NCBI GenBank assembly: GCA_017482385.1
Contig: JAFUNI010000016.1
Location: 351,100 to 415,099, forward strand
Source of the DNA: Oscillospiraceae bacterium
GTDB taxonomy: Bacteria; Bacillota; Clostridia; Oscillospirales; Oscillospiraceae
Reading direction: 5' to 3'
DNA: 64,000 nt
Position numbers and translations under genes: made by a program. The stretch's first letter is position 1. Every line of letters begins with the position of its first letter. The notes beneath the pieces are model-generated. The model saw only the letters and a list, made by a program, of their open reading frames with translations. It did not search any database and was not told where the DNA came from. Below are positions 1 through 64,000 of the stretch, in pieces.

Positions 1-672
1 TTTTCCCTTGGAAAGAAGCATAGATAACTCAATACCGGTCTTGGGAGAGACACAAAATACAGGTACCACGGGGTCTTCTTTCAAATGATACCAGCCAATG
101 TGACCATGGCCGTTTGTCCAGGAAGGCACATCGGGTTCGTGAGCTGTGGTGCCATAGGGCGCAAAAACAATACCGGCACATCCGGCTTTCGCCAGCGTGT
201 TATACAGAGGGTGTTGCGCAGGCAGATAGTAAGGATAGTAAACATACTTGCCCTTACAATCAGGTGCGTTAGGGTCTAATGCTGTATAGGCGACCAGTTC
301 TGCAGTTACACCGCCCTCTGGGGTAGGTGCGGAGTATTCAGATACGTAGATAGTGGAGATATCAGTATCAGCAATAATCTTACGTTCGGGTTCAACGATC
401 TCGAGCGTGGATCGTCCAAGCAGATCCCAGGCTTGAGGCATAACAAAATCATAAGATGCGGTTTTGCCGTCGGCTTTGTGGGCAATTCTGCGCACATCAG
501 AGAAGCCGGCATCCTCCAGAACTTTGGTACACCAGGCGGTGGAATTGTTGAATGCGGTATATTGGCGGGGACGCTCCAGATTACGGAGAATTTCCATTGT
601 TTCCATTACCCGTTCGTGGGAGTAAAGAGAACTGAGAATGTCGTAAAGATCAGATTTTAAGAACAGATCCAT
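1..672 (-). CDS. M28-type peptidase with PA domain, 5' part only
   Basis: The gene starts at the ATG at 672 and runs off the left edge of the window, so only the first 224 codons are visible. An AAGGAG ribosome site lies just upstream. The visible part has an N-terminal segment typical of aminopeptidases (SHERVMETMEILRNLERPRQ, residues 18-37). A region rich in Gly, Tyr and Pro follows, resembling a protease-associated (PA) insert (KGKYVYYPYYLP, then AGCAGIVFAPYG). This layout is seen in M28-family peptidases of Clostridia that carry a PA domain. The metal-binding catalytic part would lie outside the window, so the peptidase call is an inference from the N-terminal half. The gene has its own promoter and is not in an operon with putP. 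Confidence 0.55.
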   Translation of the reverse strand, partial: MDLFLKSDLYDILSSLYSHERVMETMEILRNLERPRQYTAFNNSTAWCTKVLEDAGFSDVRRIAHKADGKTASYDFVMPQAWDLLGRSTLEIVEPERKIIADTDISTIYVSEYSAPTPEGGVTAELVAYTALDPNAPDCKGKYVYYPYYLPAQHPLYNTLAKAGCAGIVFAPYGTTAHEPDVPSWTNGHGHIGWYHLKEDPVVPVFCVSPKTGIELSMLLSKGK

Positions 673-706
673 ATAGCATACACTCCTTAGTAATATTTGT
701 TATTAC

Positions 707-735
707 AGTATACCAAATGCTTAACGTAATTGCAA
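707..735 (-). promoter_or_regulatory. Sigma-A type promoter of the peptidase gene
   Basis: On the minus strand TTGCAA (735-730) and TATACT (712-707) are separated by 17 bases. The start codon is about 35 bases downstream. Confidence 0.7.
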
Positions 736-766
736 GGAAAAACCGGAAGGTTTTCACCTTCCGGTT
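736..766 (-). terminator. Intrinsic terminator of putP
   Basis: A perfect 10-bp stem AACCGGAAGG/CCTTCCGGTT has a 6-base loop and is followed by five T residues on the minus strand. It lies just past the putP stop codon and abuts the promoter of the next gene. Confidence 0.85.
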
Positions 767-771
767 TGGAA

Positions 772-2349
772 TTAGGAAATCTTCTTTGCGACAGTGTCGA
801 ACTCCTCCTGGATCTCATTAGAAGGAGGTGCAGTGAGCAAGGAAACAACAACGATAAAAATACAGGAAACAATAAAAGCGGGCAGTAGTTCGTAAATATT
901 CCAAGCACCGCCCAAAGGACGGATCACAAGTTTCCATACAAATACCATAACACCACCGGAAAGCATGCCGGCAATGGCACCGGCGCGATTAATTCTCTTC
1001 CAGAACAGGCTAAACAGCATCAGCGGGCCAAATACAGCGCCGAAGCCTGCCCACGCAAAGCTGACGATGGTAAAGATGACGCTGGCCTCATCCAAAGCAA
1101 TGATGATAGCAACAAGGGAGATTACCAACAATGTAATACGGGAAGCATTCATAACCTGCTTGTCGGTAGCATTCTTGCGGCAGATACCTTGATAAACATT
1201 CTTGGCAAGGGCGGAGGCGGCAATCAGCAGGTAGGAGTCAGAAGAGCTGATTGTAGCTGCCAAAATACCGGCCATCACAAAGCCGGCCAGCAGGGGAGGC
1301 AGTAGGTTTGTGGACAGGGTAATGAAAATGTTTTCTGCACCGGATTTGGTGAGTAATTCAGTGGGGAACAGCGCACGGCCAACAATACCGATAAACACTG
1401 CTACAGCCAGGGAGATAACGACCCAAACAGTTGCAATTCTGCGGGAACGGGTCAGTTCACTTTCAGAGCGGATGGCCATAAACCGCAGCAGAACCTGGGG
1501 CATACCAAAGTAACCAAGACCCCATGCCATGCAGGAAGCAATAGACAGAAAACTGTAAGTTCCAGCTGCGCCAAACTGAGGAACACCATTCACGACCTGC
1601 TGAACACCGCCATCGGGAACAGGATTGCCATCGGCAGCAAGAGGTGTAGCAATGCCAAAGAAATCAAAGAAACCGGGAATGGACTTTGCGTTATCAATAA
1701 CAGCATTTAAGCCACCTGCAGCTGAAGTGCCCAAAACAACCACCAAAGTAAGGGCAATGATCATTACGATGGCCTGCATAAAGTCAGAAACACTCTCTGC
1801 AAGGAAACCGCCCAGAATAGTGTAAAGCAGCACAAATACAGCGCCCAGGATCATCATCGGTATGTAGGGCATATCGAACAGTGTGGAGAACAGCTTGCCG
1901 CAGGTGACGAAGCAGCTGGAGGCATAAACTGTAAAGAAGATCAAAATGAAAATAGCAGCAATGCTCATGATGACCTTGCTTTTCTCGTGGAAACGGTTGG
2001 AGAAGAATTCCGGCAGGGTGATGGATTCACCGGCCTTTTCGCTGTATCGGCGCAGGCGCTTGGAGACGATCAGCCAGTTAAGATACGTACCCACAGCCAA
2101 GCCGATAGCGGTCCAGGCAGCGTCGGAAACGCCGCACCAGTAAGCAACGCCGGGCAGGCCCATCAACAGCCAACCGGACATATCTGAGGCTTCAGCGCTC
2201 ATTGCGGTGACCCAGGGACCAAGGCTCCTGCCACCCAGGAAGTATTCCTCAGAATTTTTGTTTGCGCGCTTTGCGCACAGAACGCCAATAAGAATAACGG
2301 CGCTCATATAGACGATCATAGCGATCAGTACTTGTGTTGTACTACCCAT
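772..2349 (-). CDS. putP: Sodium/proline symporter (SSS family)
   Basis: The 525-residue membrane protein belongs to the sodium:solute symporter family and should import proline with sodium. It has about 13 predicted membrane segments and the PutP signatures near the N terminus: NSEEYFLGGRSLGPW (about 32-46) and AEASDMSGWLLMGLPG (about 52-67), the sodium and proline binding region in PutP. Length matches PutP (about 500). The start ATG at 2349 has a GGAGGAAAG ribosome site. It is transcribed alone from a clear promoter and ends at a strong terminator. A long inverted repeat lies upstream of the promoter and may be a regulator site. Proline specificity is inferred from family resemblance; other SSS substrates cannot be fully excluded. 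Confidence 0.88.
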   Translation of the reverse strand: MGSTTQVLIAMIVYMSAVILIGVLCAKRANKNSEEYFLGGRSLGPWVTAMSAEASDMSGWLLMGLPGVAYWCGVSDAAWTAIGLAVGTYLNWLIVSKRLRRYSEKAGESITLPEFFSNRFHEKSKVIMSIAAIFILIFFTVYASSCFVTCGKLFSTLFDMPYIPMMILGAVFVLLYTILGGFLAESVSDFMQAIVMIIALTLVVVLGTSAAGGLNAVIDNAKSIPGFFDFFGIATPLAADGNPVPDGGVQQVVNGVPQFGAAGTYSFLSIASCMAWGLGYFGMPQVLLRFMAIRSESELTRSRRIATVWVVISLAVAVFIGIVGRALFPTELLTKSGAENIFITLSTNLLPPLLAGFVMAGILAATISSSDSYLLIAASALAKNVYQGICRKNATDKQVMNASRITLLVISLVAIIIALDEASVIFTIVSFAWAGFGAVFGPLMLFSLFWKRINRAGAIAGMLSGGVMVFVWKLVIRPLGGAWNIYELLPAFIVSCIFIVVVSLLTAPPSNEIQEEFDTVAKKIS

Positions 2350-2380
2350 ATCTTTCCTCCAAAAATAAAAAGATGTGTTT

Positions 2381-2409
2381 AGTTTACTTTATAAAAGTGA
2401 ATTAGTCAA
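2381..2409 (-). promoter_or_regulatory. Promoter of putP
   Basis: On the minus strand TTGACT (2409-2404) and TAAACT (2386-2381) are 17 bases apart. The ribosome site and ATG of putP follow within 40 bases. Confidence 0.65.
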
Positions 2410-2415
2410 TATTTT

Positions 2416-2444
2416 GTTAACAAATTATCACATTATTTGATAAC
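2416..2444. promoter_or_regulatory. Inverted repeat upstream of the putP promoter
   Basis: The arms GTTAACAAATTAT and ATTATTTGATAAC match as inverted repeats at 11 of 13 positions around a 3-base spacer. The repeat sits just upstream of the putP -35 box, where an activator or repressor could bind. The bound protein is unknown. Confidence 0.4.
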
Positions 2445-2451
2445 TATCCGC

Positions 2452-2482
2452 AAAAAAAGAAGACCACCCGACGGTGGTCTTC
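2452..2482 (-). terminator. Terminator after the tRNA-Pro fragment
   Basis: A 10-bp stem GAAGACCACC/GGTGGTCTTC with a 4-base loop is followed by seven T residues on the minus strand. It follows the partial tRNA-Pro copy as the terminator at 2621-2654 follows the intact tRNA. Confidence 0.8.
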
Positions 2483-2487
2483 CTAAT

Positions 2488-2515
2488 TGGTCGGAGTGTC
2501 GGGATTTGAACCCGA
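2488..2515 (-). pseudogene. tRNA-Pro 3' end fragment
   Basis: These 28 bases are identical to the T arm, acceptor strand and CCA of the intact tRNA-Pro at 2659-2735. The D arm, anticodon arm and 5' acceptor strand are absent. The bases that follow on the 5' side form an unrelated GC-rich hairpin. An 18-base piece of the same tRNA (CCAAGAGGCCTCGGGTTC) lies nearby in inverted orientation at 2590-2607. The arrangement looks like debris of a duplication, or of past integration at the tRNA 3' end. Confidence 0.7.
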
Positions 2516-2589
2516 AGCAGGGCAAGCCCTGCTTGAGGCTTATGCCCCCACTCGTTCTCCGTTGCACGGAAACCGCTCGGGGATGGCAC

Positions 2590-2607
2590 CCAAGAGGCCT
2601 CGGGTTC
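2590..2607 (+). repeat. Inverted 18-base copy of tRNA-Pro internal sequence
   Basis: CCAAGAGGCCTCGGGTTC on the plus strand equals the anticodon-stem to T-arm part of the minus-strand tRNA-Pro just to its right. It is too short to be a gene. Confidence 0.6.
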
Positions 2608-2620
2608 TATAAAGTCTAAT

Positions 2621-2654
2621 AAAAAGAGGAAGACTGCCAAAAAGCAGTCTTCCT
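2621..2654 (-). terminator. Terminator of tRNA-Pro(CGG)
   Basis: An 11-bp stem AGGAAGACTGC/GCAGTCTTCCT has a 6-base loop and is followed on the minus strand by a T-rich run. It lies directly after the encoded CCA end. Confidence 0.8.
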
Positions 2655-2658
2655 TATT

Positions 2659-2735
2659 TGGTCGGAGTGTCGGGATTTGAACCCGAGGCCTCTTGGACCC
2701 GAACCAAGCGCGATACCAAACTTCGCCACACCCCG
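2659..2735 (-). tRNA. tRNA-Pro, anticodon CGG
   Basis: The 77-base sequence folds as a full cloverleaf. The acceptor CGGGGTG pairs with CACTCCG, the anticodon stem CTTGG pairs with CCAAG around loop TTCGGGT (anticodon CGG, reads CCG), and the T arm is TCGGG-TTCAAAT-CCCGA. CCA is encoded. A near-consensus promoter lies directly upstream. The D arm matches that of the second tRNA-Pro at 6493-6569. Confidence 0.95.
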
Positions 2736-2747
2736 ATGACGGGAAAT

Positions 2748-2776
2748 ATTATAGTGAAATTCTCACCGATTGTCAA
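2748..2776 (-). promoter_or_regulatory. Consensus promoter of tRNA-Pro(CGG)
   Basis: TTGACA (2776-2771) and TATAAT (2753-2748) on the minus strand are both perfect consensus hexamers with 17-base spacing, as expected for a stable RNA gene. Confidence 0.9.
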
Positions 2777-2836
2777 GTGCCGGAATATCATTTCATATAA
2801 TCTACTGTACTTGTATGCTGCGTTTGGAGGAATACT

Positions 2837-3118
2837 ATGAGCTACCGCGTAGATTATAACCCGGAAATGAAAAATCGCTACCCAGCTTTTGTTAGAATTA
2901 AAAGAAAAGTCCCAGTGCGCTCTTTGTTGATTGTTGTTGCGGTAATAACAATATGTTATGGTATATACCGTAGCAATCTGTTACATTATTTAATTCCCGG
3001 CGATCCGGTTGTAACTACGGCAGCATTCTCCGGAATGTTAGATAATATCGAGGCTGGAGAGACAGTAAGGCAGGCCTTTCTTGAATTTTGTAAGGAAATT
3101 ATCGTCAATGCGAACTAA
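2837..3118 (+). CDS. Small single-pass membrane protein, unknown function
   Basis: This 93-residue protein has a basic N terminus (KRKVPVR at about 23-29), one membrane segment (about 28-48) and a short outer tail. The ribosome site TTGGAGG precedes the ATG. Its stop overlaps the start region of the M50 protease gene, so the two are probably translated together. In many Bacillota SpoIVFB is preceded by SpoIVFA, a longer membrane protein with an M23-like domain. This protein has the right position and topology for such a partner but no M23 domain, so a SpoIVFA-like role is only a guess. Confidence 0.65.
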   Translation: MSYRVDYNPEMKNRYPAFVRIKRKVPVRSLLIVVAVITICYGIYRSNLLHYLIPGDPVVTTAAFSGMLDNIEAGETVRQAFLEFCKEIIVNAN

Positions 3119-3656
3119 AATTGATATAAGGCCCAACACATATATCCATATTGTGTTGTTGTTATTTTTTGTACCACTGAAATGGTTATTTGCTTGGCTG
3201 CTTGCTGCCGGGTTTCACGAGGTATGCCACTGGCTTGCAGTAAGGTTGTGCGACGGGGATGTCTATAGTATCACGTTCGGTCTGGGTGGCGCAAAAATGA
3301 AATGCAGCCCTATGTCCAACAAGAAAAGGCTATTTGCTGTACTGAGCGGACCGATTGGCGGATTGTTTCTTGTACTTTTTGCCCGATGGATTCCAAGAAC
3401 TGCTTTATGCAGCTGGCTTCTGTCTGTGTATAACCTGTTGCCGTTTTCGCATCTGGATGGCGGTAATGCACTTAAAATTTTGGTGGGCGAAAAAGCATTT
3501 TTTCTGCAAAGGATATTTCTAATTCTGCTGAGTATTGGTGCAGTATACGTATCGCTTGTGTTGCGTTTTGGCATTTTACCGCTTGGAATCGTCGGTATTC
3601 TTTGGCTAAAAAACAGAAATACCCCTTGCAAACAGGGCACTTGCAAGGTACAATAA
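3108..3656 (+). CDS. M50 site-2 type membrane metalloprotease (SpoIVFB-like)
   Basis: The 182-residue protein is a multi-pass membrane protease of the S2P class. The zinc motif HEVCH is at about residues 36-40 and the second catalytic element NLLPFSHLDGG at about 101-111. The start ATG at 3108 is preferred over the TTG at 3081 because an AAGGA site lies at the right distance and it couples to the upstream stop. In Bacillus, SpoIVFB cuts pro-sigma-K during sporulation. The position ahead of the TIGR03960/TIGR03936 pair is the usual place for this gene in Clostridia. The protein is short compared with B. subtilis SpoIVFB (288) because it lacks a C-terminal CBS domain, as is common in Clostridia. 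Confidence 0.75.
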   Translation: MRTKIDIRPNTYIHIVLLLFFVPLKWLFAWLLAAGFHEVCHWLAVRLCDGDVYSITFGLGGAKMKCSPMSNKKRLFAVLSGPIGGLFLVLFARWIPRTALCSWLLSVYNLLPFSHLDGGNALKILVGEKAFFLQRIFLILLSIGAVYVSLVLRFGILPLGIVGILWLKNRNTPCKQGTCKVQ

Positions 3657-3683
3657 GGGTACATATACAAAAGAGGTAACACC

Positions 3684-5519
3684 ATGACTGAGAAATTACA
3701 GCGCATTCTCCCCACAGTACAGAAACCTGCCCGCTACACAGGCGGAGAATACAATGAAATAAAAAAGGACTTAGAAGATGTTCGTGTGCGAGTGGCATTT
3801 TGCTTTCCGGATACCTATGAGATCGGTATGTCCAATGTGGGTATGCGGATTCTTTACGGTGTAATGAATGAAATGGACGGCGTTTGGTGCGAACGGGTCT
3901 TTGCCCCTTGGGGGGATATGGAAGAGGCAATGCGCGCCAATAAACTGCCCCTTTGGGCTTTGGAGAGCCAGGATTCTGTTAAGGATTTTGATATGATCGC
4001 TATTACCATCGGCTATGAAATGTGCTACACCAATATTCTGAACATGTTGGATTTGGCCGGTGTGCCTTTATATGCAAAGGAACGTCAGGGGTTAAAGAAT
4101 ATTGTCTTTGCCGGTGGTGTTTGTACTTTCAATCCGGAGCCCTTGGCTGACTTTGTGGACTTTTTCTCTCTTGGCGAGGGCGAGGAAAGTACCGTTGAGA
4201 TCGTTACGCTCTATGACCGGGCAAAGGCTGAGAATTGGAGCAAAAAACAGTTTCTTGCGGAAGTTGCAAAGATTCCTGGTGTGTATGTGCCTTCCTTCTA
4301 TGAGCATAGCTATAATGCCGACGGTACACTGAAAGCAATTACACCCGTTGCGGGCGCGCCCAAAACTGTTACCAAACGGATTGTGGAGAATTTGGATGAT
4401 GCATATTTCCCCACAAAGATGATTGTGCCGTCTACGGAGATTGTCCATGATCGTGCAAATCTTGAGGTGTTCCGTGGGTGTATCCGTGGCTGCCGGTTCT
4501 GCCAGGCGGGCTTTTCCTGTCGTCCTGTGAGAAAGAAAAGCTCAGAGGTGCTTTATCGCCAGGCAGTGGAAACCTTGGTGGATTCTGGGCATAATGAGAT
4601 TACCCTTTCCAGTCTATCTACCTCGGATTACAGGGAGTTAAAGCAGCTTACCGATGAGATGATTCCTTATTGTGAAAGTCACCGTATTAACCTTTCCGTG
4701 CCCTCACTGCGGGCAGACAATTTCTCACGGGAACTGATGCAGAAATTGCAAACTCTCCGCAAGAGCGGTCTGACATTCGCTCCTGAAGCGGGCACACAAC
4801 GCCTGCGGGATGTGATCAACAAGAACCTCACCGAGGAAGAGATTCTCACTACCTGTGCCAATGCCTTTTCCGGTGGCTGGAACAATGTGAAACTCTATTT
4901 TATGTTAGGTTTACCCACCGAAACTGACGAAGATGTGCTGGGTATAGCGGATTTGGTATACAAGGTTATTCAAACCTGGAAAGAGCATGCATCCAACAAA
5001 AAGCGCGGCCTGCGTGTTCATGTTGCCACGGCTTATTTTGTGCCAAAGCCCCATACACCTTTCCAGTGGGAAAAGCAGATAGATCCCCAGGAGTACCTGC
5101 GTCGCTGTCGCCTACTAAAGGATCATTTCTATTCTAAGTCCATTGAGTATAATTACCACACTCCGGATATTAGCAGATTGGAAGCTGTAACCGCTCGTGG
5201 TGATAGACGTTTGGCACCCGTTCTGGTGGAAGCTATGAAAAATGGCGCTAAGCTGGATGGCTGGGATGAATATTTCAATTATCAAGCCTGGCTTGATGCC
5301 TTTGAAGTTTGCGGCGTTGACCCTGATTACTATACAGTCCGTGGGTTTGGGGAAGATGAGATCTTGCCCTGGGATACTATTGATGTGGGCGTAACCAAGA
5401 AATTCCTGATTAAGGAGCGGAAACAGGCCTATGCTGAAACTGTAACCCCTGATTGCCGCCACGGCTGTGCCGGCTGTGGCGCAGCAGCGCTTTTGCAGGA
5501 GGTGAAGTGCGATGCTTAG
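3684..5519 (+). CDS. Radical SAM protein, TIGR03960 family
   Basis: The 611-residue protein has an N-terminal B12-binding-like region (VRVAFCFPDTYEIGMSNVG, about 32-50) and a radical SAM core whose cluster motif CIRGCRFCQAG (about 265-275) shows the CxxxCxxC spacing. The C terminus is Cys-rich (CRHGCAGCG). These are the marks of the TIGR03960 family, whose substrate is not firmly established. It overlaps the next gene by 8 bases; the pair is almost always adjacent in Clostridia and sits near rng/rplU or spoIVFB. Confidence 0.85.
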   Translation: MTEKLQRILPTVQKPARYTGGEYNEIKKDLEDVRVRVAFCFPDTYEIGMSNVGMRILYGVMNEMDGVWCERVFAPWGDMEEAMRANKLPLWALESQDSVKDFDMIAITIGYEMCYTNILNMLDLAGVPLYAKERQGLKNIVFAGGVCTFNPEPLADFVDFFSLGEGEESTVEIVTLYDRAKAENWSKKQFLAEVAKIPGVYVPSFYEHSYNADGTLKAITPVAGAPKTVTKRIVENLDDAYFPTKMIVPSTEIVHDRANLEVFRGCIRGCRFCQAGFSCRPVRKKSSEVLYRQAVETLVDSGHNEITLSSLSTSDYRELKQLTDEMIPYCESHRINLSVPSLRADNFSRELMQKLQTLRKSGLTFAPEAGTQRLRDVINKNLTEEEILTTCANAFSGGWNNVKLYFMLGLPTETDEDVLGIADLVYKVIQTWKEHASNKKRGLRVHVATAYFVPKPHTPFQWEKQIDPQEYLRRCRLLKDHFYSKSIEYNYHTPDISRLEAVTARGDRRLAPVLVEAMKNGAKLDGWDEYFNYQAWLDAFEVCGVDPDYYTVRGFGEDEILPWDTIDVGVTKKFLIKERKQAYAETVTPDCRHGCAGCGAAALLQEVKCDA

Positions 5520-6171
5520 ACTGTTGTTTGAAAAGACCGGTAATGCGGTTTGGATCTCTCACTTGGATTTAATGCGCCTGTTTCAGCGCGCATTCAAGAG
5601 AGCCGGATTACCTTTGACCCATACCCAAGGTTTTAACCCACGCCCTTCTGTTTCCATAGCGCTTCCGCTGTCAGTTGGCGTGGAAAGTGTCTGTGAATTG
5701 CTGGACTTCACACTGGACGGCACAACAGTTCCTTGTGAGGAAATCTGCCAGCGGTTGAATGCTGCTCTTGTGCCCGGTGTAAGGGTTCGTGAGGTGTATG
5801 AAACGGGCAGAAAATTAAAGGAGCTTGCGTTCCTGGATTGTGCCGTAACACTTGAATATGATAACGGAATCCCTGTAGATGCGCAGGAAAAACTCTTAAA
5901 GCTTTTTTCTGTAGAAAGCTTAATTGTACCCAAAAAGGGCAAGAACGGGATTCAAGACCAGGATATTATTCCATTAATTAAAAAACTGGAAATTGCCAAG
6001 GCAGGGGAGAGGGAACTGACTTTGAACATTAGAATTTGCTGTCAGAATCCCAGCTTAAACCCAATGCAGTTGGTTGCCGCAATTGGTCTGCATTTGCCTG
6101 AGATGAAACCGGACTTTGCAAAGTGCAAGCGGTTGAAAATTTATGATTTGAATCAAGAAGTGTTTCGATAA
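5512..6171 (+). CDS. TIGR03936 / DUF2344 radical-SAM-linked protein
   Basis: This 219-residue soluble protein starts LRLLFEKTGNAVWISHLDLMRLF and includes GLPLTHTQGFNPRPSVSIALPL, both hallmark segments of DUF2344. The start overlaps the upstream radical SAM gene, and a GGAGGTGAAG site lies in front of the ATG. DUF2344 proteins are encoded beside or fused to TIGR03960 proteins and are thought to work with them. A role in RNA or protein modification has been proposed for the pair, but nothing in the sequence shows it. Confidence 0.82.
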   Translation: MLRLLFEKTGNAVWISHLDLMRLFQRAFKRAGLPLTHTQGFNPRPSVSIALPLSVGVESVCELLDFTLDGTTVPCEEICQRLNAALVPGVRVREVYETGRKLKELAFLDCAVTLEYDNGIPVDAQEKLLKLFSVESLIVPKKGKNGIQDQDIIPLIKKLEIAKAGERELTLNIRICCQNPSLNPMQLVAAIGLHLPEMKPDFAKCKRLKIYDLNQEVFR

Positions 6172-6182
6172 GGAGAATTTTT

Positions 6183-6407
6183 ATGGAAGTCAATCCTAAG
6201 TATAATTTGGAAGAATGTCCCATTTGCCATGGCGCCGGTATCGTAATGCACGAGGGCGGTTGGAATGTGCAGGTGGAATGCACTGATTGCAGTGCCCACA
6301 CCGTCTATGTGGAATATGAGAACGATGCGCAGAAGGCTGAGGCAGAGGAACAGGTTGTAAGACTGTGGAATCTGGGCAAGGTTGTCCGCACTGAGATCGG
6401 CGAATAA
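6183..6407 (+). CDS. Small zinc-ribbon protein of Lar-like form
   Basis: This 74-residue protein has two CxxC pairs (CPICHGAG at 12 and CTDC at 33) and ends with a segment (EEQVVRLWNLGKV) that recalls the 'A..WN' tail of Lar-type restriction-alleviation proteins. An AAGGAG site is 5 bases before the ATG. It is the last gene of the operon that starts at 2837 and precedes a tRNA promoter. The Lar resemblance is in form only; function is unknown. Confidence 0.6.
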   Translation: MEVNPKYNLEECPICHGAGIVMHEGGWNVQVECTDCSAHTVYVEYENDAQKAEAEEQVVRLWNLGKVVRTEIGE

Positions 6408-6433
6408 TTTTTTGATAAATTTGAAAAAAAGGC

Positions 6434-6462
6434 TTGCATTTTCGAAACAGGTGTGTTATTAT
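6434..6462 (+). promoter_or_regulatory. Promoter of tRNA-Pro(GGG)
   Basis: TTGCAT (6434-6439) and TATTAT (6457-6462) are spaced by 17 bases and lie 30 bases before the tRNA. Confidence 0.75.
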
Positions 6463-6492
6463 ACTGTGGCTATCGAAAGATGCAAGCAAAAT

Positions 6493-6569
6493 CCGGGTTT
6501 GGCGAAGTTTGGTATCGCGCTTGAATGGGGTTCAAGAGGCCGCTGGTTCGAATCCAGTAACTCGGACCA
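6493..6569 (+). tRNA. tRNA-Pro, anticodon GGG
   Basis: A 77-base cloverleaf. The acceptor CCGGGTT pairs with AACTCGG (one G-T pair), the anticodon stem CTTGA pairs with TCAAG around ATGGGGT (anticodon GGG, reads CCC/CCU), and the T arm is GCTGG-TTCGAAT-CCAGT (pairing with a wobble). CCA is encoded. The D arm is the same as in tRNA-Pro(CGG) at 2659-2735. Confidence 0.95.
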
Positions 6570-6570
6570 A

Positions 6571-6608
6571 AACACCGCAGTTCCTTTGAACTGCGGTGTT
6601 TTTCTTTT
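6571..6608 (+). terminator. Terminator of tRNA-Pro(GGG)
   Basis: A 12-bp stem AACACCGCAGTT/AACTGCGGTGTT with a 6-base loop is followed by a T-rich tract. Confidence 0.9.
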
Positions 6609-6678
6609 CTAAAATCTGTGTTTAGCGGATAATTTTATGAAATACAGGAAAAAACTAATATTTTTTCTAAAAAAGTAC

Positions 6679-6707
6679 TTGATTTTTCCATTAACCTGTG
6701 ATAAAAT
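6679..6707 (+). promoter_or_regulatory. Promoter of rplS
   Basis: TTGATT (6679-6684) and TAAAAT (6702-6707) are spaced by 17 bases. The leader of about 95 bases to the rplS start could hold an L19-type autoregulatory structure, but I cannot assign one. Confidence 0.7.
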
Positions 6708-6807
6708 ACCTCGGTCTGAAAAAGCAAGGTGCGTCCTCTGCGGTGCCGGGAACCATATCGCCGGGCAAATCACTGTACGAACGCCTAATATTAAGGAGGA
6801 CGAAGAT

Positions 6808-7149
6808 ATGGATTTGGTTAAGGCTCTGTCCAGCCAGTACATGAAGGAAGAGCTGCCCGAAATGCGGGTTGGCGACACTGTTCGTGTGCATGTGCGGATC
6901 AAGGAAGGCTCCCGTGAGCGTATTCAGGTGTTTGAAGGCACCATCATCGCCCGGAAGCATGGTGGCATCGGTGAGACCATCACTGTTCGCCGCATCAGCT
7001 ACGGTGTTGGCTGTGAGAAGGTTTTCCCTGTTCACTCCCCCCGTATTGCTGCTGTTGAGACTGTCCGTAAGGGTAAAGTACGTCGCGCTAAGCTGTACTA
7101 CCTGCGTGACCGCTTCGGCAAGGCTGCTAAGATCAAGGAAAAGGTCTAA
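6808..7149 (+). CDS. rplS: 50S ribosomal protein L19
   Basis: The 113-residue protein matches L19 over its full length, including [20 protein letters not shown] and the C-terminal [15 protein letters not shown]. It sits at the 30S-50S interface. The ATG at 6808 is chosen because of AAGGAGGA 7 bases upstream; the open frame further upstream is leader. It is transcribed from its own promoter and ends at a terminator before lepB. Confidence 0.97.
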
Positions 7150-7160
7150 ATTAAATAAAA

Positions 7161-7184
7161 AAAGAGGGGAAACCCTCTTTTTTT
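7161..7184 (+). terminator. Terminator of rplS
   Basis: The stem GAGGG/CCCTC with a GAAA loop, flanked by A and T runs (AAA outside and TTTTTTT after), forms a standard intrinsic terminator. Confidence 0.75.
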
Positions 7185-7200
7185 ATTTGCCAAAATCGTG

Positions 7201-7206
7201 TATAAT
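7201..7206 (+). promoter_or_regulatory. Probable -10 box ahead of lepB
   Basis: TATAAT lies 37 bases before the lepB start and just after the rplS terminator. No good -35 box is visible at 17 bases. Confidence 0.4.
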
Positions 7207-7242
7207 GTAAACAATGTAATTTACGAGGTGGAGGTATCCGCT

Positions 7243-7851
7243 GTGGAAGATATAGAACAGACCCCCCAAAAAGAGGAAAGTAAAAAAAGTAAAGCGCAAA
7301 AAACGGTTTTATCTTATCTGCATGACTTGGTATTTGGTCTTGTGGCAGTACTTTTGCTGTTTATGCTGGTTTTCCGTGTGATTGTTGTGTCCGGCCCGTC
7401 TATGAAAGAAACCCTTCAAAATGGTGACTGCATCGTTTTACTAAGCAGTGTGTTTTATAATGAGCCAAAATACGGTGATATTGTCGTTGTCAGCAAAAAA
7501 GCGTATAAAGATGGAGAACCCATTATCAAACGCGTGATTGCAACTGAAGGGCAGGAGGTCAATATTGACTTCTATAAGGGCATTGTTTCTGTGGACGGTG
7601 TTGAGTTGTATGAACCCTATGTAAATACTCCGACTAATGAATTTGAGGGTATTGAATTCCCTCAAATCGTCCCCACTGGTTGTGTTTTTGTGTTGGGTGA
7701 TAATAGAAATCTATCCAAGGACAGCCGTAGCCCTGAAATTGGAATGATCGATAAGCGCGAGATTTTGGGTAAGGCCTTGGTGATCGCATTACCAGGCCCC
7801 AATGAAGTTACCGGAAAGCGTGATTTTAAGCGAATTGGAGTACTGTGGTAA
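7243..7851 (+). CDS. lepB: Signal peptidase I
   Basis: This 202-residue type I signal peptidase removes signal peptides at the outer face of the membrane. It has a charged cytoplasmic N terminus, one membrane segment (about 30-48), the catalytic Ser in GPSMKETL (about 53-60), the catalytic Lys in IIKRVIA (about 95-101) and the conserved GDNR box (VLGDNRNLSKDSR). The GTG start at 7243 is preferred because the GGTGGAGG site is 8 bases before it. The stop overlaps the ATG of rbgA (TAATG). Confidence 0.93.
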   Translation: MEDIEQTPQKEESKKSKAQKTVLSYLHDLVFGLVAVLLLFMLVFRVIVVSGPSMKETLQNGDCIVLLSSVFYNEPKYGDIVVVSKKAYKDGEPIIKRVIATEGQEVNIDFYKGIVSVDGVELYEPYVNTPTNEFEGIEFPQIVPTGCVFVLGDNRNLSKDSRSPEIGMIDKREILGKALVIALPGPNEVTGKRDFKRIGVLW

Positions 7852-8720
7852 TGGAACAGGATAAAATGAATATTCAATGGTATCCCGGCCATATGACCAA
7901 AACCCGGCGGCAGATCGAAGCGGATCTGAAGCTCGTGGATGCGGTCTGTGAGATCGTGGATGCCCGAATCCCCATTTCCAGTCGTAATCCGGATATTGAT
8001 TCGATTTGTGGCAATAAACCCAGGATTATCGTTCTGAACAGGATGGATTTGGCGGATAACGAAGCAACTAAGAAATGGCTACAGTACTTCCGGAGCAAAG
8101 GAATGGCAGCTGTTTCCACCGATTGCAAGTCTAAGAAAGGCATTACTGCCTTCGAGCCTGCAGTGCGCTCTGTTTTGCAGGAAAAGATTGCACGGAACGC
8201 AGCAAAGGGAATGAATAAGCCCCTAAAAGTGATGATTGTTGGTATTCCCAATGTGGGTAAGTCCACCTTGATCAATCAAATATCCGGACGGAAAGGTGCA
8301 AAAGCTGAGAACCGTCCCGGCGTCACCCGTGGCAAACAGTGGGTAACTGTGAACCCCAGCTTGCTGCTTTTGGATACACCCGGCATTCTGTGGCCAAAGT
8401 TTGAAGACCCCAACGTGGGTATGATGCTGGCGTATACCGGCGCAGTGAAAGAGGGCGTTATCGATGTGGAAGAGCTGGCAGCCCGCCTGATGGAGCTGCT
8501 GTTGCGATTCTACCCCCATACCCTCAAGGAACGCTATAAGGTAGAAGTAGAGCAGGGGACTCCCGGCTATGTTTTACTGGAAGAAGCCGGCCGCAAGCGT
8601 GGTTATCTGCTTGCAAGAGGTGAGATCCATACCGAACGTATGGCAAAGGTGTTGTTGGACGAATACCGCTCCGGAAAATTAGGACACTTCACCTTGGAGA
8701 CTCCGGAGGATATGCAATGA
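7851..8720 (+). CDS. rbgA: Ribosome biogenesis GTPase RbgA (YlqF)
   Basis: The 289-residue protein has the circularly permuted GTPase order: G4 (LNRMDLAD) comes first, then G1 (GIPNVGKSTLIN, about 127-138) and G3 (DTPG). The N-terminal IQWYPGHMTKTRR is the RbgA signature. RbgA acts late in 50S subunit assembly. The start at 7851 overlaps the lepB stop; the GTG two codons upstream is unlikely. The end overlaps rnhB by 4 bases (ATGA). The order rplS-lepB-rbgA-rnhB is widely conserved in Bacillota. Confidence 0.95.
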   Translation: MEQDKMNIQWYPGHMTKTRRQIEADLKLVDAVCEIVDARIPISSRNPDIDSICGNKPRIIVLNRMDLADNEATKKWLQYFRSKGMAAVSTDCKSKKGITAFEPAVRSVLQEKIARNAAKGMNKPLKVMIVGIPNVGKSTLINQISGRKGAKAENRPGVTRGKQWVTVNPSLLLLDTPGILWPKFEDPNVGMMLAYTGAVKEGVIDVEELAARLMELLLRFYPHTLKERYKVEVEQGTPGYVLLEEAGRKRGYLLARGEIHTERMAKVLLDEYRSGKLGHFTLETPEDMQ

Positions 8721-9325
8721 CAGATATGTTTGAATTTGAAAAAAAGTATACAACTGAGGGTTATAAGCTGATTTGCGGTGTGGATGAGGCTGGCCGTGGT
8801 CCTTTGGCTGGCCCGGTTTGCGCCGCTGCAGTGATTCTGCCGGAGGATGTGGATATTCCCGGCCTCAATGACAGCAAAAAGCTCTCAGACAAGAAACGCC
8901 GGGAGCTGTTTCCTGTGATTTGCGAAAAGGCGCTTGCATACGGAATTGGTTTTGCGGATCACAAGGAGATCGATGAGATAAACATTCTCCAGGCAACATA
9001 TCTTGCTATGGAGCGTGCTATCGCAAACTTGACCGTTAAGCCGGATTTTGCCTTGATCGACGGCAACCGAGCTAAAGATTTTGGTATTCCTTTAGAAACG
9101 ATTGTTGGCGGTGACGGCCGCAGTGCCAGCATCGCAGCGGCATCTATCCTGGCAAAGGTTACCCGTGATGACTATATGCTCCAGGCCGAGAACGAATATC
9201 CCGGCTATGGCTTTGCAGTACATAAGGGTTATGGCACAAAAGCCCACTATGCTGCTTTGGCTGAAAAAGGCCCATGTCCAATCCACAGAATGACCTTTTT
9301 GAAGAAACTGTATGGGACGAAATAA
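8717..9325 (+). CDS. rnhB: Ribonuclease HII
   Basis: This 202-residue enzyme cuts RNA in RNA-DNA hybrids and at single ribonucleotides. The catalytic motif GVDEAGRGPLAGPV (about 21-34) is intact, and DGNR and the later AAASILAKVTRDD segment hold the remaining acidic residues. It overlaps rbgA by 4 bases and yraN by 14 bases, so it is translated within the same operon. Confidence 0.96.
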   Translation: MTDMFEFEKKYTTEGYKLICGVDEAGRGPLAGPVCAAAVILPEDVDIPGLNDSKKLSDKKRRELFPVICEKALAYGIGFADHKEIDEINILQATYLAMERAIANLTVKPDFALIDGNRAKDFGIPLETIVGGDGRSASIAAASILAKVTRDDYMLQAENEYPGYGFAVHKGYGTKAHYAALAEKGPCPIHRMTFLKKLYGTK

Positions 9326-9677
9326 TATTGTCGGAGCCTGGGGCGAATCCCTGGCAGCGGCTTATTTACAGAAGAAGAAATATAAGATTTTGGCATCCGG
9401 TTATCGGTGTCGCTTCGGCGAGATCGACTTGATCGTTGCTGATAAGAAAAATCTTGTATTTGTAGAGGTAAAACTGCGAAAAACCAACAGTTTTGCTGAT
9501 GCGAAGGACTTTGTGGATCATCACAAACAAAACCGGCTGCGCACAACAGCGGAATTATATTTATCGCAGAATCCTACTGAGCTGTTGACGCGTTTTGATG
9601 TGATCGAGATATACGCCCCTCAGGGGGTAGAAACAAAAAAACCGGAAATATATCATTTGGAGGATGCCTTTATATGA
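9312..9677 (+). CDS. yraN: UPF0102 nuclease-fold protein YraN
   Basis: The 121-residue protein shows the family core GESLAAAYLQKKKYKIL, then FGEIDLIVADKKNLVFVEVK, with the E-(x)n-D-(x)n-ExK pattern of the PD-(D/E)XK nuclease fold. The cellular role is not settled. It overlaps rnhB and the next gene by a few bases; rnhB-yraN is a common pair. Confidence 0.92.
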   Translation: MGRNNIVGAWGESLAAAYLQKKKYKILASGYRCRFGEIDLIVADKKNLVFVEVKLRKTNSFADAKDFVDHHKQNRLRTTAELYLSQNPTELLTRFDVIEIYAPQGVETKKPEIYHLEDAFI

Positions 9678-10627
9678 AGTTTCCTGTACTTGACCTGCAC
9701 TGCGATACGGCATTGCAACTGCTTGGAAAAAACCGTGATACCCTTGGCAGATTGGATACAAATGATTTACACATTGATTTGGAACGTGGCGCAACACTTC
9801 CCGGTTATGCCCAGTGCTTCGCGATCTTTACAACGCCTAATATGCGTCGACCGGAGGGCGTTTCTGTAATTGGAATGTTTGAGCGGGAGCTGGCTGCTAT
9901 CATGAGCCAGGTAGAAGAAAACCAAGATAAGATCCGCGTTGCCTATTCCGCTGAGGAAATTGAAGAAAACCGCAAGCAGGGTATTATGTCCGCTGTACTT
10001 ACAATTGAAGGCACTGCAGGTTTTGATTACAACTCGGAAATGCTCGAGGATCTGTACAATATTGGCTTTCGCATTACCACACTTAGTTGGAATGAACAGA
10101 ATCCTCTCACAGGTTCCTGCAAGACCGGTGGTGGGTTAACCGAGCAGGGTAGGGAATATGTCCGCCTGGCTCAGAAAGTGGGTATGGTGATCGATGTGAG
10201 CCATATCAGCGATGAAGGTTTTTGGGATATTATGGATATCACAGAAAAGCCTATTATTGCATCCCACTCCAATTCTCGCGCCCTGTGGGATATTCCCAGA
10301 AATTTGTCTGATGAGATGTATGCTGCGTTGTGTAAAACCGGTGGTACAACAGGTATCAATCTGTGCGCTGAATTTTTGGGCGAGAATGCAGATTTGGATA
10401 CGGTCTGTGATCATATCTTCCACTTTATGGACATTGCAGGTTCGGATAGGCATGTTTCTCTTGGCAGCGATATGGATGGCATCACCAATTTGCCTTCCGG
10501 CTTTGCCGGTGTGCAGGACTATCCGAAAATTGCTGACAGATTGCTGCAAAGAGGTTTGCCTGAAGAATCTGTTGAGAATATATTCTGGAATAATGCTGTG
10601 GGAGTGATAAAGAAATGCTCTATTTAA
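9674..10627 (+). CDS. Membrane dipeptidase family (M19) enzyme
   Basis: The 317-residue zinc peptidase starts with LDLHCDTALQLL (HxD metal ligands at about 9-11). EGTAGFD holds the bridging Glu, followed by DVSHISDEGFWDI and ASHSNSRAL with His ligands, and the C-terminal LGSDMDG. No signal peptide is seen, so it is likely cytoplasmic. M19 enzymes hydrolyse a range of dipeptides; the substrate here is unknown. It overlaps yraN by 4 bases and the next gene by 13 bases. Confidence 0.88.
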   Translation: MKFPVLDLHCDTALQLLGKNRDTLGRLDTNDLHIDLERGATLPGYAQCFAIFTTPNMRRPEGVSVIGMFERELAAIMSQVEENQDKIRVAYSAEEIEENRKQGIMSAVLTIEGTAGFDYNSEMLEDLYNIGFRITTLSWNEQNPLTGSCKTGGGLTEQGREYVRLAQKVGMVIDVSHISDEGFWDIMDITEKPIIASHSNSRALWDIPRNLSDEMYAALCKTGGTTGINLCAEFLGENADLDTVCDHIFHFMDIAGSDRHVSLGSDMDGITNLPSGFAGVQDYPKIADRLLQRGLPEESVENIFWNNAVGVIKKCSI

Positions 10628-11556
10628 GCACAAGAAATACAACCGACTGTTATACAGCCTACCGGGCGCTCAATGAAATGCAGGCTCCTGATGGCGGATT
10701 TTATGTGCCGTTTCGCCTGCATAAATTCACCGACAGTGAATTGCTTGCATTGCGTGCGAAAACACCCTGTGATGCGATTGCACAGATCCTCAACCTGTTC
10801 TTTGGCGTACAGCTTACAGGCTGGGATGTGGAGTGCGTTGTGGGGCGCAGTCCCGTCAAGCCGGAAACAGTTAATCAGCGCTTACTGTTTGCTGAATTTT
10901 GGCGTAATCCGGACGGTTCGTTGAAATATCTCATTTACAATCTCTATCGCAGAATTACTGCAAAGGATTTTTCTGTGTCTAAGCCTACCGGTTGGGCATA
11001 CATCGCAATTGAGATTGCTCTGCTGTTTGGTTTGTATGCTGCGGCAGAGAGTATACCGCCCCAGGGTTTGGATGTTGCTGTAGAAACCGGTGATTTTGCT
11101 GATGTTACAGCTATCGAGTACGCAAATCAAATGGGCTTACCGATCAATATGATGATTTGCGCTACCAACGAAAATAGTTCCGTATGGGATCTGTTCACAA
11201 AGGGTGATTACAACACGGCAACTCCCGTCGAACAGCCGAAATACTTAGAGTGTTTCCTGTTTGCTCGTTTGGGTAGGGATGCAGTACTGCGGTATTTGGA
11301 AACCAGTGAAAAGAAACGAATTTTCCGCGTTGGTGAGCAGGAACTGGAAACTTTGTGCGATAATGTATTTTGCTCTGTCGTTAGCGAAAATCGCGTAGAA
11401 TCCATTATTTCCGGAATGTATCGCGCTAACGGTTATGTAATTGACCCGTCTACTGCGGTAGCATATGGCGGTTTGCAGGATTATCGTGCAAACGGCGGTT
11501 TACACCGGGATACTTTGCTCCTTGCGAAACACCGCCCGGCATTGGAGAAGGAGTGA
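10615..11556 (+). CDS. Shortened threonine-synthase-like protein
   Basis: The 313-residue protein resembles threonine synthase at both ends. The N terminus YLSTRNTTDCYTAYRALN plus APDGGFYVP matches the ThrC start. The segment VAVETGDFADVTAIEYANQM followed by CATNENSSVWDLFTKGDYN matches the ThrC 'SGNFGN..AGYYAKKMGLP..ASNENNVL' region. The middle, which in ThrC has the ATSGDTG phosphate-binding loop, is missing, and the PLP-lysine segment (FKD in ThrC) is replaced by SLKY. ThrC is normally over 400 residues. It may be a non-catalytic or altered paralogue. Its place between a dipeptidase and a phosphoesterase gives no pathway hint. Confidence 0.6.
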   Translation: MLYLSTRNTTDCYTAYRALNEMQAPDGGFYVPFRLHKFTDSELLALRAKTPCDAIAQILNLFFGVQLTGWDVECVVGRSPVKPETVNQRLLFAEFWRNPDGSLKYLIYNLYRRITAKDFSVSKPTGWAYIAIEIALLFGLYAAAESIPPQGLDVAVETGDFADVTAIEYANQMGLPINMMICATNENSSVWDLFTKGDYNTATPVEQPKYLECFLFARLGRDAVLRYLETSEKKRIFRVGEQELETLCDNVFCSVVSENRVESIISGMYRANGYVIDPSTAVAYGGLQDYRANGGLHRDTLLLAKHRPALEKE

Positions 11557-11560
11557 CACG

Positions 11561-12250
11561 ATGGCGCTGTACGCGATCGGAGATTTGCACCTTTGTCTTG
11601 GTGCGCCGAAACCTATGGATGTATTCGGCGGCAACTGGGTTGGTTATATGGATAAGCTGAAAGAAGGCTTGTCGGTGATCGGCCCGGAGGATACTACAGT
11701 TTTACTGGGTGATTTGTCTTGGGCGCTGGATTTGGCATCTGCCCGTGAAGATTTTGCCTGGATCAACCAAATCCCCGGCAGAAAAATTATTCTAAAAGGC
11801 AATCACGATTATTGGTGGAGTACCGCTTCTAAATTCTATAAGTTTTGCGAAGAAAACAATTTTTCTGATCAGTGGATCCTTAATAACAACCACTACGAGT
11901 ACAATGGTTGGGCGATATGCGGGACACGCGGTTGGTTCTTTGAAGAAGAACGGGGCAGTGACCACGATGAAAAGGTTTTTAAACGGGAATTGATTCGTTT
12001 GGAAACATCTCTGAAATCAGCAGGTGACCTGCCCAAAATCGTCTTTTTACATTATCCACCCTTATACAAAGGCTATCGCTGTGAAGAAATCATTGAATTA
12101 CTGAATCGCTATGAAGTAAGGCAGTGCTTTTACGGACATCTCCATGGCGCAAGTCACGGTTTGGCCCTGGAAGGTCAGTGGGACGGGGTGGAATATCGCC
12201 TTGTTGCGGCTGACAAACTGAATTTTCAGCCATATCAAGTTCTTTTCTAA
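11561..12250 (+). CDS. Calcineurin-like metallophosphoesterase
   Basis: The 229-residue protein carries the family motifs in order: GDLHLC (about 7), LLGDLSWALD (about 47), LKGNHDYWW (about 75), HYPP and GHLHG near the C terminus. These bind the two metals. Its substrate is unknown. The ATG at 11561 has a GGAGAAGGAG site, and longer upstream readings overlap the previous gene and lack one. It is the last gene of the run that begins at rplS or lepB. Confidence 0.88.
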   Translation: MALYAIGDLHLCLGAPKPMDVFGGNWVGYMDKLKEGLSVIGPEDTTVLLGDLSWALDLASAREDFAWINQIPGRKIILKGNHDYWWSTASKFYKFCEENNFSDQWILNNNHYEYNGWAICGTRGWFFEEERGSDHDEKVFKRELIRLETSLKSAGDLPKIVFLHYPPLYKGYRCEEIIELLNRYEVRQCFYGHLHGASHGLALEGQWDGVEYRLVAADKLNFQPYQVLF

Positions 12251-12270
12251 AATATTTTTCAGAAAAGTGT

Positions 12271-12299
12271 GGACATTTGGTGCAATATCTGCTAAAATA
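12271..12299 (+). promoter_or_regulatory. Promoter of tig
   Basis: TGGACA (12271-12276) and TAAAAT (12294-12299) are spaced by 17 bases, with an extended -10 TG at 12291-12292. Confidence 0.65.
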
Positions 12300-12361
12300 A
12301 CTCGGATAAAAAATACATATTGACGGCTGTGTAACAGCCCGAAAATTTGGAGGAAAAAAAT

Positions 12362-13663
12362 ATGAATATCAAGAGCAACGAAAGAAACGGCAATCAGACT
12401 ACCATCGTGGTCGAAATCGATAAGGAGCTGATGGAGTCCGGTGTTCAGAAGGCATATCTGAAGGCCCGCAAGAACATTATGATCCCCGGCTTCCGTAAGG
12501 GCAAGGCCCCCAGAAAGATGATCGAGTCTCTGTACGGCGCCCACGTCTTCTACGAAGATGGTTTGGAAGAGATTTTCCCCGAGGTGTATGAGTATGCTGT
12601 TGTAAAGCAGGAAGTGAAGGCCGTTGGCCGTCCCAGCCTGACCGATATGGACATTGCCGAAGACGGTACTGTTACCATCACTCTGACCACTGAGGTTTAC
12701 CCCGAGGTTACCCTGGGCGATTACAAGGGTCTGGAAGTTGAGAAGGCTGAAGCTACCGTTACTGACGAGCAGGTACAGGCTGAACTGGACCGTATGGCTC
12801 AGAATGTTGCTTCTACTGAGACCGTTGAACGCGCTGCTGAGATGGGCGATACCGCCAACATCGACTTTGAAGGCTTCGACAATGGCGTTGCATTTGATGG
12901 CGGCAAGGGCGAGAACTTTGACCTGAAGCTGGGCTCCGGTTCCTTCGTTCCCGGTTTTGAAGAGCAGATCGTTGTTATGACCGCAGGTGAGGAGAAGGAC
13001 ATTGACATTACCTTCCCCGAGGATTATCATGCTGAGCTGGCCGGCAAGGCTGTTGTTTTCCACGTAAAGCTGAATAAGGTTACTGTGACCAATCTGCCCG
13101 CACAGGACGACGAGTTTGCTAAGGATGTTTCCGAGTTCTCCACCATCGACGAGCTGAAGGCTGACATTCGCGCAAAGGCTCTGGAGAATGCACAGAAGCA
13201 GATCGACAGCGCTTTTGAGCAGGCTTGCGTTGATAAGGCTGCCGAGAACACCACTGTTGATATGCCGAAGGCTCTGGTTGAGCAGGAGTTGGATACCCAG
13301 ATGGAGCGTTTTGCTTACCAGCTGCAGATGAGCGGCTACTCTGTTGAGCAGTATGCTAAGATGATGGGCGGAGACCTGTCCACCATGCGTAACGCTTTCC
13401 GTCCCGGTGCTGAGAAGCAGGCCAAGATCAATGTGACCCTGGCTAAGATCGTTGAGGAAGAGAAGATCACTGTTTCCGACGAGGAGATCGCTGCCGAGCT
13501 GGAGTCTATGGCTAAGCAGTACGAGATGGAAGTTGAGAAGATCAAGGATATGGTACCCGCTGAGGAGCTGAAGGCAAGCCTGGAGACCCGCAAGGCAGTG
13601 AAGGTTATTGTTGACGCTGCTGTTGCTGTTGCTCCCAAGGCAAAGGAAGAAACCAAGGAATAA
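12362..13663 (+). CDS. tig: Trigger factor
   Basis: The 433-residue chaperone and peptidyl-prolyl isomerase binds nascent chains at the ribosome exit. The ribosome-binding loop is GFRKGKAPRKMIE (about 43-55). The FKBP-like domain follows (GDTANIDFEGFDNGVAFDGG at about 161-180), then the helical C-terminal arms. The ATG at 12362 has GGAGG 8 bases upstream. Codons are strongly biased to the pattern of highly expressed genes, as in rplS. It is followed by clpP, clpX and lon, the usual order. Confidence 0.97.
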   Translation: MNIKSNERNGNQTTIVVEIDKELMESGVQKAYLKARKNIMIPGFRKGKAPRKMIESLYGAHVFYEDGLEEIFPEVYEYAVVKQEVKAVGRPSLTDMDIAEDGTVTITLTTEVYPEVTLGDYKGLEVEKAEATVTDEQVQAELDRMAQNVASTETVERAAEMGDTANIDFEGFDNGVAFDGGKGENFDLKLGSGSFVPGFEEQIVVMTAGEEKDIDITFPEDYHAELAGKAVVFHVKLNKVTVTNLPAQDDEFAKDVSEFSTIDELKADIRAKALENAQKQIDSAFEQACVDKAAENTTVDMPKALVEQELDTQMERFAYQLQMSGYSVEQYAKMMGGDLSTMRNAFRPGAEKQAKINVTLAKIVEEEKITVSDEEIAAELESMAKQYEMEVEKIKDMVPAEELKASLETRKAVKVIVDAAVAVAPKAKEETKE

Positions 13664-13715
13664 GTTTTCCATAAAATGGTTAGAATGTTTCAAACCCTGA
13701 AAGGAGACTGACCAT

Positions 13716-14297
13716 ATGAGCTTTATACCCTATGTAGTTGAACAGACCAGCCGCGGAGAACGGAGTTATGACATCTTCTCCCGGCTGCTCAACGACCGGA
13801 TTATCTTTCTGTCCGAGGAGGTCAATGACACCACGGCCAGCCTGATCGTGGCCCAGCTTCTGTATTTGGAGGCCCAGGACCCGGATAAGGATATCCAGTT
13901 TTATATCAACAGCCCCGGCGGCAGTGTCACTGCCGGTATGGCGATTTATGACACAATGCAGTACATTAAATGCGATGTAGCTACCATTTGCGTGGGTATG
14001 GCTGCATCTATGGGCGCATTTTTGCTGTCTGCCGGTACAAAGGGTAAGCGCATGGCGCTGCCCAACTCCGAAATTATGATCCATCAACCTTCTGCCGGTA
14101 CCCAGGGTCAAATCACTGATATGGCGATCCATATGAAGCGACTGGAGACCATCAAGGCAAGAATGAATCGGATTATGGCTGAGAACACCGGCAAGTCCGT
14201 TGAGGAAATAACAGAAGCCTGTGAGCGTGATAATTTTATGACCTCTGCGGAAGCCAAGGACTTTGGTCTTGTTGACAAGGTTCTTGATCGCCACTAA
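13716..14297 (+). CDS. clpP: ATP-dependent Clp protease proteolytic subunit
   Basis: The 193-residue serine protease subunit has the catalytic Ser in [11 protein letters not shown] (about 98), the catalytic His in EIMIHQPS (about 123) and the Asp at about 172. It forms the double heptamer that works with ClpX. AAAGGAG lies before the ATG. clpX starts 21 bases after its stop. Confidence 0.98.
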
Positions 14298-14318
14298 CGA
14301 GAAAGGCGGATCTGTTTT

Positions 14319-15563
14319 ATGTCTAAAACAGAAGAACAGATTTTAAGCTGTTCCTTTTGCGGAAAAAGTGAATCCCAGGCCCGGCTGATTGCCGGACCTG
14401 GCGTTTATATCTGCAGCGATTGTGTGCAGGCTTGCTGTGACCTGTTGCGCGAGGATGAAATGGCAGGGGAGACTCCTGAGAATCTTCCCACACCTGCGGA
14501 GATCAAAGCTTATATGGATGGCTATATCATTGGCCAGGATGAAGCGAAAGTCGCTCTTTCCGTTGCAGTATACAATCACTATAAGCGCATCTTTTTAGCT
14601 GCTGACACCGATGTAGAGCTTCAGAAGAGCAATATCCTGCTGATTGGTCCTACGGGTTCCGGCAAGACCCTCTTTGCCCAGACCCTGGCTAAGATCCTGG
14701 ATGTACCTTTCGCGATTGCTGATGCTACCACATTGACCGAGGCCGGTTATGTGGGTGACGATGTTGAAAATATTCTCGTGCGCTTGCTGCAGGCTGCTGA
14801 TTTTGACCTGGAGCGGGCAGAGCGGGGCATTATCTATATTGATGAGATGGATAAAATCGCCCGTAAGAGTGAGAACACTTCCATTACCCGGGATGTTTCC
14901 GGCGAAGGTGTGCAGCAAGCATTGCTGAAGATTCTGGAAGGTACAGTTGCCAACGTGCCGCCACAGGGTGGCCGTAAACACCCCCAACAGGAGACCATTC
15001 CTGTGGATACATCCAAGATCCTCTTTATCTGCGGCGGCGCATTTGACGGACTGGAAAAGATCATTGAATCTAGAACTGATAAATCCGCAATTGGATTTGA
15101 TGCACCTGTTGAGAGCAAGAAAAACCGCGATATCGGTAAGCTTTTTGCTCAAGTGCAGCCCCACGATCTTATCAAGTTTGGTATTATTCCCGAGCTTGTA
15201 GGTCGTATGCCTGTTGTCACCAGCTTGAATGATCTCAAGCAGGAGGATTTGGTTCGGATTCTGACTGAGCCCAAGAATGCGCTCACCAAGCAGTACCAGG
15301 CACTTCTTGCAATGGATAATGTTGAATTGCAGTTCCAGCCCAAAGCGCTGGAGGCTGTTGCGAAGAAGGCGGTTGAGCGGCAGATAGGTGCTCGCGGTCT
15401 GCGGGCTGTTATGGAAGAAACCATGACAAAAATTATGTATGTAATTCCCTCTGACCTCTCCATCCAAAAGGTAGTTATTACACCGGATGCGATAGACGGT
15501 AAAGAACCGAAGATTGTGCGGGATAAGGATAAGCCCCGCCAGAAACTCGGTATGGGAAAATAG
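14319..15563 (+). CDS. clpX: ATP-dependent Clp protease ATPase subunit
   Basis: The 414-residue unfoldase has the N-terminal zinc finger ([13 protein letters not shown], about 11-35), Walker [10 protein letters not shown] (about 110), Walker B IYIDEMDK, the SAIGFDAP loop that docks onto ClpP, and the sensor-2 segment [11 protein letters not shown]. It delivers substrates to the clpP product encoded just upstream. Confidence 0.98.
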
Positions 15564-15569
15564 TTTCAA

Positions 15570-15598
15570 GAGGGGTAGATTTGCTACCCCTTTTGTTT
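15570..15598 (+). terminator. Terminator or attenuator between clpX and lon
   Basis: An 8-bp stem AGGGGTAG/CTACCCCT with a 5-base loop is followed by TTTTGTTT. It may reduce read-through into lon. Confidence 0.6.
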
Positions 15599-15621
15599 AT
15601 ATCCGGAAAGGAAATGGATAT

Positions 15622-18024
15622 ATGAGTGAGATTTTAATATCCGGCAGATTGCCGGTTTTAGCCCTGCGTGGGCTTGCGGTATTCCCCAAGCAGACGGTCC
15701 ATTTCGATGTGGGCCGCAAGAAGTCTGCCTTAGCTTTGGAATATGCTATGAAGCATGATCAGACACTTCTGTTGGTTCCCCAAAAGAATATTTTGGATGA
15801 TGACCCCGGCTTGACCGGTTTGTACCCTATGGGCACTGTCGTCAAGGTCAAGCAGGTACTGAAAGCACAGAACGAAAATGTTCGTGTTTTGGTGGAAGGT
15901 TTGTATCGGGCAAGAATTTTGGAATTAACCCAAAATGAGCCTTATCTTGCCGGTGTGGTGGAATCTGTGCAATCTACTCCGGTAAAGGATGTGCTCCGCG
16001 GCCGCGCTCTTTGCCGTGAGGCTACGATGCTCTATGGGGCATACAGTGATATGGTCGAGCGGCCTGCTCAAACTGTTCATTTGCAGATCCTGGCATCTGA
16101 GGATTGTAGCTTTGTTGCCGATGCTATTGCACAAAATTCCGGCATTGACTATCGCGACAAGGCAAAGCTTCTTTGCCAGCTCAACCCCATCCGCCGTATG
16201 GAGAATACCTTGAAGCTTCTGCAGCAGGAGATCCAAATGCTGCACATTGAGGCAGATATCCAGGAAAAGACCCGGGTCAATATGGATCGGGAACAGCGGG
16301 ACTATTATCTGCGGGAGCAGATGAAGGCGATTCGGGAAGAATTGGGCGAGGGCGATGATGCATCTGAGTTTGCCGAATACGAGAAGAATATTTTGCTGCT
16401 GAATTTACCTCAGGAAAATGAAGAAAAGCTCTTAAAGGACCTCCAACGGCTTAAGAAGCAGCCTTTTGGCTCCGTAGAAGCATCCGTTCTGCGAAATTAC
16501 CTGGATACAGTCTTGGAACTACCCTGGAACAATGCAACAAAGGAACGAATTGACGTAGCCGCAGCTAAAAGAATCCTGGATAAGGACCATTTTGGCCTTG
16601 AAAAGGTGAAGGCACGAATTTTAGAGACCATTGCCGTACGCCAGCTTGCGCCGGAAATGCCTCCGCAGATTCTCTGTCTTGTTGGCCCTCCCGGTGTGGG
16701 TAAAACCTCTGTGGCATACTCCATTGCCAGAAGCTTAAACCGAAAAATGGCACGAATTGCTCTTGGTGGTGTTCACGATGAAGCTGACATTCGTGGCCAC
16801 CGCAAGACCTATGTGGGTGCTATGCCCGGCAGAATTCTTACGGCGCTGGCCCAGGCTGGCAGCTCCAATCCGCTGATACTGTTGGATGAAGTAGATAAAA
16901 TGGGCTCCGATTACCGCGGAGATCCCAGTGCGGCTCTGTTGGAAGTGCTGGATGGCGAACAAAATAAGACCTACCGGGACCACTATCTTGAAATTCCCTT
17001 TGATTTGAGCAATGTGATGTTCATTACCACTGCCAACACTTTGGATACAATTCCCAGACCTTTGCTTGACCGTATGGAGATCATCGAGTTGGGTTCTTAT
17101 ACCGACGAAGAAAAGCTGATGATCGCCAAGAATCACTTGATTCCCAAGCAGCTGCAAAAGCATGGTTTGAAGAAGTCACAACTAAAGGTTTCTGATGATG
17201 CGATCCGCGAAATCATCCGTTGTTACACCAGAGAATCCGGTGTCCGGAGCTTGGAGCGAGCCATTGCAGAAATTTGCCGCAAAGCAGATATGCAGCTTGT
17301 TGGCGACGATAATACCAAGCGGATTACAATTAACGGCAGCAATATTGAGCATTACTTGGGAGTTAGAAAGTATCTGCCTGACCGATTGCCCAGCAATGAC
17401 CAGGTTGGCTTGGTAACAGGACTTGCATGGACATCAGTGGGTGGTGAAACCCTCGAAGTGGAAGTCAATGTGATGGAGGGCTCCGGCAAGCTGGAGCTGA
17501 CCGGTAATTTGGGCGATGTGATGAAGGAATCTGCCCACGCTGCCCTTAGTTATATTCGTGCCAATTATGAGAAACTGGGCATTGAAAAGGATTTCTATAA
17601 GACTAAAGACATCCACGTGCATTTCCCGGAGGGTGCTGTACCAAAGGATGGTCCCTCTGCCGGTATCACGGTTTGCACAGCTATCATTTCTGCGCTGACA
17701 GGCGTAAGTGTCCGTCGTGATGTTGCTATGACTGGCGAGATTTCTCTGCGTGGTCGTGTGCTTCCTATCGGTGGCTTGAAAGAGAAGACTATGGCTGCTT
17801 TGCGCCATGGCATTCGTACGGTCATCATTCCCAAGGATAATGAGCGGGATTTGGCTGAAATCGACCAGACAGTCCGCAGCGCCTTGAATTTTGTGACCGC
17901 CCAGACCATCGAAACGGTTTTGGATACCGCCTTGAACCGGGTTACTGAGATGGTCCCTCCCATTTTGGCGGATTTGCCTGGGGAGGTAAAATCCCAGATC
18001 AGAAAGCCTGTCATTCGCCAGTGA
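15622..18024 (+). CDS. lon: ATP-dependent protease Lon (LonA)
   Basis: The 800-residue protease has the N-terminal LON substrate domain (about 1-200), a helical linker, the AAA+ module with Walker A GPPGVGKTS (about 355) and LLDEVDKMG, and the protease domain with catalytic Ser in KDGPSAGIT (about 677) and Lys in GLKEKTMAA. The ATG at 15622 follows a GGAAAGGAAATGG site; a longer upstream reading would overlap clpX out of frame. The engB start is 10 bases past the stop. Confidence 0.97.
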   Translation: MSEILISGRLPVLALRGLAVFPKQTVHFDVGRKKSALALEYAMKHDQTLLLVPQKNILDDDPGLTGLYPMGTVVKVKQVLKAQNENVRVLVEGLYRARILELTQNEPYLAGVVESVQSTPVKDVLRGRALCREATMLYGAYSDMVERPAQTVHLQILASEDCSFVADAIAQNSGIDYRDKAKLLCQLNPIRRMENTLKLLQQEIQMLHIEADIQEKTRVNMDREQRDYYLREQMKAIREELGEGDDASEFAEYEKNILLLNLPQENEEKLLKDLQRLKKQPFGSVEASVLRNYLDTVLELPWNNATKERIDVAAAKRILDKDHFGLEKVKARILETIAVRQLAPEMPPQILCLVGPPGVGKTSVAYSIARSLNRKMARIALGGVHDEADIRGHRKTYVGAMPGRILTALAQAGSSNPLILLDEVDKMGSDYRGDPSAALLEVLDGEQNKTYRDHYLEIPFDLSNVMFITTANTLDTIPRPLLDRMEIIELGSYTDEEKLMIAKNHLIPKQLQKHGLKKSQLKVSDDAIREIIRCYTRESGVRSLERAIAEICRKADMQLVGDDNTKRITINGSNIEHYLGVRKYLPDRLPSNDQVGLVTGLAWTSVGGETLEVEVNVMEGSGKLELTGNLGDVMKESAHAALSYIRANYEKLGIEKDFYKTKDIHVHFPEGAVPKDGPSAGITVCTAIISALTGVSVRRDVAMTGEISLRGRVLPIGGLKEKTMAALRHGIRTVIIPKDNERDLAEIDQTVRSALNFVTAQTIETVLDTALNRVTEMVPPILADLPGEVKSQIRKPVIRQ

Positions 18025-18033
18025 GGTGCTATT

Positions 18034-18618
18034 ATGAACCTTCATAATGTTGAGTTTTTGATTTCTGCGGCAAATCCTAAGGATTTTCCAAGTAATCACT
18101 TGCCTGAAATTGCCTTTGCCGGTAAATCCAATGTGGGTAAATCCTCGGTAATCAACCGAATCCTGCAACGAAAGAATTTTGCCCGTGTAGGTGAAAAGCC
18201 CGGTAAAACCGTTCATGTGAATTATTTTACCATCGACAAGACCTGCTACTTTGTGGATCTTCCGGGTTATGGTTATGCAAAGGTTTCTCAGAAAGAGAAA
18301 GATCGTTGGGGTAAGCTGATGGAAGACTATTTTGCTGCACAGCGAATCGATCTTGGTATTCTAATTGTAGATTCCCGTCATCCGCCTACGAATAACGATA
18401 TCACGATGGCAAACTGGTTTTTGGATAGCGGTTGCCCGTTTGTGGTTGTGGCAAATAAGCTGGATAAACTTAAAAAGAGCGAGATAGAACCCAATCTGCA
18501 AACAATTCGAAATGATTTGGATTTACCGGAAGAATGCCCCATAATTCCTTTTTCTGCGGAGAAGGGAACCGGTAGGGAAGAACTGCTTAAGATCATTCTT
18601 CATGCAGCAGAGAATTAA
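18034..18618 (+). CDS. engB: Ribosome biogenesis GTP-binding protein EngB (YsxC)
   Basis: The 194-residue GTPase has the G1 loop AGKSNVGKSSV (about 30-40), G2 GKTVHVNYF, G3 DLPGYG and G4 NKLDKL. EngB is needed for 50S assembly. The lon-engB order is conserved in Bacillota. The gene ends at a bidirectional terminator. Confidence 0.96.
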   Translation: MNLHNVEFLISAANPKDFPSNHLPEIAFAGKSNVGKSSVINRILQRKNFARVGEKPGKTVHVNYFTIDKTCYFVDLPGYGYAKVSQKEKDRWGKLMEDYFAAQRIDLGILIVDSRHPPTNNDITMANWFLDSGCPFVVVANKLDKLKKSEIEPNLQTIRNDLDLPEECPIIPFSAEKGTGREELLKIILHAAEN

Positions 18619-18620
18619 TA

Positions 18621-18650
18621 AAAAGGCAGACACTTTTGTGTCTGCCTTTT
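18621..18650. terminator. Bidirectional terminator between engB and the TSCPD gene
   Basis: A 13-bp stem AAAAGGCAGACAC/GTGTCTGCCTTTT with a TTTT loop gives T runs on both strands, so it can end both convergent genes. Confidence 0.9.
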
Positions 18651-18658
18651 ATCATCAT

Positions 18659-18910
18659 TTAGATGTCTTCTTTCGCTTTTTTTAGCGCGGTTGCCAATTG
18701 ATCGGGGCAGGAAGTAGGCTTCATGCCACAACGGATGCCTTCCAGACGGGAAATCACTTCATCAACATCCATACCTTCCACCAATTTGCCGATTCCCTGC
18801 AGGTTGCCGTTGCAACCGCCAAGAAATTCTACATCATATACTTTACCGTCCTCAATACGGAAATAAATTCTTTGAGAACAGGTGCCTTTTGTCTTACATT
18901 CAAACTGCAT
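18659..18910 (-). CDS. TSCPD domain protein
   Basis: The 83-residue protein carries the TSCPD motif itself (PTSCPDQLATAL, about 65-76) and FLGGCNGNLQGI (about 29-40), as in TIGR03905 proteins. The conserved cysteines suggest metal or thiol chemistry, but the role is unknown. AGGAGG precedes the ATG. It lies downstream of the ybaK-like gene, 12 bases away, in the same operon. Confidence 0.85.
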   Translation of the reverse strand: MQFECKTKGTCSQRIYFRIEDGKVYDVEFLGGCNGNLQGIGKLVEGMDVDEVISRLEGIRCGMKPTSCPDQLATALKKAKEDI

Positions 18911-18922
18911 ACTTGATCCTCC

Positions 18923-19396
18923 TTACGCGATAATATCTACTAATTGTGCATTTACAAGCTCTGCCAGTTCTATAGGATTGAGAATCATTTGATGCCCGCG
19001 CTCTCCGGCAGACACCGCAATTTCATCATAAAGTTGGCAGGTTTCTTCAAAGTAAGTAGGGTACTTCTTTTTCATACCCACGGGGGAACAGCCTCCCCGG
19101 ATATAACCGGTCAGCCCAAGCAGATCCTTTACCGGGATCAATGCCATATCTTTATCGCCGGCGGCTTTTGCGGCTTTCTTTAAGTCAAGTTCAGCACAGA
19201 CCGGAATACAAAATATATTGATGCCTGTTCGGCTACCTTTTGCGACAAGGGTTTTATACACTTGCTCAGGCGGAAAACTGATAGCTTCCGCCACATGCAT
19301 ACCATTCAGATCGTCGGGGTCGAAATCGTAGTATTCTTCTCTACAGTTGATTTTTGCCTGCTGCACCAATCGTACTGCATTTGTCTTAGTTGCCAT
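18923..19396 (-). CDS. ybaK: YbaK/EbsC-type aminoacyl-tRNA deacylase
   Basis: The 157-residue protein fits the Cys-tRNA(Pro) deacylase YbaK, which clears mischarged Cys-tRNA(Pro). Visible signatures are VYKTLVAKG (about 42-50, catalytic Lys), GYIRGGCSPVGMKKKYPT (about 97-114) and the C-terminal SAGERGHQMILNP. The ATG at 19396 is used rather than the GTG at 19405; a GGTGAT site lies before it. It has a near-consensus promoter. Confidence 0.88.
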   Translation of the reverse strand: MATKTNAVRLVQQAKINCREEYYDFDPDDLNGMHVAEAISFPPEQVYKTLVAKGSRTGINIFCIPVCAELDLKKAAKAAGDKDMALIPVKDLLGLTGYIRGGCSPVGMKKKYPTYFEETCQLYDEIAVSAGERGHQMILNPIELAELVNAQLVDIIA

Positions 19397-19413
19397 ACTT
19401 ATCACCGGGGGTT

Positions 19414-19442
19414 ATTATACGATAAAACTTCTAAACTTGCAA
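19414..19442 (-). promoter_or_regulatory. Promoter of the ybaK-TSCPD operon
   Basis: On the minus strand TTGCAA (19442-19437) and TATAAT (19419-19414) are spaced by 17 bases. Confidence 0.75.
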
Positions 19443-19495
19443 GGGTGAATTGTTTTCTTTGTTTTCGGTTATCCTACAATTCGGAGGGATGTAAG

Positions 19496-20182
19496 ATGGA
19501 ACAGAAAAACAAGGATACGCAAGGAAACCAGGACGACCTTTTGGAGTTAGGCTCTGATTTGAGTAAGGGCAGTCAAGGCAATATCTATACACTGACTATT
19601 ATAGGCCAAATTGAAGGTCATCAAGTGCTGCCGGAAACCGTTAAAACGACAAAATATGAGCATATTTTACCACTGCTTGCAGGAATTGAAGAAAGTGAAG
19701 AAATTGATGGTCTTTTATTACTGCTGAATACTGTGGGCGGTGATATTGAGGCAGGACTTGCCATTGCTGAGATGATTGCCGGCATGAAAAAACCTACAGT
19801 GAGTCTTGTGTTGGGTGGTGGACACTCCATTGGAATACCGCTTGCAGTGTGTACCAAGAAGTCTTTTATTACCCGCACAGCCAGCATGACAGTGCATCCG
19901 GTAAGAATGACCGGACTTGTTGTTGGCGCACCGCAAACATTCCGGTATTTTCATCGGATCCAGGAACAGATTACCGATTTTGTTACGACCAACTCAGCCA
20001 TATCCAAGGAAAAATTTGAAGGCTACATGATGGCTACAGGGGAGATGGCTACGGATGTTGGCACGATACTTTATGGCAAGGATGCGGTTGCTTCCGGCTT
20101 GATTGATTCACTGGGTGACCTAAATGATGCTTTAACTGAGTTGCATGCAATGATTGATATGCAAAAAACAGAGAAGAAATAA
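19496..20182 (+). CDS. tepA: ClpP-class serine protease, TepA-like
   Basis: The 228-residue protein belongs to the ClpP/SppA crotonase-like serine protease fold. It has LLLLNTVGGDIEAGLAIAEM (about 75-94, oxyanion region), GGGHSIGIPLA with the likely nucleophile Ser (about 111-121), and MTVHPVRMTG with the His. B. subtilis TepA aids protein export and lies near spoIIIE/ftsK, as here. The ATG at 19496 follows GGAGGG; upstream in-frame sequence is non-coding. A TACAAT box at 19475-19480 may be its -10. Confidence 0.85.
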   Translation: MEQKNKDTQGNQDDLLELGSDLSKGSQGNIYTLTIIGQIEGHQVLPETVKTTKYEHILPLLAGIEESEEIDGLLLLLNTVGGDIEAGLAIAEMIAGMKKPTVSLVLGGGHSIGIPLAVCTKKSFITRTASMTVHPVRMTGLVVGAPQTFRYFHRIQEQITDFVTTNSAISKEKFEGYMMATGEMATDVGTILYGKDAVASGLIDSLGDLNDALTELHAMIDMQKTEKK

Positions 20183-20253
20183 TTTAATACTGGAAATTCC
20201 GGATTGAATGTGTTATTATAAGTTGAAAAGTATTGGAAGGAGGCAGATCTATC

Positions 20254-21084
20254 TTGTCAGTAATTGAAAATATTCTGTATGGATTGATATCCGGATTGAC
20301 AGAGTTTCTGCCTGTTTCCGGAAGCGGACACCAAGCGCTGCTGCATCATCTGTTTGGTGTCAATACCAGAGTGTCTTTACAGGACCTTCTGGTACATATT
20401 GGTGTTTTGCTTTCTGCTATTGTTGTTTGTCGCGATAATATTGCCCGGCTTCGCTGGGAACAGAGCATGGCTACAACTGTCAGACGTAACAAATCCCGCC
20501 GAATGGATACCCAAAGTCACTATGAGTTGCGGCTGTTGAGATCTGCCATTGTACCAATGTTGATGGCAATGATTATATTTAAGCTCCTTATTAGGACGGA
20601 GTACAGTCTGTCGTCCAGCATGTGGCTGTTCATCGTCAACGGTGTGATTCTGCTGATTGCTGAGCATATGCGGCAGGGTAACCGCGATGCGAAGACGATG
20701 ACCGGTTTCGACGGTATTCTCGTAGGCGTTGCCACTGCAACAGCTGCACTTCCCGGACTATCCGGGACTGGAATGACCTTGTCCTATACTACTGCAAGAG
20801 GTGCAGATATTCAAAAATCAACAAACTGGGTGATTTTGTTAGTGATTCCCGCAATGGTATTTGCGATTTGCGGTGATATTATTTACACATTTAGTAATGG
20901 TTTTGGTACTGTTTCCTTTTTGATGATCCTTGGGAGTGTTTTGGCAGGTGTCAGTGCATTCTGCGGTGGTTTTGTTGGCATATCCATTTTGCGCCTAATG
21001 GTTACAAATACCAGTGTGTTCCAATTTTCCTATTACTCATTTGGTTTAGCTTTGCTATCCTTTATGCTTTATTTGTTTACTTGA
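20254..21084 (+). CDS. UppP-like membrane protein with altered active site
   Basis: The 276-residue multi-pass protein resembles undecaprenyl-diphosphatase UppP. The first motif, GLTEFLPVSGSGHQ (about 14-27), keeps the Glu and His. The second motif, normally PGxSRSG with a catalytic Arg, reads PGLSGTGMT and has no Arg. About eight membrane segments are visible. Start TTG at 20254 is chosen by GGAAGGAGG 10 bases before it. It lies between tepA and ftsK. It may be an inactive or repurposed paralogue, such as a lipid transport protein. Confidence 0.7.
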   Translation: MSVIENILYGLISGLTEFLPVSGSGHQALLHHLFGVNTRVSLQDLLVHIGVLLSAIVVCRDNIARLRWEQSMATTVRRNKSRRMDTQSHYELRLLRSAIVPMLMAMIIFKLLIRTEYSLSSSMWLFIVNGVILLIAEHMRQGNRDAKTMTGFDGILVGVATATAALPGLSGTGMTLSYTTARGADIQKSTNWVILLVIPAMVFAICGDIIYTFSNGFGTVSFLMILGSVLAGVSAFCGGFVGISILRLMVTNTSVFQFSYYSFGLALLSFMLYLFT

Positions 21085-21097
21085 TAAGGAGGTTCTT

Positions 21098-23692
21098 ATG
21101 GCTGAAAAGAAAAAAAAGACGATTGCGAGCCGTGCCACCAATACTGCTAAGAATTCTTCTAAAAAGAATACAAATACAACCAAAGAGCAGGGGAGTGGCG
21201 AGCAAAAGATTCCTACTCGCTTAATTAGCAGTTCTGTATTTTTGGGCTTGTTTATTTTATTTATTGTCGTTTTCTTTAATTCAAACGGCTTGTTTCCCGG
21301 AATGATTGAAAAACTGGTACACGGCCTTTTTGGCAGAGTGGGCTTTGTGGTCTCCATACCTGCGTTTTTGTATTTGTTTGTTATTCACGCATTCAGTAAG
21401 GGCCGACCTGTCAAAATGCGCTCGATTTGCATCGGTTGCTTTGTAGTTGTATGCGGATGCATTTCCCATTTGTTGCTTGCCAAAAGTCTGTCCACCGATG
21501 TATATATGTCCCTTTCGGAATTGTATTTGGGCGGTATTGACCATACAAGCGGTGGTGTGGTTTGCGGCGGTATCGCGATGCTGATTTACTACTTCTTAAA
21601 CAATCCTTTGAGCTATGTAGTTTTGATTATTGCGGCAGTACTTACGTTGCTTGGCGGAATGCAAATTACCGTTGTAAGCATTATTCGCGCTATCAAAAAC
21701 CGTCCTAAAGCTGAGATTGAGGACGAGATAGAGGAACGCCCGGAGCCTGCTACCATTGTGGTCAATCACATTGCAAACAAGCGCATTGAATATTTGGAGC
21801 AGAAGCGGGAAAGACGCATTCAAAAAGAGGCTGCAGCAGAAAACATAGAGCCAATTAGACCCGCCGGGCCTCGAGATGAGGATGTGGTTGCAGACATGTT
21901 CCGACAGATCGACAGTGACATCGAAACACCTGTATCTGCTGCTGGTGAATACGTTTCTGCTCCCAATGATACGGATATTTTGACGCAAGGCGAACTTGAT
22001 TCTGTGTCAAAAATGCCTCCGCTTATCAAGAAAGAAACAACAGAGAAGGTGACTGTCAAACGTGTAAAGCGGGAGAAGGTTACTCGTGTGGAGGCTGCCG
22101 AATCCGCTGAAGAAGTCACGAAAGAAATCTCTGACGGAGAAAAGACGCAGTCACCGACATATGCCTTTCCGCCCATCGATCTGCTGAAGGTTTCCGGTGC
22201 GAGCGGTGGCGACGGCACTGCAGAAATGCGGGAGAATAGTCGACGTTTGAGCGAGACTTTGGCCAGCTTCAAGATTGAGGCACATATTATCAATGTGACC
22301 CGCGGTCCCAGTGTTACCCGCTATGAGGTCGAACTGGAAAAAGGTGTCCGTTTGAACAAGCTGACATCTGTTGCCGACGATATTGCTTTGAGCCTGGGCG
22401 CTGTTGGCGTGCGTATCGCAGCAATTCCCGGCAAAATTTCAGTGGTGGGTATTGAAGTGCCCAACCGCGCTGTGACGATGGTTTCCTTGCGGGAAGTAAT
22501 TGATTCTCAGGAGTTTGATAAGGCGAAGTCCAAATCCTCTTTTGCTGTAGGTAAGGACATTGGCGGCAACTGTATTGTTGGCAATATAGCCAAGCTGCCC
22601 CATATGCTGATTGCCGGTACTACCGGTTCCGGTAAATCTGTTTGTATGAATTCCATCATCATTTCGTTGCTGTATAAAGCAAGTCCCGATGATGTAAAGC
22701 TGATTATGGTAGACCCCAAGATGGTTGAATTGGGTATCTACAACGGTATTCCCCACCTGCTGATCCCGGTTGTTACCGACCCCAAGAAGGCTGCCGGCTC
22801 TTTGCAATGGGCTGTATCTGAAATGATGCGCCGCTATAAGGCAATGTCCGATGCCGGCGTCCGCGATTTGGAGTCTTATAACAGCATTGTGGAAAGCCAG
22901 GAAACCGAGGCTACCAAGCTACCCCAGGTCGTTGTCATAATCGATGAGCTGGCTGACCTTATGCTGGTTGCAGCCAAAGAGGTAGAAGAATCCATCTGTC
23001 GTATTGCACAGATGGGTCGTGCTGCCGGTATTCATTTGATTATTGCAACCCAGCGTCCTTCTGCAGATGTTATTACCGGTCTTATGAAGGCTAATATTCC
23101 GTCGAGAATTGCATTTGCGGTAGCATCCGCTATGGAATCCCGCATCATTCTGGATACGCAAGGCGCTGAGAAATTGGTCGGCAAGGGCGATATGCTTTAT
23201 TCGCCCATTGGCAGTGGTAAACCCAAGCGTGTCCAGGGTTGCTTTGTCAGCGATCCCGAGGTAGAAGCAGTTGCGACTTATGTAAAAGAAAACTATGTTA
23301 CCAACTATGACCAGCAGATTATGGAAGAAATCGAGCGGAAAGCAGTACAGACTGGCAATAAGGCTTCTGCATCCGACCCGGAACCCAATGCTGATGAATT
23401 AGCCGGTGACGAAATGCTCCCGGCTGCTGTGGATGTGATTTTGGAAACGGGACAGGCTTCTGTGTCTATGTTGCAGCGCCGATTGAAGCTTGGATATGCG
23501 CGTGCAGCCAGAATCGTCGATGAAATGGAAGAGAAAGGTATTGTAGGTCCCTTCCAGGGCAGTAAACCCCGCGATATTCTCATCACCAAAGAGCAATGGG
23601 CATCTATGCAAGGCGGCGCTAATGTGCAGATGGGCTTTGATGATTTAGAGGAAATGACGGATACTGAGGAGTTTGAATCCGAGGAATTTTAA
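21098..23692 (+). CDS. ftsK: DNA translocase FtsK/SpoIIIE
   Basis: The 864-residue protein has an N-terminal group of membrane segments (about 40-190), a charged linker (about 200-360), the motor domain with Walker A GTTGSGKSV (about 507) and Walker B VVIIDELADLM, and a C-terminal gamma winged helix (ILETGQASVSMLQRRLKLGY) that reads chromosome orientation. It pumps DNA at septa, including into the forespore. AAGGAGG precedes the ATG. With the other sporulation genes here, SpoIIIE is as fitting a name as FtsK. Confidence 0.95.
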   Translation: MAEKKKKTIASRATNTAKNSSKKNTNTTKEQGSGEQKIPTRLISSSVFLGLFILFIVVFFNSNGLFPGMIEKLVHGLFGRVGFVVSIPAFLYLFVIHAFSKGRPVKMRSICIGCFVVVCGCISHLLLAKSLSTDVYMSLSELYLGGIDHTSGGVVCGGIAMLIYYFLNNPLSYVVLIIAAVLTLLGGMQITVVSIIRAIKNRPKAEIEDEIEERPEPATIVVNHIANKRIEYLEQKRERRIQKEAAAENIEPIRPAGPRDEDVVADMFRQIDSDIETPVSAAGEYVSAPNDTDILTQGELDSVSKMPPLIKKETTEKVTVKRVKREKVTRVEAAESAEEVTKEISDGEKTQSPTYAFPPIDLLKVSGASGGDGTAEMRENSRRLSETLASFKIEAHIINVTRGPSVTRYEVELEKGVRLNKLTSVADDIALSLGAVGVRIAAIPGKISVVGIEVPNRAVTMVSLREVIDSQEFDKAKSKSSFAVGKDIGGNCIVGNIAKLPHMLIAGTTGSGKSVCMNSIIISLLYKASPDDVKLIMVDPKMVELGIYNGIPHLLIPVVTDPKKAAGSLQWAVSEMMRRYKAMSDAGVRDLESYNSIVESQETEATKLPQVVVIIDELADLMLVAAKEVEESICRIAQMGRAAGIHLIIATQRPSADVITGLMKANIPSRIAFAVASAMESRIILDTQGAEKLVGKGDMLYSPIGSGKPKRVQGCFVSDPEVEAVATYVKENYVTNYDQQIMEEIERKAVQTGNKASASDPEPNADELAGDEMLPAAVDVILETGQASVSMLQRRLKLGYARAARIVDEMEEKGIVGPFQGSKPRDILITKEQWASMQGGANVQMGFDDLEEMTDTEEFESEEF

Positions 23693-23796
23693 TTGTTTAT
23701 TCTGAGCATTTGCTCATTATAAAACCAGCTGAGTATTCAGCATAAAATTTGCATCGCATCCGGATGGCCGGAGCGACAGCAAGGAGGAAATTAAAA

Positions 23797-24462
23797 ATGA
23801 ATAGCAAAACAAAAAAGATCGTAGGAATTGGCTTGTTTACGGCAATTGTATTGGTGCTGCAATTCCTGGGCGGCGGGATCAAGTTTGGAATGTTCTCCAT
23901 TTCCTTGGTTTTGGTTCCCATTGTTGTCGGTGCTGCTGTTTACGGCTGGCAGGCCGGTGGCTGGTTGGGCTTTGTGTTTGGCGTGGCTGTGTTGCTTAGT
24001 GGTGACGCTGCAGCATTCCTTGCCGTGGATGTTTTCGGAACGATCCTTACAGTATTGGTTAAGGGTACTGCTGCGGGACTATGCACCGGCCTTGTTTACA
24101 AGGCAATGCATGGCCTTTTGAACAAGTATTCTAAAAACCGGGTACAGATGATGAAGACGAAATTCGGTCTCGGCGAATGCTGCGAAACAGCAGCCTATGA
24201 TTATATTTCTCGAAACAATAAATACCTTGCCGTACTTATTTCAGCGATTGTTTGTCCTGTTGTAAATACTGGTGTGTTCCTTTTGGGTTGCCAGGTGTTT
24301 TTCTTGGAAACTATCGCAAGTTGGGGCGCTGCTGCGGGCTTTGCTAATGTGGCAGGCTATATGTTCTTAGGTCTTGCAGGTACTAACTTCTTGATTGAAC
24401 TTGGTACGAATCTTTTACTTAGCCCTGTTATCGTAAGACTAATTTCTTTTGCTAAAAAATAA
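23797..24462 (+). CDS. ECF transporter S component
   Basis: The 221-residue protein has about six membrane segments and the S-component look: an N-terminal KIVGIGLFTAIVLVLQFLGG, then repeated Gly-rich helices. S components bind a vitamin or similar ligand and use a shared ECF energy module not in this window. The ATG at 23797 follows AAGGAGG; upstream in-frame codons are discarded. A segment at about 115-145 carries two Cys (GECCETAAYD), an insert between helices. The ligand is unknown. I found no clear riboswitch in the 100 bases upstream. Confidence 0.72.
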   Translation: MNSKTKKIVGIGLFTAIVLVLQFLGGGIKFGMFSISLVLVPIVVGAAVYGWQAGGWLGFVFGVAVLLSGDAAAFLAVDVFGTILTVLVKGTAAGLCTGLVYKAMHGLLNKYSKNRVQMMKTKFGLGECCETAAYDYISRNNKYLAVLISAIVCPVVNTGVFLLGCQVFFLETIASWGAAAGFANVAGYMFLGLAGTNFLIELGTNLLLSPVIVRLISFAKK

Positions 24463-24466
24463 ATAT

Positions 24467-24498
24467 AAAGGCGGCTGACAGTTTTGTCAGCCGCCTTT
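24467..24498. terminator. Bidirectional terminator
   Basis: A 13-bp stem AAAGGCGGCTGAC/GTCAGCCGCCTTT with a 6-base loop lies between the convergent ECF and beta-lactamase-fold genes. Confidence 0.88.
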
Positions 24499-24503
24499 AT
24501 TCT

Positions 24504-25346
24504 TTACAATTTTACCAGTTCGTCATAAACAGCACGGGAGACCTTGCCAAGAATCTGTGTAGTAATATTATTATCCGGAGTAGCCGTCATCATTGTCATC
24601 ACAGCCCGCTCACCATTAGGCAGGAGCATAATAGCTGCATCGTGGAGGACCTTACCAACCAAAGAACCACCCTTGTTGCAAACAATTACCTTTCCTTCAG
24701 GAACAGGGGGGAGGGGCTCTTTAGTGAAGGAATAATGCTCAACGGGTAGAGATTTATCAAACTTACCAACCTGCTGGCCTGCCAAAATCTGCATCATTTG
24801 CCTACTGGCTGCTTCGCTGACCAGCTTTCCTGCCAGCATTTTTTCCATCATGTCTGCCAGATCAGCCGCTGTTGTGTAGTTCCAGTCTTCTTCGCCATTG
24901 GGAAGAATGGGCTTGGGCTTAAAGAGCTTGCCGCCAAGGTGTGTGTTAGTCCAACCATTTTCAGCAAAGAAAGCATTGGCACGATCTCGATCCACAGCAT
25001 CAATAATATGGTTGGTAGCGGAGTTGTCGCTGACGATCATCATCAGCACTGCGTAATCATACAAACACATTTGGTAGTTATCGCTTAGTGACTTGAGCAC
25101 ACCGGAGCCCCAAACCTTGCAATCCTCATGTAGAGGTTCCATTTTATCGGGATCCAAACGACCATCTTCAAAGTCTTTCCAAAGCAGCGCCATCAAAGGG
25201 ATCTTAATGGTGCTTGCTGCGTTAAAAATAGCATTTTCGTTTATGGTCAGTTTCTCACCATGATCGGGCAGGGAAATGTACAAACCATAAGCGCCGTTTA
25301 CTTCCTCGCAGATCTTTCTGATTTTCTCTTCGGGTATGTATCTCAT
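24504..25346 (-). CDS. Class A beta-lactamase-fold serine hydrolase
   Basis: The 280-residue protein has the penicillin-interacting serine hydrolase motifs: SxxK as STIK (about 44-47), SDN (about 104-106) and KGG (about 225-227, in place of KTG). No signal peptide is seen, so it is probably not a secreted resistance enzyme. The ATG at 25346 follows AAAGGAG. It is the last gene of the operon with three CapA-like genes, starting just past the last of them. Such enzymes near CapA genes may cut D-amino-acid or gamma-linked peptides; that is an inference. Confidence 0.78.
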   Translation of the reverse strand: MRYIPEEKIRKICEEVNGAYGLYISLPDHGEKLTINENAIFNAASTIKIPLMALLWKDFEDGRLDPDKMEPLHEDCKVWGSGVLKSLSDNYQMCLYDYAVLMMIVSDNSATNHIIDAVDRDRANAFFAENGWTNTHLGGKLFKPKPILPNGEEDWNYTTAADLADMMEKMLAGKLVSEAASRQMMQILAGQQVGKFDKSLPVEHYSFTKEPLPPVPEGKVIVCNKGGSLVGKVLHDAAIMLLPNGERAVMTMMTATPDNNITTQILGKVSRAVYDELVKL

Positions 25347-25362
25347 AGTTACAGCTCCTTTG

Positions 25363-26520
25363 TTAATCAAATTGACGGAGAATGTACTGCTTGACATTTT
25401 TCAGCTTACTATCCTTCCAGCGTCCCTCATCGGCTTTTAGGGAGTAGGGAACAATGGTGCGGAAATCTTGGTGGGCACCCGCGTAGAAGCTGCTGGTTGT
25501 TTCCGTTGCAAAGTAAGTATCCCAATCTTCTTGCGTAAAATCTGTGAATTGTTGGGGTTTCAAGAAAATCATTTTTCGCTTTTCTTCTTCGACAAAAGCT
25601 TTTGCAGAAAGGGGAGCCAGCAGTTCAAATTCCTCGGCAGAAATATTGGTAAAAATATCCGGCAGGGGAGCAATATCAATTTGCTCCGGGCCACGGATGA
25701 TTTGTATGCCAACAGCTTCAAAATCCAACTTTTCTTGTGTGAAATTTAGCTTCAAGAGCACACCGGTATCTGTGTACCGATGAACACGCTGGTAATTGGT
25801 GTCAAAAATAAAGTTACCAAGAGAATAGAATATGGCTTTTCCATTATTAAACAGTTCATAATTCTCAGGAACATGTGGGTGATGGCCTACAACAACATCA
25901 GCGCCCATTTCCAAATACTTTAGATATCTGTCCCGGGTATAGGGAAGTGGCATTGCCGCGAATTCCTCGCCGCCGTGGGAAACCACAACACACCAACGGC
26001 ATTTTGCTTTGATTTCTGCAATCCGTTTAGCAATGAGTTCCATATCATCCCAGCGGAAAATACCCGGCTCGGTTTCGGTAGCAGGAATGCAATCATTCAT
26101 ATAGGTCACGCCAATCATGCCGATTCCACCGGCTTCCTCCAGGTAAAGGGGACAGGATGCATAATCCAAATTCAGACCGGCACCAAAGGTACGGCAACCT
26201 AACCGTGTTGCAATTTTTAAGGTACTGACAATACCGTCCTTTTGCGCATCCATTGTATGGTTATTGCCTATGCTCCAAATGTCAGCACCAATCTTCTGCA
26301 GTGCTTTGGTTGCAGCCGGATTCATTGCGTGAAAACACACATCCCGTGGAACGCTCGGGTCCACTCCATACAATGCTCCTTCCACATTAGCACAGATATG
26401 ATCGGCACTATGAAAGAAATCCAAAACAGACTTTGAGAAAAGTTGTTCGTCTTCCCATTTTCCCTCCATATACTTATCAAAGCCAATGTCTCCAGTAAAA
26501 ATAATAGAGGTATTCTTCAT
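25363..26520 (-). CDS. CapA-like phosphoesterase, copy 3
   Basis: The 385-residue protein belongs to the CapA (PgsA/poly-gamma-glutamate synthesis) family with a calcineurin-like fold. It begins FTGDIGFDKYM (about 8-18), has WSIGNNHTMDA (about 81-91), VVSHGGEEF and VVGHHPHVPENYE (about 201-230), all metal-binding parts. It lacks a signal peptide. It is the third of three tandem homologues on this strand, 5 bases after copy 2. CapA proteins take part in making or anchoring gamma-glutamyl polymers. The exact role of cytoplasmic forms is unknown. Confidence 0.82.
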   Translation of the reverse strand: MKNTSIIFTGDIGFDKYMEGKWEDEQLFSKSVLDFFHSADHICANVEGALYGVDPSVPRDVCFHAMNPAATKALQKIGADIWSIGNNHTMDAQKDGIVSTLKIATRLGCRTFGAGLNLDYASCPLYLEEAGGIGMIGVTYMNDCIPATETEPGIFRWDDMELIAKRIAEIKAKCRWCVVVSHGGEEFAAMPLPYTRDRYLKYLEMGADVVVGHHPHVPENYELFNNGKAIFYSLGNFIFDTNYQRVHRYTDTGVLLKLNFTQEKLDFEAVGIQIIRGPEQIDIAPLPDIFTNISAEEFELLAPLSAKAFVEEEKRKMIFLKPQQFTDFTQEDWDTYFATETTSSFYAGAHQDFRTIVPYSLKADEGRWKDSKLKNVKQYILRQFD

Positions 26521-26525
26521 AATAA

Positions 26526-27695
26526 TCAGTCCTCTTTTAGTTGGTTTAATATATATTCCTTTACTTTTTCTAATTTACTCTGCCTCCATGTACCTTCCTC
26601 TGCCTTGGTCGCAAGAGTATTAAGATAATCGCCGTCCATATGGGCGCCTTTGGTGTATTCCTCTAATTTCCCGTTAAGAATATGATCATCCCATACTGCT
26701 TGATCGCAATTTTTATACTTTTTGGGGTTTAAGTATATCATCTTCCGTTTTTCGTCAATGAGGAACCCCTTTGCTGCAAGCGGAGCTAAAAGATCGTATT
26801 CCTCAGCCGGAATATTGGTGAAAATATCGGGCAGGGGAGTAACGTCAATTTGCTCAGGGCCCCGTATAATTTTAGTGCCGATAGCATCAAAAGTCATTTC
26901 ATTTTCTGTAAAAATCAGCTTTAGCAAAACACCAACATCCGTGTAGGGATGGGCCCGCTGATAATCCGTATCGAAGATGAAATTGCCCAAAGAGTAGAAA
27001 ATTGCTTTCCCGTCATCAAAGAGTTCGTAGTTTTCTGCAACATGAGGATGGTGTCCGACCACAACATCAGCGCCCAATTCCAAGAACTTTAAATATCGAT
27101 TCCGGGTGTAAGGGGTAGGCAATGCAGTAAATTCTTCACCGCCGTGGCAGACTATTACGCACCAACGGCATTTGGCTTTGATTTCCTGGATACGCTTTTT
27201 GATCAAATCAAAATTGTCCCAAGGGAAAATGCCGGGCTCAGTTTCTGTTGCAGGATGGCAGCCATTCATATAAGCAAGACAAATCATGCCAATGCCGCCA
27301 GCTTCGTCCAAATAAACAGGCGTTGATGCCTCATCAATATTCATACCGCCGCCAAAAACCTGGCAACCTAAGTCAGTGGCGATTTTTTGGGTGCTTGCAA
27401 CTCCATCATTACCCGCATCCATTGTGTGGTTGTTGCCAATGCTCCAGAGATCAGCCTTCATTTTCTGTAGAACTTTGGTTGCTTTGGGGTTCATAGCGTG
27501 GAAGCAAACAGCTCTGGGAACAGATTCATCCACCTCAATCAGCGCACCTTCAACATTCGCACAAACGTGATCGGCACTATGGAAAAAATCCAGCACAGCA
27601 GGTGACAGGAGATTCTCATCATCCCACTTGCCCGTCATATATTTGTCAAAGCCAATATCACCTGTAAATACGATGGAAGTTTTGTTTTTCATCAT
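26526..27695 (-). CDS. CapA-like phosphoesterase, copy 2
   Basis: This 389-residue homologue of the flanking genes has the same motifs: FTGDIGFDKYM, WSIGNNHTMDA, VCHGGEEF and VVGHHPHVAENYE. All metal ligands seem kept. It overlaps copy 1 by 4 bases (ATGA). The C-terminal 80 residues differ most among the copies, which suggests different partners or ligands. The start used gives MMKNKTS; either of the first two Met codons could serve. Confidence 0.82.
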   Translation of the reverse strand: MMKNKTSIVFTGDIGFDKYMTGKWDDENLLSPAVLDFFHSADHVCANVEGALIEVDESVPRAVCFHAMNPKATKVLQKMKADLWSIGNNHTMDAGNDGVASTQKIATDLGCQVFGGGMNIDEASTPVYLDEAGGIGMICLAYMNGCHPATETEPGIFPWDNFDLIKKRIQEIKAKCRWCVIVCHGGEEFTALPTPYTRNRYLKFLELGADVVVGHHPHVAENYELFDDGKAIFYSLGNFIFDTDYQRAHPYTDVGVLLKLIFTENEMTFDAIGTKIIRGPEQIDVTPLPDIFTNIPAEEYDLLAPLAAKGFLIDEKRKMIYLNPKKYKNCDQAVWDDHILNGKLEEYTKGAHMDGDYLNTLATKAEEGTWRQSKLEKVKEYILNQLKED

Positions 27696-28903
27696 TTGCT
27701 ACCTCTTTTGCCGGTATATTTATAGTCAATAGGGGTCGGGAATGCAAACTGACGAAGAATATAAGCCTTTACTTTCTCCAATTTGCTTTCTTTCCACTCA
27801 CCATCCTCAGCTTTTTGCGCCAGGGGTAAGATAAGATCATAGTCCATATGCGCTCCCTTGGAGCAGTAAGCGGAAACGGAATTATCGTAATATTCGTCCC
27901 AGTCCTTATCAGAAAAACCGGCATATTTTTTCGGCTCCAAATACACCATAGTACGCATATCCTCTGCGATAAATGCTTTTGCCGAGAGGGGCGCAAGCAA
28001 CTCGTACTCGTCAGCAGGTATATTTGTGAAAATATCGGGGGCAGGAGCAATATCAATTTGCTCCGGTCCACGAATGATTTTGATGCCGATGGCATCAAAA
28101 TCCATTTTTTCTTCTGTAAAGATTAGTTTCAAAAGAATGCAGTGGTCAGTATACAAATGTGCCCGCTGATAGTCTGTATCAAAAATAAAATTGCCCAAAG
28201 AGTAGAAAATTGCCTTGCCGTTATCAAGAATCTCATAATTCTCCGGAACATGGGGATGATGGCCGACTACCACATCAGCGCCCAGGTCAAGATACTGCAA
28301 GTACATATTGCGTACATAGGGAAGCGGCATTGCGGCAAATTCTTCGCCACCATGGCAGATCACGACGCACCAACGGCATTTTGCTTTGATCTCAGCAATA
28401 CGCTTGGAGATCGGTTCCGTATTGTTCCAGGGGAACGTACCGGGTTTGGTTTCAGTTGCCGGAATGCAGCCTACCAGGTGGGAAAGGCAAATGAGGCCAA
28501 TACCGCCGGCTTCGTCCAAATAGACAGGGGCGGAAGCTTCATCCAGATTAAGTCCTGCGCCCACAGTTTTGCTGCTCATTTCAGCAGCGATTTTTTTGGT
28601 ATTTATGATACCGTCCGGGCCTGCATCTGTAGTGTGGTTGTTTCCAAGACTCCAGATGTCAGCCCGCATTTTTTTGAGAGCCTGGGCTGCATCTGGATTC
28701 ATACTGTGAAACAGCACACCTTTCTCACCGGTGTCTGTTGCATTGATCAACGCACCTTCCACATTGGCACAAACATGATCAGCGCTGTGAAAGAAATCTA
28801 ACACTGCAGGAGAAAATAGATTTTCATCTTCCCATTTTTTGTCCATATACTTGTCAAAACCGATATCACCGGTAAAGACTATAGAACATTTTTTCTCAGA
28901 CAT
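27692..28903 (-). CDS. CapA-like phosphoesterase, copy 1
   Basis: This 403-residue first gene of the four-gene operon has motifs FTGDIGFDKYM, WSLGNNHTTDA, ICHGGEEF and VVGHHPHVPENYE. It is the longest of the three copies because of an extended C terminus (DYKYTGKRGSK). AAGGAG precedes the ATG and a promoter with extended -10 lies upstream. The three copies are clearly related along their full lengths and most likely arose by tandem duplication. Confidence 0.82.
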   Translation of the reverse strand: MSEKKCSIVFTGDIGFDKYMDKKWEDENLFSPAVLDFFHSADHVCANVEGALINATDTGEKGVLFHSMNPDAAQALKKMRADIWSLGNNHTTDAGPDGIINTKKIAAEMSSKTVGAGLNLDEASAPVYLDEAGGIGLICLSHLVGCIPATETKPGTFPWNNTEPISKRIAEIKAKCRWCVVICHGGEEFAAMPLPYVRNMYLQYLDLGADVVVGHHPHVPENYEILDNGKAIFYSLGNFIFDTDYQRAHLYTDHCILLKLIFTEEKMDFDAIGIKIIRGPEQIDIAPAPDIFTNIPADEYELLAPLSAKAFIAEDMRTMVYLEPKKYAGFSDKDWDEYYDNSVSAYCSKGAHMDYDLILPLAQKAEDGEWKESKLEKVKAYILRQFAFPTPIDYKYTGKRGSK

Positions 28904-28936
28904 AGCAATATTCTCCTTCTTTTGTGTACTATTGGT

Positions 28937-28965
28937 AGTGTAACATATTTGATTTGTGACCGCAA
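28937..28965 (-). promoter_or_regulatory. Promoter of the CapA-like operon
   Basis: On the minus strand TTGCGG (28965-28960) and TACACT (28942-28937) are spaced by 17 bases, with TG one base before the -10. Confidence 0.5.
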
Positions 28966-28996
28966 TGGGTTTTGCACATTTTGCGATGACTAATTT

Positions 28997-29025
28997 GCAT
29001 ATTCAACGGGTACAAGCCATAGGCT
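28997..29025 (+). promoter_or_regulatory. Possible sigma-E-like promoter of spoIIIAA
   Basis: GCATATT (28997-29003) and CATAGGCT (29018-29025), 14 bases apart, resemble the mother-cell sigma-E pattern (ATATT, CATACANT). The predicted mRNA start would leave a very short leader, so this is uncertain. Confidence 0.3.
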
Positions 29026-29043
29026 TAACCGGGAGTGATGCAA

Positions 29044-29892
29044 ATGAATTGTGCCTGGCAAGCATTTTTGAATCTTCTGCCGCACTGGATGCGACAGGAA
29101 GTAGATCTTTTCGGCAAAGAAACGCTGCAGGAACTGCATATGCGAATCGGAATGCAACCAGAGATGCGCTTGAATGCAGGTGTACAAAGATTGAATAGAT
29201 ATATAAGCAAAGAGGATGTTTCCTTTGTTATCAATGCAGCCTCCGAATATTCTCCCTGGGCTGCTAAAACGCTTGCGAAGGGATATTTGACTGCCCAGGG
29301 AGGGCACAGAATCGGTGTGTGCGGCATAGCAACTGTCGCTGATGGAGTTATGCGCGGAATTACGCAGCCGGTTTCCCTGTGTCTGCGCGTTGCCAGGAAT
29401 ATTGAAGGAATATCGCCAAAGGCAACAGATGTGACAGATTCAATATTGATTATTGGTCCACCCGGCAGCGGAAAGACGACTTTACTACGGGATCTCATTC
29501 GAACAAAGTCCAATGCTGAGCGAGGTAACATATCTGTGGTGGACGAACGGGAGGAGTTGTTTCCCTTGTACAAGGGACAAGCCTGTTTTTCTCCAGGTGA
29601 ACATACGGATATTCTCAGCGGTTGCAGCAAAGCGGAGGGAATTGACGCTATGCTGCGAAGCATGAATCCCCGGTGGATAGCCGTGGATGAGATAACCGAG
29701 AAAAGCGACTGTGAGGCACTTTTACGAGCAGGGTGGTGCGGCGTAAATTTAATGGCAACAGCGCACGCTGGTTCTCTTCAGGATTATTTAACACGCCCGA
29801 TTTATAAACCCCTGGTAGAATGCAAATTATTCACAACTATTTTGGTTTTACAAAGGGACAAGTCCTGGAAAAAGGAGAGATTGTATATATGA
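29044..29892 (+). CDS. spoIIIAA: Stage III sporulation protein AA
   Basis: The 282-residue ATPase resembles secretion ATPases. It has Walker A GPPGSGKTTLLRDL (about 139-152), a DEREEL segment and a VDEI Walker B (about 218-221). It powers or assembles the channel between mother cell and forespore encoded by the next seven genes. The ATG at 29044 is preferred since GGGAG is 8 bases before it; GTG 29035 and ATG 29038 are alternatives. It overlaps spoIIIAB by 4 bases. Confidence 0.93.
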   Translation: MNCAWQAFLNLLPHWMRQEVDLFGKETLQELHMRIGMQPEMRLNAGVQRLNRYISKEDVSFVINAASEYSPWAAKTLAKGYLTAQGGHRIGVCGIATVADGVMRGITQPVSLCLRVARNIEGISPKATDVTDSILIIGPPGSGKTTLLRDLIRTKSNAERGNISVVDEREELFPLYKGQACFSPGEHTDILSGCSKAEGIDAMLRSMNPRWIAVDEITEKSDCEALLRAGWCGVNLMATAHAGSLQDYLTRPIYKPLVECKLFTTILVLQRDKSWKKERLYI

Positions 29893-30401
29893 TCTTTAAA
29901 CTGATTGGAGCGGTATTTGTTGTTGTAGGTTGCGGTGGTATAGGGTTTCTTATTGCAGCAAACCATCGATTTGAGGAGAAAAATCTGCGGCAACTAATCG
30001 GGATTCTTGACTATATGGAATGTGAGCTACAGTACCGTATGACACCGCTGCCGGAATTGTGCAGACAAGCATCCAAAGAATTCTCGGGTTTGCTTGGGAA
30101 TATATTTCATGAGTTGTCTGTGGAGATGGATGCGCAAAATTCCTCCGATCTGGAGAGTTGTATGTCTGTCGCCCTTGAGAGAGTCGGAAAGCTGCCGACT
30201 TTAACACGGGAGGAATTGCTGTTACTGGGCAGAACGATCGGCCGTTTTGATATGGAAGGACAGTTGAAAGGCCTTGAGAGTGTTCGCCAGGAGTGCAGAA
30301 GACAGGTAGAAACCTTGTCTTATAACCGAGACACCCGTTTGCGCAGCTATCAGACATTAGGCCTTTGCGCAGGAGCAGCACTTGCCATACTGTTTGTTTG
30401 A
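29889..30401 (+). CDS. spoIIIAB: Stage III sporulation protein AB
   Basis: The 170-residue protein has an N-terminal membrane segment (about 3-21), a helical cytoplasmic or peripheral domain with LIGILDYMECELQYRMTPLPEL (GspF-like family mark) and a C-terminal membrane helix. The ATG at 29889 overlaps the spoIIIAA stop (ATGA) and has AAAGGAGAG upstream. It is part of the SpoIIIA-SpoIIQ channel. Confidence 0.92.
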   Translation: MIFKLIGAVFVVVGCGGIGFLIAANHRFEEKNLRQLIGILDYMECELQYRMTPLPELCRQASKEFSGLLGNIFHELSVEMDAQNSSDLESCMSVALERVGKLPTLTREELLLLGRTIGRFDMEGQLKGLESVRQECRRQVETLSYNRDTRLRSYQTLGLCAGAALAILFV

Positions 30402-30403
30402 TT

Positions 30404-30598
30404 ATGGAAATTGACTTGATTTTTAAAATCGCAGCCATTGGTATTATTGTTTCTATTTTGAACCAGGTATTATCCCGCTCCGGACGGGAGGAGCAAGCAA
30501 CAATGACCACATTGACCGGTCTTATTGTGGTACTGATGATGGTTGCGCAAAAAATTTCTGATTTATTTGAACTTGTGAAGCGATTGTTTGATTTGTAA
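30404..30598 (+). CDS. spoIIIAC: Stage III sporulation protein AC
   Basis: The 64-residue protein has two membrane helices joined by a short loop (SRSGREEQATM). Size and form are as in known SpoIIIAC. The start ATG at 30404 is two bases past the spoIIIAB stop, and the stop overlaps the spoIIIAD ATG (TAATG). Confidence 0.92.
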   Translation: MEIDLIFKIAAIGIIVSILNQVLSRSGREEQATMTTLTGLIVVLMMVAQKISDLFELVKRLFDL

Positions 30599-30993
30599 TG
30601 AGTGTATTTTGGAAAACCGCTGCCGGTATTTTGACAGCGATAATTTTGTGGATAAACCTTAACCAAAGCAATAAGGATACTTCTGTGCTGATGACTTTGG
30701 CTGTGTGTGCAATGACGATGATGGCCGCTGCATCTTTTTTACAGCCAGTTGTTTCGTTTGTCGATAAGATCCAGGATATCGGAAAATTGGATACAGGTTT
30801 GGTGTCGACAGTTTTGAAAGTTGTGGGCGTTGGAATCATTACGGAAATTGCTGCCTTAATTTGTAAAGATGCCGGGAATGAATCGATGGGAAAAGCGCTG
30901 CAATTTGTTTCTGCTGGGGTTGTTCTTTGGATATCGATACCTGTGTTTGAAAAACTGTTGGCTTTACTGGACAAAATACTGGGTGGCGTATGA
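30598..30993 (+). CDS. spoIIIAD: Stage III sporulation protein AD
   Basis: The 131-residue protein has about four membrane segments and the conserved core KIQDIGKLDTGLVSTVLKVV and DAGNESMGKALQFVSAG. It overlaps both neighbours by a few bases. Confidence 0.93.
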   Translation: MSVFWKTAAGILTAIILWINLNQSNKDTSVLMTLAVCAMTMMAAASFLQPVVSFVDKIQDIGKLDTGLVSTVLKVVGVGIITEIAALICKDAGNESMGKALQFVSAGVVLWISIPVFEKLLALLDKILGGV

Positions 30994-32030
30994 GAAAATT
31001 TATCGTGCTCCTGCTGATGGGCTTTTTTTTGATACAACCGGTATCAGCCACAGAATTTACTGCACCGGCAGCGCCGGAATCTGCACAAAAATTTATGCCC
31101 TCTGAGCAGGAAACCTTTGCCGATGGGTTATGGTATATCATCAAAAGTGCCGTATCAGCGCTGCAGCCGGGACTTGCAGACGCATCCGGTATATGCCTTT
31201 CGTTGATAGCAATAGTGTTGCTTGTGAGTATATTAAACAGTTTTTCGGAATCATCAGCGGGAGTCCTTAGATTAGTTGCTGCAATTGTCATCGGATTACT
31301 TCTTTTAGAACCGGCCAATTCATTAATCAGCCTGGGAACAAATGCAGTTATTGAATTGAGTGAATACGGAAAGCTGATGATACCTGTGATGACTGCAGCA
31401 GTAGCAGCGCAGGGCGGTGCAACGACATCAGCTGCGCTGTATACCGGAACGATCTTTTTTATAACACTTTTGACGGCATTTATTACCCGCTTTATTATCC
31501 CGGCCTTGTACATATACCTGTGTCTGTGTGTAGCAAATTGCGCTTTGGAACAAGATATGCTGAAACAGGTTCGGGATTTTGTAAAATGGTTGATGACTTG
31601 GTCGTTAAAGTGGGTGCTTTATATTTTTACAGGATATATCAGTATAACCGGTGTGATCAGCGGTACAGTTGACGCATCTGCTTTGAAGGCTGCAAAGATA
31701 GGGATATCCGGTGCAGTTCCGGTGGTTGGAAGCATTCTGTCCGATGCTGCGGAAACAATATTGGTAAGCGCCGGTGTTATGAAGAATGCCGCAGGTGTAT
31801 ATGGGATTTTTGCAGTATTGGCCATATGTGTTGTGCCATTTGTACAGATCGGCGCCCACTATCTTTTGCTAAAATTGACCAGCGCAGTTTCTGGTGTATT
31901 TGGTCACAAGCCGTCAGCTGAGCTGATACAGGACTTTTCAACCGGCATGGGATTTGCTCTGGCAATGACAGGAACAGCCTGTATGCTGCTGCTGATCAGC
32001 CTTGTGTGCTATATGAAGATGATGGGGTAA
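30990..32030 (+). CDS. spoIIIAE: Stage III sporulation protein AE
   Basis: The 346-residue membrane protein has a cleavable-type N terminus (LLMGFFLIQPVSA, about 6-18) followed by an exposed stretch and about seven membrane segments. Length is close to known SpoIIIAE (about 390). It is a channel component. It overlaps spoIIIAD by 4 bases. Confidence 0.93.
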   Translation: MRKFIVLLLMGFFLIQPVSATEFTAPAAPESAQKFMPSEQETFADGLWYIIKSAVSALQPGLADASGICLSLIAIVLLVSILNSFSESSAGVLRLVAAIVIGLLLLEPANSLISLGTNAVIELSEYGKLMIPVMTAAVAAQGGATTSAALYTGTIFFITLLTAFITRFIIPALYIYLCLCVANCALEQDMLKQVRDFVKWLMTWSLKWVLYIFTGYISITGVISGTVDASALKAAKIGISGAVPVVGSILSDAAETILVSAGVMKNAAGVYGIFAVLAICVVPFVQIGAHYLLLKLTSAVSGVFGHKPSAELIQDFSTGMGFALAMTGTACMLLLISLVCYMKMMG

Positions 32031-32036
32031 ACCGGC

Positions 32037-32501
32037 ATGAAGGAATATGTGTTGCGCATTGTTGCTGCGGCCATTGTGTGCGCTGTGGCAAGGGGTCTTC
32101 TTGGAAATAAAACACCCGCTGGCCGTGTGGTGACGCTTGTGAGCGGTATTCTTATGGCTATTACGGTAATTACCCCGTTGAGCAATATTACATTCAGTGG
32201 TATAAGCAACTTCTGGGACGATTTATCCGAGGATGCAAGTAAGTATGCACAGGAAGGCGCCTATATAGCAGAACAGCGAGAGAAAGATATCATAAAGTCC
32301 CAAACCGAAGCATATATCTTGGACAAAGCCAATCGAATGGGTTTGCAGATCGCTGTGGAGGTGGAGCTGGATGGTCATAATAGAAATATTCCCTGCGGAG
32401 TTGTCATAAGTGGAAATGTATCACCCTATAGTCAAATACAGCTTGAGAGCTATATTGAGCAGACCCTGGGCATAGCCAAGGAGAACCAAGAATGGAAATA
32501 A
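32037..32501 (+). CDS. spoIIIAF: Stage III sporulation protein AF
   Basis: The 154-residue protein has two N-terminal membrane helices (about 5-22 and 33-50) and a soluble domain with a helical segment (AEQREKDIIKSQTEAYILDK) facing the space between the cells. It overlaps spoIIIAG by 10 bases. Confidence 0.9.
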   Translation: MKEYVLRIVAAAIVCAVARGLLGNKTPAGRVVTLVSGILMAITVITPLSNITFSGISNFWDDLSEDASKYAQEGAYIAEQREKDIIKSQTEAYILDKANRMGLQIAVEVELDGHNRNIPCGVVISGNVSPYSQIQLESYIEQTLGIAKENQEWK

Positions 32502-33001
32502 AAAAAATCACCGGAAAACTCAATGAATTGATAAATAAATATAAATATGCCATTATTGTTTTAGTGATCGGTTTAGCTTTGCTGCTGATGCCTGGTAAGC
32601 AGGCAAAGCAGCAGAAGACCGAGATGACCGCACCGACTGCTACCGGACAGAAAAACCTTACAGAAGATTCCCTTGTGCAGATCCTGCAATCGGTTGAGGG
32701 TGCAGGCAAAGTAAAGGTGTTGCTGTCAATAGGGGCAGGGGAGGAGACAGTATATCAAACAGATATGGAGGTGTCCTCCAATGGTGACAGTGATGATCAA
32801 ACGGTTAAAACCGTTATTATTACGGATTCCCAAAGAAGTGAGTCCGGACTGATCCGACAGGTAAATCCTGCGGCATATAAAGGCGCGATCGTTGTATGTC
32901 AAGGCGCAGACAGTCCTGCGGTTCGCCTTGCTGTTACGCAAGCAGTTGCAAAAATCACAGGACTTGGAACCGATTCTATTTGTGTGCTGAAAATGCAGTA
33001 A
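32492..33001 (+). CDS. spoIIIAG: Stage III sporulation protein AG
   Basis: The 169-residue protein has one membrane segment (about 18-34) and a C-terminal ring-building domain (SVEGAGKVKVLLSIGAG, then SPAVRLAVTQAVAKITGL) as in SpoIIIAG, which forms a ring in the intermembrane space. Confidence 0.92.
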   Translation: MEIKKITGKLNELINKYKYAIIVLVIGLALLLMPGKQAKQQKTEMTAPTATGQKNLTEDSLVQILQSVEGAGKVKVLLSIGAGEETVYQTDMEVSSNGDSDDQTVKTVIITDSQRSESGLIRQVNPAAYKGAIVVCQGADSPAVRLAVTQAVAKITGLGTDSICVLKMQ

Positions 33002-33019
33002 ACGGGAGGTAAATGCATT

Positions 33020-33556
33020 ATGAAAATTTGGAAGAAAAATTTGGTTGTCACCGCCGTTCTTTTGACAGTATGCGGTGGTATTTATGTGAATTGGATGTAT
33101 GGCCAGGATCAAGCCGTAGCTGATCTGACGGATACATTAGACGAAGATAAAATTCTCTCTGCGGATAAACTGGTTATGGCCGATGAAACAGTAGATAACA
33201 GCAATACAATGGTGGATTATTTTGCGGCTGTACGGTTATCCCGTCAAGAGGCGAGGGACAGTGCAGTAAGTCTTCTGCAGGAAGCAATGGCATACGGGGA
33301 TGAAACGGATTCCAAGTCTTCTGCAGAGTTGGAGCAAATTGTAAATACAGCTTTGTGTGAAGCGCAAATCGAGAGTCTTGTAATCGCAAAAGGCTACAGC
33401 GATTGCGTTACTTATATAGCCAATGACGCTGTTTCTGTTGCTGTTGCAGCGCCGGAGGGCGGTCTCCAACAGCCCGATGTTGCGGTGATCTCCGATATTG
33501 TTGTAAATCAATCCGGATATACCATGGATAAGATTTATGTTGTTGAAGTAAAGTGA
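33020..33556 (+). CDS. spoIIIAH: Stage III sporulation protein AH
   Basis: The 178-residue protein has an N-terminal membrane segment (about 8-27) and a YscJ/FliF-like outer domain (FAAVRLSRQEARDSAVSLLQ at about 69). SpoIIIAH meets forespore SpoIIQ. It is the last gene of the operon, with GGGAGG before the ATG and a strong terminator after. Confidence 0.93.
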   Translation: MKIWKKNLVVTAVLLTVCGGIYVNWMYGQDQAVADLTDTLDEDKILSADKLVMADETVDNSNTMVDYFAAVRLSRQEARDSAVSLLQEAMAYGDETDSKSSAELEQIVNTALCEAQIESLVIAKGYSDCVTYIANDAVSVAVAAPEGGLQQPDVAVISDIVVNQSGYTMDKIYVVEVK

Positions 33557-33561
33557 GGATT

Positions 33562-33589
33562 CCCCCGGAGATGTTCTCCGGGGGTTTTT
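33562..33589 (+). terminator. Terminator of the spoIIIA operon
   Basis: A 9-bp stem CCCCCGGAG/CTCCGGGGG with a 5-base loop is followed by five T residues. Confidence 0.92.
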
Positions 33590-33602
33590 GCAAAGAAAAC
33601 TA

Positions 33603-33630
33603 TTGTAATTTTTTTGATTTGTGATACAAT
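33603..33630 (+). promoter_or_regulatory. Promoter of the asp23-like/nusB operon
   Basis: TTGTAA (33603-33608) and TACAAT (33625-33630) are 16 bases apart, with TG one base before the -10. Confidence 0.6.
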
Positions 33631-33642
33631 ATACAAAAGTAT

Positions 33643-33659
33643 GTCATACGCAGTATGAC
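33643..33659. promoter_or_regulatory. Palindrome at the asp23-like mRNA start
   Basis: GTCATAC and GTATGAC are perfect 7-bp arms around GCA, located just past the expected transcription start. It could be an operator or a 5' hairpin. Confidence 0.4.
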
Positions 33660-33681
33660 GATTGTTTAGGAGGTTATTTCC

Positions 33682-34050
33682 ATGGCAGAGAATAAACAGT
33701 ATATTATGCAGCCCCAGGATAACGGCACCGTTAATATTTCTGAAGAAGTCATTGCGGCAATTGTTGCTCACGCAGCAGTAGAGGTAGAGGGTGTTGCCGG
33801 TCTTAACGCCCATCCCAGTAATGACATTATTGAATTGATTGGCAAAAAAACCTCTGTAAAGGGTGTTAAGGTCACTATTTTGGAGAACAACTCTGTGACA
33901 ATTGACTGCAATATTAACATCAACTACGGACAGGGTATCGTAGAGGTTTCCGCCGCTGTGCAGGAAGCGATCAAGAATGCTCTCGAGTCTTTGGCTGCTA
34001 TTGAAATCGCTTCTGTGAATGTGAATGTTTGCGGTATCGTCCGTCTGTAA
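33682..34050 (+). CDS. Asp23/Gls24 family protein
   Basis: The 122-residue soluble protein has the family core ISEEVIAAIVAHAAVEVEGV and later NINYGQGIVEVSAAVQEAIK. Members are envelope-linked or of unknown role; in Clostridia one is regularly found just before nusB, as here. AGGAGG precedes the ATG. Confidence 0.9.
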   Translation: MAENKQYIMQPQDNGTVNISEEVIAAIVAHAAVEVEGVAGLNAHPSNDIIELIGKKTSVKGVKVTILENNSVTIDCNININYGQGIVEVSAAVQEAIKNALESLAAIEIASVNVNVCGIVRL

Positions 34051-34064
34051 GGTAGGGTAACACT

Positions 34065-34523
34065 ATGACAAGAGGTAATGCCAGAGAATTGGCAGTACAT
34101 TTGATTTATGCCCGGGAGTTCACCGGTGATGAGCCCCAGATGGTAATTGCTGCCCGTCTTGAAAAGGAATACTACGATATGCTTTCTGAGGAAAGTCCTG
34201 TTTATGAGGATCGTCCCAGCCGTGCTCAGAGAGCCTACATCGACAGTGTGGTTATGGGTGTTGCCAACCGCGTGGATGAACTGAATGATGCTATAAGTAA
34301 GCTGTCTGTTGACTGGGATATTTCCCGCATTTCCCGCTTGGCTCGCACGATTATGCAGCTGGCGATGTTTGAAATTCAATATGTTGACGATGTACCTGCG
34401 GGTGTTGCTATTGCAGAAGCTGTGCGTATTGCTAAGCTGTATGACAGCGATGAAGCCGGCGCTTTTGTCAACGGAATTTTGGGTACATTTGTCCGTAATT
34501 TACCCTCTGAGGTAGAAGTATGA
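34065..34523 (+). CDS. nusB: Transcription antitermination factor NusB
   Basis: The 152-residue all-helical protein starts with REL AVHLIYARE (NusB N-terminal RNA-binding Arg region) and ends with the family segment AVRIAKLYDSDEAGAFVNGI followed by LG. It works with NusE in rRNA antitermination. It overlaps the next gene by 4 bases. Confidence 0.93.
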   Translation: MTRGNARELAVHLIYAREFTGDEPQMVIAARLEKEYYDMLSEESPVYEDRPSRAQRAYIDSVVMGVANRVDELNDAISKLSVDWDISRISRLARTIMQLAMFEIQYVDDVPAGVAIAEAVRIAKLYDSDEAGAFVNGILGTFVRNLPSEVEV

Positions 34524-35443
34524 GTGTTATCGCTTTTGATACCAGCAACTACACCACCTCCATCGCCTGGTTTGATGGTACGGTAGGGGAGAACCGCTCT
34601 CAACTGTTGCCCGTCCGTGAGGGAGAACTGGGGTTGCGCCAAAGCGATGCAGTATTTCATCACACCAAGAGCCTGCCGGAGCTTTCCGGCAGGCTGTTTT
34701 CCAATATATCAGCAAATGATATCACTGCAATTGGTGTCAGCACCCGTCCCAGAGCTGTTGAGGGCAGTTATATGCCGTGTTTTTTGGTTGGGTATTCCCA
34801 CGCAAAAATCCTGGCTGATACCCTCAGTGTGCCTTTGGTGGAGTGTTCCCACCAGCAAGGCCATGTAGCAGCATCGTTATGGAGCGCAGGTCGACTGGAA
34901 CTGATGGATCAGCCGCATCTTGCCTGGCATTTATCCGGCGGCACAACTGAACTGTTGCTTGTGGAACCGGACGGAAGGAATGTGCGTTGCACCTGCATTG
35001 GTGGCACTTCCGACATTTCTGCCGGACAGCTGATCGACCGTACCGGTCAGCTTTTGAGCCTGCCTTTTCCGGCCGGTAAGCACTTGGACGCCCTTTGGGA
35101 GCAGGCCAAGAATAAGGATGTTTTCCGTGTAAAATGCCCTGAATTCACATTCTCACTTTCCGGAGTGCAGAATAAAGTTAACCAATACTATGATTCTTGC
35201 AGCGATAAAGTCGAAACTGCTGCCTATGCCTTACGATGCGTATGCCAGGCGGTGCTAACCGCAACCAAAAATGCGCAAAAAGAATATCCCGGCCTACCCG
35301 TGGTGTTTTCCGGTGGTGTAGCATCCAATACAATGCTGCGCGAGATCCTTGCGCCGCTGAATCCGGTGTTCTGTCCGCCCCAGTATGCAACTGACAACGC
35401 AATGGGCGTTGCTGTACTTACACATCGATTACAGGAGATTTGA
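34520..35443 (+). CDS. TsaD-like (Kae1/peptidase M22 fold) paralogue
   Basis: The 307-residue protein has an ASKHA fold related to TsaD. It begins VIAFDTSNYTTSIAW, has ECSHQQGHVAASLWS (the HxxxH metal site of TsaD is HQQGH here), LSGGTTELLLVE and FSGGVASNTMLRE. It is shorter and more diverged than true TsaD (about 335), and this nusB-xseA linked form is common in gut Clostridia. Function is unknown; a second, genuine tsaD would be expected elsewhere. Confidence 0.75.
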   Translation: MSVIAFDTSNYTTSIAWFDGTVGENRSQLLPVREGELGLRQSDAVFHHTKSLPELSGRLFSNISANDITAIGVSTRPRAVEGSYMPCFLVGYSHAKILADTLSVPLVECSHQQGHVAASLWSAGRLELMDQPHLAWHLSGGTTELLLVEPDGRNVRCTCIGGTSDISAGQLIDRTGQLLSLPFPAGKHLDALWEQAKNKDVFRVKCPEFTFSLSGVQNKVNQYYDSCSDKVETAAYALRCVCQAVLTATKNAQKEYPGLPVVFSGGVASNTMLREILAPLNPVFCPPQYATDNAMGVAVLTHRLQEI

Positions 35444-35444
35444 T

Positions 35445-36656
35445 ATGTCCCAACAAATTCTGTCTATCACGCAGATAAACGAATATATCCGCACGATGAT
35501 GGACGGAGATCGTCTGCTCTGCGGTGTGGCTGTACGGGGTGAAATCAGTAACTACAAGGTCTATCCTTCCGGTCATCATTATTTTACTTTGAAAGATGAC
35601 AGTGCAGCCTTAAAGTGTGTTATGTTCCGTGGCAATGCTATGAAACTGCGTTTCCGTCCCGATAACGGTATGCAGGTTGTAGCAATGGGTAAGATCTCTG
35701 TTTATCCAAGAGACGGTGCCTATCAGCTGTATTGTTCCGGACTAATTTTGGATGGTGTTGGTGACTTATACGCAGCCTTTGAGCAGCTGAAAACCAAATT
35801 GGCAGCTGAAGGCTTATTTGATCCTGCTCACAAGAAACCTATTCCGCAATTTCCCAAGACAATTGGTATTGTAACCAGCTCTGCCGGTGCTGCGGTCCAC
35901 GATATGCTGCGCATTCTTAACAAACGCTTTCCTTTAACAAGGGTTCGGCTGCTGCCTGTCCGTGTACAGGGCGCAGAAGCACCGGAGGAGATTGCAGCAG
36001 CCATTGGTTATGCCAATCACCACAAGCTTGCCGATCTGTTGATCGTGGGCAGGGGAGGCGGCTCTATTGAGGATCTTTGGGCATTTAATGACGAGCGGGT
36101 GGCCTATGCTATTTACCGTTCTGAAATTCCGATTATTTCTGCAGTTGGCCACGAACCAGATGTTACGATTTCCGATTTTGTGGCAGACCTGCGAGCAGCA
36201 ACACCATCAAATGCGGCTGAGCTGGCTGTACCGGATCAGGACGGTTTGCGTCAGATATTGGACTCTATGTCGTCATCCATGGCAACGGCCTTAGAACGGC
36301 AACTGAAAGCTTTGCAGCAACGGCTAAAAATGCTCTCAGAGAGCCCGGCACTGCAAAGTCCCCAGGGCTACCTGGATCAACGGAGCAAATCCGTTGAATT
36401 GCTGAGAAACCGCTTGACTGCAGCGCAAAGCACAGTGTTAAACCAACACAATCAGCGCTATCTTACTCTTGCAGCAAAGCTGGATGCGTTGAGTCCATTG
36501 AAAGTCTTGACCCGTGGTTATGCGATGGTACAGGATACAGGCGGAGAAGTCATTCGTTCTGTGAAACAGACCACCACCGGCAGCGGAATAGAAATAACCC
36601 TCCGTGATGGTACAGTCAGTGCCACCGTAACTCAAATTAAGGAGAGTGCATTATGA
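35445..36656 (+). CDS. xseA: Exodeoxyribonuclease VII large subunit
   Basis: The 403-residue protein has the N-terminal OB fold (VRGEISNYKVYPSGHHYFTLKD as split parts, about 25-46), the catalytic core with GRGGGSIEDLWAFN (about 202-215), AVGHEPDVTISDFVAD and a coiled-coil C-terminal region. The ATG at 35445 follows AGGAG, one base after the upstream stop. xseB follows, overlapping by 4 bases. Confidence 0.95.
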   Translation: MSQQILSITQINEYIRTMMDGDRLLCGVAVRGEISNYKVYPSGHHYFTLKDDSAALKCVMFRGNAMKLRFRPDNGMQVVAMGKISVYPRDGAYQLYCSGLILDGVGDLYAAFEQLKTKLAAEGLFDPAHKKPIPQFPKTIGIVTSSAGAAVHDMLRILNKRFPLTRVRLLPVRVQGAEAPEEIAAAIGYANHHKLADLLIVGRGGGSIEDLWAFNDERVAYAIYRSEIPIISAVGHEPDVTISDFVADLRAATPSNAAELAVPDQDGLRQILDSMSSSMATALERQLKALQQRLKMLSESPALQSPQGYLDQRSKSVELLRNRLTAAQSTVLNQHNQRYLTLAAKLDALSPLKVLTRGYAMVQDTGGEVIRSVKQTTTGSGIEITLRDGTVSATVTQIKESAL

Positions 36657-36886
36657 GTCAGAAGAAACCTACTTTTGAAGAAAATATGCAGCGCCTAGAG
36701 CAGATCGTTCGGGCAATGGAGAGGGGAGAGGTACCACTTGAGGAATCCTTGAAGCTGTTCCAGGAGGGAACTGAACTGGTTCGAACCTGTGGCAAACTTT
36801 TGGATGAAGCACAGCTCCAGGTTAAAAAAATCACTGTCGCGGAAGATGGAAACCCTGTGGAGGAACCCTTTGATGCTGAACTTTAA
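36653..36886 (+). CDS. xseB: Exodeoxyribonuclease VII small subunit
   Basis: The 77-residue protein is the usual size and shows FEENMQRLEQIVRAMERGE and PLEESLKLFQEGTELVRTC, the two helices that bind XseA. It overlaps xseA and ispA. Confidence 0.95.
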   Translation: MSQKKPTFEENMQRLEQIVRAMERGEVPLEESLKLFQEGTELVRTCGKLLDEAQLQVKKITVAEDGNPVEEPFDAEL

Positions 36887-37748
36887 GGAACAAAATGCCG
36901 AGTACCTGGCTTATATTGAAAATTATTTGAACGAACAATGTTTTTGCGACAAATCGCAGCCACAAAAGCTGCTTTTTGATGCTATGCGCTATAGTCTTTT
37001 GGCAGGTGGCAAGCGCCTGCGGCCAATTTTTGTGTTTGATTTTTGCCGGATGTGTGGTGGAGATTGGAAACAGGCTACTCCCTTTGCAGCGGCTGTGGAA
37101 ATGATCCATACATACAGTTTGATCCACGACGACCTGCCTTGTATGGACAATGATGACTTCCGCCGCGGCAGACCGACCAATCACAAGGTTTACGGTGAAG
37201 CAACCGCTGTTCTCGCCGGTGACGGTTTGCTAACCGCAGCGTTTTCCTATCTTGCCAAAGCACCGTATTCTGCAGATATTCGGATTCGTGCAGTAGAGAT
37301 TCTCTCGGAATGTGCCGGAGAACTGGGTATGGTAGGCGGACAGGTTCTGGATATGTCCAGTGAGCAGCGGCAATGCACGGAGCAGGAGGTTTTGGATATT
37401 CAAAGTCGCAAAACCGGCGCGTTGATCCGCGCCGCCTGTATGTTGGGTGTTTTGTCCGGTGGTGGTAATGAAGCACAGCTTGCAGCTGCCGGAACTTTTG
37501 CTAACCACTTGGGACTTGCTTTCCAGATAAGGGATGATATGCTTGATGTAATCGGAACTGCTGAAGAAATGGGCAAATCAGTTGGTACAGATGCTGTTAA
37601 AAATACTTTTGTGCAGCTCTATGGTTTGGAAACCTGTGACAAGCTTGTTCACAAGCATACAAGTATTGCAGTTGAATGTCTTGATGTCTTCTCCGATTCG
37701 AAATTTATGAAATTCTTGGCAGATCAGCTTACCGGAAGAAAGGTGTAA
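36873..37748 (+). CDS. ispA: Polyprenyl synthetase (farnesyl diphosphate synthase type)
   Basis: The 291-residue enzyme has both aspartate-rich motifs: DDLPCMDND (about 87-95) and QIRDDMLD (about 218-225), with GGKRLRP near residue 46. It joins C5 units to make farnesyl or geranylgeranyl diphosphate. The ATG at 36873 follows GTGGAGG and overlaps the xseB end; further upstream codons are in xseB. In related genomes dxs often follows; here a glycosidase-like gene does. Confidence 0.93.
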   Translation: MLNFKEQNAEYLAYIENYLNEQCFCDKSQPQKLLFDAMRYSLLAGGKRLRPIFVFDFCRMCGGDWKQATPFAAAVEMIHTYSLIHDDLPCMDNDDFRRGRPTNHKVYGEATAVLAGDGLLTAAFSYLAKAPYSADIRIRAVEILSECAGELGMVGGQVLDMSSEQRQCTEQEVLDIQSRKTGALIRAACMLGVLSGGGNEAQLAAAGTFANHLGLAFQIRDDMLDVIGTAEEMGKSVGTDAVKNTFVQLYGLETCDKLVHKHTSIAVECLDVFSDSKFMKFLADQLTGRKV

Positions 37749-37754
37749 TTGGAT

Positions 37755-38810
37755 ATGAAGGGCAAACTGACTGAGCATATGCTTCCGGCACCAGTTGGCG
37801 CTGGTTTTGCTATGGATGGATACTGGGTTTGGGACGGCAGTGTTATTAAGGGTGAGGACGGCAGATACCATATGTTTGCCTCCCGTTGGTCCCAAAAATT
37901 TCCCATGCACCCCGGATGGTTAGTCGCCAGTGAAGTGGTTCGTGCCAGTTGTGACACGCCGGATGGCACTTATCAATTTGAAGAGGTGGTTCTGCCTGCA
38001 AGAGGCCCTCAGTACTGGGATGGCCGTGCCACACATAATCCGCAGATCACAAAAATAGGGGATAAGTATGTTCTGTACTATACCGGTATGACCCACCCCT
38101 TTAATGAACCTGAATTGCCTTTGTCCGGTTTAGACCCCAGAGTGTTGATTTCCCGCTCTAATAAGCGTACAGGAATAGCTGTTTCCGACAGTGTTTTTGG
38201 CCCCTGGCAGCGGTTTGACAAACCGCTAATCGATACCAGACCGGATAAGTATGATAATTTCCTAATTTCCAATGCTGTTCCCTGTCAGTGTCCCGATGGT
38301 AAAATACTCGTTGTCTATAAAAGTCAGGGATATATGGAGCGTCCTTTTAACTGTCCTCCTGATTATAAGAGAACTGTACATAACGGAATACAGAAATTAG
38401 GTGCAGTTATTGCAGATAAGTTTGACGGTGATTACACCGAAAATCGATGTGATACACCAATTATCGATCACAGTGTGGAAGATCCGTTTATTTGGTACGA
38501 TGATGACGGTTACAATATGATTGCAAAAGATATGAACGGGCAATTTTGCGGTGAACTGATGGGTGGAATACACGGCTTGTCCAAGGATGGTCTGCATTGG
38601 GAATTCGAAATGAATAATTTATTCTATTCCCGTAAAATTTTGTGGAATGACGGTATTACCCGGGAAATGGGAAATTTAGATAGGCCGTTTATTCTCTTTG
38701 AGGACGGCAAACCCACCTACGCCTTCTTTGCGGCCTCAAATGGCACGGATGGAATGGGTTTTGAGAACGCAACAAGAACCTGGAATATGGTTGTCCCTTT
38801 GGACTTCTAA
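37755..38810 (+). CDS. Five-bladed beta-propeller glycosidase-like protein
   Basis: The 351-residue protein has repeated blade elements (AMDGYWVWDGSVIKGEDGRYHMF as split parts; ATHNPQITKIGDKYVLYYTG; VEDPFIWYDDDGYNMIAKD) typical of GH43/GH117/GH130-type propellers. The Asp and Glu at the heads of the blades are candidate catalytic residues. No signal peptide is seen, so it acts in the cytoplasm. The ATG at 37755 is used, with TTG 37749 as alternative. Substrate unknown. Confidence 0.75.
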   Translation: MKGKLTEHMLPAPVGAGFAMDGYWVWDGSVIKGEDGRYHMFASRWSQKFPMHPGWLVASEVVRASCDTPDGTYQFEEVVLPARGPQYWDGRATHNPQITKIGDKYVLYYTGMTHPFNEPELPLSGLDPRVLISRSNKRTGIAVSDSVFGPWQRFDKPLIDTRPDKYDNFLISNAVPCQCPDGKILVVYKSQGYMERPFNCPPDYKRTVHNGIQKLGAVIADKFDGDYTENRCDTPIIDHSVEDPFIWYDDDGYNMIAKDMNGQFCGELMGGIHGLSKDGLHWEFEMNNLFYSRKILWNDGITREMGNLDRPFILFEDGKPTYAFFAASNGTDGMGFENATRTWNMVVPLDF

Positions 38811-38814
38811 AATT

Positions 38815-38840
38815 AGCCACCGGTTTTCCGGTGGCTTTTC
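38815..38840 (+). terminator. Terminator after the glycosidase-like gene
   Basis: A 9-bp stem AGCCACCGG/CCGGTGGCT with a TTTT loop is followed by TTTTC. Confidence 0.8.
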
Positions 38841-38843
38841 TTA

Positions 38844-39299
38844 TTACATATCAATCGCAGGATTCATACAGTATACGTTCTTTTGATTTAGTTTTTCGCG
38901 GAGTAACTGCATCGCCTCACCAAACCGCTGGAAATGCACGACTTCCCGTTCCCGAAGGAACTTAATCACATTGTTTACATCCGGATCATCGGACAGCCGG
39001 AGAATGTTATCATAGGTCACACGTGCCTTTTGTTCGGCAGCCAGGTCTTCGGTCAAATCGGCAATGGGATCGCCCTTAACAGCAATACTTGCAGCATTCC
39101 AGGGGAAGCCGGATGCTGCAGTGGGGTAAACACCGGCAGTATGATCCACAAAATAAGGCGCAAAGGCGGAATCCTGGATTTGGGAATCCTTCATATTTCG
39201 TGTCAGCTGATGAACAATTGCGCCGATCATTTCCAAATGTCCCAATTCTTCCGTACCGATATCGGTAAGCAGACCTTTCAATTCGTCGAATGGTACAGG
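38844..39299 (-). pseudogene. cotJC: Spore coat protein CotJC, 5' end cut off by the element
   Basis: The remaining 151 or so codons match CotJC, a manganese-catalase-like coat protein: LLTDIGTEELGHLEMI, AVKGDPIADLTEDLAAEQKAR and FLREREVVHFQRF are intact, with the metal-binding Glu/His. Reading upstream, the frame goes VPFDELKGLLTD and then meets a stop at 39302-39300. About 50 N-terminal residues found in normal CotJC (about 190) are missing. The recombinase gene ends 11 bases beyond. cotJA and cotJB, usually just upstream, are also absent and should be at the far end of the element. Confidence 0.85.
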
Positions 39300-39312
39300 T
39301 TATAAACCAACA
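39290..39312. other. Probable attachment-site junction (chromosome/element)
   Basis: The similarity to CotJC stops here and the recombinase stop codon is at 39313-39315. The exact crossover bases cannot be read without the other end of the element or an empty site. Confidence 0.6.
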
Positions 39313-40842
39313 TCAGATATTCCATTTGATGCTGATTTCGTGTTCTGACAACCTGATTTTGTCTATGAGAGCGTCAGCTACAATCATTTTATCTTCCAAG
39401 GTAAGCTCTGTCCATTTGGAGATATAGTTGCTGATTTGAGCAACGTCGCATTTCTTTGTTGCTTGGGCAGATTGCAATTCATTTAGCTTAATTATGCATT
39501 GAGTGCGTTCGTCATCTAATGATGTTACTTTATCACTTAGGTACTTTATTAAAGCTCCGGATGCCTCCATTGCTTTTTGCGTTGCAATTTCAATATCCTG
39601 ATCCAAGCGTGCAATACGTGTTTTTAGCTGTGTTATTTCTGGGTCTATGCTGATTTCTTGCGGGGCAGATAATGACGAAAATTCTTGCAATTTGATTTTC
39701 ATTTGCTCGAATATCATAGCTTCCACAGCATCTGCTTTAAGACCATGAACACCGTCACATCTTTTTTCTGCCTGATTGGCCTCGGAACAGATCACATATC
39801 TAAATACGGCACCACTTGGTTTAACTGTCTTTTGAATGACTAAGGCATATCCGCATTTCGCACATTTTAGTTTTCCAGCTAACCACGTGTTTTTTATCTT
39901 ATTCTGCCGTACTGTCTCACCAGAGTGTTTTTGCTTTTTCCGGCACCTTAACCATATGTCTGATGGGACGAATCCCCGGTGAGGAGCTAAAACAAGGTGG
40001 TGTCCTTCCAAGCGGTAATTTGGGTGTGTTTTTCCTTTTTCAGAATATAGATAACAGCCGTTAGTCCCGATAAAATCCTCAGGTGGATTGTGGATAATGA
40101 CACCGTTTTCTTTAAAAAATTCGTAGACGGCGAGGTCTGCTTTTACATAAGCGGGATTATGTAGCATTCGTCCGATATGTGTTCGTGTCCATCGACCATC
40201 TTCCTTTTTGGGGTGTTTTATTCCAGCATCATTCAATGCCTTTACAACATCACCAAGGGATGCCATTGGATCCTGATAGACTGAGTACATAAATTGCAGA
40301 ATACTTGCTTCGTCCTCTTTGATTGTATATCGAGCTGTTTTTTTTCCCTCCAAGTAGAATGGTTCTGTTTTAAATCCCATGGGTATTTTGCCACCCATAA
40401 AGAATCCTTTCTTATTTCTCGAATGATAAGCATCAAACACACGCTGTTGTATAGTTTCCCGTTCAAGCTGTGCGAAAACAATACATATATTTAACATTGC
40501 TCTGCCCATTGGGGAAGAAGTATCAAATTTTTCGGTGCAAGAAACAAACTCAACATCGTATTTTTGAAATTCTTCCATTAAGTTTGCAAAATCAAGAATC
40601 GATCTGCTACATCTATCAAGTTTATAACATATGACCCTTTTGATTTCACCGTTTCTGATTGCGGTTAACATTTGTTGGAACTCAGGCCGATCTGTATTTT
40701 TGCCGCTATAACCTTTGTCTTTATATACTCGGTATGGACCACCTCTCGTTTCATATTTACAGAATTCGATTTGACTTTCTATGGATATACTATCAGCTTT
40801 ATCCACAGATTGTCTTGCGTAAATGGAATCTTCTTTAATCAT
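39313..40842 (-). CDS. Large serine recombinase (integrase)
   Basis: The 509-residue protein has the resolvase domain (catalytic Ser in YARQSVDKADS, about 12; YKLDRCSR; RAMLNICIVFAQLERE), the recombinase domain (KIPMGFKTE onward), a zinc ribbon (CAKCGYAL..CSEANQAEKRC, about 334-370) and a C-terminal coiled coil (about 395-465). This is the form of phage and ICE integrases. It lies at the cotJC junction, as integrases lie next to attL. The ATG follows GAAAGGAAAG. It reads in the same direction as cotJC. Excision normally needs a directionality factor; the neighbouring 57-residue protein is one candidate. Confidence 0.92.
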   Translation of the reverse strand: MIKEDSIYARQSVDKADSISIESQIEFCKYETRGGPYRVYKDKGYSGKNTDRPEFQQMLTAIRNGEIKRVICYKLDRCSRSILDFANLMEEFQKYDVEFVSCTEKFDTSSPMGRAMLNICIVFAQLERETIQQRVFDAYHSRNKKGFFMGGKIPMGFKTEPFYLEGKKTARYTIKEDEASILQFMYSVYQDPMASLGDVVKALNDAGIKHPKKEDGRWTRTHIGRMLHNPAYVKADLAVYEFFKENGVIIHNPPEDFIGTNGCYLYSEKGKTHPNYRLEGHHLVLAPHRGFVPSDIWLRCRKKQKHSGETVRQNKIKNTWLAGKLKCAKCGYALVIQKTVKPSGAVFRYVICSEANQAEKRCDGVHGLKADAVEAMIFEQMKIKLQEFSSLSAPQEISIDPEITQLKTRIARLDQDIEIATQKAMEASGALIKYLSDKVTSLDDERTQCIIKLNELQSAQATKKCDVAQISNYISKWTELTLEDKMIVADALIDKIRLSEHEISIKWNI

Positions 40843-40868
40843 GGTTCTTTCCTTTCATAAAGAAAGAA

Positions 40869-40899
40869 CCGCCAGCATATAATATATATACGCAGGCGG
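40869..40899 (-). terminator. Weak hairpin between the small ORF and the recombinase
   Basis: CCGCC and GGCGG close an AT-rich imperfect stem, followed on the minus strand by TTCTTTCTTT. It may act as a partial terminator ahead of the recombinase. Confidence 0.4.
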
Positions 40900-40919
40900 C
40901 AATACATTTTTCAACAAAA

Positions 40920-41093
40920 TTATTGATATTTCGAAAAAACACTGTAAAGTGCTTGAGATATTTCTTTTGCTTTCGTTTCCCTTGCTTCCTCTGTTGGGAA
41001 TGAAGGGTTAATATGATGTATCTTTATCTCTTTCTCTGTAATAGTCCGAGGATTCTCTTGGAATTCGGGTTCTTTTACAGGAATTGAACTCAA
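40920..41093 (-). CDS. Small 57-residue protein beside the recombinase
   Basis: A TTG start at 41093 is preceded by a perfect AAGGAGGTG site, which decides this frame over an ATG at 41100 that is too close. The protein begins SSIPVKEPEFQENPRTITE, then IHHINPSFPTEEARETKAKE and ends in ISQALYSVFSKYQ. It is charged, probably helical, and of unknown family. Size and place next to a serine recombinase suggest a recombination directionality factor or an accessory protein, but no homology is known to me. Confidence 0.6.
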   Translation of the reverse strand: MSSIPVKEPEFQENPRTITEKEIKIHHINPSFPTEEARETKAKEISQALYSVFSKYQ

Positions 41094-41110
41094 ATGGCAT
41101 TCACCTCCTT

Positions 41111-41403
41111 GATATTTAGAATATGCACAAAGTACTTGACTCTATGCGAAAAGCCCTTATCATAAGGTCATTTCCTGCGCTGCTTTACACCGCGTTTTCA
41201 GGTGCCGCTGTGCGAACATTCTAAAGAGGGCGTGCTCACAAAGATCACCGCACACTTTCCACTTTTCCTGTATAACTCCTTTGGATAAGGTATGCTGTTT
41301 TCAAGGTGCAGAAACATACGGCTCGTGCAAGGGGAGACCGATGTAATAAAGAAATAAAGAATTCTATTCTGTTTTCTGCAACCCTTGAAAAATTATTTAC
41401 GAA
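41111..41403. other. Non-coding stretch with a short palindrome
   Basis: No credible gene was found. It holds the palindrome CCTTAT-C-ATAAGG at 41155-41167 and several GC-rich short stems. It probably contains the promoter for the 57-residue gene on the minus strand, though no clear boxes are seen. Confidence 0.4.
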
Positions 41404-41448
41404 ACTACATATTGTATATTCACACTTGACTAAAACTATATATTGTGT
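41404..41448 (+). repeat. Paired operator-like direct repeats at the leader promoter
   Basis: ACTACATATTGTAT (41404-41417) and ACTATATATTGTGT (41435-41448) match at 12 of 14 positions. Their starts are 31 bases apart, about three helical turns. One lies upstream of the -35 box and one in the spacer, the usual layout for a repressor operator. Confidence 0.6.
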
Positions 41449-41454
41449 TAGAAT
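41426..41454 (+). promoter_or_regulatory. Strong promoter of the DNA-processing operon
   Basis: TTGACT (41426-41431) and TAGAAT (41449-41454) have 17-base spacing. Transcription should start near 41461. Confidence 0.75.
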
Positions 41455-41472
41455 GACCGTGTAATTGATTTA

Positions 41473-41699
41473 TGTGCGCCTTCCCGTTAGGGAAATACAG
41501 TATCAAAAGCTGTAGCGGATTCCGCATTGCACACGCTGTTAAGTTTGTACGTTGTTACCAGAGGAACCACTATGCCCATTGGCAGTGGATCTCTGGATTT
41601 TTTGTTTTAATATGGGGCTTATGCCCAGCGGGAATGACTTTGGTTCATAGGAACTCTATGGACGCCAGATTTATGGTTACGGTCATTCCCGCTTTTTTT
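41473..41699 (+). ncRNA. Highly structured leader or small RNA with two terminators
   Basis: A stem TGTGC/GCACA (41473-41477/41529-41533) encloses three hairpins: TTCCC-GTTA-GGGAA (41481-41494), TACAG/CTGTA (41496-41514) and GCGG-ATT-CCGC (41515-41525). Next is a nested hairpin closed by CCAGAG/CTCTGG (41558-41596), with inner stems CCACT/AGTGG and GCC/GGC, followed by ATTTTTTG. Then come GGGC-TTAT-GCCC (41615-41626) and a 12-bp stem AGCGGGAATGAC/GTCATTCCCGCT (41627-41693) followed by seven T residues, with a further hairpin CATAG/CTATG inside its loop. Either a small RNA ends at the first terminator or the operon is controlled by attenuation/antitermination. Confidence 0.5.
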
Positions 41700-41760
41700 A
41701 TTTGCCCAAATGCCGTGAAAGGCTTTGAGGATATATCAAATATGAAAGGCAGGTCAAAGA

Positions 41761-41925
41761 ATGAAAGTAACCGTCAATCGCAAAAAGAATGTGGGAACTC
41801 TGAAGCAGCCATCCTACAGTATTGTTGGGGTAAAGAAACCCCAGGTCTGTAATGGCAGACAGCAGACTTACCGCGCGGTCACAAGAACGCAAGTAATTCC
41901 CCGCAGAGCAAAAAGGGGGGCATAA
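41761..41925 (+). CDS. Small basic 54-residue protein
   Basis: ATG at 41761 opens a frame coding for MKVTVNRKKNVGTL... ending RAKRGA. It is strongly basic with no membrane segment. It lies between the leader and the exonuclease gene, and its stop is 3 bases before the next ATG, so coupling is likely. The ribosome site (AGGCAGG) is modest. Function is unknown; a nucleic-acid-binding role is possible from its charge. Confidence 0.5.
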   Translation: MKVTVNRKKNVGTLKQPSYSIVGVKKPQVCNGRQQTYRAVTRTQVIPRRAKRGA

Positions 41926-41928
41926 TGC

Positions 41929-42993
41929 ATGCCCGCCGAAACCCAAGAGAGAGTCAGAGTGGAGCCACTGGTCCTGGTGGATACAACTGACTTACCAAGA
42001 GATGACTGGCTGAATTACCGACGCCGAGGCATTGGCGGCAGTGATGTAGCGGCTATCCTTGGTGTATCCCCGTTCCGTACCGCAAGAGATATCTACTACG
42101 ATAAGTTAGGTGTTGTGGCAGTGGAGCCGGACGAAAGTAACTGGGTACCCCTGGAAGTAGGCAATCTCCTGGAGGATCTGGTGGCAAGGATTTTCCAAAA
42201 GAAAACAGGATACCGTATTTTCAAGATCAAGAAGATGTTCTATCATCCAAAGCATCAATTCATGTTGGCCGATGTGGATTACTTTGTAGAACTCCCGGAC
42301 GGTACGATTGCACTGCTGGAAATCAAGACAACCAATTACAACGCTAAGGATAATTGGTGGCTTGACGGCAGGGAGATTGTGCCAGTTTATTACGAGCTGC
42401 AAGGCAGACACTATATGGCTGTGATGGATTATGACCGTGTGTTCTTCTGCTGCCTTTACGGTAATACAGAGGACGAGGTTATCATCCGTGAGATCAAGCG
42501 TGATTTTGCTTATGAAGAGGAGCTGATCTATCTTGAACAGGCTTTCTGGCAGGACAATGTTCTCGTAAAGAATCCGCCTCCCTATGTGGAAGACGGAGAT
42601 CTTGTATTGGAAAGTGTTCGAATGTACAGTGAGCCGGCAGATCCGGATGCAGAAGCAGTTACACTGGACTTTACCCAAATGGCTATGCTTGCCCAGTATC
42701 TACAGATGCAACAGGAAAAATCCAGACTGGATGCGGATTCTAAAAAGCTGGAAACCGCTATGAAACGGCTCCGTGGCAGAATTGCATCGGAAATGGGGGC
42801 GTGCTGCAGGGCAGTTGGAAACTACAACGGTGTTGATTATACCGTCACCAACAACCCGGTACGAAAACCAATTCTAGCAAAGGACAATATGACGAGACTA
42901 CAGTTGAACCACCCGGAGATCTACGACGAGTATGTAACGACTTGTGAGTACCGGAAGTTCAGTGTACGATCAAAAACATCGGAGGCAGCATAA
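41929..42993 (+). CDS. YqaJ-type viral recombinase exonuclease
   Basis: The 354-residue protein has the YqaJ/lambda-exonuclease core: RRGIGGSDVAAILGVSPF (about 33-50), then an Asp in MLADVDYFVE (about 121) and the ExK motif LLEIKTTN (about 135-142), giving a PD-(D/E)XK nuclease. A helical C-terminal region follows. Such nucleases resect DNA ends for single-strand annealing. No RecT-type annealing partner is seen nearby. AGGGGG lies before the ATG. Confidence 0.85.
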   Translation: MPAETQERVRVEPLVLVDTTDLPRDDWLNYRRRGIGGSDVAAILGVSPFRTARDIYYDKLGVVAVEPDESNWVPLEVGNLLEDLVARIFQKKTGYRIFKIKKMFYHPKHQFMLADVDYFVELPDGTIALLEIKTTNYNAKDNWWLDGREIVPVYYELQGRHYMAVMDYDRVFFCCLYGNTEDEVIIREIKRDFAYEEELIYLEQAFWQDNVLVKNPPPYVEDGDLVLESVRMYSEPADPDAEAVTLDFTQMAMLAQYLQMQQEKSRLDADSKKLETAMKRLRGRIASEMGACCRAVGNYNGVDYTVTNNPVRKPILAKDNMTRLQLNHPEIYDEYVTTCEYRKFSVRSKTSEAA

Positions 42994-43024
42994 TACCGTC
43001 ACCGAAAGGAAGTGTAAAAAGAAT

Positions 43025-43078
43025 ATGGACATAGTTAGTGTCTTCTATGGTGTTTGCTCCGAGGGGGTACACCAATGA
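43025..43078 (+). CDS. Possible 17-residue leader peptide
   Basis: ATG at 43025 starts MDIVSVFYGVCSEGVHQ, whose stop overlaps the start of the helicase gene (ATGA at 43075). A GGAAGTG site lies upstream. The overlap suggests translational coupling. It is too short to be sure of. Confidence 0.35.
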   Translation: MDIVSVFYGVCSEGVHQ

Positions 43079-45345
43079 AAATTGAATGTACCTTTGACAC
43101 CAAAATCTTCCATAACCCTATGAATAAGTACTGCATTTTCCGTATGAAAACCGATGATCCTCTTATTCCAAAAGAGGCCCGTGGAGACCGGATTTACCCG
43201 GACCACTTGATTCGGTTTTCTGCTGTTGGATATGAGCTTCCAATGACAGATGTAGTTAAACTTGTCTTAGAGGGTGATTGGGAGAAAGGAAAGTACGGTC
43301 TGCAATTCGTGGTTGAGCAGTGGCATGAAATCGTCCCTGAAACGGAAAGCGGAGTGTACAACTATCTCAGCTCCGGACTGCTGAAAGGAATAGGCAGTAA
43401 AACTGCAGCGGAAATCGTTGCAAGGTTCGGCGTAAATTCCTTGAAAGTCATTGAGAACACACCGGAAAAGCTTCTTGAAATCCGGGGAATTACACCGGAA
43501 CGGCTGGAAGAAATCAAGTTGTCTTATGCGGAAAGCCGGGCGCTGCGGGATATTATGACTTTGCTCGCGCCTTTCAAGCTGACCCCAAAGGCAGCACTGC
43601 GTATCTATCAGCACCTTGGCCCAGCCAGTTTAGAGATTCTTGAGAAAAGTCCTTACTCCCTGTGCCGTATACCGGGATTTGGTTTTGCCCGTGTGGATTC
43701 CATTATGCAGAAGAACGATTGCGACCTTCACGACCCAATGCGAGTGCAGGGTGCTTTGTTCTGTGCGTTAGATAACGCCGGCAATGATGGTGGACATCTT
43801 TTTGTAGAGAAGACAAAGTTGGTCGATGGGGCAACAACCCTCTTGAACGGAAAAATTCCGGTGCCGGCGCTTCGTGTCAAAAAGGAAGAAATCGAAGAAG
43901 CATTGAACAGTATGGTGCTGGAAGGAACTGTGGTTTGTGCGAGAGACAACATCTATCATCCAAGGGTATTTGCCCAGGAGGATACAGTTGCGCAGATTCT
44001 CTCCAAGCTGCTGATTGAAAGACCGCCTTGTGAGTTTATTCAGCCGATCTTGGAAAAAGTCAAAGCGGATTTTCAAATCCGTTTGTCTGAGAAGCAGGAA
44101 GTGGCAGTCAACGAGGCGTTTCGCAATAATCTATCCATCATCACTGGTTCTCCCGGTACCGGTAAGACAACCGTATTAAAAACGATACTGGAGGTCTACC
44201 GCAGAATAAATCCCGAGGGCAAGATTCGTCTTATGGCACCTACCGGACGAGCCAGCCGCAATATGGCTGAAAGCACCGGTTTCAAAGATGCCAGAACGAT
44301 GCACAACGCCCTTGGCTTGATCAGCGAGGAGGACGACGGAGATACAAAGAATGGTAATGAACCGATAGATGCGGATCTGATTATCGTGGACGAGTTCTCT
44401 ATGGTGGATATGTGGCTGGCTTACAAGTTCTTTTCTCGTATCCGAAAAGGAACGAAGCTAGTACTTGTTGGCGACCCCGATCAGCTCCCCAGTGTCAGGC
44501 CCGGTAATGTCTTTAAGGAAATGATTGCTTGCGGAATCATCCCCGTAACGGTTTTGGATCAGATCTTCCGGCAATCGAAAGACAGCTTTATTGCCCATAA
44601 TGCAAAAATCATAAATAGGGGAGAAACAACACTCTACTATGGCGATGACTTCCAGTTTATCAATGCGAAAACCCAGGAAGAAACCGCAATGATCATTATG
44701 GAGCTTTACTGCCAGGAAGTGTATGAGCACGGCATTGAGCATGTGCAGATCCTCTCTCCATTCCGTCATAAGGGCGATGCATCCTCTGACCAGATGAATG
44801 TTACGCTCAGGGAGATCATCAATCCCTATACATCCGACGAGGATGAGGTTCGGGTTGGTGGTACCAGTTTTCGTGTTGGAGACCGGATCATGCAGAATAA
44901 GAACACAGCGCAGGTGTCCAATGGTGACCTCGGTTTTATCCGTGGTGTGGACAACAGCACTGAAGTGGGTGTTGATGTAGACTTTGGTGAAGAACGGAAA
45001 CTGAAATACAGGGCAGAAGATATGTCGAAGCTGGAACTTGCCTATGCGACTACCATCCATAAGGCGATGGGTTCTGAGTACGATATCGTTCTGATGCCCC
45101 TTTTGAAGTCCCACAACATAATGCTGAGCAGGAATTTACTCTACACCGGTATTACCCGTGCAAAAAAACGTGTGATTCTTGTAGGACAAAAACCGGCGTT
45201 GTTTATGGCGATCCATCGTAATGACATTACCAAGCGAAATACCCTATTGGGTGAACGCATTTGCCTTTACTATAAGGCGATGGCTAAGAGCGCGGGAATC
45301 CCGCTACCCGTAGTCTTGGAAGAAAAACTAAAAAAAGCTAGTTAA
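43075..45345 (+). CDS. RecD2-like SF1B DNA helicase
   Basis: The 756-residue protein has tandem helix-hairpin-helix segments (GLLKGIGSKTAAEIVARFG at about 102-120 and IRGITPERLEEI), Walker A GSPGTGKTT (about 356-364), Walker B IIVDEFSMVD, GDPDQLPSV, and the late helicase motif YATTIHKAMGSEYD. These match RecD2/TraA-type 5'-3' helicases. It lies after the YqaJ nuclease, with which it could process DNA ends. The ATG at 43075 follows GAGGGGGT. Confidence 0.88.
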   Translation: MKIECTFDTKIFHNPMNKYCIFRMKTDDPLIPKEARGDRIYPDHLIRFSAVGYELPMTDVVKLVLEGDWEKGKYGLQFVVEQWHEIVPETESGVYNYLSSGLLKGIGSKTAAEIVARFGVNSLKVIENTPEKLLEIRGITPERLEEIKLSYAESRALRDIMTLLAPFKLTPKAALRIYQHLGPASLEILEKSPYSLCRIPGFGFARVDSIMQKNDCDLHDPMRVQGALFCALDNAGNDGGHLFVEKTKLVDGATTLLNGKIPVPALRVKKEEIEEALNSMVLEGTVVCARDNIYHPRVFAQEDTVAQILSKLLIERPPCEFIQPILEKVKADFQIRLSEKQEVAVNEAFRNNLSIITGSPGTGKTTVLKTILEVYRRINPEGKIRLMAPTGRASRNMAESTGFKDARTMHNALGLISEEDDGDTKNGNEPIDADLIIVDEFSMVDMWLAYKFFSRIRKGTKLVLVGDPDQLPSVRPGNVFKEMIACGIIPVTVLDQIFRQSKDSFIAHNAKIINRGETTLYYGDDFQFINAKTQEETAMIIMELYCQEVYEHGIEHVQILSPFRHKGDASSDQMNVTLREIINPYTSDEDEVRVGGTSFRVGDRIMQNKNTAQVSNGDLGFIRGVDNSTEVGVDVDFGEERKLKYRAEDMSKLELAYATTIHKAMGSEYDIVLMPLLKSHNIMLSRNLLYTGITRAKKRVILVGQKPALFMAIHRNDITKRNTLLGERICLYYKAMAKSAGIPLPVVLEEKLKKAS

Positions 45346-45408
45346 AGGGAGTGCAGTTGCAGAAAATCGCAATGCATTCCTTATTTATTTTGAAAGGAGC
45401 AAAATGTT

Positions 45409-46650
45409 ATGAGTAAAAGCGATAGTGTCCCTATGATGTACGAGGTGTTTCCCGCAGTGGCAGCCTTAAACCAGGTGCAGGGTTTTAATCCCCTGAAAAT
45501 GTTGCGCCGAATGGTATCGCCCAAAACGGGTGAAGAGGTTCTGCGACTGGATCTGCAGTACAAGAAGCTGTGGTTCCGGTTACGGCATCCTGAAGGCCGA
45601 ATCCGTGTGAATCCTCTGCGTATCACGGAGCAGATTGCCATTTACGAGGCACAGGTCTATCTGCACAAGGAAGATCCTGCCCCCGTATGCAGTTTTACCT
45701 CCAGCATCAGTAAGGAAGAAGCACCGGACGGAAAGTATATCCAGGCAGCACAGGAAGATGCCATTGACAATGCGCTCTCTGATGCAGGCTTTGGCATTCA
45801 GCTTTCCGATGTTTCCACGCCGGCAAGTATGCGTCACTATGGCAGTGAGATTCCCGTATCCCAGCTTAATGGAAATACCGCTGTACCGACAGGGCAGGTA
45901 AAGCCTACACAGCCTGTTAGTAAGCCTGTCGTTCAGGCGCCTTCGGCACCTGAACAGTCTGCGACTGCTATTCAGCAGTCGCCCGCACCCAAAGTTGCGG
46001 AGAGACCTGCACAGGTTACACAGAATGTAGCTCCTGTACAGCCCACTCCGGCACCGAAAGCGGTACAGCCTACTGCCCCTGTTCAGACAGCACCGGTAAA
46101 GAATGTTGTACAGCCTACTGCACCTGCACCTACGGAAAAAGTACCTGCTGTTCAGCAGGCTCCCGTACAGACGGTTACACAGCAGACTGCAAATACCGTA
46201 CCGGTTACTCAGACTAATGCTGTTGCACAGCCTAAGCCTGCTGCTCCTGTTCAGGAACAGCCTAAGCCTGCCCAGGAAGTTCATACGGCGAACGCCGCAT
46301 TGGAAATCCTGCGGGGCGGCAATCCTGCGCCGACGGCAGCGCCTGTGGCACAGCCTGCAGTTACTGCTGCTGTTGCGGCTGAAGTGGACGATAAGGACCT
46401 GCCTTTCACCTTTGGCCCTGCTTATAACAACACTATGACTCCCGAGGAGATTGCTGCTGTTATGACGCTGGATCAGGCAAGGGCTATTGTAGTTGATACC
46501 GGTGTCTGTAAGGGTATGACGATGGGTGAGGTTGCGGAAAAGCGCCCCCTCAGCCTGAAGTTCTATATCTTTGGCGGCTATCGGGGAGACAATAACATCC
46601 TCAAGGCCGCAGCGAAGGTAGTTTATGAGCAGTTGCAGAATGCGGCTTAA
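45409..46650 (+). CDS. Proline/glutamine-rich linker protein with ExoX-C-like end
   Basis: The 413-residue protein has an N-terminal folded domain (about 1-105), a long Pro/Gln/Ala/Val linker (about 160-310) built from loose repeats such as VQPTAPVQTAP and VVQPTAPAPTE, and a C-terminal domain (ARAIVVDTGVCKGMTMGEVA, then PLSLKFYIFGGY) that recalls the small ExoX C-terminal-like module. The repeats are visible in DNA too (GTACAGCCTACTGC twice near 46068 and 46109). It lies between helicase and primase, so a scaffold or single-strand DNA protein is plausible. AAAGGAG precedes the ATG. Confidence 0.65.
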   Translation: MSKSDSVPMMYEVFPAVAALNQVQGFNPLKMLRRMVSPKTGEEVLRLDLQYKKLWFRLRHPEGRIRVNPLRITEQIAIYEAQVYLHKEDPAPVCSFTSSISKEEAPDGKYIQAAQEDAIDNALSDAGFGIQLSDVSTPASMRHYGSEIPVSQLNGNTAVPTGQVKPTQPVSKPVVQAPSAPEQSATAIQQSPAPKVAERPAQVTQNVAPVQPTPAPKAVQPTAPVQTAPVKNVVQPTAPAPTEKVPAVQQAPVQTVTQQTANTVPVTQTNAVAQPKPAAPVQEQPKPAQEVHTANAALEILRGGNPAPTAAPVAQPAVTAAVAAEVDDKDLPFTFGPAYNNTMTPEEIAAVMTLDQARAIVVDTGVCKGMTMGEVAEKRPLSLKFYIFGGYRGDNNILKAAAKVVYEQLQNAA

Positions 46651-46697
46651 TGAAGTAAGCAGCTCCATATCACATTAACAGGAAGGGGGACCGGCAG

Positions 46698-48449
46698 ATG
46701 GCCTCATATTCGTATGATTTCCCGTTTGGGATCATGGATGTGGTGGAACTGCTGCATTTGAATGTACGGCGGAGACTGCCGGACAGTGTATATGTTGACT
46801 GTCCGTTTTGCGGAGATCGTCGTGGAAAAATGAATGTCAACAAGGTTAAGGATAATTGGCGCTGTAATTACTGCGGTGAGTACGGCGGTATGTTGAATCT
46901 GTATTGCAGGATATTCGGTGTATCCAGCTCGGATGCCTACCGTGAGATCTGTGATGCTCTTCACATTGACGGGTATGAATCCGGAAGCAGACCTAGCGAC
47001 CGCGGCATTGCCGGGGGCTCCACACGGAGCCCTTCGGCAGCCAAGGAAAAGCATGAGGGTTTACCCCAGTCAGAACGGGCCAGCAGGCAGGAAATCCACC
47101 AGACATATTCTGTTTTGCTGGATATGCTGACGCTTCTGCCTGTACACAAGGCCCATTTACTTTCGGATAAAAGGGGCCTTTCGGAGGAACAGATTGCAAA
47201 ATACAGGTTCAAAAGCACACCACCGCCATTTCTCTGTAAGAGGATTACAGAAAGTTTGATTGCCAAGGGTTGTACCGTACAGGGTGTCCCGGGGTTTTAT
47301 CAGGAGAGTAGCGGCAGATGGAATTTGAACTTCACTAAACGTCTGTCCGGTATTCTGCTGCCCGTGGTAGGCTTTGATGGAATGATCCAGGGAATGCAGA
47401 TTCTCTTGGATGTGCCGTTTAAAGATAAGAATGATCCACCGGAAAAACCTGGATCCAAATATCTTTGGTTTGCATCGACGACCAAGAATATGGGTATCAC
47501 CTCTGGAAGTCCGGTGCTGTTTGTCGGTAATCCTTGTGCCCGCACAGTCTATGTAACGGAAGGTATCTTAAAAGGATATATTGCCCATACAGTAATGAAC
47601 CGAACCTTTGCTTCTACGGCCGGCGCCAATAACCTGAAGAATCTGGAGGAATTATTCAAATTCCTTGCCCAGAACGGTACTGAGCAGATCATAGAGGCAC
47701 AGGATATGGACAAGTACTCCAATGCTATGACGGAGAAAGGTGCTTCTACGATCTACCTGATGGCTCGCAAGTATGGTATGGAATGTAGGCGGCTAACTTG
47801 GAATCCCAATTATAAGGGAATCGATGATTGGCAGCTTGCTCTTCGCCGCCGTGATAGACAGCTTCGTGAGGAAAAGCAAATGACATTTAAGGAAAAATAT
47901 CTTCTCGGCTTATGCCACTTTGATAAACTCTACGACTGTATTGAGGATTGGCATAAGAAGAAAGAAGACGGTATTGGCCTTGCCCGGTATTTGGGACTGA
48001 CCGACATTGAATATGGTACGCTCTGCTCCAAAAGCGAGGATGTGTTCAAGCAGCTTTTGGACGCGCAGCGCCGTAATCAAAGATTCCGGATCTATCAGCT
48101 GAATTTCAGTTCGGAGCAGCGGACGATTCCTTTTGCCTTCCAAGGATTTGATGGGCTTAAAAAGGCGGGTTTTGACCAACCACCGGCCGCGTTCTATAAA
48201 ATGATCTGGGATTATGAAATGACTTGCCCTACCTCCTGGCAGGAAGAAGAAATGCTCCGTTATATAGGTAAGCATTATTCTGATCGGATGCCGGAAGATT
48301 ATATGGGAAGACCGTTGGCACCGTCTGATGTAGTGGAGCTGTACGACAATGAGACCCGAAGATATTACTATGTAGATACTCAGGGGTTCATATCAGTGCG
48401 GTTCTCGCCGTTTTTGGCTAAGCAGACGGACGCTTTAGATGAAGAGTGA
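46698..48449 (+). CDS. CHC2 zinc-finger primase-like protein
   Basis: The 583-residue protein has an N-terminal zinc finger (CPFCGDRRGKMNVN..CNYCGE, Cys 35, 38, 56, 59). A Toprim-like DUF3854 region follows (VYVTEGILKGYIAHTV, then AQDMDKYSN) with the Glu and DxD needed for metal. The last 180 residues are of unknown fold. Primase-type proteins of this form are typical of ICEs and phages in gut Bacillota. GGAAGGGGG precedes the ATG. Confidence 0.82.
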   Translation: MASYSYDFPFGIMDVVELLHLNVRRRLPDSVYVDCPFCGDRRGKMNVNKVKDNWRCNYCGEYGGMLNLYCRIFGVSSSDAYREICDALHIDGYESGSRPSDRGIAGGSTRSPSAAKEKHEGLPQSERASRQEIHQTYSVLLDMLTLLPVHKAHLLSDKRGLSEEQIAKYRFKSTPPPFLCKRITESLIAKGCTVQGVPGFYQESSGRWNLNFTKRLSGILLPVVGFDGMIQGMQILLDVPFKDKNDPPEKPGSKYLWFASTTKNMGITSGSPVLFVGNPCARTVYVTEGILKGYIAHTVMNRTFASTAGANNLKNLEELFKFLAQNGTEQIIEAQDMDKYSNAMTEKGASTIYLMARKYGMECRRLTWNPNYKGIDDWQLALRRRDRQLREEKQMTFKEKYLLGLCHFDKLYDCIEDWHKKKEDGIGLARYLGLTDIEYGTLCSKSEDVFKQLLDAQRRNQRFRIYQLNFSSEQRTIPFAFQGFDGLKKAGFDQPPAAFYKMIWDYEMTCPTSWQEEEMLRYIGKHYSDRMPEDYMGRPLAPSDVVELYDNETRRYYYVDTQGFISVRFSPFLAKQTDALDEE

Positions 48450-48462
48450 TAGGAGGAAAGCT

Positions 48463-48669
48463 GTGAAACTCAGCATTATGTACCCGGATAACCGAGTGGA
48501 AGAAATCTATGTAATGCGTGTATTTACCTTTAACGCTATCAATGCCGGTCCTTGCCTCTATTATGAAACAAGTTCCGATATAAGCGGAAAGGGAAAATCG
48601 GTTCGTATGTCGGAAATCAAGTGCTGGGAAGTGAACGCAGTCGTTGTTGGCAGTAATATGCCGCTGTGA
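48463..48669 (+). CDS. Small protein of unknown function
   Basis: The 68-residue protein begins MKLSIMYPDNRVEEIYVMRV and has a beta-rich pattern. GTG at 48463 is chosen because TAGGAGG lies just upstream; an earlier ATG at 48439 would overlap the primase gene and lacks a site. It sits in the operon between primase and PcfK-like genes. Confidence 0.6.
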   Translation: MKLSIMYPDNRVEEIYVMRVFTFNAINAGPCLYYETSSDISGKGKSVRMSEIKCWEVNAVVVGSNMPL

Positions 48670-48678
48670 GGTGTACTT

Positions 48679-48924
48679 ATGATGGATTGTGATAAGGAAA
48701 CTCAAATCACTGCGTTGTATGACCAGTGTTGTGAACTGCCGGCAGAGGTGCGGTATAAGCCTGAGAATTTGACGATTACAGTGCTTGTGCCGCCTCCGTG
48801 GGATGCGGTTGCAGAGCGTCAAGCACTCAGCACACAAAATAAGATCAAGGAATGGTCAGAACAGTACCCCAATGTGGTATGCTACTGCTTTGACAGCTTC
48901 AGTACATTGCTGTATGTGCTGTAA
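48679..48924 (+). CDS. Small protein of unknown function
   Basis: The 81-residue protein has four Cys spread through its length and no membrane segment. GAGGTG lies before two adjacent ATG codons (48679 and 48682); either may start. A hairpin terminator follows. No family recognised. Confidence 0.6.
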   Translation: MMDCDKETQITALYDQCCELPAEVRYKPENLTITVLVPPPWDAVAERQALSTQNKIKEWSEQYPNVVCYCFDSFSTLLYVL

Positions 48925-48939
48925 GTCTACAGTAAACAA

Positions 48940-48978
48940 GGGTATGCGTTGCAATACACGCATACCCTATATTTTTTA
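48940..48978 (+). terminator. Terminator before the PcfK-like gene
   Basis: A 10-bp stem GGGTATGCGT/ACGCATACCC with an 8-base loop is followed by TATATTTTTT. Confidence 0.75.
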
Positions 48979-48994
48979 TAAAGGAGTTAATGAT

Positions 48995-49906
48995 ATGGAT
49001 AGTTATTCTGACTTTAATGCCCAGCAAGATGTAGGATTTACCGAGATGCCTTTTGCGGAAGTACCTTTTGAAGATGTACCTTTTGATGAAACTGTACCCG
49101 CCGAAGCAATACCTGCTCCTGCAGATGTTTCTACTGTTATACAGACGTGTGCGCTTGTTGCTCCTGTTCAGGAGCCGCCTGCCAATCAGTCTGTTGCCAC
49201 AGTAGTACAAAACACGGCAAGTACAGCTTCTTCTGCTCAGCCTGATGCAAAAGATACAAGCGATGAAGACGAAGAAAAAAAGCGTGCGGAACATGAAGCA
49301 AAAGAAGCGGAACGAAAAGCCGCTTTTGAGGCTCGACAGGCAGCCAAGAAAAAGGCTTATGACGAGCAACTGGAAAAGGCAAACAATATGTCTGATGAAG
49401 AAGTCGTGGAGGCTGCGGTTGTTCGTGCCGGTGAAGATACGGAGAAGATCACCCGCAAAAATATGAAGGACTGTGTTGCTGAGCATATTCAGACGCTCTG
49501 CTTATCCGATCCTGCATTTGCACGACTGACGATGCATCCGCGTAAGAAAATGGTGCATTGCTTCCAGTACATTACCCGTAAAGCCTGGGAGTACATTCAA
49601 GACGAATTAAAGGCAGATGGAATCCAGCCTGGGCAAGGCGCTGCCGGTTACGGTGCTGCTGTGCCGGAGGGACTTTGTTATCAATGGGCAGAGGATTACT
49701 TCCGAGATCCTACCGCAAAGGAGGACGAGGAGGAAGAGGAAACCTTTACTCCAAAGCCCTATCCGGGTAAGCCTGCTCCTAAGCCAAAGGCCAAGAAACC
49801 TGCGGAGAAGAAAAAGACCGAGAAAAAGCCTCCTGAAAAGAAAGAGGAGGAAATGAAACCTGCCAATGATGATCAGCTCTCATTCGGCCAAATGGCATTG
49901 ATGTAA
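48995..49906 (+). CDS. PcfK-like / AcrIIA9-family protein
   Basis: The 303-residue protein has an acidic, repeat-like start (MPFAEVPFEDVPFDETVPAE), a charged coiled coil (about 85-130), a conserved core (KITRKNMKDCVAEHIQTLCL, then HPRKKMVHCFQYITRKAWEY, then GLCYQWAEDYFRDP) and a Lys/Pro/Glu-rich tail. The core matches my memory of the PcfK-like family (PF14058) of conjugative elements, to which the Cas9 inhibitor AcrIIA9 belongs. That it blocks Cas9 is not shown by the sequence. AAAGGAG precedes ATG 48995. Confidence 0.72.
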   Translation: MDSYSDFNAQQDVGFTEMPFAEVPFEDVPFDETVPAEAIPAPADVSTVIQTCALVAPVQEPPANQSVATVVQNTASTASSAQPDAKDTSDEDEEKKRAEHEAKEAERKAAFEARQAAKKKAYDEQLEKANNMSDEEVVEAAVVRAGEDTEKITRKNMKDCVAEHIQTLCLSDPAFARLTMHPRKKMVHCFQYITRKAWEYIQDELKADGIQPGQGAAGYGAAVPEGLCYQWAEDYFRDPTAKEDEEEEETFTPKPYPGKPAPKPKAKKPAEKKKTEKKPPEKKEEEMKPANDDQLSFGQMALM

Positions 49907-49926
49907 AGAATTGAGGTGAATTTCGA

Positions 49927-50478
49927 ATGTTTGCCTATAAAGGTTTTGGAAAAGGTCTTATCTGCCGTGGGTATCAATTCGTTATGGGGCTTAACTGTAC
50001 GGAAAAAGCAAACTGCGCGCAGAATGGATTTCACTGTGCAGAAGATCCGCTGGATTGTCTAAGCTACTACTCCAATATGGATACTTCTGAGTATTACATT
50101 GTAAATGCCGGGGGAGACATCCACGAGGATGGCAGCGACACTAAGATTTCCTGTACGGAGCTTACGATTCTGAAGCAATTGACCCGTAAGGAATTCTTCC
50201 TGCACGCACTTGCATTTATGGCAGATCATCCTAAAAGGGAATGGAGCAGTCATGTCACAAAAGACAAAGGCACTGTACAGCGATATTGCAAGTATGTTGT
50301 TGTGCGTGGCATTGATCCTGTTGCCCGGGGTCCGATTGGAAGTATTCTCGCCTTTGCAAAAGAGGATGTTTTCGGCAACATTGTCCAGGTTGCCCTTGCA
50401 GAAGTGGACGGTGAAAAGGTAAAAGCCGATACCTGGTATAGTGTTGACCTTTTGGAACGGGAGGTCGATCTTCTGTGA
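49927..50478 (+). CDS. DUF7666-like protein
   Basis: The 183-residue protein starts AYKGFGKGLICRGYQF, has CAQNGFHCAEDPLDCLSYYS (about 36-55) and later GGDIHEDGSDTKISCTELTI. This 'CRGFQ...GFHACE.PLD....Y' layout matches the DUF7666 family found on mobile elements. Function unknown. It overlaps the PcfJ gene start by 4 bases, so the two are coupled. GAGGTG precedes the ATG. Confidence 0.65.
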   Translation: MFAYKGFGKGLICRGYQFVMGLNCTEKANCAQNGFHCAEDPLDCLSYYSNMDTSEYYIVNAGGDIHEDGSDTKISCTELTILKQLTRKEFFLHALAFMADHPKREWSSHVTKDKGTVQRYCKYVVVRGIDPVARGPIGSILAFAKEDVFGNIVQVALAEVDGEKVKADTWYSVDLLEREVDLL

Positions 50479-52670
50479 AAAAAGCGCAATTGATAAAACT
50501 CCCTGTTCTAAAAGCAACCGCCCATATGATGAAGCTGGCCGCAGAGGATGAACTGAAATACAGTAGGGTAAAGATTGGGAGCTACAATTCCAACGAAAAG
50601 GGATATAAATACGGCCTGTACCTGCGTAGCAAGGTGTTTGATAACATTCTGAAGGTTTCTATCTTCTATCCGGAGCATATGCGCTCCGGAGGAAGACTGC
50701 CGGTATTTGAGGTGTATATTGACAGACAGAACCACGATTTCATCACTTACAACCACCTAAAGAAAAAGTGGATGACCAGCAAGCTCAATATGATTGAATG
50801 GCCCAAATATGTGTTCTATTCCGAAGGAAAGTGGATCAGCCCCAGAGACGGAAAGTTGATTCAGTCGTACCTTGGTGTTGAGCACATTGGTTACAGGGGA
50901 GTTTTGGATTTTCAAATGCAGGTGCGTTTGGAAGAGCTAAAACGCCGTCATAAGAAAGAGACGGATCCCTGGGATCTGGCAATGGAGCAAACTCCGGATC
51001 TTCCGAAAGACTGGGATAAATGGGTAAGCAAGGTTGGCATTCCGGAGAATTTTATTTTCTACAAGTATGTGAGAGGTGGAGCAACGACCGGATACTGTAC
51101 TTACTGCGAAAAGGAAGTACCTATTCGCAACCCAAAGCATAATCAGCTAGGAACTTGTCCGGTCTGCCGGCACAAGATCCAGTATAAATCGGAGGGCAGA
51201 GCCGGTACGGTCATTACGCCTACAGTGAACATTTACTTAATTCAACGGTGTGAAGATGGTTTTATGGTTCGTAATTTCCACGGTCACAAAAGATTTGAAA
51301 AGTATGGGTATCGAAGGCCTGAAGTGTCAAAATGGGAGATAAGGCGAGCTATCTGCAACAAAAATGCCATTCCGTTATCTGCCTACTACTGGGGCGACTA
51401 TAAGCATTCGGAAATCCGTTGGATTGCTACCGGATTCTGCCACGCAAACTGGTGGGGAGGTACGGAAGGCAGAGTATATGGGAAGACTCTTCCAGACCTT
51501 GCAAAGCACGAATTAAAGAAAACCGGTCTGGTTGAATTCATAATGCAAAGAAAGGTCGTTGACCCCGAAAAGTATCTTGCTGTTCTACGCTATATCCCTC
51601 AGATGGAGCAGATTGTAAAGGCAGATTTTCCCCGTTTGGTTAGCGAATGTCTGAAGGACTATTACAATTTCGCTGAGGTTTTTAAGTCTAAGACCGCAGG
51701 CAGTCTCACAAAACTTTTGGGACTGGATAACCAGCAGTTAAAACGACTCAGAGCCAACAACGGCGGCAGAAGCTTCATTCGCTGGCTGCGGAATGAAAAG
51801 GTTATTGGAAAGGAAATACCGGATAACATCATTTCCTGGCTTTGTGAAAACAGTATCGTGATAGACGATATTCGATTCATTCTTGACCGTATGAGTGTTG
51901 TGCAGATATATAACTATGTCTGCAGGCAATCTGCGGAATTGAAGATGAAGCCCAAAGATGTGATTGGTACCTGGGCCGACTACTTATCAATGGCTGCGCG
52001 TCTGAAGATGGACACCAATGATGCCATCATCTACCGTGTGCGCCTGCTTAGAAAGCGTCACGATGAATTGGTAGAGCGTTGCAAATTGCAGGATCTTGAA
52101 ATCCGTGCCGGCGAAGTGCTTCTCAAATATCCTCATATTGAGGATATTTACGACTCTATTCGGAATCTGTATGCCTATCAAGATGAAGAATACTCCGTTC
52201 TTATTCCTTCCAAGTTGGAAGATATCATCAAAGAGGGCGAACAACTTCATCACTGTGTCGGCAGCAGTGAACGGTATTGGGATCGAATTGAGCGCCGGGA
52301 AAGCTATGTTTTGTTTTTGCGCCATACATCCAATCCGGACAAGCCTTACTACACCCTCGAAGTTGAACCCGATGGTACAGTAAGACAGAAGCGGACAATG
52401 TATGATCGACAGGAAGCAGACATTGAACAAGCAAAGAGATTTCTTCGCGAGTGGCAGAAGATTGTATCAACAAGGCTAACTGCCACAGAACACAAACTCG
52501 CAGTAGTCAGTAAAGAGCTGCGTAAGCAGGAATTTGCTGAACTAAAGCGGGATAAGGTCATAATTCATACTGGTGATTTCTATGGCAGATCACTCTTGGA
52601 TCTGCTGAAAGAAGACCTTATGGAAAACACGAATGTTGCTGCTGAGCCGGTATTGGCTGCTGCGGCGTAG
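50475..52670 (+). CDS. pcfJ: PcfJ domain protein
   Basis: The 731-residue protein has a zinc ribbon (CTYCEKEVPI..CPVCRHKI, about 212-236) and the PcfJ signature near the C terminus: EGEQLHHCVGSSERYWDRI, then YVLFLRHTSNP and YYTLEVEPDGTV. PcfJ is named after the conjugative plasmid pCF10 but is widespread on ICEs; its biochemical role is unknown. The GTG at 50475 is the only upstream start that couples to the previous gene. Confidence 0.85.
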   Translation: MKKAQLIKLPVLKATAHMMKLAAEDELKYSRVKIGSYNSNEKGYKYGLYLRSKVFDNILKVSIFYPEHMRSGGRLPVFEVYIDRQNHDFITYNHLKKKWMTSKLNMIEWPKYVFYSEGKWISPRDGKLIQSYLGVEHIGYRGVLDFQMQVRLEELKRRHKKETDPWDLAMEQTPDLPKDWDKWVSKVGIPENFIFYKYVRGGATTGYCTYCEKEVPIRNPKHNQLGTCPVCRHKIQYKSEGRAGTVITPTVNIYLIQRCEDGFMVRNFHGHKRFEKYGYRRPEVSKWEIRRAICNKNAIPLSAYYWGDYKHSEIRWIATGFCHANWWGGTEGRVYGKTLPDLAKHELKKTGLVEFIMQRKVVDPEKYLAVLRYIPQMEQIVKADFPRLVSECLKDYYNFAEVFKSKTAGSLTKLLGLDNQQLKRLRANNGGRSFIRWLRNEKVIGKEIPDNIISWLCENSIVIDDIRFILDRMSVVQIYNYVCRQSAELKMKPKDVIGTWADYLSMAARLKMDTNDAIIYRVRLLRKRHDELVERCKLQDLEIRAGEVLLKYPHIEDIYDSIRNLYAYQDEEYSVLIPSKLEDIIKEGEQLHHCVGSSERYWDRIERRESYVLFLRHTSNPDKPYYTLEVEPDGTVRQKRTMYDRQEADIEQAKRFLREWQKIVSTRLTATEHKLAVVSKELRKQEFAELKRDKVIIHTGDFYGRSLLDLLKEDLMENTNVAAEPVLAAAA

Positions 52671-52676
52671 GAAAAA

Positions 52677-52709
52677 GCAGGGTGTCCTTTCGGGCACCCT
52701 GCCAGTTTT
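52677..52709 (+). terminator. Hairpin terminator after pcfJ
   Basis: An 11-bp stem GCAGGGTGTCC/GGGCACCCTGC (one G-T pair) with a TTTC loop is followed by a short T tract. Read-through to the ligase gene is likely partial. Confidence 0.6.
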
Positions 52710-52722
52710 ATAGGAGGAACTT

Positions 52723-53046
52723 ATGGTAAAGAATTTGAGCCAGTTAAAGCGCACCCTGCAGACCGGCGCCCAGTTCCGTGTGATTGATCATGGCAGACCG
52801 GAATGTGTGGGTGAGGAAAGGGAAGTTACCTATGCCAATACCCAAGGCTTTTACAGCATCGTCCCCAACGATCCCAACTGCAGAACATCCCTCGCCAACA
52901 ATGGACGTGGATCTCATATGTGGTGGAGCTCTGCCTCTTACTGGGAATTTAAGGACGGTGTATGTACTCAGTATCTCAGCGATACAAAACGCACCAAGGA
53001 ACATATGGTAATTTCCTTGAAAGTCGTCGAAAAGGAGGCAGCATAA
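52723..53046 (+). CDS. Protein of unknown function
   Basis: The 107-residue soluble protein has aromatic-rich parts (HMWWSSASYWEFKDG at about 65-79) and no motif I know. AGGAGG precedes the ATG. Its stop overlaps the ligase ATG (TAATG), so it is co-translated with the ligase and may serve in the same process. Confidence 0.65.
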   Translation: MVKNLSQLKRTLQTGAQFRVIDHGRPECVGEEREVTYANTQGFYSIVPNDPNCRTSLANNGRGSHMWWSSASYWEFKDGVCTQYLSDTKRTKEHMVISLKVVEKEAA

Positions 53047-55052
53047 TGGCACAGACCGATAAGGAAAGACTCTTCGAGCTAATTAAGCTGATGAATCGCT
53101 ACCGGCACGAGTATTACAATCTGAACGCTCCATCTGTGTCAGATGCAGTATATGACCGTCTGTACGATGAACTGGTTTCTCTTCAGACTAAGACGAACAT
53201 CTATATGGCGAACTCTCCGACCATGGCACCGGGGTATCCACCTGTGAGCCAACTGGAGAAGGTCACGCATTCGATTCCTTTGTTGTCATTGGACAAGGTG
53301 AAGGATGTAAACGAACTGATTACTTTCCAGAAACAGAAGCAGCTTATGCTAATGCTGAAACTGGACGGTCTGACATTGAAGCTGACCTACGAAGGTGGAC
53401 AGCTAATTGAGGCATCTACCCGTGGAGATGGTGATGTAGGCGAAATCGTGACCCATAATGTCTGTAGTATCAGCGGTATTCCTATTCTTGTCAATCATAT
53501 GGGACGCCTTGTGGTTACCGGAGAGGTATTTATCCGGCCCAGTGACTTTGAGGAATTGAAGGATACGCTGGTAGACAGCAAGGGCGAATCATATAAAAAT
53601 GCCCGGAATCTTGCGGCTGGATCTGCAAGGTTGTTTGAGCCGGAAGAATGCAAAAACCGGCGCTTGCATTTCCAGGCATTTAATGTACTGGAAGGTTTCG
53701 GAGATATTCCATTTAAGTCCAAGAAGCTGGGGATGCTTCCTGCGCTGGGCTTTGAAGTGTGTAAGTTCTTTGTGACTAACCGACCGCTGAACGCACAGCA
53801 AATGGACATTGGTATCAAGCAGCTTCAGGATTATGCTAAACAGAACGACATTCCCATCGATGGCGTTGTGGTCACCTTTAATGATATTGCGTATTCAAAA
53901 TCCTGTGGGCGTACAGGACATCACTACAAGGACGGTCTTGCGTTCAAGTTTGAGGACGATCTGCATCAGACAAGGCTTCGTTCTATTGAATGGACACCTT
54001 CACGGTTTGGTATTTGTGCGCCTGTGGCTGTGATGGATCCCGTTATTATTGACGGTTGTGAAGTCACCCACGCCAGTCTGCACAATGTGTCCTTTATCGA
54101 GAACAAAGAGCTTGCTATCGGCTGTAGGCTGCTTATTAGCAAACGGAATATGATTATTCCGCAGGTGGAAGAAAATATGGACCGGGGTAATTACGATCCT
54201 TCACAGGTTATTCCCGCTGTCTGTCCCTGCTGCAAGCGGCCAACGCAGATACGGGAAAGTGAGCCTGACAAGGATGGCAAGGTAGTAAAAGTCCTGTACT
54301 GCGACAACGAGGCCTGCGACAGCCGGAAGCTCAAAAAGTTTGTACATTTCGTAAGCAAGAAGGCCATGAACATTGAGGGCCTTGCAGAAGGCACTCTGGA
54401 GAAGCTGATTGGGTTCGGATTCCTGCATTCTGTAACGGATATCTACAGGCTGGACAACTACCAGAATCAAATCATTGGGTTGGACGGTTTTGGTGAGAAG
54501 TCTTGGCAGAAACTTTGGGATGCCATTCAGAGGAGCAGGAACACAACTTTTGAGCGTTTCTTGATCTCGATGGATATTCCTATGATCGGCAACGATGCCA
54601 GTAAGACCCTTGCTACGGCTTTTGGCAGCGATCTTGGGGCCTTTATGGATGCTGTGTGCTGCCAGTATGACTTTTCTCAGTTGCCGAACTTTGGAGAGAC
54701 TCTTCATAGCAACATCTACGACTGGTTTGCCAGCGAGGAAAATTTCTGCCTGTGGTATGAACTGCTGGATATGATCACCATTCAGGAACCTGTTGCTACG
54801 GCACCAGTGGCCGCAGGAAGTCCTTTCACCAATATGACGATTGTGGTCACGGGTAAAGTAGAACCCTACACACGGGACGAGGTACACGCTATGATTGAAT
54901 CTCTTGGTGCCAAGCCTGGTAGCTCTGTCAGCAGCAAGACCGATTATCTGATCTGTGGCGATAAAGCCGGCAGTAAATTAGATAAGGCACGTTCGCTTGG
55001 GGTTAAGGTGATTACGCCTACCGAATTCTTCTCTATGGCAAACGCGGCTTAA
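53046..55052 (+). CDS. ligA: NAD-dependent DNA ligase
   Basis: The 668-residue ligase has all LigA parts in order: the NAD-binding Ia start (YRHEYYNLNAPSVSDAVYD, about 17-35), the catalytic Lys in LKLDG (about 104), the OB fold, a four-Cys zinc finger (CPCC..CDNEACDS), helix-hairpin-helix motifs and a C-terminal BRCT domain (about 590-665). It looks complete and active. A bacterial chromosome already needs one ligA, so this is an extra, element-borne copy. The ATG at 53046 overlaps the upstream stop. Confidence 0.92.
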   Translation: MAQTDKERLFELIKLMNRYRHEYYNLNAPSVSDAVYDRLYDELVSLQTKTNIYMANSPTMAPGYPPVSQLEKVTHSIPLLSLDKVKDVNELITFQKQKQLMLMLKLDGLTLKLTYEGGQLIEASTRGDGDVGEIVTHNVCSISGIPILVNHMGRLVVTGEVFIRPSDFEELKDTLVDSKGESYKNARNLAAGSARLFEPEECKNRRLHFQAFNVLEGFGDIPFKSKKLGMLPALGFEVCKFFVTNRPLNAQQMDIGIKQLQDYAKQNDIPIDGVVVTFNDIAYSKSCGRTGHHYKDGLAFKFEDDLHQTRLRSIEWTPSRFGICAPVAVMDPVIIDGCEVTHASLHNVSFIENKELAIGCRLLISKRNMIIPQVEENMDRGNYDPSQVIPAVCPCCKRPTQIRESEPDKDGKVVKVLYCDNEACDSRKLKKFVHFVSKKAMNIEGLAEGTLEKLIGFGFLHSVTDIYRLDNYQNQIIGLDGFGEKSWQKLWDAIQRSRNTTFERFLISMDIPMIGNDASKTLATAFGSDLGAFMDAVCCQYDFSQLPNFGETLHSNIYDWFASEENFCLWYELLDMITIQEPVATAPVAAGSPFTNMTIVVTGKVEPYTRDEVHAMIESLGAKPGSSVSSKTDYLICGDKAGSKLDKARSLGVKVITPTEFFSMANAA

Positions 55053-55059
55053 TGAAAGT

Positions 55060-55088
55060 GGGAGAGCAGTGATTAGCCTTGCTCTCCC
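55060..55088 (+). terminator. Hairpin after ligA
   Basis: A 9-bp stem GGGAGAGCA/TGCTCTCCC with an 11-base loop ends the ligase gene; the T tract is poor. Confidence 0.5.
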
Positions 55089-55099
55089 ATATATAAAAG

Positions 55100-55128
55100 T
55101 TGACTTTCGTATATCCGTTCAATATAAT
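55100..55128 (+). promoter_or_regulatory. Promoter of the SprT-like gene
   Basis: TTGACT (55100-55105) and TATAAT (55123-55128) have 17-base spacing, a near-consensus promoter. Confidence 0.85.
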
Positions 55129-55152
55129 TTGTTGTAGAAATGGAGAAAGCCT

Positions 55153-55650
55153 ATGAAGAATTTAATGAAGCTGGTAGGGGAGAGCCAAAGGGATCTTGCA
55201 TCTCTGAATATCCGCACCGGCAATGTCAGAAACTGGTCTGTAAACACAAGAGCAAAAGCCAGATGGGGATACTGTGTTAAGGTGTCTAAGGGATTATTTG
55301 ATATTCAAATTGCAACAGCTTTACTGCAGGACGATGTTGACGACCAAGCCGTAAAGGATACGATTGTCCATGAATTGCTGCACACCATCCCTGGCTGCTT
55401 TAAGCACACCGGAAAATGGAAACAGTACGCAAATACGATAAATCGTTTACTTCCTCAGTACAAGATAAAGCGAGGATCTTCCTATGAAGAGAAAGGCTTG
55501 GAAGATCTCCGTCCAAAGCCTCAATGTCGGTATATTTTAAAGTGCCTGCGTTGCGGTTCGGAAATTGGACGTCAACGAATGAGTGCAGCTGTAGAACACC
55601 CGGAGCACTATCGTTGTAAATGTGGTGGGCGATTGACCCGAATCAAATGA
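55153..55650 (+). CDS. SprT-like zinc metalloprotease
   Basis: The 165-residue protein has the SprT motif HELLHTIPGCFKHTGKW (about 75-91, HExxH with a third ligand His) and a C-terminal zinc ribbon (CLRCG..CKCGG). SprT-like proteases such as eukaryotic Spartan cut proteins crosslinked to DNA. Next to a ligase and helicase this could be a DNA-repair or replication aid for the element. It has its own strong promoter. Confidence 0.82.
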   Translation: MKNLMKLVGESQRDLASLNIRTGNVRNWSVNTRAKARWGYCVKVSKGLFDIQIATALLQDDVDDQAVKDTIVHELLHTIPGCFKHTGKWKQYANTINRLLPQYKIKRGSSYEEKGLEDLRPKPQCRYILKCLRCGSEIGRQRMSAAVEHPEHYRCKCGGRLTRIK

Positions 55651-55665
55651 GAATGGGGGATTGCG

Positions 55666-55863
55666 ATGGAAAACAATCAGCAAGTGCTTGAATACATAGT
55701 CAAGTGCATTAAAGAAACCGGCAACGATCCCCGTACACAGATTCGTGGCTATATTGTTTCAGGAAATGATTGCTATATAACGAGATCCGGAAATGCTCGT
55801 ATGCTGATTAGATCTGTTGAGCCATCCTGTCTTGAAAATTATGTGGCAGAACGCAGCGCGTAG
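55666..55863 (+). CDS. IreB-like (UPF0297) protein, copy 1
   Basis: The 65-residue protein keeps the IreB core: TGNDPRTQIRGYIVSGND, then YITRSGNARMLIR, which parallels 'YNPINQIVGYLLSGDPAYI..NNAR.LI' of IreB. Enterococcal IreB is a small dimer controlled by the PASTA kinase IreK and limits cephalosporin resistance. The kinase-target Thr region at the N terminus is absent here. A second copy is at 59103-59309. GGGGG lies before the ATG. Confidence 0.65.
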   Translation: MENNQQVLEYIVKCIKETGNDPRTQIRGYIVSGNDCYITRSGNARMLIRSVEPSCLENYVAERSA

Positions 55864-55890
55864 TTTTGTAGCTATGCTTACTTGATCGAA

Positions 55891-55925
55891 TGTGGCAGTA
55901 CCATCTTAGGTGCTGCCACATTTTT
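55891..55925 (+). terminator. Terminator after the first IreB-like gene
   Basis: TGTGGCAG(T)ACC pairs with GGT(G)CTGCCACA around a 6-base loop, followed by TTTTT. Confidence 0.8.
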
Positions 55926-55931
55926 GCAAAT

Positions 55932-55959
55932 AAAAAGCGGTGGTATGCGTACCACCGCT
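55932..55959 (-). terminator. Terminator of the minus-strand XRE gene
   Basis: A 10-bp stem AGCGGTGGTA/TACCACCGCT with a TGCG loop is followed on the minus strand by a T run (complement of the AAAAA at 55932). Confidence 0.75.
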
Positions 55960-55964
55960 ATATT

Positions 55965-56204
55965 TTATGGTTCCAAATTATCCTCTTCAAACAAAGGAGA
56001 GTTGAAAAATTCAATAATTGATACGCCAAGGCCTTGGCATAACTCGTGTATTACACGCAGCTTCATAGAAGGATAGGTGCAATTGATGATGTTGCTGATA
56101 GTAGACTTTGGTACACCGCTTTTCATAAAAAGTTGGTACTGTGTCATATCTTTTGCCTGCATAAATTCGGAGAGTCGCTTGCTAACTGCTTCGTTCAACT
56201 GCAT
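55965..56204 (-). CDS. XRE-family regulator
   Basis: The 79-residue protein is a single HTH domain: SEFMQAKDMTQYQLFMKSGV (helices 1-2) and PKSTISNIINCTYPSM (recognition helix). Its promoter region carries two direct repeats (CTGTACTAnT), so self-control is likely. It is transcribed opposite to its neighbours, as a repressor of a mobile element often is. Confidence 0.85.
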   Translation of the reverse strand: MQLNEAVSKRLSEFMQAKDMTQYQLFMKSGVPKSTISNIINCTYPSMKLRVIHELCQGLGVSIIEFFNSPLFEEDNLEP

Positions 56205-56228
56205 ATCATCACCACCATATCCCTGTAA

Positions 56229-56286
56229 CTGTACTAATCATTATAGGAAATAACCGTACAAAAATAGTCCGGCTACCTGTACTATT
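56229..56286. promoter_or_regulatory. Direct repeats flanking the XRE -10 box
   Basis: CTGTACTAAT (56229-56238) and CTGTACTATT (56277-56286) lie either side of a minus-strand TATAAT (56245-56240). They are candidate operators for the 79-residue XRE protein. Confidence 0.45.
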
Positions 56287-56315
56287 CCAAGGATTTCGTG
56301 TATAATGCAGTTAAA

Positions 56316-56343
56316 AACGAAATGCGCCCAGAGTCGGGCGCAT
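56316..56343 (-). terminator. Terminator of the second XRE gene
   Basis: An 8-bp stem ATGCGCCC/GGGCGCAT with a 6-base loop is followed on the minus strand by TTCGTTTTT. Confidence 0.75.
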
Positions 56344-56348
56344 CGTAA

Positions 56349-56624
56349 TCAAGGTTTCTTTTTCAGGATTGCATCGGGAAAAACAGAAGCATTGATCAAG
56401 TCAGCGGGATCAATCTCCAATGCGTCCGCAATGTCAAACAGGACTTCCAGTGAGAAACCATTTGCAAGGCCGGGTGCTTCAATCGCACTGATTAAAGATC
56501 GGCTGACGCCAGCTTTCTCCGCTAATTTCTCCTGAGACAGGCCGCGGATCTTGCGAAGAGATGCAATCGCTACGCCCAATTGTATGAATCTATCACGATT
56601 CTTAAAAGATACTTCCTTGCTCAA
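56349..56624 (-). CDS. XRE-family regulator
   Basis: The 91-residue protein has a clear HTH: ASLRKIRGLSQEKLAEKAGV and SRSLISAIEAPG, followed by a dimer-type helix (LFDIADALEIDPADLI). TTG start at 56624, set by a perfect GGAGGTGAG site. It is divergent from the SLOG gene and may control both directions. Confidence 0.85.
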   Translation of the reverse strand: MSKEVSFKNRDRFIQLGVAIASLRKIRGLSQEKLAEKAGVSRSLISAIEAPGLANGFSLEVLFDIADALEIDPADLINASVFPDAILKKKP

Positions 56625-56670
56625 ATCTGCTCACCTCCAGTTGTATATTGCATTATTATTATACCTTTCA

Positions 56671-56744
56671 ACAGCGTATTTTGCTGTATGCGACAGTAAG
56701 CACTTGATTGTAGTGGTGTGCAAAAGTATAATAACCGTATGCGA
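56671..56744. promoter_or_regulatory. Divergent control region with repeats
   Basis: GTATGCGA occurs at 56686-56693 and 56737-56744, either side of the SLOG promoter. ACAGC/GCTGT (56671-56675/56683-56687) forms a further inverted repeat. These are candidate operators for the neighbouring HTH proteins. Confidence 0.45.
56704..56732 (+). promoter_or_regulatory. Promoter of the SLOG-lipoprotein-sigma-like operon
   Basis: TTGATT (56704-56709) and TATAAT (56727-56732) have 17-base spacing. Confidence 0.8.
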
Positions 56745-56791
56745 ATGATTTAACCAATGAGCAAACAGAACAGAAAGAAGAGATGATTATA

Positions 56792-57277
56792 ATGCTGAAG
56801 ACTTATACCGTCAGTTTCTTTGGACACCGTCGAATTTATAACCAGCTGCAGTTGGATCGGTCTTTGGACGAGCTCATTCTTCGCCTGCTGAGGGAACACA
56901 ACTATGTGGAGTTTTTGGTAGGCAGGGACGGTGACTTTGATCAGCTTGTATCCTCCTCCATTAAACGATGCCAGAGGGAATATGGGCATCATAGCAGTTC
57001 TCATATTTGGGTTATGCCATATCTCAACGCATTCTTTCGTGATAACGAACAAGCTTGTTACGATTACTACGATGAGATTGAAATCTGCGAAGAGTCATCT
57101 GTTAAACATTTTAAGGCTGCCTTTCAAGTTAGAAACAAGCACATGATTGATCGATCTGATTTAGCAGTCTTTTATGTAGAAAATGACAAGGGCGGAGCAT
57201 ATCAAACAATGCGATATGCTATTGAGCAAGGCAAAGAATATCTCAATTTATATCATACCAAGGGAGAAGTGAAATGA
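56792..57277 (+). CDS. SLOG-fold protein (DUF1273-like)
   Basis: The 161-residue protein begins TYTVSFFGHRRI, the nucleotide-binding start of the SLOG superfamily, and later has DLAVFYVENDKGGAYQTMRYA, the second conserved patch. SLOG proteins bind nucleotides or nucleotide-derived signals. ATG 56792 fits the ribosome site (AGAAGAG) better than ATG 56783. It overlaps the lipoprotein gene by 4 bases. Confidence 0.7.
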   Translation: MLKTYTVSFFGHRRIYNQLQLDRSLDELILRLLREHNYVEFLVGRDGDFDQLVSSSIKRCQREYGHHSSSHIWVMPYLNAFFRDNEQACYDYYDEIEICEESSVKHFKAAFQVRNKHMIDRSDLAVFYVENDKGGAYQTMRYAIEQGKEYLNLYHTKGEVK

Positions 57278-57819
57278 AAAGACTTATTGTAATGATGGCT
57301 TTGTTCTTACTACTGTTCACCGGCTGTAAATCTGATATACCTGAACCCGCTGAATGTGTCCTTTGTGATGCATTTCCAAGACATGCTCCTTGCCTCGTGG
57401 ATCTGAATACAGGAGAACTCCGTGAATTGGCGATCTATCAACCGCATCATACGAAAGTAGCCGAGCTGTCCGACGAACAGTATGGCGGATATATGAGCCT
57501 TGTATCTTTTGGGGATATCAGTGGGATCCTCCTTGGCGCAGATAGAGTTGAATTGGACGCACCTGCAAAAATGACCGGTATGTTAGATGGTATATTCTGT
57601 AATGAATGCCGCAAGCTGCTGCGTGATAATAAATGCCAGGGATACATATTGGCTGACCTACGTACTCCGGAAACGCCTGCTGTATGGAGAATTAAAGATG
57701 GTACATCATTCTCCGTGCGATGCTATGATCTTGAGATCAGCAAAAGCGACGAAACCGATAAGTTAAAAATAGTTATGACTGGGACACTGGATATAGATAA
57801 TCTAAAGATGGGAGATTAG
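57274..57819 (+). CDS. Lipoprotein of unknown function
   Basis: The 181-residue protein has a type II signal peptide with lipobox LFTGC (Cys at about 18), so it should be anchored outside the membrane. Five or more further Cys (CVLCDAF, CNEC) suggest disulphides or metal. It is coupled to the SLOG gene and followed 5 bases later by the sigma-like gene. No family recognised. Confidence 0.75.
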   Translation: MKRLIVMMALFLLLFTGCKSDIPEPAECVLCDAFPRHAPCLVDLNTGELRELAIYQPHHTKVAELSDEQYGGYMSLVSFGDISGILLGADRVELDAPAKMTGMLDGIFCNECRKLLRDNKCQGYILADLRTPETPAVWRIKDGTSFSVRCYDLEISKSDETDKLKIVMTGTLDIDNLKMGD

Positions 57820-57824
57820 TAAAA

Positions 57825-58481
57825 ATGACTTCTGATAGAGAGATAACGTTGCAACTTGATTACCCGCAAAACCTTATACTGGCTGTGGTACAAAACAGCG
57901 ACTTAATCCCACCGAAGAAATTTACTGACGATATCTGTGCAGGTATAAGATATGTCATTTCTACTCTTGGATACCGTGAGCAGGATATCCTTCGTATGCG
58001 TTTTGAAGAAAGGAAATCTCGGTCAGAGATTGGTGAGTTCTTTGGTATCGGACAGGAACGTGTGCGCCAGATTGAAAATAAAACTCTGCGGTCTTTGAGA
58101 GTTTCTACCCGATGGAACTATATGAAGCTTGGTATTGACGGGTATATGCGTTGGGTAAAGGAACGAGCCTACGGTGAAGGATATAAAACCGGTTATGACC
58201 AGGGATATAAGGACGGATACTCAGATGGGCAGAATGGGGTAGAGCAGCCGTCCATCTCAGAAGAGCTGCTAAACCACCCAATAGATTCACTTGGCCTTTC
58301 GGTACGAGCATATAATTGCCTGCTTCGCGCAGATTGCAAGCGTGTTGGTGATGCTGTCCGGCTATCTCAAGATCAAATACAGAGGATTCGAAACCTCGGT
58401 GCCAAAACCGCGAACGAAATTGCATGCGCGATTCGTGACTTAGGTATCCCCAATACAAGTTGGTCAACATACATACTGTAA
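57825..58481 (+). CDS. Sigma region-4 / RNA polymerase alpha-CTD fusion protein
   Basis: The 218-residue protein joins two polymerase-type DNA-binding modules. Residues 50-92 match sigma-70 region 4 (REQDILRMRFEERKSRSEIG, then QERVRQIENKTLRSLR). Residues 152-210 match the alpha-subunit C-terminal domain (LGLSVRAYNCLLRADCKRVG, then IRNLGAKTANEIACAIRDLG). A Gly/Tyr repeat linker (GYKTGYDQGYKDGYSDG) joins them. It lacks sigma region 2, so it cannot melt DNA alone. It could bridge polymerase to promoters of the element, or compete with host sigma/alpha. GGGAG precedes the ATG. Confidence 0.85.
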   Translation: MTSDREITLQLDYPQNLILAVVQNSDLIPPKKFTDDICAGIRYVISTLGYREQDILRMRFEERKSRSEIGEFFGIGQERVRQIENKTLRSLRVSTRWNYMKLGIDGYMRWVKERAYGEGYKTGYDQGYKDGYSDGQNGVEQPSISEELLNHPIDSLGLSVRAYNCLLRADCKRVGDAVRLSQDQIQRIRNLGAKTANEIACAIRDLGIPNTSWSTYIL

Positions 58482-58505
58482 ATCGAAGATAAGGAGATTA
58501 TTTAT

Positions 58506-58745
58506 ATGCTGAAGGTTGATATCAACAAGGATGGTAGCAAGCCTGTAGTCCACGCATCTGGCAACATTATGGAGATACTCAATGATATTGCTATAATGAC
58601 AAGTGCTCTGTATACACAGTTCCAGGCTGCAGATGCTACGATGGCACATTATTTCCGCACAGGATTTATTAATATGACTAACGATCCGGACAGTCCTATG
58701 TGGAAAGCGTTAGGCAACCAGACCGGAATTGCTTATAGGAAGTAA
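58506..58745 (+). CDS. Small protein of unknown function
   Basis: The 79-residue protein begins LKVDINKDGSKPVVHASGNI, followed by a helical part. AAGGAG precedes the ATG. It follows the sigma-like gene by 24 bases. No family recognised. Confidence 0.6.
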   Translation: MLKVDINKDGSKPVVHASGNIMEILNDIAIMTSALYTQFQAADATMAHYFRTGFINMTNDPDSPMWKALGNQTGIAYRK

Positions 58746-58800
58746 AAGAAGTAAGGTATATTCTTAATATTCTTACAATTTCGTAATATTGAACCAAAAA

Positions 58801-58816
58801 GATTGTAATTGCAATC
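58801..58816. promoter_or_regulatory. Inverted repeat over the -35 of an HTH gene
   Basis: GATTG and CAATC arms flank TAATTG and cover the -35 box at 58803-58808. It could be an autoregulatory operator. Confidence 0.45.
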
Positions 58817-58831
58817 CTTAGATGCTAATAT
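58803..58831 (+). promoter_or_regulatory. Promoter of the small HTH gene
   Basis: TTGTAA (58803-58808) and TAATAT (58826-58831) are 17 bases apart, with an extended -10 TGC. Confidence 0.65.
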
Positions 58832-58865
58832 ATAAGCAGGAATACTTATAATGGAGGTTTTTGAT

Positions 58866-59081
58866 ATGGATAAGGTTATCAGTTACAAGAAGCTCTGGAA
58901 ACTCTTAATTGACAAGGATCTCAAGAAGAAAGATTTACCTGCTTTAGCTGGTATAAGCAAGTCCTCGATTACCAAACTCGGGCATAACGACCATGTTAAT
59001 ACTGAGATTTTACTTAAAATCTGCGTTGCCCTGGATTGTGATTTGTTTGACATTATGGAATTGATTCCGGAACATACCTAA
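58866..59081 (+). CDS. Cro/CI-type HTH regulator
   Basis: The 71-residue protein is a lone HTH domain (KLWKLLIDKDLKKKDLPALA, then SKSSITKLGHNDHVNTEIL) of the small Cro/CI class common on ICEs. ATG 58866 is chosen over a codon at 58851 because GGAGG is 9 bases before it. It likely binds the repeat at its own promoter. Confidence 0.85.
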   Translation: MDKVISYKKLWKLLIDKDLKKKDLPALAGISKSSITKLGHNDHVNTEILLKICVALDCDLFDIMELIPEHT

Positions 59082-59102
59082 GTAGATTTGGAGTTATCAA
59101 CT

Positions 59103-59309
59103 GTGGAGAGAGAATTTTTAGATGAAATGGAAGATATATGTGCAGCCATTCGAAAATCGGGTATGGAACCCTACGATCAGCTGTATGGATATATCTCTAA
59201 CGGAAAAGCAGAATACATTACTCGTATCGATAACGCCAGAGAACGGATTCAAGCCCTTAATTGGGATATGGTTCGGAAATACGTGAAAAGGATAGGGGAG
59301 AGCAGATGA
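59103..59309 (+). CDS. IreB-like (UPF0297) protein, copy 2
   Basis: The 68-residue protein repeats the IreB core: GMEPYDQLYGYISNGKAEYI, then TRIDNARERI. It differs from copy 1 at many positions. GTG 59103 is favoured by GGAG 10 bases upstream; TTG 59088 is possible. It overlaps the next gene by 4 bases. Confidence 0.6.
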   Translation: MEREFLDEMEDICAAIRKSGMEPYDQLYGYISNGKAEYITRIDNARERIQALNWDMVRKYVKRIGESR

Positions 59310-59623
59310 TTATTTATTCTGGTATCATGTTTGTTGTAGCAGCGGCGCTTATTGTCTTTGGTGTGCTGATTGCCCAGGGAAATGCAAATTTGATCAACTG
59401 CTACCGGGAAGAAAGAGTCAAAGACAAAGCTCTATACTGTAAGAAAATCAGTCAGGCCTTATTCATTCTTGCAGGTACCCTTGTGTGCAGTGGCATTATT
59501 GGCCTGCTGGGCGAGGCGGACAGTATCGTTCTGCTGGGTCTCGGTGTATTAGTGGTAGGCATGCTCTTCGGAGTAGTACATCTGTTCCGGGTGCAAAAAA
59601 AGTATGGCGGCGGCGTTTTTTGA
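59306..59623 (+). CDS. DUF3784-like membrane protein
   Basis: The 105-residue protein has three membrane segments (about 4-22, 45-65, 70-93) with a charged loop (NCYREERVKDKALYCKKISQ), the DUF3784 form. Function unknown. It is coupled to the IreB-like gene by an ATGA overlap; GGGGAG lies before the ATG. Confidence 0.65.
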   Translation: MIIYSGIMFVVAAALIVFGVLIAQGNANLINCYREERVKDKALYCKKISQALFILAGTLVCSGIIGLLGEADSIVLLGLGVLVVGMLFGVVHLFRVQKKYGGGVF

Positions 59624-59636
59624 TTGAGGCATAGCT

Positions 59637-60035
59637 ATGCAGTGGTATGTTGGAATAATCTTAGTTGCTTTAGGCGTTCTGCTCTATGTCCTCTACGATA
59701 GAGGATATCTGCCGGTTAAGTCCATGAGCGCCATCCATTTTATCGGCAATATGGGCGCCGGTACAAACAAAGCCAGTGCGGCCTTTGGCTCTGCAACTGG
59801 GCAGATCAGAAGAGTGCTGCGTTTCAAAGAGAGTAAGTCTTACGAGTTTACTTTCAAAGGAAAGATCAGTAAAGGCACGGTACAGGCATATGTGCTGGAA
59901 AGCGATAAGATCCCTGAATTGATTTTGGATGACGATTGCCCGTCCGGGATTGTATACGCAGTGAAAGGTCAGAGATATTATCTGGTTATCCGATTCCAGA
60001 ACGCAACCGGCGAGTATACCCTTTCGTGGAAATGA
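59637..60035 (+). CDS. Membrane-anchored protein of unknown function
   Basis: The 132-residue protein has an N-terminal membrane anchor (about 4-20) and a beta-rich soluble domain after residue 60. No family recognised. It follows the DUF3784-like gene. Confidence 0.6.
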   Translation: MQWYVGIILVALGVLLYVLYDRGYLPVKSMSAIHFIGNMGAGTNKASAAFGSATGQIRRVLRFKESKSYEFTFKGKISKGTVQAYVLESDKIPELILDDDCPSGIVYAVKGQRYYLVIRFQNATGEYTLSWK

Positions 60036-60043
60036 GGAGTCCT

Positions 60044-61552
60044 ATGAATACTTACGAACGATTTCAGAAAATGAAAATAGATTTTGCCTGCTTTGGCATT
60101 CAGCAGTTGGCGCATTATGAGAACTATTATTGCACCCCCAATGATGCGGTGATCATTGGCTCTGCCGGTGTGGACGGCATTCACTACTGCACCATACCCG
60201 AATTTGGTGAGATGATCTTCGCTGTCAGCCCCATGAACTTTGGCGACTGTGTGCACCCCATCGCCAGGAATTTTGAAGACCTGCTGCGGCTGTTGCTGTC
60301 CTGTGTGGATATGGCAGCTTTGGAGCAGTGCTATGCATGGGACGAAGAAGAATACAAGGCGTGGCTCATCGACTGTCCTGCCACGAAAGAACAGGCCCAG
60401 GCTCTGGCAGCCATTCAGGCAGAATTCGGTTTGGAGCCTATGGAAGATGCTTTTGCCTATGTGAAGCATCTGCAGCGGGAATTCGATCTTTCCAAGATTC
60501 CCTATACTGAGGATTACTATGACATCGACATGAATCCGGCTGCCCCGAAACCTGCTCCGGAGTGGAAAGTAACCTTCCGAGGGGACTTTCACTCTGTAGA
60601 TCAGCAAGGCACACCCGGCATTCCGGTTCAGACGAACAAGGAATTCCGTTGGGCCGGTATTGACTGGGTCATTCCGGAGGTATATGCCTGCGAAGAAGGC
60701 ATTGTAGTACTTACTTTGGGTAAGATCGATCCGGCCGAGGTTCGCAAGTACATGACCGGAGAGACTAAGACCCAGGAAGAAATCGAGCGCATGGATGCGG
60801 AGTGTCCCTTGAACATCCATCTTAGATGTGCTGCAAAGGTTAACGGTTCTGACGGCGTGTACTGCGGCGGCAGCGGTATGGCATGGATGCCGCCAATGCC
60901 CGGTGAAGGCAGTGGATACGATGATGCAAGATGGGTGCTGGAACACTACGGCTTTGATACCAATTACGCGTGGATCATCAACCGGGATAATTACCGTTGG
61001 CCGAGTGGCACCAGACCCGAACTGAATTCTCTTGACGTGACTATCACCCAGCGGCCGGTATCTCTCTCCGGAGCCCATTTCAAGACCCCTGTGGATGGAA
61101 ATACAGTGAAGGTACAGCACCCGCTGAGTGGTAAGATCTATACACTGACCATTGAAGATCTCAAGCATGAGGAAGCGGATATGCGGAACATGCAGAGTAT
61201 GGGTCTGGAGTTTCCTACGAAGTACACCCAGATGGAGTATAGGATCGAGCCGGAGTTGGCAGCTCGCCAATACCGCATCATGGACTGCAAGCAGAGCGAT
61301 GAACCGAGACCTATGAAAATCACTCGCGCAGAAGGACCCGCAGAGGTGCAGATTAACGGAGAAACCGCTGCCATCGGTATCATTGGTGGTGCCGACGGTC
61401 CCACTGCGGTCTTTGTGGGCCGCCCTGCCGGCAAGACCAGTCAGCTTCGTATGGCATCCTCGTCTATGTGTTTTGAACATGTGGACGAAGTGGAGTGGCG
61501 TATTGTCTTTTTGGAGAAACTCCACGACGATATTACTGTTCAGGTCATCTGA
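60044..61552 (+). CDS. Large protein of unknown function with a decarboxylase-like peptide
   Basis: The 502-residue soluble protein begins MNTYERFQKMKIDFACFGIQ and has several acidic domains. At about 443-459 it carries IGIIGGADGPTAVFVG, the peptide known from the beta subunit of sodium-pumping decarboxylases (OadB/GcdB), but none of that family's membrane helices. An automatic call as a decarboxylase would be wrong. ATG 60044 follows AGGAG; earlier in-frame codons overlap the previous gene. Function unknown. Confidence 0.7.
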   Translation: MNTYERFQKMKIDFACFGIQQLAHYENYYCTPNDAVIIGSAGVDGIHYCTIPEFGEMIFAVSPMNFGDCVHPIARNFEDLLRLLLSCVDMAALEQCYAWDEEEYKAWLIDCPATKEQAQALAAIQAEFGLEPMEDAFAYVKHLQREFDLSKIPYTEDYYDIDMNPAAPKPAPEWKVTFRGDFHSVDQQGTPGIPVQTNKEFRWAGIDWVIPEVYACEEGIVVLTLGKIDPAEVRKYMTGETKTQEEIERMDAECPLNIHLRCAAKVNGSDGVYCGGSGMAWMPPMPGEGSGYDDARWVLEHYGFDTNYAWIINRDNYRWPSGTRPELNSLDVTITQRPVSLSGAHFKTPVDGNTVKVQHPLSGKIYTLTIEDLKHEEADMRNMQSMGLEFPTKYTQMEYRIEPELAARQYRIMDCKQSDEPRPMKITRAEGPAEVQINGETAAIGIIGGADGPTAVFVGRPAGKTSQLRMASSSMCFEHVDEVEWRIVFLEKLHDDITVQVI

Positions 61553-61592
61553 AATTAACCCTATTGCTTGATAAACATGGAGAGGTAGCAAC

Positions 61593-62102
61593 ATGGCTAG
61601 AAAATCTATAAAGGAAAACAAGAATATTTATCAGCGCACGCGGGAGGCGTTGGATCTGACCCGTGAGGAGGCATCCGACCTGTTAGTTACCATGTCTCCG
61701 GAACGAATTGAGAAGATCGAAAGCGAACGCTCTATGCCTCATCCCGACGAAGTGCTGCTAATGTCCGACCAGTATAAGCAGCCATCTCTGTGCAACTACT
61801 ATTGTGCGAACCAGTGTCCCATTGGTCAGCAATATGTACCAGAGATAAAAGTTAAAGATCTGTCTCAGATCGTCCTTGAAACAATCGCTTCTCTAAATGC
61901 TATGCAGACAAAAAAGAACCGGCTCATTGAGATCACAGTGGATGGTCAGATCACCGGTGATGAGCTTGCAGATTTCGTGTACATACAGGAAGAATTGGAG
62001 AAAATCTCTGTCGCTGTAGAGACCCTTCAGCTTTGGTGCGAGCGGATGCTGGATACAGGAGCCATAGATAGAGCCCAGTACGAAGCGTTCAAGAGCAGTT
62101 AA
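61593..62102 (+). CDS. HTH-domain protein with Cys-rich segment
   Basis: The 169-residue protein has an N-terminal HTH (IYQRTREALDLTREEASDLL, then SPERIEKIESER), a Cys-rich part (LCNYYCANQCPIG at about 66-78) and a C-terminal helical region. The cysteines could bind metal or a cluster and make it a sensor. GGAGAGG precedes the ATG. Confidence 0.7.
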   Translation: MARKSIKENKNIYQRTREALDLTREEASDLLVTMSPERIEKIESERSMPHPDEVLLMSDQYKQPSLCNYYCANQCPIGQQYVPEIKVKDLSQIVLETIASLNAMQTKKNRLIEITVDGQITGDELADFVYIQEELEKISVAVETLQLWCERMLDTGAIDRAQYEAFKSS

Positions 62103-62234
62103 TTTTCTCTAATAGGAGAAAACAACCCCTCTATTTTGCGGATCTTATCCTTTATTCCGGGCACTGCTTCTCATACAATATGGATATAGCAGGAGCGACA
62201 AAGTTCCGAGTATCCAGAAAGGAAGTGATGCTTT

Positions 62235-62387
62235 GTGAGTGTGAGAGAACGGATCCTTACCATCCGGCTGATGGAAAAGGTGAACGCAAACCCAGCATAT
62301 GCAGAAGCGTTCGGCATTGTCGTTTTGAACGGCCCCGCTGAACCAAAACGGCAGACCGCTTCGAATTCTGCTAATCATAAGTCATAA
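62235..62387 (+). CDS. Small 50-residue protein
   Basis: GTG at 62235 with GGAAGTGAT upstream opens MSVRERILTIRLMEKVNANP and AYAEAFGIVVLNGPAEP. Its form (a short amphipathic helix ending in a 'NPxYAxAxGI' segment) recalls small ORFs repeatedly seen in gut Clostridia. Function unknown. Confidence 0.55.
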   Translation: MSVRERILTIRLMEKVNANPAYAEAFGIVVLNGPAEPKRQTASNSANHKS

Positions 62388-62418
62388 GTAAACCCCGAAA
62401 AAAGAAAGGAGAACCCCT

Positions 62419-63915
62419 ATGGAATGGTTAATTGGTATTGGCATCGCAGCTGCCGCAGTCGTCTTGTTGCTTATCGCCGGATATGTGAAATCCCCTCCGG
62501 ATACAGCATACATTATCTCTGGCTTCCGTAAGCCGCGTATTCTGATCGGTAAGGCCGGCATCCGAATTCCTTTTTTGGAGCGCCTGGATAAGCTGAGTCT
62601 GAAGATGTTCTCTGTAGACGTAAAGACCACTGATTATGTTCCCAATGCAGAGTACATCAACGTCAAGGTTGACGCAACCGTGAAGATCCGAATCGGTCAG
62701 AGTGAAGAGATGATGAAGCTGGCCTCCAAGTTCTTCTTGAACGAAGGCGAGGAAATGATCATCCGCCGCGTGCAGGATACCCTGGAAGGCAATATGCGTG
62801 AAATCGTCGGCCAGATGAAACTGGAAGAAATGGTCATCGACCGTAAGGCCTTTGGTGAGCGCGTTCAGGAGAATGCGGTTCCCGACCTGATGAAGATGGG
62901 TCTGGAGATGATCTCCTTCAATGTTCAGTCCTTCTCCGACCAGAACAATGTCATTGAGGATCTGGGTATTGATAATATTTCCCAGATCAAGAAGGGCGCC
63001 GCTATTGCAAAGGCTCAGGCGGACCGTGACATCGCCATCTCCCAGGCACAGGCTGCCAATGAGGCCAACGACGCTAAGGTCCAGGCTGACATGGAGATTG
63101 CCGAGAAGCAGACCTCCTTGGCCATCCGCCAGGCGGAGCTGAAGCAGCAATCTGACGTAAAGAAGGCAGAAGCCGACGCTGCATACTCTATTCAGGAGCA
63201 GGAGCAGAGAAAGACCATCGAAGTTACCTCTGCAAACGCCAACATCGCCAAGGCTGAGCGTGAAGCCGAACTGAAGGCTCGTGAAGTCGAGGTCAAGAAG
63301 CAGACCCTGGACGCAGAGATCCGTGCAAAGGCCGATGCTGAGCGTTACCGTCAGGAGCAGGAGGCCCAGGCTGAACTGTTCAAGCGCCAGAAGGATGCCG
63401 AGGCTAAGCGCTTCGAACAAGAACAGCAGGCCGCTGCTGAAATGAAGATGGCAGAAGCCCAGCGCTTCGCTCGTGAGCAGGAAGCTGAGGGTATCGCTGC
63501 TGTCGGCAAGGCTGAAGCAGAAGCTATCCGTGCGAAAGCTCTGGCAGAAGCCGAAGGTATTGACAAGAAGGCAGAAGCTATGAAGAAGTACGGCGAAGCC
63601 GCAGTGGTAGAAATGATCATGGCTGCTCTGCCTGAGATCGCACGCAACGTCGCCGAGCCTCTGAGCAAGGTCGACAAGATTACCATGTACGGCGAAGGCA
63701 ACTCTGCCAAGCTGGTAAGCGACATTGTCAACTCTACCGCCCAGATCACCGAAGGCATCTCTGCCGGTATGGGCATTGACCTGAAGAGCCTGCTGATGGG
63801 CGCGCTCGGTGGCAAGCTGGCAGCTGATAACCAGCCTCCTGTAGTGGTCGTACCTCAGGTACAGAGTGCTACAGAAACGCCAGTAATTCAAAACGATGAT
63901 GCTGTGACCGAATAA
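62419..63915 (+). CDS. Flotillin (SPFH-domain membrane scaffold)
   Basis: The 498-residue protein has an N-terminal membrane hairpin (about 3-22), an SPFH domain (about 25-190, with DTAYIISGFRKPRILIGKAG) and a long Ala/Glu/Gln-rich coiled coil (about 200-400) rich in 'EA' repeats, as in YuaG/FloT. Flotillins organise membrane domains. Codons are strongly biased to the set used by tig and rplS, unlike the regulatory genes nearby. AAAGGAG precedes the ATG. Confidence 0.9.
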   Translation: MEWLIGIGIAAAAVVLLLIAGYVKSPPDTAYIISGFRKPRILIGKAGIRIPFLERLDKLSLKMFSVDVKTTDYVPNAEYINVKVDATVKIRIGQSEEMMKLASKFFLNEGEEMIIRRVQDTLEGNMREIVGQMKLEEMVIDRKAFGERVQENAVPDLMKMGLEMISFNVQSFSDQNNVIEDLGIDNISQIKKGAAIAKAQADRDIAISQAQAANEANDAKVQADMEIAEKQTSLAIRQAELKQQSDVKKAEADAAYSIQEQEQRKTIEVTSANANIAKAEREAELKAREVEVKKQTLDAEIRAKADAERYRQEQEAQAELFKRQKDAEAKRFEQEQQAAAEMKMAEAQRFAREQEAEGIAAVGKAEAEAIRAKALAEAEGIDKKAEAMKKYGEAAVVEMIMAALPEIARNVAEPLSKVDKITMYGEGNSAKLVSDIVNSTAQITEGISAGMGIDLKSLLMGALGGKLAADNQPPVVVVPQVQSATETPVIQNDDAVTE

Positions 63916-63924
63916 ATTTTCGCA

Positions 63925-63954
63925 GTGAGGCCTTGCAGCAATGTAAGGCCTCAC
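63925..63954 (+). terminator. Hairpin after the flotillin gene
   Basis: A 10-bp stem GTGAGGCCTT/AAGGCCTCAC with a 10-base loop. No strong T tract follows, so it may be an mRNA stabiliser or attenuator before the next gene. Confidence 0.5.
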
Positions 63955-63980
63955 CTTGCCTTTGAGGAGAGAAAATAAGT

Positions 63981-64000
63981 ATGGGATTTGGTTTTAACGA
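63981..64000 (+). CDS. Start of a gene cut by the window end
   Basis: ATG at 63981 with GAGGAGAG upstream begins MGFGFN; only six codons are visible, so no product can be named. Confidence 0.6.

What the first reader, a model, noticed from the sequence alone, without database searches (positions are those of the whole stretch)
38844..40842. A spore-coat gene is split by a recombinase-bearing element
cotJC loses its first 50 or so codons exactly where a large serine recombinase begins. Known intervening elements (skin in sigK, SPbeta in spsM, vfbin in spoVFB) sit in sporulation genes and excise in the mother cell to restore the gene. The same could hold here: excision would rejoin cotJC and its upstream cotJA/JB. 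The sequence shows the break and the recombinase; developmental excision is inferred.
Basis: partly seen in the sequence, partly recalled or inferred. Interest (0 to 1): 0.85.

Follow-up and report, generated by a model that had tools for sequence, protein, structure and literature searches.

The report
Spore-coat gene cut by mobile DNA
In this gut bacterium a small spore-coat gene is cut in two by a large mobile element whose exact removal would restore the gene, and the same gene turns out to be cut at several fixed places by different elements in many related bacteria, which hints at gene repair during spore formation.

Summary
The window carries codons 51-198 of cotJC next to a large serine recombinase (LSR). 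The missing 5' part, with cotJA/cotJB, lies on another contig (C16) of the same draft genome, followed by 2.46 kb to that contig's end. Both junctions share TTCGACGA; joined they give an intact in-frame cotJC, and the complementary joint has the inverted-repeat arms of an attP site. PF05067 finds no other copy in the genome. The insert looks like a conjugative element, about 70 kb if two overlapping contigs belong.

The wider finding is larger. In 394 genomes of the order, 89 of the 325 with a PF05067 match have it in two or more complementary pieces (hand tally); the SpoIVA ATPase domain, as control, is nearly always one full hit. Cuts fall at a few fixed sites, most with their own LSR lineage. 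One gene is in four pieces.

Halves stay open and conserved in the loci read. Regulated excision in the sporulating mother cell is the best explanation but inferred: no excised form was seen and the promoter test was void. My paper searches showed no report of a split cotJC.

The parts
38844..39290 (-). 3' part of cotJC (codons 51-198 of 198), open to the junction; stop codon at 38844-38846
   Evidence: Pfam PF05067 E 7.7e-35; own HMM codons 49-197; joins in frame to the 5' part on contig C16
39283..39290 (-). crossover core TTCGACGA (attR); the partner attL core is at G000:C16:254463-254470
   Evidence: longest shared run at the in-frame register
39292..39304 (-). right arm of the attP-like inverted repeat, TATAACCTGTACC; the left arm GGTACAAGTTATA is on C16
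   Evidence: joint written out
39313..40842 (-). large serine recombinase, 509 aa, directly upstream of and co-oriented with the cotJC 3' part
   Evidence: Pfam Resolvase 1.1e-35, Recombinase, Zn_ribbon_recom; tree place near site-D cotJC recombinases
40920..41093 (-). 57-aa ORF (TTG start with a Shine-Dalgarno sequence) upstream of the recombinase; candidate accessory factor or RDF (inference)
   Evidence: tblastn matches in the same place beside related LSRs in L237, L125/L263, L065/L127, L155, L236 and, weakly, L144
41929..63915 (+). element genes: YqaJ-type recombinase, RecD2 helicase, YodL/CHC2 protein, PcfK, PcfJ, NAD-dependent DNA ligase, SprT-like, sigma-70 region 4/alpha-CTD protein, flotillin/Band 7
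   Evidence: Pfam on ten chosen ORFs, one of them without a match
58389..64000 (.). right-hand end of contig C7 inside the element; the same stretch is assembled again on contig C12 (99.98% over 5612 bp), which runs on for 5090 bp

Best explanation
The window holds one end of an integrative-conjugative-type element that its own large serine recombinase inserted into cotJC, a spore-coat Mn-catalase gene. In growing cells the gene stays split. When the cell sporulates, the recombinase, helped by a directionality factor, recombines attL and attR across TTCGACGA in the mother cell, the element leaves as a circle, and cotJC is rebuilt in frame behind cotJA/JB. The mother cell dies, so the germ line keeps the element. 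Shown here: the split, both attachment sites, in-frame restorability, the recombinase, no other cotJC found, the same kind of arrangement with other LSRs in many relatives, and open, conserved halves in the loci read. Inferred: that excision happens, that it is sporulation-specific, and that cotJC function is the reason the halves are kept.
For: (1) Exact far end found and the restored frame is intact. (2) attP-like inverted repeat at the circle joint, and at many of the other elements by eye. (3) cotJC is in two or more complementary pieces in 89 of 325 genomes with a PF05067 match (hand tally), while the SpoIVA ATPase domain gives weak or broken-looking hits in only 4 of 351 matching genomes; 87 of the 88 other split-cotJC genomes have SpoIVA, so these lineages still look able to sporulate. 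(4) 26 of 26 elements held whole carry an LSR open frame (two of these LSRs, at L082 site C and L083, cover the model only in part). (5) 0 stops in the trimmed cotJC pieces of 73 split genes read (pieces are taken from open frames, so this is biased), and median dN/dS 0.24 for split-split and split-intact pairs against 0.18 for intact pairs. (6) Several LSR lineages, most with their own site, use this one gene, and small elements of 3-5 kb persist with open LSR frames. (7) Precedent for the mechanism in sigK, spsM, spoVFB, gerE and yabG.
Against: No excised circle or rejoined gene was seen; an exact attP search of viral contigs found 0. Sigma-E/K consensus scan: 0 strict hits upstream of the LSRs, but the cotJ operon control failed too. 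dN/dS of split genes is a little higher than of intact ones, and insertion age is unknown, so conservation could partly predate insertion. cotJC loss is reported to give no apparent defect in B. subtilis spores (cited in PMC12122855, passages seen), so restoration may not be needed. In 3 of 38 genomes with pieces on one contig the pieces are not collinear (G108, G188, G380), and G272 has stops in both pieces: some copies look beyond repair. The window genome is a draft; C16 and C7 are joined here by inference.
Confidence: 0.6

Rival explanations
1. Safe harbour: cotJC is a conserved but expendable gene, so elements with suited recombinases settle there and the gene stays broken. Excision occurs only for transfer of the element, without developmental control. 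(Not exclusive with the next rival.)
For: cotJC loss is reported as without apparent defect in B. subtilis (PMC12122855 passages). Sites A, B, C and D lie in conserved codons (ranks 12, 36, 7 and 2 of 191 eight-codon windows that I placed over them; a window three codons further on at D ranks 100), as expected of elements that need a common target. The window element is conjugative-type. Some copies are rearranged or decayed (G108, G188, G380, G272).
Against: If the gene stayed broken its pieces should decay; no stop was found in the pieces of 73 split genes read (biased) and they are under purifying selection. The split state is common (89 of 325) in genomes that keep SpoIVA. Several elements are too small to carry transfer genes yet keep an open LSR frame.
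Confidence: 0.3
2. Recent insertions only: fast turnover of mobile elements makes most insertions young, so intact halves and intact LSRs say nothing about function.
For: Site-C LSRs of congeners G312 and G330 are well apart in the tree while their cotJC pieces are close (dN 0.023), which suggests replacement rather than vertical descent. Near-identical site-D LSRs occur in different genera (L128, L129, L130).
Against: The high standing frequency at one short gene, against about 1% (4 of 351) for the SpoIVA domain, still needs a reason why this gene tolerates insertion.
Confidence: 0.25
3. Assembly artefact or rearrangement: the two halves in this draft genome are not the two ends of one insert.
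For: The halves lie on different contigs. The contig C7 end is found again inside C12. Halves are non-collinear in three other genomes.
Against: Shared 8-nt core, matching attP arms, T4SS genes reached from C16 through an exact 141-nt overlap with C11, mobile-element genes on the C7 side, and 35 of 38 other genomes with pieces on one contig are collinear.
Confidence: 0.05

Closest known systems
skin (sigK), SP-beta (spsM), vfbin (spoVFB), yin (yabG): sporulation gene-intervening prophage-like elements
   Same: A serine recombinase element splits a sporulation gene at a short shared core; precise excision restores the frame (papers PMC4191935 and PMC5025042 listing and abstract start; PMC10747680 passages).
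   Different: Target is cotJC; the window element has conjugation-type rather than phage-type genes; many host genera and several sites in one gene; excision not shown here.
gin in gerE of Bacillus cereus ATCC10987 (PMC5595907, passages)
   Same: A non-phage element with LSR genes inside a small sporulation gene, short overlap at the ends.
   Different: gin is 28.6 kb with three LSRs; cotJC elements here run from 3.1 kb, and several can sit in one gene.
C. difficile phi027 prophage beside a cotJC-like gene (PMC11222575 section 25 part 1 and passages; PMC12122855 passages)
   Same: A mobile element integrates next to a CotJC-like Mn-catalase gene.
   Different: The papers call the gene adjacent to or downstream of attR; the parts seen describe no split gene and no reconstitution. 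Not tested here.
LSR target-gene clusters (Durrant et al., PMC10083194, passages)
   Same: Many LSR families converge on single conserved target genes.
   Different: The passages seen name a magnesium chelatase and a prolyl isomerase; 'cotJ' and 'catalase' do not occur in the main text. Its supplements were not read.
fdxN element excision recombinase XisF of heterocyst cyanobacteria
   Same: Best NCBIfam relative of the recombinase, E 8.6e-36; developmental excision in a terminal cell is recalled knowledge.
   Different: Score 123.8 is far below the family cut-off of 375, so not a member.

Membership tests
sporulation gene-intervening elements (skin/SP-beta/vfbin/gin/yin type) | element splits a sporulation gene, both parts present, no other intact copy found | tested here: met
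   that cotJC is a sporulation gene rests on homology and gene context
sporulation gene-intervening elements (skin/SP-beta/vfbin/gin/yin type) | short identical core at both junctions and in-frame restoration | tested here: met
   TTCGACGA
sporulation gene-intervening elements (skin/SP-beta/vfbin/gin/yin type) | element-encoded site-specific recombinase at the junction | tested here: met
sporulation gene-intervening elements (skin/SP-beta/vfbin/gin/yin type) | recombination directionality factor | tested here: inconclusive
   57-aa ORF beside the LSR, with matches near related LSRs; function unknown
sporulation gene-intervening elements (skin/SP-beta/vfbin/gin/yin type) | recombinase or RDF under mother-cell sigma factors | tested here: inconclusive
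   positive control failed
sporulation gene-intervening elements (skin/SP-beta/vfbin/gin/yin type) | excision during sporulation | not testable with these tools
   needs reads or PCR from sporulating cells
integrative and conjugative element | type IV secretion genes (VirB4, VirB6, VirD4) | tested here: met
   coupling protein on C11 by Pfam; VirB4/VirB6-like ORFs on C11 read by eye only; C11 joined to C16 by an exact 141-nt overlap, so the link to this element is inferred
integrative and conjugative element | relaxase | not tested
   no search was made
integrative and conjugative element | site-specific recombinase with attL/attR | tested here: met

The most novel reading that the evidence does not exclude
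cotJC in Clostridia is a standing 'split gene': several distantly related serine-recombinase lineages have each adopted a site in it, most beside a metal-ligand motif of the catalase, and the mother cell assembles the coding sequence from two, three or even four segments by several DNA excisions in each sporulation, so the gene serves as a protected dock for conjugative elements and small cargo cassettes.
Probability: 0.45. Interest if true: 0.92.

Novelty: new variant of a known kind. Interest (0 to 1): 0.8.

Why it matters
Developmental gene rearrangement in spore formers is known from a handful of single elements. Here one short gene is in pieces at a few fixed sites in roughly a quarter (89 of 325) of the PF05067-bearing genomes sampled in an order of Clostridia. 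If excision is developmental, programmed DNA assembly is a common part of sporulation in these bacteria. If it is not, cotJC is a strong mobile-element hot spot whose split gene is easily missed in annotation. Either way it offers many site-specific recombinases with matched attachment sites, and species in which multi-step excision can be tested.

Tried and rejected
Sigma-E/sigma-K promoter consensus upstream of the LSRs: 0 strict hits in 65 cotJC-linked upstream regions, some of them the same locus held twice. The cotJ operon, used as positive control, was not enriched for the strict pattern either (2 of 56 observed, 2.0 expected), so the test is void. A loose -10 motif is enriched (24 of 61 against 9.8 expected for sites A-D; 25 of 56 against 19.5 in the cotJ control) but only mononucleotide shuffles were used; not taken as evidence.

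Excised circle: exact 27-nt attP pattern in viral contigs, 0 matches.

Vertical inheritance of elements as proof of age: not supported; the LSR tree suggests turnover.

Retargeting: the window LSR is nearest to site-D LSRs and its core TTCGACGA resembles the site-D core TTCGGCGA of An10, but a 55-nt site-D attB scores only 22 of 55 at the window site, and 599 of 63946 places in the window score as high. Only the core is alike; the idea is left open.

Assembly break at the core in G270 (both contigs end at site B with no element sequence): suggestive of mixed forms but ambiguous, not used.

Closing the element: C16-C11 and C11-C20 share exact 141-nt ends and C7 runs into C12, but C11/C20 and C12 were not joined.

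Automatic core finding picked wrong or no registers for 7 of 37 junctions (L065, L075, L076, L077, L078, L104/L105, L117/L116) and for L109; L104 is ambiguous between the two calls. Both methods only allow in-frame registers, so frame alone is no evidence; the evidence is the shared core (5 nt or more in 30 of 37, 7 nt or more in 20 of 37). Runs of 5 will occur by chance at times.

Of 20 loci fetched as intact controls, L100 was not used for the HMM (19 used).

Full report
OBSERVATION. The window is the end of contig C7 (bases 351100-415099 of 415099) of a 35-contig, 95% complete genome. On the minus strand 38844-39290 encodes the C-terminal part of a CotJC-type Mn-catalase; 22 bases further along the plus strand, at 39313, ends the stop codon of a 509-aa large serine recombinase, 39313-40842. 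PF05067 finds only two pieces in the genome: this one (profile 54-198) and a 5' piece (1-50) on C16:254313-254462, 2.46 kb before that contig ends. The 5' piece sits behind an ORF with CotJA and CotJB domains, and further up an amidase and a RadA-type ORF. Both cotJC parts are 86-90% identical to the uncut cotJC of three congeners. The order RadA-amidase-cotJAB-cotJC is the same in L085 and in L074 (cut at another site); L084 has the amidase in place but RadA on the other side of cotJC, and in L086 only cotJAB and cotJC matched.

JUNCTIONS. Both parts share TTCGACGA at C16:254463-254470 and window 39283-39290. Joined, they read RYSMPFDE-LKGLLTDIG, an unbroken full-length gene. The reciprocal joint reads TATAACCTGTACC-A-TTCGACGA-GCCAAAC-GGTACAAGTTATA, an imperfect inverted repeat around the core, as expected of an LSR attP site.

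THE ELEMENT. On the C7 side are YqaJ, RecD2, PcfK, PcfJ, YodL, DNA ligase, SprT-like, a sigma-70 region 4 protein and flotillin (ten ORFs scanned, one without a match). On the C16 side is a protein with a weak HTH match and, at the contig end, a small membrane protein without a Pfam match. The C16 end overlaps the end of C11 by exactly 141 nt. C11 (38.5 kb) carries a type IV coupling protein and ORFs that look like VirB4 and VirB6 (read by eye). The C7 end lies inside C12, which repeats window 58389-64000 at 99.98% and continues 5.1 kb. If C11 and C12 belong, the element is about 70.6 kb or more; C11 also overlaps the start of C20 (12.7 kb, ORFs that look like thiamine genes, read by eye), which was not placed. 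A viral-collection contig has the recombinase at 100% and 9.1 kb of the element at 97%, so a close relative of the element exists.

A RECURRENT HOT SPOT. PF05067 was searched in 394 genomes of the order: 325 match. I re-queried 122 with a weak best hit; the other 203 were not re-examined. By hand tally of the rows, 114 of 122 show pieces with boundaries at or near the same few places: 88 with two or more complementary pieces and 26 with one piece only. With the window genome that is 89 of 325. The 8 others are one intact gene (G018), one frameshifted gene (G123), four that look like other ferritin-like proteins (G390, G303, G203, G274) and two unclear (G016, G388). Recombinases were checked only in the loci fetched, not in all 89. 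In 38 of these genomes two or more pieces lie on one contig: in 35 they are in order and on one strand; in G108, G188 and G380 they are not. G272 has stops in both pieces. Control: the SpoIVA ATPase domain (PF09547) matches 351 of the same 394 genomes, with four weak or broken-looking results (G260, G048, G088, G164) and two genomes with two full hits (G162, G163); 87 of the 88 genomes with split cotJC are among the matches (G263 is not). In a class-wide sample of 216 genomes, 147 match, and at least 23 genomes labelled 'same class' show pieces with the same boundaries among the rows displayed (list cut; not checked for recombinases, and some could be short paralogues).

SITES. With an HMM from 19 intact genes, cuts fall at codons 29-33 (A), 61-65 (B), about 66-69 (B2), 133-136 (C), about 173-175 in An10 (D; pieces in others end at 164-180) and, in the window, 51-53 (W). 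Shared cores of 5 nt or more were found at the in-frame register in 30 of 37 junctions, 7 nt or more in 20. Site D is too near the end for the Pfam survey and was seen through the LSR search. G231 has cotJC in four pieces; G035, G029, G330, G361 and G178 in three, all collinear. Flavonifractor sp. An10 has a piece of codons 60-178 and another of 171-198 on the two sides of a site-D element; its first 60 codons were not in the stretch held. Pseudoflavonifractor phocaeensis An858 has a site-D junction (L158), and its contig agrees in length and match position with G325:C21, so it is probably G325, whose gene is also cut at C. Eight-codon windows that I placed on A, B, C and D rank 12, 36, 7 and 2 of 191 in conservation among intact genes (a window three codons further on at D ranks 100); W ranks 146. 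Aligned with L. plantarum catalase 1jku, A, B/B2, C and D fall beside the motifs with the ligands Glu35, Glu66/His69, Glu148 and His181 (ligands recalled, not from a call).

RECOMBINASES. All 26 elements that I held whole in one locus carry an LSR open frame, usually at an end; those at L082 site C and L083 cover the model only in part. In a tree of 82 LSRs, the 14 site-A enzymes form one clade. Of 15 labelled B, 14 fall in one clade with three LSRs labelled 'none' only for their distance from, or overlap with, the cotJC piece (L109, L075, L070). The 11 labelled C form a clade with L116, a C element labelled 'none' for distance. The 15 D enzymes and W lie in one clade (TndX-like, a recalled label) with 16 LSRs that have no cotJC beside them in the stretch held. 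The fifteenth B (L105, near codon 63) pairs with the B2 enzyme of L073 on a separate deep branch. Labels need 14 changes against 48.7 in shuffles (quick method, some long branches flagged). So at least four or five LSR lineages have come to the same gene, most with their own site. Elements measured 3.1 to 16.7 kb in the loci held whole, with larger ones outside. Small ones hold an LSR plus everyday genes: a nucleoside phosphorylase, an ABC transporter, a GH25/LysM protein.

SELECTION. No stop occurs in the pieces of 73 split genes read, after trimming 6 codons at cut ends; pieces come from open frames and 38 of the 73 genes are represented by one piece only, so this is biased, and G272 was not among them. 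Median pairwise dN/dS with dS under 1.3 is 0.24 for 147 split-split pairs, 0.24 for 161 split-intact pairs and 0.18 for 35 intact pairs (pairs are not independent and dS is near saturation). The pieces are constrained, with perhaps slight relaxation.

MECHANISM. Shown: site-specific insertion, restorable frame, no spare copy found, recurrent use. Inferred: regulated excision in the mother cell, by analogy with sigK, spsM, spoVFB, gerE and yabG (PMC5595907 and PMC10747680, passages; PMC4191935 and PMC5025042, listing and abstract start). The argument is that a common split state in lineages that keep SpoIVA, with open conserved halves and working-looking recombinases even in tiny elements, is easiest to understand if the gene is rebuilt when needed. 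Against it: no excised form seen, a void promoter test, unknown insertion ages, reported lack of a defect on cotJC loss in B. subtilis, and a few copies that look beyond repair.

LITERATURE. Searches: 'cotJC + intervening element' (0 papers), 'cotJC + recombinase' (8, all listed), 'cotJC + prophage' (13, all listed), 'intervening element/sporulation/recombinase/sigK/spsM' (20 of 73 listed), 'manganese catalase/serine recombinase/integration site' (20 of 167 listed), 'sporulation gene/prophage/excision/mother cell/Oscillospir' (18, all listed) and 'intervening element/sporulation/gut/Ruminococc' (12 of 653 listed). No listed title or abstract start reports a split cotJC; only open-licence PMC papers are held. 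Nearest in print: C. difficile phi027 beside a CotJC-like gene.

VERDICT. The developmental reading is plausible and stronger than for a single case, but unproved. The multi-site, multi-lineage use of cotJC is the main new finding.

Noticed in passing
L003:16909-17310 (G000:C16): CotJA and CotJB domains lie in a single 133-aa open frame upstream of the cotJC 5' part.
   Followed up: no
window 40862-40875 and L003 17510-17523: GAAAGAACCGCCAG occurs upstream of the recombinase and again in the left end of the element on C16, in inverted orientation relative to the element; possible binding site (read by eye).
   Followed up: no
window 40858-40903: GC-rich hairpin followed by a T-rich run between the 57-aa ORF and the recombinase on the minus strand (read by eye).
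   Followed up: no
L252 and L253 (G270:C30, G270:C26): Both contigs end exactly at the site-B core of cotJC with no element sequence; could reflect an assembly branch between split and whole gene.
   Followed up: partly
G108, G188, G380: cotJC pieces on one contig but not collinear: out of order and about 675 kb apart in G108, opposite strands in G188 and G380.
   Followed up: no
L280 (G000:C12): Window 58389-64000 is assembled a second time at 99.98% identity, with 5.1 kb of further sequence that includes ABC-transporter-like ORFs.
   Followed up: partly
L275 and L277 (G000:C35, G000:C4): A further pair of related stretches (82% identical over 13 kb), each with a type IV coupling protein, in the same genome.
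   Followed up: no
L161-L234 (most), also L137-L140 and L142: A widespread LSR at 47-48% identity to the window's in Lachnospiraceae, Faecalibacterium and others, with no cotJC piece found in those loci; its target gene was not determined.
   Followed up: no
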